Assembly (NCBI GenBank): GCA_026994965.1
Contig: JALWPO010000331.1
Span: 1-38,389, forward strand
Source of the DNA: Mariprofundaceae bacterium
Lineage (GTDB): Bacteria; Pseudomonadota; Zetaproteobacteria; Mariprofundales; Mariprofundaceae
Reading direction: 5' to 3'
DNA: 38,389 bases
A program made the translations under genes and the position numbers. The notes under the pieces were generated by a model. It saw only the letters and a list, made by a program, of their open reading frames with translations, did not search any database and was not told the DNA's origin. This document shows positions 1-38,389 of this stretch, one piece after another; position 1 is the stretch's first letter; every line of letters starts with the position of its first letter.

Positions 1-193
1 TGCGCTGATTATGGGCGTGGATCGCCTGCTGGATATGATACGTACCGCTGTCAATGTTACAGGCGATGCCGCCATTACAACCATAGTTGCACGCAGTGAA
101 GACAATATTGATATGGATGTATTCAATGATCCTGATGCAGGGAGCATCCAAGAAATTCACCTCACTGAAATGCAACCTTCAAGAGCCCAATAA
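1..193 (+). CDS. Dicarboxylate/amino acid:cation symporter, C-terminal fragment
   Basis: The gene enters from the left edge of the window in frame (first whole codon at base 2) and ends with TAA at 191-193. The visible 63 residues contain the motif RLLDMIRTAVNVTGDA followed by a polar tail. This motif is typical of the last membrane segment of the DAACS family (GltP/DctA type), which takes up dicarboxylates or acidic amino acids with Na+ or H+ across the inner membrane. The transport core is outside the window, so the substrate cannot be told. The Crp/Fnr gene starts at the base directly after the stop codon, suggesting co-transcription. Confidence 0.8.
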   Translation, partial: ALIMGVDRLLDMIRTAVNVTGDAAITTIVARSEDNIDMDVFNDPDAGSIQEIHLTEMQPSRAQ

Positions 194-865
194 ATGGACA
201 TGGACTGGATAAAACATTTCCCTGAATTGACTAGCATTGATGATCAGGCATGGAAAAGCGTCTCTCATCAAGCCCAATATATGCAGGTCAAGCAAGGCAC
301 TGTTTTATTTCGTGATGGTGAACCCTGTAATGCTTATGTATTGGTGCTTTCAGGTTGTGTACGCGTTCAAAAAATGGATGCACAAGGGCATGAAATGGTG
401 CTATATCGTATTGAAGAAGGTCAGAATTGTATTTTAACCACCACTTGCATGCTTGGTAAACGTCCTTACCCCGCTGAAGGCATTGTAGAAACCGATGCGG
501 ATTTAATATTATTATCGCTCCAAGATTTCAATCATGCTTTGTCGCATTCCGATGGCTTTCGTCAATTTGTTATGGCATCCATTGGTGGGCGTGTTTGTGA
601 TTTAATGCTATTGCTTGAAGATGTGGCATTTGGACGCATGGATGCCCGCTTGGCAAATATGCTTATGAAACATGCCCACACGTCCAAATCATCTATCTTG
701 CATTATACGCATAGGCGTGTTGCCCTAGAGCTGGGTACTGCCCGCGAAGTGATTAGTCGATTACTCAAAGATTTTGAGCGCAAAGGGTTGGTTCAACTAA
801 GCCGTAACCAAATTGAAATTACCAATATAGAAAAATTACAACAACTTGCCACTACTGATAGATAA
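194..865 (+). CDS. Crp/Fnr family transcriptional regulator
   Basis: This 223-residue protein has an N-terminal cyclic-nucleotide-binding-like beta-barrel (about residues 10-120), a long dimerisation helix (about 120-150) and a C-terminal winged helix-turn-helix (about 168-215) with RRVALELGTAREVISRLLKDF as recognition region. The N-terminal cysteine cluster of true FNR is absent. Cysteines lie inside the barrel at residues 45, 55, 79 and 85; the last two form a C-x5-C pair (CILTTTC). I infer that this pair could be a redox or sulfur-sensing switch. The ATG directly abuts the stop of the symporter gene. Downstream lie a DUF2892 gene and a rhodanese gene, probable targets. Confidence 0.9.
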   Translation: MDMDWIKHFPELTSIDDQAWKSVSHQAQYMQVKQGTVLFRDGEPCNAYVLVLSGCVRVQKMDAQGHEMVLYRIEEGQNCILTTTCMLGKRPYPAEGIVETDADLILLSLQDFNHALSHSDGFRQFVMASIGGRVCDLMLLLEDVAFGRMDARLANMLMKHAHTSKSSILHYTHRRVALELGTAREVISRLLKDFERKGLVQLSRNQIEITNIEKLQQLATTDR

Positions 866-939
866 GTAACATTGTCACTGAAATAACTTTCACAACGGCA
901 TAGTCTTCGCTTACTTTATCAACAAAGGGGGAATGTAGA

Positions 940-1155
940 ATGAAAGCAAATGTAGGTGGAATCGATAGAATTTTGAGAGGTTTAATGGGTGTTGTGCTAT
1001 TGTCAGCGGGCTTTTTGGCAGGTCTTGCTTCACCTTGGAACTATGTTGCTATGGGTGTAGGCGCAGTCATGCTGGTCACAGCATTATTTCGTTTTTGCCC
1101 TCTATATCCTATTTTGGGTATCAGTAGCTGCAAAAAATGTGATAGTGAATCATAA
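940..1155 (+). CDS. DUF2892 family inner-membrane protein
   Basis: This 71-residue protein has a short N-terminal motif (NVGGIDRILRGLMGVVLL) followed by two hydrophobic segments and the ending CPLYPILGISSCKK, all characteristic of DUF2892. In several bacteria this domain is found next to or fused to rhodanese domains (as in YgaP). The two conserved cysteines near the end could carry sulfur, but this is inference. A strong ribosome site AAGGGGGAA lies about 8 bases before the ATG. It sits 74 bases after the Crp/Fnr gene, is followed by a clear terminator, and then by the rhodanese gene. Confidence 0.88.
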   Translation: MKANVGGIDRILRGLMGVVLLSAGFLAGLASPWNYVAMGVGAVMLVTALFRFCPLYPILGISSCKKCDSES

Positions 1156-1167
1156 CATATCAACTTC

Positions 1168-1197
1168 AAAGGGTGTCTAAACGGACACCCTTTTTCT
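1168..1197 (+). terminator. Rho-independent terminator after the DUF2892 gene
   Basis: A 7-bp perfect stem GGGTGTC (1171-1177) pairs with GACACCC (1184-1190) around a 6-base loop and is followed by TTTTT. It separates the Crp/Fnr-DUF2892 unit from the rhodanese gene, so the latter either has its own promoter or depends on read-through. Confidence 0.88.
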
Positions 1198-1219
1198 TTG
1201 AACAGATTTGGAGATGACG

Positions 1220-1618
1220 ATGTATAAAATATTAAGTCTTACACTAGCTCTACTTTTTACACCACTATGGATAAGCGCATGCAGTGCTCATGACGATGAC
1301 AATATCATCAGCACCACAGAAGCTTATCAAATTTGGTCACAACAAGATAAATCTTCCTTTGTCTTTCTGGATGTGCGCACCCCTGATGAATATCAGGATG
1401 GGCATATACCTGGCGCTATCAATATGCCCATTCAAACTTTATCTGAACATTTGAAAAATGTGCCGAAAAACAAACCACTCTATCTCTATTGTGAATCAGG
1501 CGTACGCGCCAGTAGAGCCGCTTCATTATTACGCAGTGCTGGCTTTAAAGAAGTCTATAATTACGAAGCCAGCATGCGTGGCTGGAGAAAAGCCCATTAT
1601 CCCATTGCTACTCACTAA
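1220..1618 (+). CDS. Rhodanese-domain lipoprotein
   Basis: This 132-residue protein starts with a signal peptide (MYKILSLTLALLF) ending in a lipobox, ISAC, so it is probably a lipid-anchored periplasmic protein. The single rhodanese domain (about residues 35-130) has the DVRTPDEYQDGHIPGAI signature and the active-site loop CESGVRAS, in which Cys accepts sulfane sulfur. An upstream in-frame TTG at 1208 and ATG at 1214 are rejected: GGAG at 1210-1213 is a ribosome site with 6-base spacing to the ATG at 1220. It probably moves sulfur from persulfide or thiosulfate. The adjacent Crp/Fnr regulator suggests sulfur- or redox-dependent control. Confidence 0.88.
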   Translation: MYKILSLTLALLFTPLWISACSAHDDDNIISTTEAYQIWSQQDKSSFVFLDVRTPDEYQDGHIPGAINMPIQTLSEHLKNVPKNKPLYLYCESGVRASRAASLLRSAGFKEVYNYEASMRGWRKAHYPIATH

Positions 1619-1720
1619 AGCTTCCTTAAAAAGTCATGGATTTCCGTTTTAATGTGAATACCGTAGGCTGAGATTACACTTTAGGATAAGGCATTTCTTA
1701 TGATGTATATTTTTTTCCTA

Positions 1721-1764
1721 GCCCCCTCATCCCAACCTTCTCCCCCCTAAGAGGGAGAAGGAGC
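1721..1764. repeat. Palindromic intergenic repeat (CCCTCACCCCAACCCTCTCCC family)
   Basis: A 9-bp perfect inverted repeat, CCTTCTCCC (1736-1744) and GGGAGAAGG (1753-1761), is preceded by CCCCCTCATCCCAA. A relative in the opposite orientation lies at 32571-32605 inside moaE. The rest of the gap 1619-1895 holds no convincing gene; a short hairpin (CTTTGG/CCAAAG, 1861-1879) lies near the end of the channel gene. Confidence 0.7.
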
Positions 1765-1895
1765 TTAGCAGATTTATGCTTCGTTTTTGGCTACACAAAA
1801 ATGAAAAAAAAAGCTTTCAGCGTAGTGCCCGCATACCCAATTCAGAGGCAGGCTTCTTATCTTTGGCTGTTCACCAAAGCACACATCCCATCCTT

Positions 1896-4739
1896 TTAAC
1901 TTTTCCCAATCACAATCAACTCCACAATACTATCACGATGCTGTAGCCATGATTGTCTGGATACAGGATTACCAAATGGATTAAGCACAATTTGAAACTG
2001 CCTTAAGCATGAAAAATCTTCTTCTCGCGGAAAGATTCTGCGAATTGTATCTTGGACAGGGTCAGACCAAATAAAACTATCCTTTAAGCGATATCCAATC
2101 CAAACATAACCTTGCGCGAGTAAACTTGCGAAAAGATTCTCTGCATTTTCAGGTAATACTTGCCCCACATGAAGCGCAAATAAATTCATATTATCACTTT
2201 CACCAACATCACCCATTAAATCATCAATACTATGCCTTAGCACACGCTGTAATTCATATGAACCTTCATTCTCTGATGCATACATATGAAAACTGGTATG
2301 TGCCAAATAGGTACCATAAAACTCATCAGGCACAGTAACATGAATCTCCCATGGAAAATCAAACCTCTCCAATTCTTGCTGCAACAAACGCGCTTGCTCT
2401 CGATCATCCATCACAGGGAAAATATCTGGATTACCATCTTGCTCATGAACAATCGTGACCAAATGCGAAAGTACTGTTGAAATGCCAGCATAGCCCTGTG
2501 CTTTAGCACGTAAAGGACGCGATAAAAGAATACGTTCTGCTTTTTGAACATACGGGCGTAAAAAATTCATATCTGTGAAATTCCAGCGTACAACTTCCGC
2601 TTGAATACGCTCAGAAGCGCCTGGGGTTTCTGCACACCGACGTTGTAGGTATGCCATCTGACTTTCCATCTCCTCCTGAGTTAAATCATCAATCAGCGTT
2701 ACATACACCATATCAAATTCATCTAATAAACGTTGGAGCAAGAGTGGTAAACTTCCTATCCAACCTGTAATCAGTAAATTCAATGATTTTCCATGTAATA
2801 ATGGCTTAATACCTGTGGTATCAAGATTATTCTTAGGCGCTTGCAATGCATGCAATTGTTTGATGGTGTAAAAGGTTTCAGCATGCAGAGCATTGGCGTT
2901 CATCGCTATACCAAGCAAGGATGGAACAACCATGGGTATATCCAATGCATCAAGGTCAGAGAGTGGATACACACTGCCTTTTTCATCCACCAATGCCACC
3001 AAAATAACGCCTCTAAGTAATAACCTTGATGCCAATGTGATAAGATTCATCTTTTGCGCTTGATCAGGTAACGATAATGTAAGTACCCCATCAGAGGATT
3101 CCAACACACCACCCCATTCAGCTACTTGTAATGATGATTCTTCGGTTCGCTCTGGAATCATCAAGCGCTCCATCACCTGATCAAAATCACGATATACCAG
3201 AATATTGCGAAATATATTAGCCCGCACATCGGCTTGGGAATGCACTACCGTTGGTTTATTATAAAAATCTTTGTTATCCCAACCAATTTGCAGCATATGA
3301 TGATGTGAATCCAAATGGGGATGCGCCATCCCTGGTGTTGCGTAATTAATATAAATATCTGGATTGACTTTACGAATCGCAATCAATGAAAATGTTGCCA
3401 ACGCGAGATTATCTGCACTGCTATGCCCATCAGGTATAGATACAATCGCTTGCCTTGCATGCTTTAAATTAACACGTTCCAAGGCTGACACCTCTTCCAA
3501 ATGTCCATACCGATAAGATACCCAAGAATGCTCAATAAGCTCTTTAGGCATTTCCTCTTGATTATGAAGAATCACCAGTTTCAGTTTGGAAAAACTTCTT
3601 TCAGATATAGTTTTTAATTGTGATAAAATAAATGGTGCTACTGATGACCAACCCAACATGACCATATGATTAGTGATATTCAAACGCTCATTACGCAATT
3701 TTGCCATCAATCCAGATACAATACTGGCACCAATACCAATAAAAAATGCAAAAATAAATACGCCTGTGATAACAGCAACAACAGAGAAAATAGCGATTTC
3801 TGTATTTTCTGGATAAAAGATAGAGTTGCCAGGATCTGTGAATAAGCGAAATGAAAACCAAATCGGCGCCAACATACCTTTATCTGCTGCATCAATACCA
3901 CCATTCTGGTCATAATCAAAGGAGCCCATAGTGTAATGTCCAAACACTCCACCACCAATGGATAATACTGCTAACAGTAATACAATCAGGTTAATTTCTT
4001 GCATAAACTGACCTTCTCGCATCACTTCTTTTAAGTTACGAATAATCACCATCCAAGGTCTGAGTAGGCGAATCAATCGTAACATACGCAATGCGCCGCC
4101 ATATGGAATCACAGCAAAGGCAGGAACCATCACAATGGTAGCAATCAAATCAATGCCCCAAAATATCCATTCAGATATTTTATCTTTTTTACTTTCAAAT
4201 TGAATATTTCGCATAATCAAAAAGCGAATCGCCAATTCCACACTGAAGAAAATAATCGCAATCCACATCAATGTATCTTGCGCAAAGAAGGAAAGTAAAA
4301 TAATCAATGATATAAGCATGCCATAGGTGGGTGAATACATGGCACTTTGCAAATCTATATAACGGAACATGCGCAAGGTACGCAATAAATATACAGCTCG
4401 AATCAAGCGTGCTGCAGCCAAATTTTCGCCATCCAGTGGAATATTAAAAATAGTAATCAATAATGATGCAATACCAATCATATCAAGCACTAAAAACAAA
4501 GCGTCAATTTTTTGATTTAATGATGAGCGATAAGGATTGGTTCGCCGCTTATTGAGCATAATCGCAAGTCGTAACCCCAGTTCCATACAAAAGAATAAAA
4601 ACAATGCTGCTGCCAAAATACGATTATGCGTAAAGGATAAAGCAATCAAGCCCATCATCATAAAGCCAAACCGTGGATGCATCAGCACCCATTCCATATG
4701 ATGATAAAACAATGCGCGATCACTAAAAACAGATTTCAT
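1896..4739 (-). CDS. Large ion channel: tandem voltage-sensor-like domains, one pore, RCK/CASTOR-POLLUX-like tail
   Basis: This 947-residue protein is predicted in the inner membrane. I read ten hydrophobic segments: block one at about 24-127 with an S4-like helix (R111, R114, R120, R123, R126, mostly every third residue); block two at about 138-235 with another (R218, R221, R224, R227); then S5 (about 247-270), a pore loop (WFSFRLFTDPGN, about 294-305) and S6 (about 313-343). The pore lacks the TVGYG potassium filter; the xDPGN form resembles bacterial relatives of plant CASTOR/POLLUX channels. An EF-hand-like loop lies at 275-286, between S5 and the pore. The cytoplasmic half has two Rossmann-like RCK units, starting near HMVMLGWSSVAP (358) and LNLLITGWIGSLP (about 655). 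The ion is unknown. It is probably monocistronic, downstream of oxyR. Confidence 0.8.
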   Translation of the reverse strand: MKSVFSDRALFYHHMEWVLMHPRFGFMMMGLIALSFTHNRILAAALFLFFCMELGLRLAIMLNKRRTNPYRSSLNQKIDALFLVLDMIGIASLLITIFNIPLDGENLAAARLIRAVYLLRTLRMFRYIDLQSAMYSPTYGMLISLIILLSFFAQDTLMWIAIIFFSVELAIRFLIMRNIQFESKKDKISEWIFWGIDLIATIVMVPAFAVIPYGGALRMLRLIRLLRPWMVIIRNLKEVMREGQFMQEINLIVLLLAVLSIGGGVFGHYTMGSFDYDQNGGIDAADKGMLAPIWFSFRLFTDPGNSIFYPENTEIAIFSVVAVITGVFIFAFFIGIGASIVSGLMAKLRNERLNITNHMVMLGWSSVAPFILSQLKTISERSFSKLKLVILHNQEEMPKELIEHSWVSYRYGHLEEVSALERVNLKHARQAIVSIPDGHSSADNLALATFSLIAIRKVNPDIYINYATPGMAHPHLDSHHHMLQIGWDNKDFYNKPTVVHSQADVRANIFRNILVYRDFDQVMERLMIPERTEESSLQVAEWGGVLESSDGVLTLSLPDQAQKMNLITLASRLLLRGVILVALVDEKGSVYPLSDLDALDIPMVVPSLLGIAMNANALHAETFYTIKQLHALQAPKNNLDTTGIKPLLHGKSLNLLITGWIGSLPLLLQRLLDEFDMVYVTLIDDLTQEEMESQMAYLQRRCAETPGASERIQAEVVRWNFTDMNFLRPYVQKAERILLSRPLRAKAQGYAGISTVLSHLVTIVHEQDGNPDIFPVMDDREQARLLQQELERFDFPWEIHVTVPDEFYGTYLAHTSFHMYASENEGSYELQRVLRHSIDDLMGDVGESDNMNLFALHVGQVLPENAENLFASLLAQGYVWIGYRLKDSFIWSDPVQDTIRRIFPREEDFSCLRQFQIVLNPFGNPVSRQSWLQHRDSIVELIVIGKS

Positions 4740-4865
4740 ACAAGCCCCAATATCCCATAAATTATCTTTATGGGGTTTGTAGCAGGATTAATGCCATATC
4801 AATTGAGCAAGTAAGGGTATTTCTTAGTAATACGGATTGCAGAATAAAGCATTGAAAAATAAAGG

Positions 4866-5771
4866 TTAACTGTGCTCGGTTGTTTTGATAAGTATATCAC
4901 CTAACAAACGAAACTCATCAGCACGTGCAGAGCCTTTGCGCCAAGCAAGCCCAATTTGACGGTGCATATGTTGGGGAAGTTTTAGAAGTGATATATTGGA
5001 ATCTTTTACCATCAAGGAATTTTTTGCCATTTCAGGAATAAAAGTGACGCCCAAATCACTAGCTACCATTTGTAATAACGTCTGCAGGCTGGTGGCAGCA
5101 AAGCGACTGATTTGCTCTAAAGAGCGCAACTGACATGCCTCTAAAGCATGATCCCGCAAGCAATGCCCATCATCCAGCAGCAGAAGACTTTCTTTAGGCA
5201 GATTTTGAATATCAAATGCATTCACATCACCTTGAAACCATTTGGAATGATGATGATATGCCAATAAAAATGCATCCTCAAAGAGTGTGATGCTTTCCAC
5301 ACCCTTTAAATCAAAAGGCAAAGCAACCAAAATAACATCCAGCCTTCCCGCTAAAAGCTGCTCATGCACAACATGGGTTTTATCCTCACGCAAATAAAGC
5401 TGTAAATTGGGGTGCTCCCGTAGCAATTTAGGCATAAATTCAGGCAATACAAAAGGCGCAATACTGGGAATCACCCCCAAAGTGATTTTGCCACTCAACG
5501 GCTCTTGGCTACCTGAAGCTAATTGCATCAAGCTATCCAATTCAGATGTACAAAGCCTAGCTTGGCGCACAATAGATAATCCAATATCTGTGAACACCAC
5601 TTGTTTATTGGTTCTATCCACCAATTGTACGCGTAGTTTATTTTCCAGCTCTTTAATAGCTGTGCTGAATGCCGATTGTGAGATATGACAGGCTTTGGCA
5701 GCTTGCCCAAAATGTTTATATTCATCCAACATAATAAGGCATTGTAATTGTTTTATGGTAGGGTATAGCAT
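4866..5771 (-). CDS. oxyR: LysR-type hydrogen peroxide sensor OxyR
   Basis: This 301-residue LysR regulator has an N-terminal winged helix (HFGQAAKACHISQSAFSTAI) and a C-terminal effector domain. The motif DDGHCLRDHALEAC places Cys204 and Cys213 nine residues apart, the same spacing as the redox pair Cys199/Cys208 of E. coli OxyR, so this is a peroxide sensor and not a generic LysR. The frame is open to 5816, but family alignment begins at MLYPTIKQLQCL, so I use the ATG at 5771. It is transcribed divergently from the cytochrome c peroxidase gene, across a gap of about 160 bases that should carry its operator. Confidence 0.92.
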   Translation of the reverse strand: MLYPTIKQLQCLIMLDEYKHFGQAAKACHISQSAFSTAIKELENKLRVQLVDRTNKQVVFTDIGLSIVRQARLCTSELDSLMQLASGSQEPLSGKITLGVIPSIAPFVLPEFMPKLLREHPNLQLYLREDKTHVVHEQLLAGRLDVILVALPFDLKGVESITLFEDAFLLAYHHHSKWFQGDVNAFDIQNLPKESLLLLDDGHCLRDHALEACQLRSLEQISRFAATSLQTLLQMVASDLGVTFIPEMAKNSLMVKDSNISLLKLPQHMHRQIGLAWRKGSARADEFRLLGDILIKTTEHS

Positions 5772-5934
5772 CCAACATACCCTAAACTTATCATCTATAA
5801 AATCAATTATTACCATCTAAACAATCAATTTTATATTCTATCATACTCAAACTATACTTCGCCACATTCAAGCCATGTATACCAAGTGGATTGCATGCTT
5901 GATATACAAATCATTAACCTAAAAGGAGCTTATG

Positions 5935-6915
5935 ATGAAGAAAATAATCGGGCTAATATGTTTGTCTTTCCTAGGAATACATACAACTCATGCAGCCAAT
6001 ATTCCAGAAGGTATGGGTGTGCTTCCAACGCAAGTGCCTGTACCAGCAGACAATCCCATGAGCACAGAAAAAGTCGAATTGGGTAAAAAACTATATTTTG
6101 AAACCGCTATTTCCAAAAGTGGACATTTTTCTTGTAATTCATGCCACAATCTAGCGACTTGGGGCGTAGATAATCAGCCATTCTCGATTGGACACAAATG
6201 GCAACGTGGTGGTCGCAATGCACCCACTGTATTAAACTCTGGGTTTTGGAGTAAACAATTCTGGGATGGTCGTGCGCCATTGCTGGAAGATCAAGCCAAA
6301 GGTCCGCCATTAAACCCAGTTGAAATGGCATCCGATAGTGAAGCGGCTGTGATCGAACGTCTCAAAGATGCAGGCTATACACCTTTGTTTGATAAAGTTT
6401 TTGGTCCACATTCATTAAATTATGATAATATGGCAAAAGCCATTGCAGCATTTGAGCGAACATTGAATACACCCAATGCACCTTTTGATAAATTTGTACA
6501 AGGCAAGGGCGATATTTCTAAGGCTGCCAAACGCGGTATGCATAAAGTGGCTGAAATTGGCTGTACCTCTTGTCATTCAGGGCCTTTATTTACCTCAAAT
6601 GAATTTGTGAATTTCCAGTATGGTCAAGATACAGGTCTAAAATCGGTAACAGGTAAAGATGAAGATGATCATGTGTTTCGCGTTCAATCTTGGCGCAATG
6701 TGGCAATGACCGCGCCCTATTTCCATGATGGCTCTGCCAAAACATTGGAAGAAGCCGTGAAAATCATGGCAAAAGTACAATTGGATACCGAACTATCAAA
6801 ACAAGATGTGTCCGATATTGTTGCATTCTTGAATACATTAACAGGTGAAGCACCTAAAATCACTTTACCTATACTCCCCCGCCCTACAGGCAAAGCCTTG
6901 GATTGGGCTGAATAA
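5935..6915 (+). CDS. Di-haem cytochrome c peroxidase (CcpA/MauG family)
   Basis: This periplasmic enzyme of about 326 residues reduces H2O2 to water with electrons from small c-type cytochromes. It has a Sec signal peptide (KKIIGLICLSFLGIHTTHAA), a first haem site CNSCH (about residue 68), a second haem site CTSCH (about 211), and the conserved segments GRNAPTVLNS and TAPYFHDGS of the family. The ribosome site GGAG at 5925-5928 is 6 bases from the ATG at 5935 and only 3 from the ATG at 5932, so I prefer 5935. Divergent oxyR next door implies peroxide induction. A strong terminator follows. Confidence 0.92.
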   Translation: MKKIIGLICLSFLGIHTTHAANIPEGMGVLPTQVPVPADNPMSTEKVELGKKLYFETAISKSGHFSCNSCHNLATWGVDNQPFSIGHKWQRGGRNAPTVLNSGFWSKQFWDGRAPLLEDQAKGPPLNPVEMASDSEAAVIERLKDAGYTPLFDKVFGPHSLNYDNMAKAIAAFERTLNTPNAPFDKFVQGKGDISKAAKRGMHKVAEIGCTSCHSGPLFTSNEFVNFQYGQDTGLKSVTGKDEDDHVFRVQSWRNVAMTAPYFHDGSAKTLEEAVKIMAKVQLDTELSKQDVSDIVAFLNTLTGEAPKITLPILPRPTGKALDWAE

Positions 6916-6937
6916 GCAATGTAACAGTAAAAAAATA

Positions 6938-6976
6938 AACACCGTGGTAAGGATAGGCTTATCACGGTGTTTTATT
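6938..6976. terminator. Bidirectional terminator between the peroxidase and HIT genes
   Basis: A 12-bp stem (6940-6951 with 6958-6969, one G-T wobble, 6-base loop) is flanked by an A-rich run on the left and TTTTATTT on the right. It can therefore stop transcription from both convergent genes. Confidence 0.85.
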
Positions 6977-6981
6977 TACCA

Positions 6982-7383
6982 TCACAAACCCAATGCACCA
7001 CGTAAAAGCATAACACGCTCTTCCAATTCTACTGGATGATAATCCTTACTCGGAGCAAAGCCCCACACGGGTGCTGGCCACGCTATATCTTGTTTATAGC
7101 GAACCACATGATGAATATGTAATTGCGGCACCATATTTCCCAGTGCCGCAACATTGATTTTATCTGCATGGAAGCATGCAACAAGTGCGCGCGAAACCTG
7201 TGAGGATTCACGCATCAGCTGCTGCTGATCCACCTCACTTAATTGGTAAATCTCAGAAATATTTTCACGTTGTGGCACAAGAATAAGCCAAGGATAATTA
7301 GCATCTTTCATTAACAATACCGCACATAAATCCAATTGCCCCAACACCACGCAGTCTTTCTTCAATTGCACATGTAAAATCAT
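6982..7383 (-). CDS. HIT family nucleotide hydrolase/transferase
   Basis: This 133-residue protein has the histidine-triad region QLHIHHVVR near residue 95-103. The first triad position is Gln, a common variant; the middle His (nucleophile in the family) and the third His are kept. HIT proteins cleave or transfer nucleotidyl groups, but the substrate here cannot be read from sequence. The open frame extends to a TTG at 7395; I choose the ATG at 7383 because it overlaps the TGA of the upstream nucleotidyltransferase gene as ATGA, a sign of translational coupling. The motif AWPAPVWG is shared with a distinct bacterial HIT subgroup. Confidence 0.87.
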   Translation of the reverse strand: MILHVQLKKDCVVLGQLDLCAVLLMKDANYPWLILVPQRENISEIYQLSEVDQQQLMRESSQVSRALVACFHADKINVAALGNMVPQLHIHHVVRYKQDIAWPAPVWGFAPSKDYHPVELEERVMLLRGALGL

Positions 7384-8060
7384 GAGCTTACCCAATCACG
7401 ATTGGCACGTATCACATCTTTGGGGCGACCAATATCAAACCATTGTCCGCGATGCCGCCATGCCTTACACTTATCCTTCTTGATTAATGCATGCATTACT
7501 TGCAGCAATGAAAATGGTGTGCCACAAGCATAAGATTGAAACACCTCTTCATCCCAAACCGACACACCAGCAAAGGTATACATAGGCTCACCTTGCAAGC
7601 GAATAAAGCCATGCTCAATAGCAAAGTCACCTTGTGGGTGATGCCTAGGATTATCTACCAAAGCCAAAGCACAACCTTGATACGGGCACAAATCCGCTAA
7701 AGTGTGCACATCCACATCTGCAATCACATCCGCATTATGAACGACAAATCCCCCTTCGCCTGGTAGATATTGCAGTGCGGTACGCACTCCACCTCCTGAA
7801 TCCAATAGTATCTCTTCATGACTAAACCATAGATTTACGCCCCAACGTTCTCCATTACCCAAAAATGTCTGCAATATTTCGGCATGGTGATGGGTATTGA
7901 TAACGATTTGATGAATACCCTGTTTTGCCAATTGCCGAATCACATGCACAATCGCTGCCTCACCCTGAATATTCATCAACGCCTTAGGCTTATGGCGTGT
8001 CATCCACTTTAAACGTGTGCCTAATCCTGCTGCTAAAATCACTGCGCGTTCCACCTGCAT
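7380..8060 (-). CDS. MurU-like sugar-1-phosphate nucleotidyltransferase
   Basis: This 226-residue Rossmann-fold nucleotidyltransferase begins with the nucleotide-binding signature ILAAGLGTRLKWMTRHKPKA. Segments such as DSGGGVRTAL, VDNPRHHPQGDF, FAGVSV and RGQWFDIGRPKDV resemble MurU, which makes UDP-MurNAc from MurNAc-1-phosphate in the cell-wall recycling route of Pseudomonas. In that route MurU pairs with the kinase AmgK; no kinase gene is adjacent here, so the function is an inference and another sugar phosphate is possible. It is first in a two-gene unit with the HIT gene and divergent from maeB. Confidence 0.82.
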   Translation of the reverse strand: MQVERAVILAAGLGTRLKWMTRHKPKALMNIQGEAAIVHVIRQLAKQGIHQIVINTHHHAEILQTFLGNGERWGVNLWFSHEEILLDSGGGVRTALQYLPGEGGFVVHNADVIADVDVHTLADLCPYQGCALALVDNPRHHPQGDFAIEHGFIRLQGEPMYTFAGVSVWDEEVFQSYACGTPFSLLQVMHALIKKDKCKAWRHRGQWFDIGRPKDVIRANRDWVSS

Positions 8061-8172
8061 CTAGCACCCTCTCAATATAGAATCTAAACTCACACATCAA
8101 CATCATGGTATCCAAACTTCATTTAAATATGTATCATGTTAATGTGCGACTAGTCCATCATAAGGGGTAAGT

Positions 8173-10464
8173 ATGTCAGATAGCAAGCAAACCGACGAAC
8201 AAAAGAAATCATTATTGCGCCAAGATGCATTGGATTACCACCGTTTACCAAGCCCTGGTAAAATCAGTGTTCGCGCTAGCAAACCATGCATTACCCAACG
8301 TGATTTATCTTTAGCCTACACACCAGGTGTGGCAGAGCCTTGCCTTGCCATTGAGAAAAAACCAGAGCTTGCTGATGAATACACCTCTCGTGCCAATTTA
8401 GTAGGCGTGATTAGTAATGGCACTGCCGTTTTGGGCTTGGGCAATATCGGTGCGTTGGCTGGCAAGCCTGTGATGGAAGGTAAAGGTGTATTATTCAAGC
8501 GCTTTGCTGATATTGACGTCTTCGATTTAGAAGTGGATGAGCTTGATCCTATGGCATTTGTAGAAACTGTTGAACGCTTGGAACCAACCTTCGGTGGCAT
8601 CAACTTAGAAGATATTAAAGCGCCTGAATGCTTTATTATTGAAGAAGAATTAAAAAAACGTATGAATATCCCTGTATTGCATGATGATCAACATGGCACT
8701 GCTGTGATTATGGCGGCAGCTTTTATCAATGCATTGAAATTGCAGGGTAAAAATATTGAAAATGTGAAAATTGTTTGTTTGGGTGCAGGTGCTGCTGGTT
8801 TTGCGTGCATGAAATTAATTGAACAGCTTGGTGCCAAACATGACAATATTTTCTTCCTTGATAGAAAAGGCGTGATACATCATAACCGCGAAGAAGATTT
8901 ACCTCCCCATAAAGCTTATTTTGCCAATGGTAATCAAGCACAAAGCCTTGAAGACGTTATGGTGGATGCCGATGTCTTTGTGGGTCTATCACAGGGCAAT
9001 GTAGTACAGCCTGAAATGCTTAAAAGTATGGCAGATAAGCCGATTATATTTGCCATGGCAAACCCTAATCCAGAGATTGATTATGATTTAGCTATGCAAA
9101 CCCGTTCAGATTTAATCATGGCAACAGGTCGCTCGGATCACCCCAATCAAGTCAATAATGTATTAGGCTTTCCATTTTTGTTCCGTGGTGCTTTAGATGT
9201 TCGCGCCACCACGTTCAATGAAGAAATGAAAATGGCTGCTGTTTATGCGCTGGCTGAGTTGGCGCGCGAAGAAGTACCTGTTTCTGTACTGCAAGCCTAT
9301 GGTGAAAAAGAACTTCGATTTGGTGCAAAATATATTTTACCCAAGCCTTTTGACCCCCGTTTGATTGAGGTTGTGCCTACTGCCGTAGCTAAAGCAGCCT
9401 GTGAAACAGGTGTAGCTCGTAAACCCATTAAAGATTATGCAGCTTACGCCGAAAGCTTGGGTGATCGCATTGATCAATCACGTACATTTATGCGCATCAT
9501 TGTTGAAAAGGCCAAACACCAAGCCTTAAAACTTGTGCTTCCTGAAGGCGAGGATGAAACCATCATTCGTGCAGCAATGATGATGCGTGATGAAGGTGTT
9601 GCTAAACCCATATTGATGGGCAATCCCGAACATATTCAAAGCCAAATTGATGCCATGCATTTAAACTTGGATGGTATTGAAGTGGTTGATCCAGATTTAG
9701 AAGATTCTCGTTTTGAAAGTCTTGCAGATGCATGGTATTTTGATCGAAAACGTCATGGCGTATTACGCCATGATGCAGCACAAACCCTACGCCATGATAG
9801 AAATACATTTGCAGCCATGATGGTACGCCAAGGCTTTGCTGATGGTATGTTATCAGGCAGAACGGCGCATTATCCCGATGTATTACGGCCTGTATTACAA
9901 GTTTTAGGGCATGATACCACCACAGGAAAACGTCATCATGTGTATGGTATGTACATGATGATGATGGAAGACCGTGCTTATTTTATGGCTGATTGCACAG
10001 TGAATGTGGATATGAATGCAGAGCAATTGGCTGAATTGGCAGTGCTCACATCCAACACCGCCACATCATTGGGCTGCGATGCCAATATTGCCATGCTTTC
10101 ATTTTCCAATTTTGGTAGCACCCAACATCCCGAGGCGCAAAAAGTGGCAGATGCTGTACGTATTTTACATCGTGAGCATCCCAATTTGGCAGTCGATGGA
10201 GAAATGCAAGCCGATACAGCTGTCAATGCAGCCATTCTTAATCACTATCCATTTTCACGCCTAAAAGGAGCAGCCAATATTTTAATATTTCCAACCATGC
10301 AAGCTGGAAATATTGCTTATAAACTATTAAAAGAACTGGGGAATGGTACAGCGATTGGACCTATTCTTATTGGACTTCCTCAACAAGTTCATGTATTACA
10401 AACAGGCGCTTCTGCTGAGGATATTGTGAATATCGCAGCGATTGCATCCGCGCGCTCAACCTAA
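8173..10464 (+). CDS. maeB: NADP-dependent malic enzyme with C-terminal phosphotransacetylase domain
   Basis: This 763-residue cytoplasmic enzyme has the length of E. coli MaeB. The N-terminal malic domain (about 1-165, with LAYTPGVAEPCLAI) is followed by an NAD(P)-binding domain (about 165-400, with VCLGAGAAGFACMKL and FAMANPNPEI). The last third (about 430-763) is a phosphate acetyltransferase-like domain, which in MaeB is regulatory. The protein decarboxylates malate to pyruvate with NADP+ reduction, linking the TCA cycle to pyruvate and NADPH supply. A ribosome site AGGGGTAAG precedes the ATG. The gene stands alone, divergent from the MurU-like gene. Confidence 0.95.
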   Translation: MSDSKQTDEQKKSLLRQDALDYHRLPSPGKISVRASKPCITQRDLSLAYTPGVAEPCLAIEKKPELADEYTSRANLVGVISNGTAVLGLGNIGALAGKPVMEGKGVLFKRFADIDVFDLEVDELDPMAFVETVERLEPTFGGINLEDIKAPECFIIEEELKKRMNIPVLHDDQHGTAVIMAAAFINALKLQGKNIENVKIVCLGAGAAGFACMKLIEQLGAKHDNIFFLDRKGVIHHNREEDLPPHKAYFANGNQAQSLEDVMVDADVFVGLSQGNVVQPEMLKSMADKPIIFAMANPNPEIDYDLAMQTRSDLIMATGRSDHPNQVNNVLGFPFLFRGALDVRATTFNEEMKMAAVYALAELAREEVPVSVLQAYGEKELRFGAKYILPKPFDPRLIEVVPTAVAKAACETGVARKPIKDYAAYAESLGDRIDQSRTFMRIIVEKAKHQALKLVLPEGEDETIIRAAMMMRDEGVAKPILMGNPEHIQSQIDAMHLNLDGIEVVDPDLEDSRFESLADAWYFDRKRHGVLRHDAAQTLRHDRNTFAAMMVRQGFADGMLSGRTAHYPDVLRPVLQVLGHDTTTGKRHHVYGMYMMMMEDRAYFMADCTVNVDMNAEQLAELAVLTSNTATSLGCDANIAMLSFSNFGSTQHPEAQKVADAVRILHREHPNLAVDGEMQADTAVNAAILNHYPFSRLKGAANILIFPTMQAGNIAYKLLKELGNGTAIGPILIGLPQQVHVLQTGASAEDIVNIAAIASARST

Positions 10465-10503
10465 GGTAAGGCTTTACGCTTCTTGTTGAATGAAAGTATA
10501 GAA

Positions 10504-11436
10504 CTAAACCCGGGGTAAAAAATTGACTGGGTTCAATGTCTTGCCAAAGCGGTGTACTTCAAAATGTAGATGTGGTCCTGTGGAATGACCTGTTGAACCC
10601 ACACGACCCAACAATTGATTATCTTTGACTTCATCACCAACTTTCACTGCAATACTGGAAAGATGCCCGTAACGGGTGCGATAACCATAACCATGATCCA
10701 CTTCTACTAAATTACCATACCCATGCATTTTACCTGCATAAACCACCACGCCACGGCTGGATGCTAACACAGCTGCACCCAAACGGTTCGCAATATCTAC
10801 CCCTTTATGCATGGCTCTTCGTCCATTAAATGGATCAATACGCATACCATAACGTGAACTTAGATAGCCGCCTTCACTAGGCCACGCATGCGGTCTAGCA
10901 GTTCTCACATCTCTATCACCCTGCAACATCATATCAATGGCAGATAATTGTGTATCTAAATGTGATAATTGGTGATCCATTTGGCGCATTTGATCATCTA
11001 AATCTAAATCCATCACTGGTGATGGTGACAATCTAGGGCCACCCAATGCAGGTTTAACACCAAAATCAAATTCATTTTTATTCAGTTTTGATACTGAAAC
11101 CAAACGCTCTCCCAATGCATCCAAACGCAAAACGCGTGCCTGCATTTGACCAAGCTTACGTGCATACACAGCCAATTTCTCTTTTTCCGCATCTACTTTT
11201 TGCTGCATATCTGCATAGGTATGGCTTTGTTGCTGACGTGCCATGCTCAGCATCTGTTGCGATGCATTCAATGCGCTCATGGCTTGTTTGGCTTGATACG
11301 CGCTGTACACACCCCAAACACCAAAAGAAATAAATGTAAACAGTGTAAGTGCCCCTATCCACACAGCACGAGCGCTGATTCGATAGTTACGAACTTGTCC
11401 TACATCTGGCACCAACATCAATGAAAAGTGTCTCAA
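10504..11436 (-). CDS. M23 family zinc metallopeptidase, membrane-anchored
   Basis: This 310-residue protein has a short cytoplasmic N-terminus, one membrane anchor (about 24-47), a coiled-coil-prone Q/A-rich stretch (about 50-100) and a C-terminal LytM/M23 domain (about 185-305). Zinc-binding motifs are visible: HKGVDIAN and HLHFEVH. Such proteins cut peptidoglycan cross-bridges or activate amidases during growth and division. The start is TTG at 11436, preceded by AAGGGG with 9-base spacing; the next ATG (11418) has no good ribosome site. It converges with maeB and no terminator hairpin is visible between them. Confidence 0.88.
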   Translation of the reverse strand: MRHFSLMLVPDVGQVRNYRISARAVWIGALTLFTFISFGVWGVYSAYQAKQAMSALNASQQMLSMARQQQSHTYADMQQKVDAEKEKLAVYARKLGQMQARVLRLDALGERLVSVSKLNKNEFDFGVKPALGGPRLSPSPVMDLDLDDQMRQMDHQLSHLDTQLSAIDMMLQGDRDVRTARPHAWPSEGGYLSSRYGMRIDPFNGRRAMHKGVDIANRLGAAVLASSRGVVVYAGKMHGYGNLVEVDHGYGYRTRYGHLSSIAVKVGDEVKDNQLLGRVGSTGHSTGPHLHFEVHRFGKTLNPVNFLPRV

Positions 11437-11578
11437 TGTATCTAACCCCTTGCCCCGATAAAGCGGCTTGCTATGCTTTTCTTATATTTCAGTCAAGCCT
11501 TATACAACACTGGCTTTTCCACTAAAAGCATACCCACGGTCAACGATTTTCACATTTGACCCGCATAGCCCTTAGCCT

Positions 11579-12022
11579 ATGCTTCGCCACATGCAAGCAG
11601 CCAACCACACCCCTTTATGTATCGCACGTCACACCATTCAGTTTATTTGGAATATTTCTTCACAAGAAAATAGCATGGGTTTATTGGGTAGAAGAAACAA
11701 TCTATCTATTGATTCTGTAACAACTATTTCATCATATGATAGCCAAGATATCGCACCTATCGCCGCCCAATGGCAAAAAGAAAATATTGCATTGTGTGGT
11801 ATATTTCATAACCAACCCATGGATACAATTCAAATGCAAAACCATGAAGTCATGCTTCAAATCCATTTCAAAGACCACACAGATACACCTTTTATTCACC
11901 TTCAAATTATTTCTGACACCAAAGGCTGTCTAGAATCCCAAGCGTGGATATTAGAAGATGAACAAGCTGTAAAAGTCCCATTGCTTTTGCTTGAGGATGG
12001 ACAGCATCAACAGATAAGCTAG
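11579..12022 (+). CDS. Degenerate JAB/JAMM (Mov34)-like domain protein
   Basis: This 147-residue protein does not match a family I know well. Its layout resembles short bacterial JAMM proteins: Glu30 before GLLG (34-37), a middle DSQDIAPIAAQWQKE helix, then CGIFHNQP where active members have GIYHSHP, and a C-terminal strand-rich part. The metal motif HxH-x7-SxxD is broken: second His is Gln79, Ser is Gln87 and Asp is Glu90. If the assignment is right, the protein is probably not a zinc peptidase and may only bind. It lies 9 bases upstream of hemA. The start is uncertain (ATG at 11579 or 11591; neither has a strong ribosome site). Confidence 0.6.
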   Translation: MLRHMQAANHTPLCIARHTIQFIWNISSQENSMGLLGRRNNLSIDSVTTISSYDSQDIAPIAAQWQKENIALCGIFHNQPMDTIQMQNHEVMLQIHFKDHTDTPFIHLQIISDTKGCLESQAWILEDEQAVKVPLLLLEDGQHQQIS

Positions 12023-12031
12023 GTTTGCCCG

Positions 12032-13342
12032 ATGCGTATTTGTCATGTTGGTTTAAACCATAAAACAGCGCCTGTAGAGCTGCGCGAACGTCTCGCTGTA
12101 CCTGAGCAAGATATTGCCGGCATTTTACAATCTCAAATTGCCCAACCCGCAATTCGTGAAGCTTCGTTGCTCTCCACTTGCAACCGTGTAGAAATGACTG
12201 TGGTAACCCATGATCCTGATGCTGCTATCGCACTGATTCATGAATGGTTTGCTGATAAAGCACAGATGAGTTTGGATCAAGTTTGTCCTCACCTTTATTC
12301 CCATACCACCAACGATGCCGTGAAGCATTTATATGCTGTAGCATCAGGTTTAGATTCTTTGGTATTGGGAGAACCTCAAATTTTCGGGCAGGTGAAGGCA
12401 TCTTATGAACAGGCTCTATCTGCTGGTACAGCTGGGCATATTTTACATAGACTATACCAATCTACTTTTGCAGCTGCCAAACGTGCGCGCAGTGAAACCG
12501 CTATTGGAAAACAATCCGTTAATATTTCATCTTGTGCTGTAGAATTGGCCAAACGTATTTTTGATGACTTAACAGGCAAGACAGTGATGTTGATTGGCGC
12601 AGGTGAAATGGCTGAGTTGGCAGCACGGCATTTGCGTGGCAATGGTTGTAGTAATATTTTGGTCGCCAATCGCACCTTAACCCGCGCACAGAACCTTGCT
12701 ATTGAATTTGAAGGTCATGCCTTAACTTTGGACCAACTTCCTGATTATTTGGATGCTGCTGATATTATTATTTCCAGCACAGGCGCAAACACCTACGTAT
12801 TATTACCTGATGTAGTCCAACAAGCCATGGAAAAGCGCGGCGGCAGCCCCATGTTCTTGGTCGATATTGCTGTGCCGCGCGATATTGACCCGCGTATTGG
12901 TGATATTGCAGGTGCTTATGTGTATGACATTGATGATTTGCAACAAGTGGTGCAAGGCAATCGTGAAAATCGTGAAAAAGAATCCAAGCAAGCGCGTGAA
13001 TTACTTGCCCAAGAAGAAAAAGCTTTTTTACTGTGGTTGAAATCATTGGAATCTGTGCCCTTGATTCGCACCATACAACAACAAGTTGAAAGTATGCGTC
13101 AAGATGAGCTCACTAAAGCACAACGTTACTTAAAAGGCTTGGATAAAACACAAACTGAAGCGGTTGAACGTTTAAGTAAAGCACTGATGAAACGCTTTTT
13201 ACATCCCAGCCTGCGTACATTGAAAAGTCTTCCTGATGATATGGAAGGTGATTTATTGATGGGTGCAGCACGTAAATTATTTGATGCTGAAATCAAGGCT
13301 GTAGAAAATCAGAAGGAGTCCGATGAACACACGTCTGGATGA
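12032..13342 (+). CDS. hemA: Glutamyl-tRNA reductase
   Basis: This 436-residue enzyme makes glutamate-1-semialdehyde from glutamyl-tRNA with NADPH, the first committed step of tetrapyrrole synthesis. The N-terminal signature [17 protein letters not shown] and the catalytic cysteine in LLSTCNRVE are present, followed by the NADPH domain ([17 protein letters not shown]) and a C-terminal helical dimerisation domain. It overlaps prfA by 20 bases, the conserved hemA-prfA-prmC arrangement of many proteobacteria. Confidence 0.97.
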
Positions 13343-14396
13343 TATTCTACACAAGTATGAAGATCTTACTGTCATGCTTTCTGACCCTGAAATCACATCA
13401 AATCAAAAACGCTACACCGAGCTTTCTCGCGAATTTTCGGAGCTCGAACCTGTAGCAGAAAAAGCCAAAGCATACCAAGCACTGGAGCAACAACTTCAAG
13501 ACAATCAAGAATTGATTGCAGATAGCGATTGCGATGCGGAGCTTAAAGAAATCGCTCAAGAAGAAATTCAAGCGCTTAAAAAAGCCATTGAAGCTTGCAA
13601 TGATGAATTAACGTTATTGTTATTGCCCAAAGATCCCAATGATAATCGCAATATTATTTTAGAGATTAGGGCTGGCACAGGTGGCGATGAAGCTGCTCTT
13701 TTTGCAGCTGATTTATTTCGTATGTACAGTCGCTATGCTGAAATCAAAGGCTTTAAGGTAGAAGTATTATCCAGCAATAGTATTGGCATTGGTGGCTATA
13801 AAGAAATCGTCGCTCAAATTACAGGTACAGGTGTGTTTTCCACATTCAAATTTGAATCTGGTACACATCGCGTGCAGCGCATTCCCACCACAGAATCAGG
13901 CGGTCGTATTCATACTTCTGCATGCACTGTCGCGGTATTGCCTGAAGCCAAAGAGGTGGATATTGATATTCGCCCCGATGATTTACGCATTGATGTATAT
14001 CGTGCATCTGGTGCGGGTGGTCAGCATGTGAATAAAACCGAGTCTGCGGTGCGTATCACCCATATTCCTTCAGGCACAGTGGTACAATGCCAAGATCAAG
14101 CCAGCCAACATAAAAACAAAGCCCAAGCCATGAAAGTATTGCAAGCACGCATCCTTGCCAAAGAGCAAGAAACTGCACATAGCGAACGCGCTGAAGCGCG
14201 TAAGGATATGGTTGGCTCGGGCGATAGATCCGAGCGCATTCGCACATACAATTATCCGCAAGGGCGGATTACAGACCATAGAATCAATTTAACTTTGTAT
14301 AAATTGGAACAAATTTTGGGTGGTGATATGGATGAATTGATTGAAGCCCTGCTTACCCATCATCAGGCGGAACTGCTCGCAGCCCAAGGCGCTTAA
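13323..14396 (+). CDS. prfA: Peptide chain release factor 1
   Basis: This 357-residue factor recognises UAA and UAG stop codons and triggers peptide release. It shows the GGQ motif ([14 protein letters not shown]) and, in place of the usual PAT of the RF1 tripeptide anticodon, PTT ([14 protein letters not shown]). The ATG lies inside the end of hemA with a clear AAGGAG ribosome site, which settles the start and suggests coupled translation. PrmC, encoded next, methylates the GGQ glutamine. Confidence 0.97.
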
Positions 14397-14400
14397 TCGC

Positions 14401-15240
14401 ATGTTGGCAGACCAACACCTGCGAGAAGCCATCAAAAAGCTGGAACACGTAGGTTGTGCATCGCCACGTTTGGATGCCGAATGCCTGCTGATGCACGCTT
14501 GGGGCATACAACGCACAGCTTTGATGATTCAAGCCAAATCGCCATTGCCCAAACAGGTGTTGCATCATTTCGAAACCATGATTGCCCGCCGCTGCAAGCG
14601 TGAACCTGTAGCATATATTGTGGGCAGTAAAGAATTCTGGTCGCGTGATTTTATGGTCACACCTGATGTATTGATTCCACGCCCTGAAACCGAGCACTTA
14701 ATCGAAGAATTACTCAAACTCTATCCCGATAACCAAGCACCCTACCGCTTCGCCGATATAGGCACAGGCTCTGGCTGCATTGCCATCACCATAGCTGCCG
14801 AATATCCCAATGCTACTATAATTGCGACCGATATTTCCGAGAAATCACTCACCATTGCACGCAGCAATGCGGAAAAGCATAATGTGTTAACGCGTATACA
14901 ATTCAAGTGTGGTGACTTATACCAAGCCTTGGATGCAGCTATGCCAAAGTTTGATGCTATTGTTTCCAATCCACCGTATGTATCTGCCGATAAAATGCAG
15001 TATTTGGAGCAAGAATTACATCATGAGCCTGCTCATGCTCTCACTGATAAAAAAGATGGTTTAAGTTTATTACGCACACTTCTCTGGCAAGCTCCGCAAC
15101 ACCTCAAACAAGGTGGCTATCTATTGCTTGAAACTGGTCTTTGCGGCTTACCTGAAACACCTGATACCATGACCATGCTACATACTTACAACGATTTAGC
15201 AGGGTATTTACGTGGTGGCGTTTATCAATATCAGCACTAA
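14401..15240 (+). CDS. prmC: Release factor glutamine methyltransferase
   Basis: This 279-residue SAM-dependent methyltransferase methylates the Gln of the GGQ motif in RF1 and RF2. It has an N-terminal helical domain, the motif VLIPRPETEHL, the SAM-binding segment FADIGTGSGCIAI and the catalytic SNPPYVS. The open frame reaches back to 14341 inside prfA, but the family begins near MLADQHLREAI, so the ATG at 14401, four bases after the prfA stop, is used. The 100-base gap to panB holds no obvious element. Confidence 0.95.
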   Translation: MLADQHLREAIKKLEHVGCASPRLDAECLLMHAWGIQRTALMIQAKSPLPKQVLHHFETMIARRCKREPVAYIVGSKEFWSRDFMVTPDVLIPRPETEHLIEELLKLYPDNQAPYRFADIGTGSGCIAITIAAEYPNATIIATDISEKSLTIARSNAEKHNVLTRIQFKCGDLYQALDAAMPKFDAIVSNPPYVSADKMQYLEQELHHEPAHALTDKKDGLSLLRTLLWQAPQHLKQGGYLLLETGLCGLPETPDTMTMLHTYNDLAGYLRGGVYQYQH

Positions 15241-15341
15241 AATGAGTTTTTATATATATTTGCCATCACAACCACACACGTTAGCTTCTCCCCATCCTTA
15301 AAAGACGGTACTGGCAACAGACCGAAGCGGAAAAGGTGAAT

Positions 15342-16130
15342 ATGACACAACTCAAAAAACGTACCACAGCAAGTACATTGCTGGCGGACAAACAAGCCCA
15401 GCGTAAACAAGTATGGCTGACTGCCTACGACACCCCCTCTGCCACATTAGCTGAAATAGCTGGTGTTGATGTGATTTTAGTAGGTGACTCTTTGGGCATG
15501 GTCTCTTTAGGGTTTGATTCCACTATTCCTGTTTCCCTTGAAGATATGATGCATCATACCGCCGCTGTAGTGCGTGGGCGCGACAAAGCATGGGTGGTCT
15601 GTGACCTTCCTTTTGGTAGCTATCAACAATCGCCCGAACAAGCCTTTGAAGCGGCTGCAAAAGTATTGCAACAAACAGGGTGCGATGCTGTGAAAATCGA
15701 AGGTGGGCAGCATATGGCTGCTACGATTGCATTTTTAAGTGAGCGCGGTATTGCTGTGGTAGCACATATTGGTTTAACACCACAATCGGTGAAAAAATTT
15801 GGCGGTTTCAAAAAACAAGGTGGCAACCCCAAAGCCGCAGAAGTAATATTCCAAGATGCGATGAGCGTATCCCAAACTGGGGCAGTGGCAGTCGTACTGG
15901 AATGTATCCCCGATGATTTGGCAGCACGCATCACCGCAGCCATTGAAATTCCCACCATAGGCATTGGCGCTGGCAAAGATTGCGATGGGCAGGTCTTGGT
16001 CTGGCATGATTTGCTTGGGCTATCAGAGAAAAATCCGCCCTTTGCCCCTGCTTATGCCAATTTACGTGAACAAATCACAAACGCGATTGGTCAGTGGAGT
16101 GAGGATGTGCGCACAGGCAAACAGCCATGA
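15342..16130 (+). CDS. panB: Ketopantoate hydroxymethyltransferase
   Basis: This 262-residue TIM-barrel enzyme converts 2-ketoisovalerate to ketopantoate with methylene-tetrahydrofolate, the first step of pantothenate synthesis. Signatures include MLTAYD-like WLTAYDTPSA, VDVILVGDSLGMV and GGFKKQG. An in-frame GTG at 15336 is rejected because AAAAGG at 15331-15336 is the ribosome site for the ATG at 15342. Its stop overlaps the panC start as ATGA, giving a panB-panC-panD operon. Confidence 0.96.
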   Translation: MTQLKKRTTASTLLADKQAQRKQVWLTAYDTPSATLAEIAGVDVILVGDSLGMVSLGFDSTIPVSLEDMMHHTAAVVRGRDKAWVVCDLPFGSYQQSPEQAFEAAAKVLQQTGCDAVKIEGGQHMAATIAFLSERGIAVVAHIGLTPQSVKKFGGFKKQGGNPKAAEVIFQDAMSVSQTGAVAVVLECIPDDLAARITAAIEIPTIGIGAGKDCDGQVLVWHDLLGLSEKNPPFAPAYANLREQITNAIGQWSEDVRTGKQP

Positions 16131-16969
16131 TGATTGCGAAAACGCCAAGTGATTTGCGACATTATCTTGGCACCATCAAACAAGAGCGCATTGCACTTGT
16201 GCCCACCATGGGTTGTTTGCATGCAGGGCATATCAGCCTGATTCGTAAAGCCAAACGCCTTGCCGATATTGTGGTGGTGAGTATTTATGTGAACCCGCTG
16301 CAATTTGGTGAGAATGAAGATTTTGGTCAATATCCGCGAGTATTTGAAGATGATGCTGCCATTTGCAAGGCAGAGGGTGTGGATTGCATCTTTCATCCGC
16401 ACAACCTCTATACTGATGATGGCGCTAAAATCACGCTTCAAGTGCATAATTTGGACAAGCCACTTTGCGGCGCATCAAGAATGGGACATTTTGATGGTGT
16501 TGTTACTGTGGTGAATATCTTATTCAATGTGGTGCAGCCCAATATTGCTGTGTTTGGCGAAAAAGATTGGCAGCAACTTGCTATTATTCATCGTATGGTG
16601 AGTGATTTACATATGCCCATTGAAATTGTTGGCAGTGAAATTATCCGTGAAGATGATGGCTTGGCGATGAGCAGCCGAAATCGCTATCTTAATAAGCAAG
16701 AACGCGCTCTCGCGCCCAAGCTTTATAATACATTACAAAGCATGCAAAGCTTTGCCAGCCAAACCCATCATATTGAAAATATTCTGCAACATGGCTTAGC
16801 ACAATTAGAGCCACACCCTATTGCAGTAGAATATTTAGATATTCGTGATGAGCGTAGCTTGCAATCAGTGCGTCGTATGGATGAAAATATACAGCCACGT
16901 ATTTTTATTGCTGCCAAGATTGGCAACACACGCCTGCTTGATAATGCCCCCCTATTCCCCAAAATTTAA
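16127..16969 (+). CDS. panC: Pantothenate synthetase
   Basis: This 280-residue ligase joins pantoate and beta-alanine with ATP. The ATP-binding motifs [15 protein letters not shown] and [10 protein letters not shown], and the pantoate-binding MSSRNRYL, are all present. The usual second Gly in MGxLHxGH is Cys-Leu-His-Ala-Gly, within normal variation. It overlaps panB by 4 bases and is followed after 16 bases by panD. Confidence 0.96.
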
Positions 16970-16985
16970 CCGAGAAGGACATACT

Positions 16986-17363
16986 ATGAAATTAACACTG
17001 CTTAAATCCAAACTTCACCGTGCAACAGTCACCCATGCCGAACTTGATTACGAAGGGTCTTGTGCCATTGATCAAGATTTATTGGATGCAGCCAATATTC
17101 TGCCCTTTGAACAATTGCATATTTACAATGTTGCCAACGGTGAGCGCTTTACAACCTATGCCATTGCTGCACCACGCAGCTCAGGCACAATTGGTGTGAA
17201 TGGTGCTGCCGCCCATAAAGCAAAAGAAGGTGACTTACTGATTATTTGTACCTACGCTGAGTTTCAAGCGAATGAAGCCGTGCATTTTAAACCTGCACTG
17301 ATTTATTTGAATCAGGATAATGCCATCACGCATACCAGTCATGGTCATTTAGGGGGATGCTGA
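16986..17363 (+). CDS. panD: Aspartate 1-decarboxylase (pyruvoyl enzyme)
   Basis: This 125-residue proenzyme makes beta-alanine from aspartate. The self-cleavage site lies in YEGSCAID: cleavage between Gly24 and Ser25 would give the pyruvoyl group. The segments [10 protein letters not shown] and [17 protein letters not shown] match the family. The ribosome site GAAGGA precedes the ATG at 16986; the earlier start at 16845 lies inside panC and is rejected. It completes the pantothenate operon. Confidence 0.95.
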
Positions 17364-17393
17364 TTGATTGCTATCCTGCAATAAATCAGTAAC

Positions 17394-17422
17394 GAAAGGC
17401 AAAAATGTGATTTTGACCTTTC
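17394..17422 (+). terminator. Possible terminator after panD
   Basis: A two-part hairpin pairs GAAAGG (17394-17399) with CCTTTC (17417-17422) and AAAAT (17402-17406) with ATTTT (17410-17414) across a small internal loop. The following bases are only weakly T-rich, so termination is uncertain. A second perfect 8-bp inverted repeat, AAGCGCTG/CAGCGCTT, lies at 17478-17500. The rest of the gap up to 17641 carries the htpG promoter. Confidence 0.4.
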
Positions 17423-17551
17423 TTACAAATCAAAGACTTACATCGTTGATTTGGCAAGCCATCCATGGCTCGCACGAAAGCGCTGCTTTAATCAGCGCTT
17501 CCCTAGCTACCGTATAAACACTTAGCTCCATTAAATTAATCCACCGTAGCA

Positions 17552-17578
17552 CTTGAAAAGAAAAGCTACCAACCCCAT
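17552..17578 (+). promoter_or_regulatory. Heat-shock (sigma-32 type) promoter of htpG
   Basis: CTTGAA at 17552-17557 and CCCCAT at 17573-17578 are separated by 15 bases. Both hexamers match the known sigma-32 consensus exactly, and the element lies about 60 bases upstream of the htpG start codon, where heat-shock control is expected. Confidence 0.8.
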
Positions 17579-17641
17579 AAAGCAGCTATCCAATTAAACA
17601 CATGAATCAATCATGTAAAATCAGCAATTAGAGGAATATTT

Positions 17642-19561
17642 ATGTCAAACAATGCAAGCAAAGAAACCCATGCGTTTCAAACCGAGGTAAAACAACTTCT
17701 GGATTTGATGATTCACTCGCTTTATTCCAATAAGGAAATCTTCTTACGTGAGTTAATCTCCAATGCATCCGATGCTGCGGATAAATTACGCTTTGAAGCC
17801 ACCACAGATGACGCTTTGTATGAAGGCGACTCTGATTTGCATGTGTATATCGAGGCCAATAAAGATGAGCGAACTATTACTATTCGTGATAATGGCATTG
17901 GCATGGATAGAGAAGAAGTGATTGCCAATATCGGTACGATTGCACGCTCTGGCACCAAAGAGTTTTTTGGTCAGCTATCTGGCGATGAAGAAAAAGACGC
18001 ACATTTGATTGGTCAGTTTGGGGTGGGTTTTTATTCATCCTTTTTGGTGGCCGATAAAGTGACTGTGCACACCCGCCGTGCAGGTCTAGAAAAAGAGCAT
18101 GGTGTACGTTGGGAATCTTCTGGTGATGGTCAATATGATATTGAAACCATTGAAAAAGAAATGCGTGGCACAGAAATTATCTTACATTTGCGTGAAGATG
18201 CTGATGAGTTTCTTGAGCCTTATCGCCTCAAATCCATTATTCATAAATATGCAGATCATATCCCCTTTCCTATTCGCATGCTGGGCACACCTATCCCAGC
18301 GGCGGAAGGTGAAGAAGAAAAACCAGCAGAGATTGAAACCATCAACCAAGCCTCTGCATTATGGACACGTCCAAAATCAGAAATATCTGATGAGGAATAC
18401 AATAATTTCTACAAACATATTGGTCATGATTTTGAAGATCCATTGGCACGATTACATCAGAAGCTTGAAGGAAAATATGAATACACGCTGCTTTTGTATT
18501 TGCCCAAGCGCGCACCTTTTGATTTATGGCAGGCTGAGTCCAAGCATGGTGTAAAACTGTATGTACGCCGTGTATTTATCATGGAAGCGACTGAAGATTT
18601 GTTGCCACGCTATTTACGTTTTGTACGCGGTGTTATGGACACCAATGATTTGCCATTGAACGTATCGCGTGAAATCTTGCAGCAAAGTCCAGCCATGGAT
18701 GCCATGAAAAAAGGCGCAACCAAACGTGTACTTGCTTTGCTTGAAGATATGGCGAAAAAAGAAAAAGCTGATGGCGATGATAAAAATACAGATTATGCTG
18801 ATTTTTACAGCCAATTTGGTAACTGCTTAAAAGAAGGCGTTATTGAAGACCATGCCAATCAAGAACGCATCGCTAAACTATTGCGCTTCTCTAGCACCGT
18901 TAGCGATGAACAGAGCGTCTCGCTTGAAGATTATGTCTCTCGTATGGTGAAAAATCAGGATACCATTTACTACATCACTGCGGAAACTCTGGCAGCAGCC
19001 AAGCATAGTCCACACCTGGAAGTCTTCCGCAAGAAAGGCATTGAAGTATTACTATTATCCGATCGCATTGATGAATGGCTTACTTCTCACCTCACAGAAT
19101 TTGATGGTAAGAAGCTGCAATCCATCGCCAAAGGTGAGTTGGATTTATCAAACGTTGGTGAACATGCTGAAGAAGAGAAAAAAGAGCATGAAGAAGCTGT
19201 GAAATCTGCTGAACCTGCGATTAAAAAGCTCAAAGAATCTTTGGGCGATAAGGTGAAAGATGTTCGTACTACAGATAGGCTGACCGAATCGCCAGCTTGC
19301 TTGGTATCCGATCAGTTTGATATGACAGGCAATATGGAGCGCATACTCAAACAAGCTGGGCAAGATGTGCCTTCGGTAATACCTATTCTGGAAATCAATC
19401 CAGAGCATGATTTAATCAAGCGTTTGGCAAAAATGCGTTCCAAAGAAAAAATTGCCGATTTCTCGGATATTTTGTTCGACCAAGCAATTTTGGCTGAAGG
19501 CGCGTTGCCTGATGATCCTGCTGGTTTTGTACGCAAAATCAATGCATTGCTTATTCAATAA
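17642..19561 (+). CDS. htpG: Molecular chaperone HtpG (Hsp90)
   Basis: This 639-residue Hsp90 homologue has an N-terminal GHKL ATPase domain ([32 protein letters not shown]), a middle domain with the conserved NVSREILQ segment and a C-terminal dimerisation domain. It acts in the cytoplasm on late-folding clients. An AGAGGA ribosome site precedes the ATG. A sigma-32 type promoter upstream and a strong terminator downstream define a single-gene heat-shock unit. Confidence 0.97.
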
Positions 19562-19571
19562 TGACAAATCC

Positions 19572-19602
19572 ATAGGGGCGGTTTACCGCCCCTATTTTGG
19601 TT
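19572..19602 (+). terminator. Rho-independent terminator of htpG
   Basis: An 11-bp perfect inverted repeat (19572-19582 with 19585-19595), very GC-rich in its centre (GGGGCGG/CCGCCCC), is followed by TTTGGTTT and lies 10 bases after the htpG stop. Confidence 0.85.
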
Positions 19603-19693
19603 TATCAAATAAATAGAAACCTATTGAACCACGGATAGAACATGGAATTCCACTAACGCGGAAATGACACTCAATATTTTAAAAATATTCCAA

Positions 19694-20275
19694 TCATATT
19701 TTTTGTAGTGCCAGCGTTAGCTCTTTGATTGTAGTAGGTATATTTGATGTTTTTAATAATGATGTTGCTCGCGTATCTAAAGCTTTTGCTGTTGCCAATG
19801 GCTCATCACCACCAGCCTCACGCAACATTGCCGCATCTGCCGCAAAGCGCAGCGCTACAAACTGGCTACAATCCGATGGTTTTTCAGTAGAAAATGCATC
19901 CAACAGATTAAATACACTTTCACCAGCATCATGCAAAGCAATATGTACCTTCATTTCTGATGACATTTTGTCACCATCCATCTTCTTCATCGCCATACCA
20001 CCATTGGTATCTGGTTTCATGCTCATCATACTATGAATTTTCGCCATTTCAGCACCGCCCATAGCACGCCTATCTTGCGCAGCCGCTGCATGAATCAATA
20101 AGCTACGCTCCCCTCCTTTGGTGCACCCAACCTGAGCAGCCATCAAAGCTGATTGTTTGATCAGCACACGAATCGTATCCAATTGCGTTTCTATAGTATG
20201 ACTAAATTGTGTTTGTTGGCAGCCAGCAAGCCCCAAATACAGCATCGCCAATCCAAATAATATTATCTTTTTCAA
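19694..20275 (-). CDS. Methionine-rich lipoprotein of unknown function
   Basis: This 193-residue protein begins at TTG (20275), placed 7 bases after a strong AAAGGAG ribosome site; the longer frame to 20302 reads through that site and is rejected. The product opens with KKIILFGLAMLYLGLAGC, a textbook lipoprotein signal with lipobox LAGC (Cys19). A stretch at about residues 72-108 has ten methionines in 37 residues plus histidines, like Met-rich Cu(I) or Ag(I) binding segments, but metal binding is only inference. The C-terminal half is probably helical. No family is recognised. It stands alone between htpG and hflX. Confidence 0.75.
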   Translation of the reverse strand: MKKIILFGLAMLYLGLAGCQQTQFSHTIETQLDTIRVLIKQSALMAAQVGCTKGGERSLLIHAAAAQDRRAMGGAEMAKIHSMMSMKPDTNGGMAMKKMDGDKMSSEMKVHIALHDAGESVFNLLDAFSTEKPSDCSQFVALRFAADAAMLREAGGDEPLATAKALDTRATSLLKTSNIPTTIKELTLALQKI

Positions 20276-20321
20276 CAGCACACTCCTTTCAAATTCACTC
20301 ACTAGAGTTTAGTCAGTACGC

Positions 20322-20460
20322 AACTATTCAGCATGTTGTCTTTTAAGCAGTCATTCCGAGCGAAGCCGAGGAATCTTTCGTTGGCATTGTACTCAAAGAT
20401 GTCTCAACTACGTTCGACATGACACATTAGCGGTTGATTCAGTACACATGCTGAATAGTT
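20322..20460. repeat. 139-bp element with 15-bp terminal inverted repeats (MITE-like)
   Basis: AACTATTCAGCATGT at 20322-20336 is the exact reverse complement of 20446-20460. The hexamer CAGTAC occurs just outside the left arm (20314-20319) and just inside the right arm (20440-20445). Inside is a second imperfect inverted repeat: 20350-20376 (GTCATTCCGAGCGAAGCCGA at its start) pairs with 20397-20423 at 19 of 27 positions. No open frame fits within it. Confidence 0.75.
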
Positions 20461-20474
20461 AAACCAGCATTCCC

Positions 20475-21752
20475 TTAAATATCATTTACCATACCTGCAT
20501 ATTTTTCAGACAATAACACCAATAAGCGCACAGTCTCACCTTTCATCGATTGCTTTAACACCCGCCCATGCTGATAACACCATGAAATCACTCTTCCGTC
20601 TGATACGTGCACTTGCACAGAACATTGTACACTGTCTTTTTCCATCCAAGTGCGCAAAAGCAATGATAATTCATCCATACCTTGCCCAGTTAAGGCAGAG
20701 ACCGCCACACGGCTGCCATCCAGTGTATCTAAAATGGATGATTGAACTTCGGGTGCTTGATCAATTTTATTGAGGATTTCCACAATCGGTGGTGCGTGAT
20801 CGCCCTCTAAGCCCAATTGTTCCAGCGTCTCTTCCACCACTTTTTTATGCATGGGTGATTCAGGATCAGAGGCATCACGCACATGCAAAATCAAATCGGC
20901 TTCAATCACTTCTTCCAATGTGGCACGAAATGCATTCACCAATTCATGTGGCAAATCTTGTACAAACCCCACTGTGTCCGAAAGCATAATTGTATCACCG
21001 CCAGGCAACTCCAATTTACGCAATGTGGGGTCAAGCGTGGCAAAGAGTTGGTCTGCGGCATACACCTCAGCCTCGGTTAAACGATTAAATAAAGTGGATT
21101 TTCCTGCATTGGTATAACCCACCAAAGCCACCGTTGGTATTTCATTGCGTTGACGGCCTGTGCGCTGGGTAGCACGCATGCGTTGCACCTGTGCCAATTC
21201 TGTTTCAAGACGTTTAATATGATCACGAATCATACGTCTATCCAACTCAATCTGACGCTCACCAGGCCCACCCAAGAAACCATGCCCACCACGTTGCCTT
21301 TCCAAATGCGTCCATGAACGAACGAGCCGACCCAGTTGATAATTTAAACTTGCCAAGTCCACTTGCAATACACCCTCGCGTGTGCGCGCTCTTGCACCAA
21401 AAATCTCAAGAATCAAACCTGTTCTATCCACCACTTTGGCATCCCAAGCTGTTTCCAAATTCTTTTGCTGAACAGGCGTGAGATTATGGTCCACAAACAC
21501 CACATCGGCTTCGTGCTCTTCCACCAAATCAGCAATCATGTCCGCTTGCCCTGAACCCATTAAACTGGCTGGCACAGCCTTACGAATCGCCACCTCTTCT
21601 GAGCCCACCAATTCACAATCACAGGATAACACCAATTGCTCAAACTCGCGAAAACGTGATGCACTGGCATGCTCGCCCCAACGCTTTTCTGCCAAACGTG
21701 GGTGCACAGCAAATGCACGACTGGTACCTTCATCAGTCTCTATCATATCCAT
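20475..21752 (-). CDS. hflX: GTPase HflX
   Basis: This 425-residue GTPase has the N-terminal HflX domain, the glycine-rich FLGGPGERQIELDRR segment, a coiled-coil linker and the G domain with G1 GYTNAGKST, G3 DTVGF and G4 NKID. In E. coli HflX splits stalled or heat-damaged ribosomes. It overlaps the end of miaA by 10 bases; hfq, often found between miaA and hflX in gammaproteobacteria, is absent here. Confidence 0.95.
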   Translation of the reverse strand: MDMIETDEGTSRAFAVHPRLAEKRWGEHASASRFREFEQLVLSCDCELVGSEEVAIRKAVPASLMGSGQADMIADLVEEHEADVVFVDHNLTPVQQKNLETAWDAKVVDRTGLILEIFGARARTREGVLQVDLASLNYQLGRLVRSWTHLERQRGGHGFLGGPGERQIELDRRMIRDHIKRLETELAQVQRMRATQRTGRQRNEIPTVALVGYTNAGKSTLFNRLTEAEVYAADQLFATLDPTLRKLELPGGDTIMLSDTVGFVQDLPHELVNAFRATLEEVIEADLILHVRDASDPESPMHKKVVEETLEQLGLEGDHAPPIVEILNKIDQAPEVQSSILDTLDGSRVAVSALTGQGMDELSLLLRTWMEKDSVQCSVQVHVSDGRVISWCYQHGRVLKQSMKGETVRLLVLLSEKYAGMVNDI

Positions 21753-22678
21753 TGTTTATATTGCTCCAATATAGCTGCTTTTATCGTTGCGCTATCGCCT
21801 TGTACTGCATTAGGTGTTTGATTGCGAAACCATGTAACCTGCCGTTTGGCGTATTTTCGTGATGCTGTAATCGCATCTGCAATCGCCTGCTCCAAACTGC
21901 ATTCTCCATGAATATATGCCAATAATTGCCTATAACCTACAGCTCTTAATACGGGGTGCATCGCATCGACATCTTGCTTATCTAACCATACCACCTCATC
22001 CAACCAGCCTGCATCCATCATCATGCTAATACGCATTGCTAGACGTTCACGAAGCTCTGGGCGAGGCATATCCAACACAAATACAGGGCAATCAATACTT
22101 TTTTCTTGGGTTTGTTGCTCAGCTTGCCATGTAGAAAGCGGCACATTTGTACTCTTATAAATGCACAAGCCACGCATAATACGTTGCGTATCAGTGGGAT
22201 GTAAGCGTTCCGCTAAGATTGAATCGCAATCTTTGAGTAAGCCATGTAAATAAGGCGTACCAAACTCATTTTGTAAACCTACAAAATAATCACGCACCCC
22301 TTCTTTTTCTTCAGGAATTTTGGCAAAGCCTTCAATCAAGGCTCGCAAATACATGCCTGTTCCCCCCACAATCAAGGGAATCCGACCATCACTATTTTCA
22401 GCTTTGATGATTGCCAATGCCGCATCTGCCCAGCGCTGAGCAGACCAAACTTCAGAAATATCCGCACAATCCACCAAATAATGCGGCACTAAAGCTTGCT
22501 CCGCTTGGTTCACTTTAGCTGTACCAATATCCAAGCCACGATACAATTGCATGGAATCACATGAGATAATGGAAGTGTTCAGCTTTTGTGCAATATCCAA
22601 TGCCAATGCTGATTTGCCTGTACCTGTTGCGCCCATCAATGCCATCGCACGACAAGGCTTTTGCGATAATCGCGTCAA
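21743..22678 (-). CDS. miaA: tRNA dimethylallyltransferase
   Basis: This 311-residue enzyme adds a dimethylallyl group to A37 of tRNAs that read codons starting with U. It shows the P-loop MGATGTGKSALALDIA, SCDSMQLYRGLDIGTAK, VGGTGMYLRAL and the ending KRQVTWFRNQ. The start is TTG at 22678: GGAG lies 6 bases upstream and the TTGA overlaps the stop of the upstream antiporter gene. The next ATG (22645) would cut the first strand. Confidence 0.95.
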   Translation of the reverse strand: MTRLSQKPCRAMALMGATGTGKSALALDIAQKLNTSIISCDSMQLYRGLDIGTAKVNQAEQALVPHYLVDCADISEVWSAQRWADAALAIIKAENSDGRIPLIVGGTGMYLRALIEGFAKIPEEKEGVRDYFVGLQNEFGTPYLHGLLKDCDSILAERLHPTDTQRIMRGLCIYKSTNVPLSTWQAEQQTQEKSIDCPVFVLDMPRPELRERLAMRISMMMDAGWLDEVVWLDKQDVDAMHPVLRAVGYRQLLAYIHGECSLEQAIADAITASRKYAKRQVTWFRNQTPNAVQGDSATIKAAILEQYKQWI

Positions 22679-23904
22679 TCAGAACTCCGCGCTTTTTCCA
22701 ATTTTTGCATCATCTCTTTGATTTCAGCATCCAATGCCTTATCTGCTATCATTTGCGTATCTTCACGGACAAATTGACGCACAGCAACCATCCACAATGG
22801 ACTAAGCATAAGCGAAAATGCAATCACCACGATTGCCATTTGATGCCCTTCATCCGTGAGCACACCCATCACCACACCAAGCGATGCCAACAAAAAAGAT
22901 AATTCGCCGATTTGTGATAATAACCCGCCAGTGAGCAAAGACATGCTCCATGTTTCACCCAATATGCGTAAAACCAATGCATTGATACCCGAGTTAAGGA
23001 AAAATATAGCCAAGGTCACCAAGGCTACAAAACCAAAATTGTCAACCACGAAATGTAAATCCACCAACATGCCTACGGATAAAAAGAACATCGCCACAAA
23101 TACCACATACAATGAATGTAAATGTTCTTCCACCCACTCGGATTGATCCGAAGCCTTTAAAATCATGCCCGCTAAAAATGCGCCAAAAGGTGCAGACAAA
23201 CCAATCTTTGCAGTCAGTGCCGCTGCTGCAAAACATAATAGAAGCCCCATCATCAAACGATTGTCTACCGTTTTCCTCAGACTTTCAGGAATATGCCAAT
23301 GCGGGCGCTTCAACAGCCAAATGACCAGTGCAATCAGTGCCATGCCACCCACCACTTGTAATGTGATTTCACTCACCGACATCTGACGCTCACCCATAGC
23401 AGATAAAATAATCATAATCGGCACAATGGCTAAATCCTGCATCAACAATACACCCAGTGCATTCTGCCCAAAAGGGGTTTCCAATTCACCAGAATCTTTT
23501 AACAATGTTAACACCACAGCCGTTGAGCTCATGCTGATAATAAATCCAAATAACAAGCCCGCCTGCCAAGTCCAATTCAGCACCCAAGCTCCCAACGAAC
23601 AAATCGCTACAGATAATAGCATTTGTGCAGTCGTACCCAACACAGCCACGCGCCATTTGGCAATCAAACGTGGCAGGGATACTTCCATGCCGATAAAAAA
23701 CATCAGCATAATTACGCCCAGCTCTCCCAAATGATTCAGTAACTCTTTATCATAAATCAACCCCAAGCCTGAAGGTCCAACCACCACACCTGTAATAATA
23801 TACGCCACAGCCGCAGGAATATTGTACATCCGTAACACATAGGCGAACAAAAAGGCGCAACCAAGCACACCCACAATAGAAAATAATACGTTATTTATTT
23901 CCAT
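22675..23904 (-). CDS. Kef-type monovalent cation:proton antiporter (CPA2)
   Basis: This 409-residue membrane protein has about 11-12 hydrophobic segments and family motifs including YIITGVVVGPSGLGLI, LGVIMLMFFIGMEVSL and FIISMSSTAVVLTLLKDSG. CPA2 proteins exchange K+ or Na+ for H+ across the inner membrane. The C-terminal TrkA-N/RCK domain of KefB/KefC is missing, and the protein ends in a short charged helix (EIKEMMQKLEKARSSD), so ligand gating of the KefC kind is unlikely. It overlaps miaA by 4 bases. Confidence 0.9.
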   Translation of the reverse strand: MEINNVLFSIVGVLGCAFLFAYVLRMYNIPAAVAYIITGVVVGPSGLGLIYDKELLNHLGELGVIMLMFFIGMEVSLPRLIAKWRVAVLGTTAQMLLSVAICSLGAWVLNWTWQAGLLFGFIISMSSTAVVLTLLKDSGELETPFGQNALGVLLMQDLAIVPIMIILSAMGERQMSVSEITLQVVGGMALIALVIWLLKRPHWHIPESLRKTVDNRLMMGLLLCFAAAALTAKIGLSAPFGAFLAGMILKASDQSEWVEEHLHSLYVVFVAMFFLSVGMLVDLHFVVDNFGFVALVTLAIFFLNSGINALVLRILGETWSMSLLTGGLLSQIGELSFLLASLGVVMGVLTDEGHQMAIVVIAFSLMLSPLWMVAVRQFVREDTQMIADKALDAEIKEMMQKLEKARSSD

Positions 23905-23913
23905 GAAATCGCC

Positions 23914-24213
23914 TTAACGACGCAAATCATCCAATGCCAAGTTTTGCACTATATCTTTGTATTCAGCTTTGCATTTAAAACGCAACTTGGTCAAAAACAA
24001 TGCCAAGGCTTGAAGCTTAATCAGCGCCCAAACAATCAATAACGATGAACCTGCTTCAAACCAAATAAAATTGGCATATTTTGAATCTGCCAATCCTGAA
24101 TAACTAAAGAAATACACCACCAGTGTGATGGCCAATATTGTACCCAGTGTGAGCGCAATATTCTCATGTGTTTTCTTAATTCTTTCCAATTTTTCTTGTT
24201 GATTTTCAAGCAT
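23914..24213 (-). CDS. Small membrane protein of unknown function
   Basis: This 99-residue protein has a charged N-terminal helix (QQEKLERIKKTHENI), two hydrophobic segments (about 20-40 and 48-75) and a charged C-terminus with two Lys/Arg-rich turns. It lies 12 bases after mutL and 9 bases before the Kef-type antiporter, and so belongs to the same transcript. I do not recognise a family; an accessory role for the antiporter is possible but unsupported. Confidence 0.7.
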   Translation of the reverse strand: MLENQQEKLERIKKTHENIALTLGTILAITLVVYFFSYSGLADSKYANFIWFEAGSSLLIVWALIKLQALALFLTKLRFKCKAEYKDIVQNLALDDLRR

Positions 24214-24225
24214 GATAATCCACCT

Positions 24226-26016
24226 TTATTCTTTACGCCCAAACAAACGTTCCAACTCATGCAAGGATAAACGCACATAGGTTGGTCTGCCATGGTTGCA
24301 TTGCGCGATATTCGGCGTTTTCTCCATTTCACGCAACAAGTTCTCTTGCTCTTCAGGCAGCAATGCCCGTCCAGACTTAATCGAACCCTTACAAGCACGA
24401 TTACCCAACCAGCGCTCCAACACGCGCCCATACCCCTCTGCTTCTATACCCATCAACATACAAGCTTCAATCAATTCCAACACCAATGATACTGGTGATT
24501 CCTGTGATAATAGCGCTGGTACACTGCGAATAAAAAACATCTCATCCCCAACCTGCTCCAATTCCACAGCAAAAACATCAAGCTTATCTACCATATCACA
24601 CAACCACGCCGCCTGCTCACTTGAAACATCCAAACGAACAGGTGTAAGCAGCATTTGAGCCTTCACCTGTTGCTGCTGCAACTGTTTCTTAAGCGCCTCA
24701 TAACGAATGCGTTCGTGGGCTGCATGCTGATCCACCAATACAATACCTGTATCGGTTTGTGCAACAATATAACAACGATGCAGTTGCGCTACAGGCACTC
24801 CCAAATCCAAGCCTTCGGATAACAATGGATGCACAGTATAATCATGGGATGATTCACTCACTTGCATGGGTGCTTTAAATAGCAATTGACGCAATTGTGC
24901 ATCACCAGTGCCGCGCAAGCTCACCCCATGATTGGAAGTAAAATCAGGCATGCTGCTGTATGAACTAGCTTTAGGTTGCATGGCATCCAATGCCTGATGT
25001 GTGGTTATCGTTGCCACAGCTTGACCCATTTGCTCAATAGCAGCACGAACACAGGCTACAATGGCAGCGCGCACCACTTGTGGCGATTGAAAGCGCACCT
25101 CACGCTTGGCAGGGTGTACATTCACATCCACAGCCGCAGGGTCGATTTCCAAACGTATCAGTGCCACAGGGTATCTATCATGAAACATCACATCCCTATA
25201 ACCCGCACGCAAGGCAGCAATCAATGCCTTGTCTCGAATCACACGCCCATTCACAAGAAATAACATCTTGGTGGAATCTCGATGATGAAAGGTGGGCAAC
25301 CCCAAATGCGCAGAGACTTGTATACCCTCATGTTCAATACGTTGTGTAATGCTGTTATCTGAAAAATCTTTACCCATCATCGCCAACACGCGATCATGCT
25401 CAGATTGCGCATGAAAATCGAAGCGTTTGCGCTCATCAAAAAACAATGCCATTGCCACATGCGGGTGCGCCAATGCCAAGGCTTTGAACACTTCCACAAT
25501 CGCCGCTTCTTCTGTTTTGTCCGTACGCATAAAATTCAAACGCGCAGGTGTATTCAAGAATAAATCAAGCACCTCAATTTTTGTGCCTTTGCGCGGTGGT
25601 GCAGGGCGTGTGTTTATTTCACCACCACCATCCACACGTACATCAATGGCTTCTGTGGCATCACGCAAACAAGTTTGCATACGAAAACGTGATACCGAGG
25701 CAATAGAGGGCAATGCTTCGCCACGAAATCCGTGAGAAGCAATACAATGTAAATCATCTGCGGTTTCAATTTTACTGGTGGCATGACGTTGTAGCGCCAA
25801 CTCCGCATCAGTTGCCGACATACCACAGCCATCATCATCCACTTCAATGCGTTTTTTGCCCGCACCAACAATGCGAACACTCACTTGGGATGCACCAGCA
25901 TCCAAACTATTTTCCACCAGCTCTTTGACCACAGAAGCGGGACGTTCCACCACCTCACCCGCAGCAATTTGATTTGCCACTTGCGGCGATAAAACATGAA
26001 TATAATTTTTAATCAT
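24226..26016 (-). CDS. mutL: DNA mismatch repair protein MutL (endonuclease type)
   Basis: This 596-residue protein has the GHKL ATPase N-terminus (IAAGEVVERPASVVKELVEN, DDGCGM, GFRGEALPSI) and a C-terminal dimerisation domain. The C-terminal domain carries DQHAAHERIRYE, which fits the endonuclease motif DQHA-x2-E-x4-E, together with ACKGSIKSG, CNHGRPT and a terminal FGR. These are known metal-site motifs of nicking MutL proteins and are absent from E. coli MutL. It should therefore nick the strand itself without MutH. It is first of a set running mutL, small membrane protein, antiporter, miaA, hflX. Confidence 0.96.
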   Translation of the reverse strand: MIKNYIHVLSPQVANQIAAGEVVERPASVVKELVENSLDAGASQVSVRIVGAGKKRIEVDDDGCGMSATDAELALQRHATSKIETADDLHCIASHGFRGEALPSIASVSRFRMQTCLRDATEAIDVRVDGGGEINTRPAPPRKGTKIEVLDLFLNTPARLNFMRTDKTEEAAIVEVFKALALAHPHVAMALFFDERKRFDFHAQSEHDRVLAMMGKDFSDNSITQRIEHEGIQVSAHLGLPTFHHRDSTKMLFLVNGRVIRDKALIAALRAGYRDVMFHDRYPVALIRLEIDPAAVDVNVHPAKREVRFQSPQVVRAAIVACVRAAIEQMGQAVATITTHQALDAMQPKASSYSSMPDFTSNHGVSLRGTGDAQLRQLLFKAPMQVSESSHDYTVHPLLSEGLDLGVPVAQLHRCYIVAQTDTGIVLVDQHAAHERIRYEALKKQLQQQQVKAQMLLTPVRLDVSSEQAAWLCDMVDKLDVFAVELEQVGDEMFFIRSVPALLSQESPVSLVLELIEACMLMGIEAEGYGRVLERWLGNRACKGSIKSGRALLPEEQENLLREMEKTPNIAQCNHGRPTYVRLSLHELERLFGRKE

Positions 26017-26031
26017 GCTAAACCCATACCC

Positions 26032-27258
26032 TTAACTGATTTGTTTGGGTACAGGCAAACTCAAACCTGTAGAATTTTTCATCAGTAATGATTTGATTAC
26101 ACCAGCATTACCAATAGCTTTCATACCCAAGCCACGCAATGTGGGCAATCCGGGGAATTGGCTGGTAAATATGCGATGCAAACCTTCCATAGAACCCATC
26201 ACACTTAATATATCAGGCATACGCAATCTCATATAGCGCTTGAGTACAGATAACTCACCCCAATCTTCACCATATTTTTTAGCATCCACAATTTCTTGCG
26301 CCAACACCATAGCATCACGCAAACCCAAATTGACACCCAAGCCTGCAAGCGGGTGAATGGTATGCGCAGCATCTCCAATCAATGCCAAGCGTGGGCGAAC
26401 CACATGCATGGCAAGTTGCGCTTTTAATGCAAAGGCAGCACGTTCTCCCACTTCTTCAATGCGCCCCAATACAGGGCCAAAGGTAAGGTTGAGCTCTTCA
26501 AGAAAACCAATATCATCCAAGCCCATCAACCGCTCCACATCATCGTTGAATTGGCTCCACACAATAGAGCATAAATCATCGTTCATGGGCAACACAGCCA
26601 ATGGCCCTGATGCAGTAAAGCGCTGAAAGGCTGTGCCATGATGAGGCAGCATAGGGCGCACATTCGCCACAATGCCTTGCTGTTTGTAATCCCGCGTATA
26701 CACCCCAATATCAGCTTGTTCACGCAACCAAGAGCGACCACCATCTGCACCCACAATCAGCGGCGCGGATAAAGCATGCCCATCTTCAAGCTGAATATAT
26801 ACCGCATCATTTAACCATTCCACCGTCTTAATCGTTGCAGGGCATAGCATCTCTACATTGTCATAGGCAAGCAGCGTTTTCTTTAATGCCTGTTGCAAAT
26901 GTGAATTCTGAACCAAATAACCCAAGACATCAGGTATGCTTCCACCTGTTGCAATTTCATCCACATCAAAGCGAATGCCACCAGGATTTTGATTGTCCCA
27001 AATCTTCATGCTGCGCATCGCCTCAGCATCATGCTGTAAATGTTCCCAAACACCCAAACCTTTTAGTATCTGTTGGTTGCCAAGCACAATCGCAGATACT
27101 CGGCAGTCCATACCCAAGGATTCAAACACAGGCGGTTCACCACGTTCAATCACAACAATATGCAAGCCTGAATCTTTTAATGCGCAGGCAAAAGCCAACC
27201 CCACCATACCCCCACCAACCACCAAAACATCGACCTGCTCTGCGATGCGCTGTGTCAT
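26032..27258 (-). CDS. UbiH/Coq6-family FAD monooxygenase (second of a tandem pair)
   Basis: This 408-residue flavoprotein begins with the dinucleotide fold DVLVVGGGMVGLAFACAL and has the second FAD motif ALIGDAAHTIHPLAGLGVNLG. The family hydroxylates the ring of ubiquinone precursors at the inner membrane. Which carbon it attacks cannot be read from sequence. The frame is open to 27360, but the ATG at 27258 overlaps the stop of the upstream paralogue as ATGA and matches the family start. It lies 15 bases upstream of mutL. Confidence 0.88.
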   Translation of the reverse strand: MTQRIAEQVDVLVVGGGMVGLAFACALKDSGLHIVVIERGEPPVFESLGMDCRVSAIVLGNQQILKGLGVWEHLQHDAEAMRSMKIWDNQNPGGIRFDVDEIATGGSIPDVLGYLVQNSHLQQALKKTLLAYDNVEMLCPATIKTVEWLNDAVYIQLEDGHALSAPLIVGADGGRSWLREQADIGVYTRDYKQQGIVANVRPMLPHHGTAFQRFTASGPLAVLPMNDDLCSIVWSQFNDDVERLMGLDDIGFLEELNLTFGPVLGRIEEVGERAAFALKAQLAMHVVRPRLALIGDAAHTIHPLAGLGVNLGLRDAMVLAQEIVDAKKYGEDWGELSVLKRYMRLRMPDILSVMGSMEGLHRIFTSQFPGLPTLRGLGMKAIGNAGVIKSLLMKNSTGLSLPVPKQIS

Positions 27259-28481
27259 GCTTTGCCTCCAAATGTGGTGAGACCTGCTGCATGTTTCACC
27301 AAAGTATCCCGCAAGGGATGCAAAATTTGAAAAGCATTCAATGCCTGCCCTCGTAACCATTTTAAAGGCGGAATATCAGGTGCGAATGTGGCAAGCATGG
27401 ATTCAGTAAACGCGCTCACAGCCAACACATCTATGGCTCTAGCTTCAGCATAGCTTTGCAATACCATTGCATTGCCCACATCTTCTTTTGCCAATGAACT
27501 GGATAGAGCATCCACCAACCCCATCACATCACGCAAACCTAAATTCATGCCCTGCCCCGCCACAGGATGCAATGTGTGTGCAGCATTACCAATCAGTGCC
27601 ACACGCGAGGTCGTATAAGCTTTGGCAACCCGCCATTCCAATGGGAAACACGCGCGTTGACTCACGCCAATAAACTTGCCTGAGCGCGGTAGCACCGATT
27701 CATCTGCTGCACGTTGCAAGCGCTTTAGAAACATTTTATCAGGTAAACTCATCATGCGATATACCTCTTGGGGCGCAAGCGCCCATACAATAGAAAAACG
27801 ATTATCTGCCAACGGTAAAAAAGCCAATGGCCCTGATGCTCGGAAACATTCATAAGCCGTTTCCGCATGCCCGCGCTCACACGCCACTGAAGCCACCAAA
27901 CCAAAGCGATTATGATCCCAGCCTTGTGTACCTATGCCTACCATTCGGCGAATTTGAGAATTTGTGCCATCTGCGCCCACCAAAAGCGATGTGTTCATAC
28001 ATTCAAGCTTATCAGCTTGGAATATGGATAGTTGAATAGCATCTTTTTTATAGACCAATGATTGTACACGGGCTGGACGAAACCATGTCACCTTACCTTC
28101 CAATGCCTCATAAATAGGCTGCACCACATCTGCGATTTCGACCACATAACCCAAGGCATCCACATCCGCTTCACCCGCTTGAAGTTGTGAAAAACCATGG
28201 TTTCCTGATTCCCGCACTTCGATATGACGAATATCACCCACGCCAGCAGCCACTACGCTTGACCAAAGACCAAGACTCTCCAAATAACAGCGCGAACCAT
28301 GCGATAAAGCGACAACACGTTCTGGATTTGTTTTTTCAAAAGGCATGTTAGCCGCTTCAATCATCGCAATGCGATAGCCCAATGCCGATAATTTCAGCGC
28401 CAAAACCCCACCAATAACACCACCACCCACAATGGTTATATCAAAATCTTTTTGTGATGGATTCATATCCGCATTTTGCAT
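27255..28481 (-). CDS. UbiH/Coq6-family FAD monooxygenase (first of a tandem pair)
   Basis: This 408-residue flavoprotein has ITIVGGGVIGGVLALKL at its start and RVALIGNAAHTLHPVAGQGMNLG as the second FAD site. In that motif Asn replaces the usual Asp (GNAAH, not GDAAH), a variant also seen in UbiH proteins. The open frame runs to 28619 but would overlap the tRNA-Leu gene on the other strand, so I use ATG 28481 (28466 is an alternative; neither has a strong ribosome site). Together with the next gene it probably provides two of the three aerobic hydroxylations of ubiquinone synthesis. Confidence 0.86.
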   Translation of the reverse strand: MQNADMNPSQKDFDITIVGGGVIGGVLALKLSALGYRIAMIEAANMPFEKTNPERVVALSHGSRCYLESLGLWSSVVAAGVGDIRHIEVRESGNHGFSQLQAGEADVDALGYVVEIADVVQPIYEALEGKVTWFRPARVQSLVYKKDAIQLSIFQADKLECMNTSLLVGADGTNSQIRRMVGIGTQGWDHNRFGLVASVACERGHAETAYECFRASGPLAFLPLADNRFSIVWALAPQEVYRMMSLPDKMFLKRLQRAADESVLPRSGKFIGVSQRACFPLEWRVAKAYTTSRVALIGNAAHTLHPVAGQGMNLGLRDVMGLVDALSSSLAKEDVGNAMVLQSYAEARAIDVLAVSAFTESMLATFAPDIPPLKWLRGQALNAFQILHPLRDTLVKHAAGLTTFGGKA

Positions 28482-28582
28482 AGGTGCAATACTGATAGAT
28501 TCAAAGCAGTTCACAAGCCTTGACAGTAAAAAAACACATGACAAAGTTCGCCGCGTCTTACCAACACTGTTTTTTGTAATAT

Positions 28583-28667
28583 GCCGGGGTGGTGAAATTG
28601 GTAGACACGCTGGATTCAAAATCCAGTGACTTCGGTCGTGCCGGTTCGACTCCGGCCCTCGGTACCA
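28583..28667 (+). tRNA. tRNA-Leu(CAA)
   Basis: This 85-base cloverleaf has a 7-bp acceptor stem (GCCGGGG with CCTCGGT, with G-T wobbles), D-loop GAAATTGGTAGAC, anticodon stem CTGGA/TCCAG with loop TTCAAAA (anticodon CAA at 28617-28619), a variable arm typical of class II tRNAs, T-loop GGTTCGACTCC and an encoded CCA end. It reads UUG codons. Confidence 0.96.
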
Positions 28668-28674
28668 TCAAATA

Positions 28675-28710
28675 AAGCCTGTAAACAATTTCTGTTTACA
28701 GGCTTTTTTA
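28675..28710. terminator. Terminator after tRNA-Leu, probably also used by mogA
   Basis: A 13-bp perfect stem (28675-28687 with 28693-28705, loop ATTTC) is followed by a T run on the + strand. On the - strand it is followed by TATTTG, so it may also end the molybdenum transcript 30 bases after mogA. Confidence 0.88.
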
Positions 28711-28741
28711 TCACCTCTATTCCCCTAAAATGGAAGGTTAA

Positions 28742-29281
28742 TCACTTCTTTTTCGCATACTTCGGGCGGAAGATTTTACATTGACTTGCATCTACTTCCA
28801 AATAAGGACCTTCAAGCAAATCAATACAATACGGCACGGCAGGGAATACAGCATTCAAGCAATCATCAATAGCAGAAGGTTTACCTGGCAAGTTGATGAT
28901 TAAAGCCTTGCCACGAATACCTGCTGTTTGTCGGGATAAAATCGCGGTCGGCACAAATTTTAATGATTCTTGACGCATCAACTCGCCAAAACCCGGCATC
29001 ATCTTTTTACACACAGCTTCAGTGGCTTCAGGGGTCACATCACGCACCGCGGGGCCTGTGCCCCCTGTGGTGACAATCAAACAGCAACCCTCATCATCAG
29101 CAAGTGCTTTGAGTGTATCTTCTATACCAGCCTGCTCATCAGGAATCACCCGAGATACCAATTCCCATTTCGATGATAAAACACGTTCAAACCATGCCAA
29201 CATGGCAGGGCCACCTAGGTCTTCATACTCACCACGGCTTGCTCTGTCTGATACCGTTACAAATCCAATTTTCGCTTTCAT
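28742..29281 (-). CDS. mogA: Molybdopterin adenylyltransferase
   Basis: This 179-residue enzyme adenylylates molybdopterin before molybdenum insertion by MoeA. It has the family motifs IGFVTVSDRASRGEYED, IVTTGGTGPAVRDVTPEA and LIINLPGKPSA. The open frame extends 15 residues further, but that extension (MDSRLRGND) is a translation of a palindromic repeat. The ATG at 29281 has AAGAAGGG as ribosome site. It is the last gene of the molybdenum block. Confidence 0.93.
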   Translation of the reverse strand: MKAKIGFVTVSDRASRGEYEDLGGPAMLAWFERVLSSKWELVSRVIPDEQAGIEDTLKALADDEGCCLIVTTGGTGPAVRDVTPEATEAVCKKMMPGFGELMRQESLKFVPTAILSRQTAGIRGKALIINLPGKPSAIDDCLNAVFPAVPYCIDLLEGPYLEVDASQCKIFRPKYAKKK

Positions 29282-29296
29282 ATTTACCCTTCTTGC

Positions 29297-29360
29297 GTCA
29301 TTCCCGCGAAGGCGGGAATCCATCATTGAAGTCGTGGATACCCGTCTGCACGGGTATGAC
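29297..29360. repeat. Palindromic repeat doublet between moeA and mogA
   Basis: Copy one (29297-29323) is GTCATTCCCGCGAAGGCGGG plus AATCCAT. Copy two (29334-29360) is in the opposite orientation and diverged at six positions, four of which are paired, compensating changes that keep the hairpin. The spacer is 10 bases. Each copy forms an 8-bp stem with a 4-base loop. Confidence 0.88.
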
Positions 29361-29368
29361 AGAATTAT

Positions 29369-30613
29369 TTACCCAAAACTCTCATTTTGAAAATTCATAC
29401 CCTGCAATAATTGCACCTGCACTTCATCGCCTGCTTTTAACCCTTCTGACTGCTCAGGCACAGCCACAAAACCTTCTGCAACAGCCATACTCATCAACAC
29501 ACCACTGCCCTGCGTGCCTGTGGAAGTGACCGTGTAACCTTGCTCACCCTGACCCAACACAACCCGAACAAAATGGGCTCTGCCTGCCCTATCTTTGATG
29601 TCATGGGTAAGCTTTGCGCTGATGGTTCTGCGATGCAGTTTTTGAAAACCCATCATCCGCCTAAGCGCAGGTGAGACAAACTGCTCAAAACATACCATGC
29701 TGGATACAGGGTTACCCGGCAGCCCAAACACCGCACAACCTGATTCACTCGTACCAAAGGCCAGCGGATGCCCTGGGCGCATGGCCACACGCCAAAAGTG
29801 CATGGTAATACCCAAAGTTTCTAAAGTTGGGCGTACAAAATCATGATGCCCCACCGATACGCCACCACTGGCAAGCAGCACATCATATTTCAGCCCTTCA
29901 GCCAGCTTCGCTTTCAATTCAATCGGATTATCCCGCGCAATGCCCAGCAGTTTGGCTTCAATGCCCAAAGCTTTGCACTGCGCATACAGGGCATGGGAAT
30001 TGGCATCAGGGATTTTATGCGCGTCCACAGCCTCATCCAATCCTTCAAGCTCATCACCCGTGGACAAAATCGCCACGCTGGGTTTGGCAAACACTGGCAC
30101 TTGCTTTTGCTTCACCATCGCCAAAATCGCCAGCACCCCTGGCGTAATCGCCGTGCCCTTGGAAAGCACGGTTTTACCATCCATCAGGTTTTCACCCAAA
30201 GGCCTGATATTTGCACCTTGCTTGGGTGGCGTGAGGATTAAAACGCCATCCCCATCTTCTTGGGTATCTTCCACCCGAATCACCGTATCCACGCCCTGCG
30301 GCGTTGGCGCACCCGTCATGATTCTAGCCGCCCTTCCCTGCAACACCTTAATCGTTGGCATTTGCCCAGCGCGAATATCATCCACCACTTTCAGTCGCAC
30401 TGGGTTTTCAGAGCTGGCATCCTGAATATCGGCAAAGCGCACGGCATAACCATCCATTGCCGAGACATCATACGGCGGATGATTGCGATTTGCCGCCACA
30501 TCTTCAGCCAACACGCGGTTAAGTGAATCATGCAAAGCCACATGCTCAACATCTTTGGTTTGAACATGTTTTAGCACCTCTGCCAAAGCATCGGGGACTG
30601 ATAAATAATTCAT
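29369..30613 (-). CDS. moeA: Molybdopterin molybdenumtransferase
   Basis: This 414-residue enzyme inserts molybdate into adenylylated molybdopterin. Recognisable parts are NHPPYDVSAMDGYAV, RIMTGAPTPQGVDTVI, AILSTGDEL, ASGGVSVG and FGLPGNPVSSMVCFEQF. The ATG at 30613 overlaps the mobA stop as ATGA and has GGAG 7 bases upstream; the in-frame ATG at 30625 lacks this context. It lies between mobA and mogA, all in the order of use. Confidence 0.95.
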   Translation of the reverse strand: MNYLSVPDALAEVLKHVQTKDVEHVALHDSLNRVLAEDVAANRNHPPYDVSAMDGYAVRFADIQDASSENPVRLKVVDDIRAGQMPTIKVLQGRAARIMTGAPTPQGVDTVIRVEDTQEDGDGVLILTPPKQGANIRPLGENLMDGKTVLSKGTAITPGVLAILAMVKQKQVPVFAKPSVAILSTGDELEGLDEAVDAHKIPDANSHALYAQCKALGIEAKLLGIARDNPIELKAKLAEGLKYDVLLASGGVSVGHHDFVRPTLETLGITMHFWRVAMRPGHPLAFGTSESGCAVFGLPGNPVSSMVCFEQFVSPALRRMMGFQKLHRRTISAKLTHDIKDRAGRAHFVRVVLGQGEQGYTVTSTGTQGSGVLMSMAVAEGFVAVPEQSEGLKAGDEVQVQLLQGMNFQNESFG

Positions 30614-31206
30614 GACTTGCTCCATTGCTGCACATCCGCAGTCGTATTTAAGCTGACCAAACTACGCAGCTCGGCATCATACAAACGCGCTTCTTGTTCG
30701 GGAATCAAATATGTATTCAGCGTTTCCAACAAGCATTTCAAACTTCGCTTATCTTGCTTAATATGCTGTTGCATCGCAGGCAAGGTTTGGCGATGATAAA
30801 AGCAACACAAAGGTTGCGCCATACCACCCACATGCAAAGCCACAGCATCATACCCTGCTCGATGTTTCGCCATATGTTTCAGCAAATCCGCTGAAATAAA
30901 CGGCATATCCACACCCACCACAAACAACCAATCCGTATCCACAGCTTCAAATGCGGCAACAATGCCCATCATGGGCGCTCTATGCTCGCTATCATCCAAC
31001 ACTTGCGGCAATAGCGTATCATCTCGCTTTTGTCGTGTACTCACCACCACATGCTCAAACAGCGGCGTTAAGCGTTGCTCTGCCCTGGCCAAAAGCGTTT
31101 GCCCTTCAAATATCACTGAAGCCTTATCCTGCCCCATGCGTTTGGACTGCCCACCTGCAAGTATCACTGCGGCGCAATGTTGGATACAAGTATTATGCTG
31201 ATTCAT
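30610..31206 (-). CDS. mobA: Molybdenum cofactor guanylyltransferase
   Basis: This 198-residue enzyme transfers GMP to molybdopterin to make the guanine dinucleotide cofactor used by nitrate reductases and similar enzymes. It has the nucleotide-binding start AVILAGGQSKRMGQDKA and the VVGVDMPFIS motif. The longer frame to 31281 would run into the GIY-YIG gene and is rejected; ATG 31206 fits the family. The ribosome site is weak. Confidence 0.92.
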   Translation of the reverse strand: MNQHNTCIQHCAAVILAGGQSKRMGQDKASVIFEGQTLLARAEQRLTPLFEHVVVSTRQKRDDTLLPQVLDDSEHRAPMMGIVAAFEAVDTDWLFVVGVDMPFISADLLKHMAKHRAGYDAVALHVGGMAQPLCCFYHRQTLPAMQQHIKQDKRSLKCLLETLNTYLIPEQEARLYDAELRSLVSLNTTADVQQWSKS

Positions 31207-31231
31207 TATCAAAGCACAGGATAGAAAACAC

Positions 31232-31528
31232 TCAATGCAAAGTTTCCCATAAATCCTGCCAATTAACATTTTCTTTTTCAATCAAGTTGATTTTCCACGC
31301 CCTATTCCATTTCTTCATTTGTTTTTCACGCAAAATAGCCGACTCCATACTCTCATGCATCTCATAATACACCAACTTATGCACATGATACTTATCCGTA
31401 AAACCACGAACCAAACCTTGCTTATGCTGCCATATACGTTGAATCAAGTGGCTAGTCACACCAATATATAATGTACCTCTTTTTCGGCTTGCAAGTATAT
31501 ACACACAGGGTTGTTTAGTTCTGGTCAT
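31232..31528 (-). CDS. Single-domain GIY-YIG nuclease
   Basis: This 98-residue protein is essentially one GIY-YIG domain: VYIL and LYIGVT form the two signature strands, followed by an Arg (LIQRIWQHKQG), the FTDKYHVHKLVYYE segment and the catalytic-type Glu region (ESAILREKQMKKW). Such small proteins are predicted DNA endonucleases of unknown role. It is inserted between mobB and mobA, which are otherwise a natural pair, and has a doublet of palindromic repeats just upstream of its start. It probably does not take part in cofactor synthesis. Confidence 0.9.
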   Translation of the reverse strand: MTRTKQPCVYILASRKRGTLYIGVTSHLIQRIWQHKQGLVRGFTDKYHVHKLVYYEMHESMESAILREKQMKKWNRAWKINLIEKENVNWQDLWETLH

Positions 31529-31534
31529 ATTATG

Positions 31535-31634
31535 ATGGATTCCCGCCTTCGCGGGAATGACATATGATGTACATGGTTAATCTGATAAACATGAGCGGTA
31601 ACAACTCGTCATTCCCGCGAAGGCGGGAATCCAT
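31535..31634. repeat. Palindromic repeat doublet upstream of the GIY-YIG gene
   Basis: Two inverted copies of the 27-bp palindromic unit, at 31535-31561 and 31608-31634, match each other exactly over the unit and are separated by 46 bases. The first lies 6 bases upstream of the GIY-YIG start codon; the second ends 3 bases from the mobB stop codon. Confidence 0.9.
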
Positions 31635-31637
31635 GAT

Positions 31638-32144
31638 TTACAATACTTTATCACGCTTTAACCAATCCAGTATAAAAGTTGCGACTTGCTGCATATCATT
31701 CAAATCAAGCTTGGGTATATTCACATGCAAATCTTGCATATCCGTAACCACAGCAAGCAGTTCAGATGGGTTACATCTCATATCCGCCGAGCGTGCTTCT
31801 CGCACCACTTCAATCTTAGCGCAAGGCATAGACGCGTAACCTTCCACCAACACCAAATCGGCATGAGGGAAATACGCATCTGCCATCTCTTGTGGGCTTA
31901 ATGGCTTTTGAACATTCGCCACCATCAATAACTGTTCAGGGCCAACCAGAAGCGAGCCTTTAGCCCCTGCATGTTTATGTCGCCAGCTATCCTTGCCCGG
32001 TGTATCCATCTCAGGTTGATGGTGCGAATGTTTAATGGTGCAAACATCCAAACCCTCTACCGAAAGGGCTGCAATTAGCTTTTCCATCAGCATGGTTTTA
32101 CCCGAATTGGAAAAGCCGACAATGGCTAAAACTGGAGCACTCAT
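31638..32144 (-). CDS. mobB: Molybdopterin-guanine dinucleotide biosynthesis protein MobB
   Basis: This 168-residue P-loop protein (GFSNSGKTMLMEKLI) has the MobB motifs TIKHSHHQPEMDTPGKDSWR and LVLVEGYAS. It is thought to help MobA by binding GTP. The ATG at 32144 overlaps the moaE stop as ATGA; the open frame extends to a TTG at 32162. The C-terminus ends three bases before a palindromic repeat. The pairing with mobA is broken by the GIY-YIG insertion. Confidence 0.93.
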   Translation of the reverse strand: MSAPVLAIVGFSNSGKTMLMEKLIAALSVEGLDVCTIKHSHHQPEMDTPGKDSWRHKHAGAKGSLLVGPEQLLMVANVQKPLSPQEMADAYFPHADLVLVEGYASMPCAKIEVVREARSADMRCNPSELLAVVTDMQDLHVNIPKLDLNDMQQVATFILDWLKRDKVL

Positions 32145-32623
32145 GGGTGCTGTGTCACCCAAGCATCACCATCAGGGGTCACTTCTTTTTTCCAGATAGG
32201 TACATGCTGTTTTAACGTATCAATAATCCACTCACACGCTTCAAATGCAGGTTTACGGTGCTCAGCCCCCACCACAATCAACACAATCTGGTCGCCTGCA
32301 TGTACCGTGGTGACACGGTGAACGATTCGCACATCTATAATATCGAATGCTTTCAAAGCCTCATCACGCAAACTTTGCATAGCAGCTTCCGCCATCCCTG
32401 CATATTGCTCAAATTCAATCGAAAACACATCACGGCCTTCTGAGAAATCACGCGCGCAACCCAAAAAGGTCACAATACCGCCCATACGCTGCGAAGTTTT
32501 CCGAAGTGCAGTCACTTCTTCTTCCACAGAAAAATCTTGCTCCTGAATACGAACCGCATCCCTATTTCCTCCTCGCCCTTTTAAGGGAGAGGGTTGGGGT
32601 GAGGGTGTTGCCATGTCACTCAT
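32141..32623 (-). CDS. moaE: Molybdopterin synthase catalytic subunit
   Basis: This 160-residue subunit, with MoaD, converts cyclic pyranopterin monophosphate to molybdopterin. Core motifs are present: GGIVTFLGCARDFSEG, HRVTTVHAGDQIVLIVVGAE and the lysine-bearing PIWKKE. The first residues (ATPSPQPSPLKGRGG) are not MoaE sequence: they translate a palindromic repeat, and family similarity begins at VRIQEQDFSV. No start codon is available after the repeat, so the extension is probably translated. ATG 32623 has AGGTGGG upstream and follows moaD by 2 bases. Confidence 0.93.
   Translation of the reverse strand: MSDMATPSPQPSPLKGRGGNRDAVRIQEQDFSVEEEVTALRKTSQRMGGIVTFLGCARDFSEGRDVFSIEFEQYAGMAEAAMQSLRDEALKAFDIIDVRIVHRVTTVHAGDQIVLIVVGAEHRKPAFEACEWIIDTLKQHVPIWKKEVTPDGDAWVTQHP
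32571..32605. repeat. Palindromic repeat inside the 5' end of moaE
   Basis: CCTCGCCCTTTTAAGGGAGA followed by GGGTTGGGGTGAGGG. CCTCxCCCTT pairs with AAGGGxGAGG around TT. It is related to 1721-1764 in reverse orientation. It stays in frame and encodes the N-terminal extension of MoaE. Confidence 0.85.
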
Positions 32624-32625
32624 AT

Positions 32626-32847
32626 TTACCCACCTGAAAACGGCGGCATCATCGCCACTTCATCGTCACCTTGCACAATATAATCCATATCCTGAATCTG
32701 CTCTTGGTTCACCGCCACCAATAAAGGCTGAATATCCGCGCATCCAAGCTGCGCAATTAATTCCTCCAGAGAAAGACCTGCCTGAGCATCAACACTGCGT
32801 TTACCGAGCTTATCTGCTACTGCACCGAAAAAGAGAACTTTAACCAT
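32626..32847 (-). CDS. moaD: Molybdopterin synthase sulfur carrier subunit
   Basis: This 73-residue ubiquitin-like protein starts VKVLFFGAVADKLG and ends PPFSGG. The C-terminal Gly-Gly is the site that is adenylylated and turned into a thiocarboxylate. It forms molybdopterin synthase with MoaE, whose gene follows by 2 bases. A toxin-antitoxin cassette separates it from moaC. Confidence 0.94.
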   Translation of the reverse strand: MVKVLFFGAVADKLGKRSVDAQAGLSLEELIAQLGCADIQPLLVAVNQEQIQDMDYIVQGDDEVAMMPPFSGG

Positions 32848-32853
32848 GCCCTT

Positions 32854-33024
32854 TTAAACCTTACGCCCTTGTCGCATTTCTCGCACATCATCATAAACAT
32901 CTTGCTGTTTACCTGCCCAAATACCAAAGAAATCATCTTTTGCGCAGTCTTTCAATGTTTCTACTGATTCCCTTGCCTGCTTATTATTTTCAGCTTTTCT
33001 TAATAGATTTTCTGTTTCATCCAT
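32854..33024 (-). CDS. Small ORF downstream of vapC, antitoxin-like
   Basis: This 56-residue ORF starts 4 bases after the vapC stop (ATG 33024); the longer frame overlaps vapC and is rejected. It is rich in charged residues. The ending DDFFGIWAGKQQDVYDDVREMRQGRK resembles the toxin-wrapping C-terminus of some VapB-type antitoxins, without any DNA-binding domain. This is a weak, by-eye similarity. It may be an antitoxin remnant or a third member of the module. Confidence 0.5.
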   Translation of the reverse strand: MDETENLLRKAENNKQARESVETLKDCAKDDFFGIWAGKQQDVYDDVREMRQGRKV

Positions 33025-33028
33025 ATAC

Positions 33029-33421
33029 CTAAAACCAATCCTCAAGCACAAGTCCTTGCACCCGTGAAAACTCTTTCGTGTTATGTGTGACCAATACACC
33101 TTGGTTGGCAAGAGAAGTGCCTGCAATCAGGGTATCCATTGCGCCAATCGGCGTGCCTTTTGTTTCTAAGGTAGCGCGAATATTTGCTGCGGCTTTGGCT
33201 TCTTTTATGCCCATAGGTAATACCGTCAACAAGGCTATAAAATCATCCAATTGTTTGCGGCGTTTGCTGGTATCGTTTGACTTGGCAAGTCCAACTTCTA
33301 ATTCGTACAACACAACAGCAGGAATCGCTATATCTCGGGGTGCTGTCTGCAACAGCTTATCGGCGACATTGCCCATGCCTTTGAAATAGTAAATCAGCGT
33401 ATTGGTGTCGAGAACATACAT
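33029..33421 (-). CDS. vapC: VapC-type PIN-domain ribonuclease toxin
   Basis: This 130-residue PIN domain has the acidic residues expected of an active nuclease: Asp in YVLDTNTLIYYF, Glu in YELEVGL, and Asp in GAMDTLIAG, followed by THNTKEFSRVQGL. VapC toxins cut specific RNAs, often tRNA. Its ATG directly follows the stop codon of the RHH antitoxin gene. The pair sits within the molybdenum block, an unrelated insertion. Confidence 0.9.
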   Translation of the reverse strand: MYVLDTNTLIYYFKGMGNVADKLLQTAPRDIAIPAVVLYELEVGLAKSNDTSKRRKQLDDFIALLTVLPMGIKEAKAAANIRATLETKGTPIGAMDTLIAGTSLANQGVLVTHNTKEFSRVQGLVLEDWF

Positions 33422-33649
33422 TTAAAACGATTCACGTTGGCTATCTGCCACAGTTTGGCGAATATCTTCTGCCATCGGTAAATCTTGCCATTTGCCCGCC
33501 AACGCTTTGGCCTCTTGCGGCCATTCAGTACCTGCTTTTTCACGAATCACTTGCGCCACCCATTTGCTTTTGGAAACACCCGATGCCCTCACAGCGGCAT
33601 TCATATTCGCTTCTGTTTCATTATCAATATAAATCGTGACTTGACCCAT
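33422..33649 (-). CDS. vapB: Ribbon-helix-helix antitoxin paired with VapC
   Basis: This 75-residue protein opens with the RHH fold (QVTIYIDNETEANMNAAV, then SKSKWVAQVIREKA), which should bind the operator as a dimer, and ends in a flexible acidic tail that would cover VapC. The start is ATG 33649, with GAGGTG a few bases upstream; the frame extends to 33661. It directly precedes vapC, the usual antitoxin-toxin order. Confidence 0.87.
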   Translation of the reverse strand: MGQVTIYIDNETEANMNAAVRASGVSKSKWVAQVIREKAGTEWPQEAKALAGKWQDLPMAEDIRQTVADSQRESF

Positions 33650-33726
33650 GATACACCTCACTAATAACTAAAGTATATGTGCAAATATACTTGATTGTCA
33701 ATCTCATTACAGGCAAAGCCATGCCA

Positions 33727-33976
33727 TTATCCCTTATTTTTACGCGAGCCAGCAACCTTATACACATCACCATCTGCCCGCTTGCCAATCGTAATCACCC
33801 ACCCTTAATTTGCGTAAGCCCGCTAAACCCTTGCGCAACGGTGCGCCAAAGCTTTCAGGCTCGGTGACCAGTTTTTCATCAATCGCCTTGATAGCTCTTT
33901 TTGCCCTGCTTTTACCAATCCGCCTTAAATCCTTATCCACCTCTGGATGATACAAAACCTTCCATGTTTGCTTCAT
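33727..33976 (-). pseudogene. RelE/ParE-type toxin, frameshifted remnant
   Basis: The frame from ATG 33976 encodes a normal RelE start (WKVLYHPEVDKDLRRIGK, then LRKGLAGLRKLRVGDY) but ends after about 69 residues in an unrelated tail with a stop at 33767. The missing C-terminus is visible in another frame directly afterwards: ITIGKRADGDVYKV, ending at 33727. Since family members have roughly ten residues between these parts, the simplest reading is a small out-of-frame deletion. The toxin is probably inactive. Its antitoxin gene upstream is intact. Confidence 0.75.
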
Positions 33977-33983
33977 TCGCAAC

Positions 33984-34265
33984 TCATCCGTACTTACGCT
34001 TCATGTCCTCATGCACAGTCGCGGTCGCTGGGTCAAAGCTTTCCAACCTTTCACCAGCTATTTTTGCCAGTTGTAAATCTTCAATATCTTCTAACAGTGA
34101 TTCGTAAGCAGACAAAGACAGCAGCACAGCATTGGGCTGATTATTACGAACAATAACAAATTTATCATGCTTTCGCTCAGACAATTCGGTAAGGATTGAG
34201 CTAGTTTTTTTGGATAAGTCCGTTGCCGAAAGCATTTCACTGGGTGTAAATCTTGCAGTATTCAT
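33984..34265 (-). CDS. Phd/YefM family antitoxin
   Basis: This 93-residue protein has the Phd/YefM layout: an N-terminal DNA-binding part (FTPSEMLSATDLSKKTSSIL, then KFVIVRNNQPNAVLLS) and a helical C-terminus (YESLLEDIEDLQLAK) that would bind the toxin. ATG 34265 is 7 bases after AGGAG; the ATG at 34271 is too close to it, and the longer frame to 34376 runs into moaC. It overlaps no other gene and precedes the broken RelE gene by 7 bases. Confidence 0.88.
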   Translation of the reverse strand: MNTARFTPSEMLSATDLSKKTSSILTELSERKHDKFVIVRNNQPNAVLLSLSAYESLLEDIEDLQLAKIAGERLESFDPATATVHEDMKRKYG

Positions 34266-34277
34266 CGACATTCTCCT

Positions 34278-34296
34278 ATTATTATCCGATAATAAT
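34278..34296. promoter_or_regulatory. Palindromic operator of the YefM antitoxin unit
   Basis: ATTATTATC, one C, then GATAATAAT: a perfect 9-bp inverted repeat that ends a few bases before the ribosome site of the antitoxin gene. Position and shape fit the site bound by Phd/YefM proteins for self-repression. Confidence 0.65.
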
Positions 34297-34332
34297 CGTT
34301 TTATTAACGGAAAGTCAATGGTAAAATGAACA

Positions 34333-34806
34333 CTACCTCTTGAAGTCTCCCGACTTACCACCCGCCTTTTCTTCAAGTTGAATGTTAGTCAAACACATGC
34401 CTTTATCCACAGCTTTGCACATATCATAGATGGTGAGAAGCGCTGCACTAACGGCAGTTAAAGCTTCCATTTCCACGCCTGTTTTACCTTTGCATTTGAC
34501 TGATACTTCAACTTTTAAGCCACAGGTTTCCCTCAATTCTGAAAAGGACACATCAATACCCGACAGCATCAAAGGATGGCACATGGGAATCAAATCAGGT
34601 GTTTTTTTCGCGCCTATAATCGCTGCCACATCGGCAATAGCGAGCACATCACCTTTTTTAAGTTTACCTTGTTGGATATGCTGCAACGTGTTTTCTAGCA
34701 TATGAATTTCACCGCTAGCCATGGCAATACGCGTGGTGATTTCCTTGTCCGACACATCCACCATGCGCCCACACCCTGCTTGATTGAAATGGGTTAACTC
34801 ACTCAT
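34333..34806 (-). CDS. moaC: Cyclic pyranopterin monophosphate synthase
   Basis: This 157-residue enzyme works after MoaA to close the cyclic phosphate of the cofactor precursor. Motifs present are [60 protein letters not shown] and the ending [14 protein letters not shown] lies 9 bases before the ATG. The leader between modC and moaC holds a palindromic repeat. Confidence 0.96.
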
Positions 34807-34820
34807 ACTTATTCACTCCT

Positions 34821-34881
34821 AACCACGGATAAACACCGATAAACGCGGATATCACCTATGTTCATCTGCGTGCATCTGTGG
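34821..34881. repeat. ACCACGGATAAACACCGAT-type palindromic repeat
   Basis: AACCACGGATAAACACCGAT on the left is imperfectly complementary to TTCATCTGCGTGCATCTGTG on the right. The right arm runs into the 3' end of modC and encodes its last residues. A partial relative (AACCACGGATAG, then ACGCGGAA) lies at 19627-19664. Confidence 0.65.
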
Positions 34882-35527
34882 CGAACACTTTTGTGCTTGC
34901 GACGCTATTCATCAACTTTCCTTCACGCATACGCCAATGCTGCTGCGCCAATACTTTGGCATCCTCTGCATCATGGCTGACCATCAATACAGGAATATCC
35001 AAAGTTTGTTGTAAATCCTTTAATGCTTGCCGCAACCGCAATCGAATATCTGGGGCTTGGGCTGAAAAGGGCTCATCCAACAACAATAATGAAGGTTTGA
35101 TATACAATGCTCTAGCCAATGCTACCCGCTGCGCTTCACCTGTGGAAAGCATAGCTGGCTTGCGTTTAAGCAATGGACTGACTTCCAAAGCTTCACACAC
35201 TTGATTGAACCAAGCCGCATCACCATCCTTCACACCCAATGTGATATTGGCTTGTGCGTCCAACCACGGCAAAAGCACGGCATCACTCCACACAAAACCA
35301 ATGTTTCGCTGTTCAGTGGGCTTTACAAATCCAGCCGCACTATCCAGCCAAACATCACCAGCTATCTGCAATTGACCTTGGCAAGCTTCTAAACCTGCAA
35401 GACAACGCAACAAAGTGGTTTTGCCCGCGCCGTTCTCTCCTGAAATCACAATCACTTCATGGGCAAAATCAGCTTGTACGTCTAGGTTCAAACTGCCTAG
35501 CTTAGTTGTGATGCGAATATGATTCAT
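34862..35527 (-). CDS. modC: Molybdate ABC transporter ATP-binding protein, short form
   Basis: This 221-residue ATPase has Walker A GENGAGKTTLLR, signature LSTGEAQRVALARAL (Thr for the usual second Gly) and Walker B LLLLDEPFSA. Full-length ModC has about 350 residues with a C-terminal molybdate-binding TOBE/Mop domain; that domain is absent here, so the Mo-dependent self-inhibition seen in some ModC proteins should be missing. The last residues (FATDARR) are encoded by a repeat. Its ATG overlaps the modB stop as ATGA. Confidence 0.88.
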   Translation of the reverse strand: MNHIRITTKLGSLNLDVQADFAHEVIVISGENGAGKTTLLRCLAGLEACQGQLQIAGDVWLDSAAGFVKPTEQRNIGFVWSDAVLLPWLDAQANITLGVKDGDAAWFNQVCEALEVSPLLKRKPAMLSTGEAQRVALARALYIKPSLLLLDEPFSAQAPDIRLRLRQALKDLQQTLDIPVLMVSHDAEDAKVLAQQHWRMREGKLMNSVASTKVFATDARR

Positions 35528-36189
35528 GAGCCAGCCACCAAGGGTTTACGATTGATGCTATACACCACGGATAACATGACGAATGATACAGCCAACAATA
35601 TCAAAGCAAGTTGCGCGGCTTCTTGTTGCTGCTGCATTTCCACCAGTTCAAACAGAGCAATGCTTGCCACTTTGGTTTCACCTGGAATCGAACCACCCAC
35701 CATCAGCACCACACCAAACTCACCCATGGTATGCGCAAATGAAAGTGCTGCGGCAACCAGCACACCACCCTTGGATGCGGGCAGGATGATATGACGCAGC
35801 ATTGGTTTGATACTCATACCCCGTGTTTTACCAAGTTCTAACCATGATTTCGGCACAGCACGAAATGCTTGCTGCATGGGCTGCACGGCAAAGGGCAACG
35901 AATACAACACCGAAGCAATCACCATGCCTGAGAATGAAAATGCCAACGAACTATCAAATACAGAAGCCCAAGCTGAACCCAGCCAAGAATCAGGAGCTAT
36001 CATCAAGAGTACATAATAACCCAATACCGTAGGCGGCAAAACCAAAGGTAGTGCGACAATCACTTCCAATACCGTACGCCCTTTAAACGAGACAAATGCC
36101 AACACATACGCCAAAGGCAAAGCTATCAGCAATAAAAGTAGTGTAGTGGTGAGCGCGAGTTGTAAAGATATGATTAAAGCATCAAGCAT
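35524..36189 (-). CDS. modB: Molybdate ABC transporter permease
   Basis: This 221-residue inner-membrane protein has about five hydrophobic helices and family signatures LPLVLPPTVLGYYVL and the ATPase-coupling EAA-like loop (ELGKTRGMSIKPMLRHIILPAS), followed by SFAHTMGEFGVVLMVGG. It passes molybdate from ModA into the cytoplasm. It starts 5 bases after the modA stop, directly beyond a repeat doublet, and overlaps modC by 4 bases. Confidence 0.94.
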   Translation of the reverse strand: MLDALIISLQLALTTTLLLLLIALPLAYVLAFVSFKGRTVLEVIVALPLVLPPTVLGYYVLLMIAPDSWLGSAWASVFDSSLAFSFSGMVIASVLYSLPFAVQPMQQAFRAVPKSWLELGKTRGMSIKPMLRHIILPASKGGVLVAAALSFAHTMGEFGVVLMVGGSIPGETKVASIALFELVEMQQQQEAAQLALILLAVSFVMLSVVYSINRKPLVAGS

Positions 36190-36194
36190 AACTA

Positions 36195-36938
36195 TTACCT
36201 GTCATTCCCGCGAAGGCGGGAATCCAGTGATAAGGTAGTGTGGGATGTGGATTCCCGCCTTCGCGGGAATGACGCTGCTGGTAGTGGTGTATAAAAGTCT
36301 TTTGCTATGACTGTGTTTGATAGCAGAAAGACGGTGTACGGAATACGCGTTATGACAGCTTGCGCTGCTTGCACAGGCACAAACCCAGCATCCACCAAAC
36401 CTTGATTCACCATCATGGAAGCTTGCATGGCATTTTGCGCATACACAAGTTTAGGTGTGAGCTTTTCCCATAAACCAGCTTGCGCTAATACTTGCTTAGC
36501 AGCAGCACCAAAGGGTGCGGTTTGCGGATTGGCAATAGCGATTTTATGAATGTTAGGTTGCAGAAGCTCTTGCAAATCAGTGGTGAAACGATTACCAAAC
36601 TGAATCCCCAAATAACCATAACCCATAGCTTTGTTCGGATTATCCAAATCTATATGTTGTGAGCCTGCGGCAATGAATATATCAAACGGTGCACCTTGTT
36701 TGATTTGATTATATAAACGACCTGTAGAGCCTGATACCAAGCGCACAACATCATCATGCTTGGCTTCAAATTGCTTGCTGTATTGCATGGCTTGGGGATA
36801 AAAGCTGGATGCTACGGCGACTGTTAAAGTCTCGCTGGAAAAAGCAGGAAAACCACAGAGACACAGAGACACAAAGAACAGTATTGTTTTGATTTTTCTT
36901 TGTGCCTTGGTGTCTTGGTGGTGAATATTTACAGCCAA
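36195..36938 (-). CDS. modA: Molybdate-binding periplasmic protein with repeat-derived ends
   Basis: The protein has about 247 residues. The core (TLTVAVASSFYPQAMQYSKQF, then SGSTGRLYNQIKQGAPFDIFIAAG) is clearly ModA, which captures molybdate in the periplasm. The signal peptide (KAQRKIKTILFFVSLCLCGF) is encoded by an imperfect palindromic repeat. The end is odd too: after FYTPLPAA the frame enters a doublet of another repeat (SFPRRREST and SLDSRLRGNDR), replacing the final helix normally found in ModA. The start is TTG 36938 with GGCGG before it; TTG 36950 is the alternative. Function may be reduced. Confidence 0.82.
   Translation of the reverse strand: MAVNIHHQDTKAQRKIKTILFFVSLCLCGFPAFSSETLTVAVASSFYPQAMQYSKQFEAKHDDVVRLVSGSTGRLYNQIKQGAPFDIFIAAGSQHIDLDNPNKAMGYGYLGIQFGNRFTTDLQELLQPNIHKIAIANPQTAPFGAAAKQVLAQAGLWEKLTPKLVYAQNAMQASMMVNQGLVDAGFVPVQAAQAVITRIPYTVFLLSNTVIAKDFYTPLPAASFPRRRESTSHTTLSLDSRLRGNDR
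36201..36273. repeat. Palindromic repeat doublet at the 3' end of modA
   Basis: Two inverted copies of the 27-bp unit, at 36201-36227 and 36247-36273, are separated by 19 bases. Both lie inside the modA frame and encode its last 25 or so residues. Confidence 0.9.
36852..36922. repeat. ACCACAGAGACACAGAG-type palindromic repeat at the 5' end of modA
   Basis: The left arm 36852-36878 and right arm 36896-36922 are complementary at 22 of 27 positions around an 17-base AT-rich centre. On the - strand the whole element is read through in frame as most of the ModA signal peptide. Confidence 0.85.
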
Positions 36939-36939
36939 T

Positions 36940-37974
36940 TTAGCCGCCAATATGAATCATGGAGCGTTTATCGGCATCAGCAGCAAAGGCATACGTACCG
37001 ATTTCAGGTTTGATGAGTGCCGAGCGGAGGAACACCGCACAAATATCATCATCGCTACCACCACGGCGAATCACATCACGTAAGTTCATATGCTTATCCT
37101 CTGGCAAACATGAACGAAGACCCCCGTCTGCCGTTAAACGCAGACGATTACAGCCTTCACAAAACCTGTCCGACATGGGCATGATAAACCCAACTTCACC
37201 TTTGCCATGTTTGAGCGGCAAATATCGCGCTGCCGTGTTACCAGTTTGCATGGGAGATATATCCACTCGCGCTTGCACATCATCTTGCGCCAACACATCC
37301 GCAATCGAAATATAATGTTTACCCCAATCCAAACCCTGCTTCATGGGCATCAGCTCAATAAATCGAATCGTTGCGCCCATAGCCGAAGCAAAATCAATCA
37401 ACGCAGCGACCTCATCATTGTTGATACCTTTCATCAACACGGTATTCAGTTTGATAGGAAAAAGACCTGCATCTTTAGCTGCTTGAATACCATCCAACAC
37501 AGGCTGAATATCGCTACCTGTGAGCTTCTTAAAACGCAAAGGATTGAGCGTATCCAAGCTGATATTGATGCGATTTAAGCCTGCATCTTTGAATGCTTCT
37601 GCATACTTTGCCAAGTAAGCCGCATTACTGGTCATCGCCAAATCGGTGATGCCATCTATGGCTGATAATTGCGCGACCAAATCAGGCAAATCTTTACGCA
37701 CCAAAGGCTCACCACCTGTAATCCGCACCTTGTTCACACCCAAGGATACGGCAACCTTCACAATGCGCGCAATCTCTTCAAAGCTTAAAATATGGGAGCG
37801 TGGCTCAGCTTGATAGGCATCGGCAGATGGCCTGCAATAATCACAACGCATATTGCATCTATCGGTGACTGAAATGCGCAAATAATTGAGCTTGCGCCCA
37901 AAAGAATCATGCAATTCTTGGCGTTTATTCAACGCTTTGCTTTGCGGATAAAACTTAATGGGCTGGGCGTTCAT
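36940..37974 (-). CDS. moaA: GTP 3',8-cyclase (radical SAM)
   Basis: This 344-residue enzyme starts molybdopterin synthesis from GTP. It carries the N-terminal radical-SAM cluster motif CNMRCDYC, the RITGGEPLVRKDL segment, a second Fe-S site (FCEGCNRLRL, then RSCL) and a C-terminal Gly-Gly. The frame is open to 38040, but ATG 37974 overlaps the stop of the upstream reductase gene as ATGA and fits the family. modA follows directly. Confidence 0.96.
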   Translation of the reverse strand: MNAQPIKFYPQSKALNKRQELHDSFGRKLNYLRISVTDRCNMRCDYCRPSADAYQAEPRSHILSFEEIARIVKVAVSLGVNKVRITGGEPLVRKDLPDLVAQLSAIDGITDLAMTSNAAYLAKYAEAFKDAGLNRINISLDTLNPLRFKKLTGSDIQPVLDGIQAAKDAGLFPIKLNTVLMKGINNDEVAALIDFASAMGATIRFIELMPMKQGLDWGKHYISIADVLAQDDVQARVDISPMQTGNTAARYLPLKHGKGEVGFIMPMSDRFCEGCNRLRLTADGGLRSCLPEDKHMNLRDVIRRGGSDDDICAVFLRSALIKPEIGTYAFAADADKRSMIHIGG

Positions 37975-38389
37975 GAGCCAGACAATAGTCTTTTCATCTC
38001 CGGTATGCACGAGCCACATCCCGTACCTGCCATCGTACAACTTTTTAATTTTTCAATGGAATCTGAACCCGCCTCAATCGCAGCCTTAAGTTCAAGCTCT
38101 CCAACATTATTACAAGCACAAATCATCTTGCCCTTGGTATCATGTTTATCGATTGGCCCGCCTGGAGCGAGCAAATAAGGGCGCAATTCACCCACATCAC
38201 GACCTTCAAGCATGAGTTTACGAAGCCACTTCGCCTCATCCATATCACCGCCCACCCAACGCACGGCAACCAAGCGACCATCATTTAACCATGCCTTGCG
38301 ATAAATACCATGTTTGCGGTCAGCAAAGGTGAGCGTTTCAAACTGTTTACCCTGTTCCAACATTTGATCCAAACGTTTGTACTGTGCAT
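37971..38389 (-). CDS. Assimilatory nitrate reductase-type protein, C-terminal fragment
   Basis: The gene enters from the right edge; at least 139 residues are visible. The end is a BFD-like [2Fe-2S] domain (ICACNNVGELELKAAIEAG, then GTGCGSCIPEMKRLL). Before it is a segment (GRLVAVRWVGGDMDEAKWL, then YLLAPG) like that found just before the BFD domain in NasA-type assimilatory nitrate reductases. A nitrite reductase of the NirB type is the main alternative. The overlap with moaA and the position at the head of a molybdenum block favour a molybdoenzyme. Confidence 0.7.
   Translation of the reverse strand, partial: AQYKRLDQMLEQGKQFETLTFADRKHGIYRKAWLNDGRLVAVRWVGGDMDEAKWLRKLMLEGRDVGELRPYLLAPGGPIDKHDTKGKMICACNNVGELELKAAIEAGSDSIEKLKSCTMAGTGCGSCIPEMKRLLSGS

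Follow-up and report, generated by a model that had tools for sequence, protein, structure and literature searches.

The window (the whole 38,389-nt stretch of DNA analysed here), part of a metagenome-assembled genome from the Zetaproteobacteria, marine bacteria that oxidise iron, carries a gene whose predicted product places two successive voltage-sensor domains, VSD1 and VSD2, ahead of a single pore and a tail of two RCK-like units (Table 1). We call its family A: orthologues of equal length, sharing 50-80% identity with the window protein, occur in the window's own taxonomic order. A longer paralogue of about 1200 aa, family B, has a copy (L002) in the same genome. In the window protein, the loop charges obey the positive-inside rule for a topology of four, four and two transmembrane (TM) helices, which puts the two S2-S3 loops in the cytoplasm and the turret in the periplasm. 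Next to the gene lie an OxyR-type LysR regulator-like gene and a divergent cytochrome c peroxidase-like gene (4866-6915), with no evident link to the channel, and the neighbours also include a rhodanese-like protein; these names come from reading the sequences.

Table 1. Features of the tandem-VSD channel gene and of the region upstream of it (window coordinates).
Feature	Residues	Coordinates	Strand	Basis
Putative sigma-54 (-24/-12) site TGGCATTAATCCTGCT, 57 nt before ATG		4781..4796	(-)	9/12 consensus positions; shuffle p 0.015
Tandem-VSD channel gene, family A	947 aa	1896..4739	(-)	Open frame, ATG start
VSD1, S1-S4	22-127	4359..4676	(-)	F50xxE53, D86 and R ladder invariant; KCNQ2/KCNQ5 S2-S4 profile match; AF2 four helices
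S4 of VSD1	R111/R114/Y117/R120/R123/R126	4362..4409	(-)	46/46 in family A; mostly retained in family B
VSD2, S1-S4	137-234	4038..4331	(-)	F165xxE168, D197 and R ladder invariant in family A; with pore matches KvAP S1-S6; homologous to VSD1
S4 of VSD2	R218/R221/R224/R227	4059..4088	(-)	46/46 in family A; only R218 and R221 remain in family B
S5	246-270	3930..4004	(-)	AF2 helix 246-270, low confidence; aligned to KvAP S5
EF-hand/dockerin-like acidic loop DYDQNGGIDAAD in turret	275-286	3882..3917	(-)	Pattern in 23/24 family-A and 4/4 family-B sequences
Pore helix and filter APIWFSFRLF-TDPGN	291-305	3825..3869	(-)	Conserved; resembles CASTOR filter
S6	315-350	3690..3797	(-)	Most hydrophobic segment; AF2 helix 315-350
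RCK1-like unit (HMVMLGW...)	approx. 358-600	2940..3668	(-)	Weak Pfam TrkA_N, E 0.035; family profile matches MthK, CASTOR, DMI1, BK
RCK2-like unit (LLITGWIGSLPLLL...)	approx. 651-945	1905..2789	(-)	Second Rossmann-like motif, conserved in family; limits inferred

In the usual picture of a voltage-gated channel, each pore domain has one sensor. The original prediction for this gene had instead placed two successive four-helix blocks, each with an S4-like helix, in front of one pore, and this was borne out by the presence of both ladders in 46 of 46 homologues, by an internal duplication and by profile matches. The nine ladder arginines lie exactly where they had been expected (R111/R114/R120/R123/R126 and R218/R221/R224/R227), and every one of them is an arginine without exception in the 46 distinct family-A sequences; R/K234 comes after the second ladder. 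The prediction had not mentioned the charge-transfer centres, F50-x-x-E53 with D86 in VSD1 and F165-x-x-E168 with D197 in VSD2, which are invariant in the same 46 sequences. Each family-A protein carries the voltage-sensor signature (F-x-x-E in S2, D in S3 and a basic ladder in S4) twice, as had already been seen for both of its blocks when 24 family-A proteins were aligned with 4 of family B. When residues 1-357 were shuffled, two such ladders arose by chance in 8 of 20,000 permutations.

Comparison of VSD1 with VSD2 by hhalign gave a probability of 96.8% (E 2.6e-10, 27% identity), whereas either block aligned against the pore, as a control, reached just 0.1-0.2%. At the level of their alignments, therefore, VSD1 and VSD2 are detectable tandem duplicates. 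The remainder of the predicted architecture also held: we found one pore loop, one S6 and two Rossmann-type units, and conservation, the internal duplication and PDB profile matches to KCNQ, KvAP, MthK and CASTOR all support the 4+4+2 layout with its RCK-type tail. Computation thus establishes the two-sensor layout, its origin by duplication and its conservation.

Searches against Ion_trans, CASTOR/POLLUX and TrkA-N profiles had been suggested as a check. Family member L031 scored above the Pfam Ion_trans (PF00520) cut-off over VSD2 and the pore (33.9 vs 25 bits), but the window protein itself matched neither Ion_trans nor Castor_Poll_mid (PF06241), and Pfam returned for it only the sub-threshold TrkA_N listed in Table 1. 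NCBIfam held no match for the window protein, and a single-sequence search of the PDB with it found nothing credible. PF06241 was not found in 61 genomes of the class either, in a search where no positive control gave a signal. Family profiles reached further into the PDB sequences. With the profile of the whole TM region, KvAP came first (VSD2 through S6) and KCNQ2 next (VSD1), and a VSD1-only profile again found KCNQ5 and KCNQ2, over S2-S4. The top matches of both searches are voltage-gated channels, at modest E-values (0.005-0.02).

Structure prediction delivered one part of what had been hoped for. VSD1 alone, modelled by AF2 with both repeats as alignment rows, folds as four main helices (pLDDT 75, pTM 0.67). 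The model of residues 1-360, built with seven close homologues, has the expected helix order (S1-S4, S1-S4, S5, pore helix, S6), but its pLDDT is 51. Foldseek found nothing significant with this poor model (best E 0.47), nor with the VSD1 model, whose best TM-scores, about 0.54-0.57, were to CaV3.3 and NALCN; many channels stood near the top of the Foldseek lists, none of them significant. Since the support from AF2 and Foldseek is weak, the structural claim rests on sequence.

The two ladders have fared differently in the paralogue. Homologues in which one ladder is not conserved were to count as refutation of the original prediction; both ladders are kept throughout family A (46/46), but ladder 2 is half lost in family B, which touches that condition. 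There, R224 has become V, I or L and R227 has become N (once D), leaving R218 and R221, and F165 is mostly lost. Ladder 1 is mostly kept, with R126 in 16 of 20 sequences, R120 in 19 and the remaining arginines in all 20. Since family B retains ladder 1 but only half of ladder 2, the better conserved of the two sensors is VSD1. The C-terminal extension of family B matched no Pfam family.

On this comparison of sequences, the second sensor can decay, and the two-sensor claim is tempered to that extent. One could then suppose that VSD1 is the sole working voltage sensor and that VSD2 is chiefly a structural connection to the pore, like the S1-S4 of TRP channels, making the protein effectively a one-sensor channel with a spacer. 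Family B, with two arginines left in ladder 2, F165 lost and the VSD1 ladder largely retained, lends this some weight. The gene studied here, however, belongs to family A, where none of 46 sequences departs from the four arginines of ladder 2, from F165, E168 or D197, and the ladder has KvAP-like arginine spacing, and we regard the one-sensor explanation as unlikely, if the least unlikely of the alternatives.

Behind the sensors, the filter region reads W-F-x-F-R-x-x-T-D-P-G-N, without TVGYG. Its D-P-G core, including D302, is kept in 42 of 46 family-A and 20 of 20 family-B sequences, the family-B filters differ among themselves at the last position, and S6 is strongly conserved. One locus (L061, G036:C127:7302-13128) holds a tandem pair of family-A channel genes, the second of which (L031) has the filter MAAGN, without the Asp, in place of TDPGN. 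The periplasmic turret loop ends directly in the pore helix; its D275 is invariant and its D286 is D or E in 65 of 66 sequences, and it may be an external Ca2+ site. In the tail, a family profile matched the RCK domains of MthK, CASTOR, DMI1 and BK among PDB sequences, the CASTOR match falling in RCK1 at E 0.007. The RCK2-like unit had no profile match of its own and was identified by motif only.

We then asked where such genes occur. Matches to the TM profile were present in 55 of 299 genomes drawn across the phylum, every one of them in the window's order (Mariprofundus relatives). A pattern scan of 85,462 species found this group alone, and it reaches close relatives only; a search of the class around genome G045 (48 genomes), run without a positive control, found no channel. 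The named carriers include two cultured organisms, Mariprofundus ferrooxydans PV-1 and M. erugo. Two family-A copies, L022 (G029:C105:888-3642) and L030 (G026:C21:16197-19021), are split in two frames and appear to be pseudogenes or assembly errors.

In M. ferrooxydans and M. erugo the channel gene sits between a motE-like gene (with an MgtE_N domain) and fliK, in the order fliF-fliG-fliH-fliI-fliJ-motE-channel-fliK-flgD-flgE (genes checked with Pfam), and this order recurs, whole or in part, at 15 of 27 distinct family-A loci. Loci with the channel embedded in this series are L032:16-13709, L051, L053, L054, L055, L065-L068 and L070. Family B directly follows an MCP gene at 15 of 17 loci, including that in the window's own genome, and forms the operon MCP-channel-cheY-cheA-cheW-cheY-cheB (the genes after the channel were identified by Pfam, in the one operon checked); loci of this che-operon type are L071:809-11139, L072-L080, L084-L087 and L002:5-4260. 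Extra family-A copies in two genomes (L069 and L088) adjoin cheA, cheW and MCP genes. Across 41 genomes of the order, the channel and FliF occur together in 24 and are both missing from 14; 1 genome has the channel without FliF, and 2 have FliF without the channel (Fisher P 4.8e-8; a 39-aa fragment in G010 is left out). These genomes are not independent, so relatedness inflates the P value and the association is in part phylogenetic inertia. Several genera are mixed, the channel and FliF being present together or absent together.

In the window and several congeners, the channel gene lies outside the flagellar operon. The copies that apparently start their own transcript are considered as a separate group, one that was drawn up only once the data had been seen. 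Of these 14 stand-alone family-A genes, 12 have a sigma-54-type site in the 180 nt upstream, defined by a match to 9 or more of the 12 consensus positions and by GG and GC ten bases apart, versus 0 of 12 inside flagellar operons. The background among neighbouring genes is 16%, itself raised by flagellar genes and MCPs, many of which have such sites. For the window itself, this site is the only link to flagellar or che genes; none of its neighbours is a motility gene. By computation, then, the channel genes are linked to flagellum and chemotaxis, and their place inside these operons suggests a direct route from membrane voltage to the control of swimming.

The same neighbourhoods could be read in another way, with the protein as a non-conducting voltage sensor or scaffold of the flagellar/chemotaxis apparatus whose pore is vestigial and whose RCK ring signals to partners. 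Such a role would suit family B in che operons beside MCP, CheA and CheW, family A among basal-body genes, and the variable last filter position of family B. The retention of D-P-G and the strong conservation of S6 are instead what a conducting pore would call for, and we think this role improbable. Equally hard to sustain is a housekeeping channel for osmotic or pH homeostasis that came to lie with motility genes through chance operon history. The regulator, peroxidase and rhodanese-like neighbours of the window gene, none of them motility genes, speak for it; two paralogue families in two different motility operons, joint loss with FliF within genera and the sigma-54-type sites at stand-alone copies speak against it. 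Finally, proteins such as L027 (64-1743), with one S1-S6, a TVGYGD filter and an RCK domain, do exist in the phylum, but the notion that ours too is a conventional voltage-gated channel, with one sensor, an RCK domain and an N-terminal extension that has been misread, is already contradicted by an N-terminal block that is homologous to the second and has a complete VSD signature of its own in all homologues, and can practically be set aside. L027, an ordinary single-sensor voltage-gated K+ channel from another family, is a useful comparator.

Thus, we hypothesize, with reasonable though not high confidence, that the gene encodes a cation channel that is gated by voltage and by a ligand, belongs to the motility regulon and has two functional-type sensors per subunit; its gating, selectivity and oligomeric state are inferred, without electrophysiology. 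The hypothesis is backed by charge-transfer centres and ladders invariant in 46 sequences, the homology of VSD1 and VSD2, the profile matches, a filter Asp as in CASTOR, the operon context, the co-occurrence with FliF, the sigma-54-type sites and the precedent of NaVBP. It is weakened by the modest PDB E-values, the poor TM model, the lack of an Ion_trans match for the window protein and the position of its gene outside the flagellar operon, as well as by the two FliF genomes without the channel and the one channel genome without FliF.

Our model envisages an inner-membrane cation channel, probably tetrameric, with two tandem sensors per subunit and eight per channel. Each subunit would contribute one pore domain, whose filter contains an Asp and resembles that of CASTOR, and two RCK-like domains on the cytoplasmic side; the RCK-like domains of all subunits would build a gating ring of eight lobes. 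The S4-S5 linker would connect VSD2 to the gate, as in KvAP. VSD1, lying outside VSD2, would act either by moving VSD2 or by setting the range of voltages. A cytosolic ligand (Ca2+ or a nucleotide) would exert further control through the RCK ring, and periplasmic divalent cations would do so through the turret loop. The membrane potential also powers the flagellar motor; a change in it would produce a cation flux or a conformational change in the channel and so adjust swimming or chemotaxis (energy taxis). No electrophysiology exists; that the channel is a tetramer, is gated by voltage, selects among ions, responds to a ligand and acts on behaviour is all inferred. The strongest form of this proposal, with two genuine sensors per subunit (eight per tetramer), a CASTOR-like Ca2+/cation pore, a double-RCK ring and a sensor duplication that arose in Zetaproteobacteria as a dedicated voltage input to flagellar motor and chemotaxis, seems to us evenly poised between right and wrong.

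With a natural VSD-VSD-pore subunit one could test directly how a gate is coupled to its sensors, and whether a second sensor adds charge or splits the voltage range. The intact second sensor of family A and the decayed one of family B offer a natural comparison, and the location in flagellar and chemotaxis operons gives a genetic handle on the question whether bacteria steer by an electrical reading of their own membrane potential.

The architecture had been predicted to be new, and in the open-licence PMC papers, to which our literature search was confined, we found no earlier description of a subunit with two VSDs and one pore, nor any account of a channel encoded within flagellar or che operons. 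Among its closest known relatives are KvAP and other Ion_trans (PF00520) channels, in which S1-S4 with an FxxE/D centre and arginines at every third residue likewise precede S5-P-S6. VSD2 and the pore align with KvAP from end to end, and the KvAP ladder has the spacing of VSD2; those channels, however, have one VSD per pore and TVGYG, against two VSDs per pore and TDPGN in family A. The VSD1 profile matches S2-S4 of KCNQ2 and KCNQ5 (Kv7), with a common ladder R-R-x-R-R-R whose third position is Y in VSD1 and Q in KCNQ, but the likeness is limited to the sensor, as pore and tail differ. BK/Slo1 joins a voltage sensor and pore to a tandem RCK gating ring, of the kind inferred for family A, yet it has one VSD (plus S0) and a TVGYG K+ filter instead of TDPGN, and only RCK1 shows weak similarity.

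The pore and the tail, whose second RCK unit is inferred from a motif, resemble those of the plant nuclear Ca2+ channels CASTOR, POLLUX and DMI1, where a non-TVGYG filter with the core D-x-G-N and an essential Asp is followed by tandem RCK domains (PMC6697748). CASTOR is Ca2+-selective with the filter AD265S(A)GNHA, and D265N abolished its activity and current (PMC6697748). The filters AD[SA]GN and TDPGN are similar, not identical; the window protein has no Castor_Poll_mid match, and CASTOR has four predicted TM segments, unlike the 4+4+2 of family A. We know of no arginine-rich S4 in CASTOR.

A tie between voltage gating and motility has been described before. According to PMC4225499, which cites Ito 2004, the voltage-gated channel NaVBP takes part in the motility and chemotaxis of alkaliphilic Bacillus, and the bacterial Na+ channels NaVBP/NaChBac share this tie with ours. 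They have six TM segments, one VSD and no RCK, unlike family A. To our knowledge, they have not been found in flagellar operons. Two-pore channels and the four-domain Nav/Cav channels also carry more than one VSD per polypeptide, but they repeat the entire six-helix unit, whereas family A repeats the sensor only and keeps one pore. The VSD-VSD-pore arrangement is a variant within the voltage-gated channel superfamily, not a new kind of channel.
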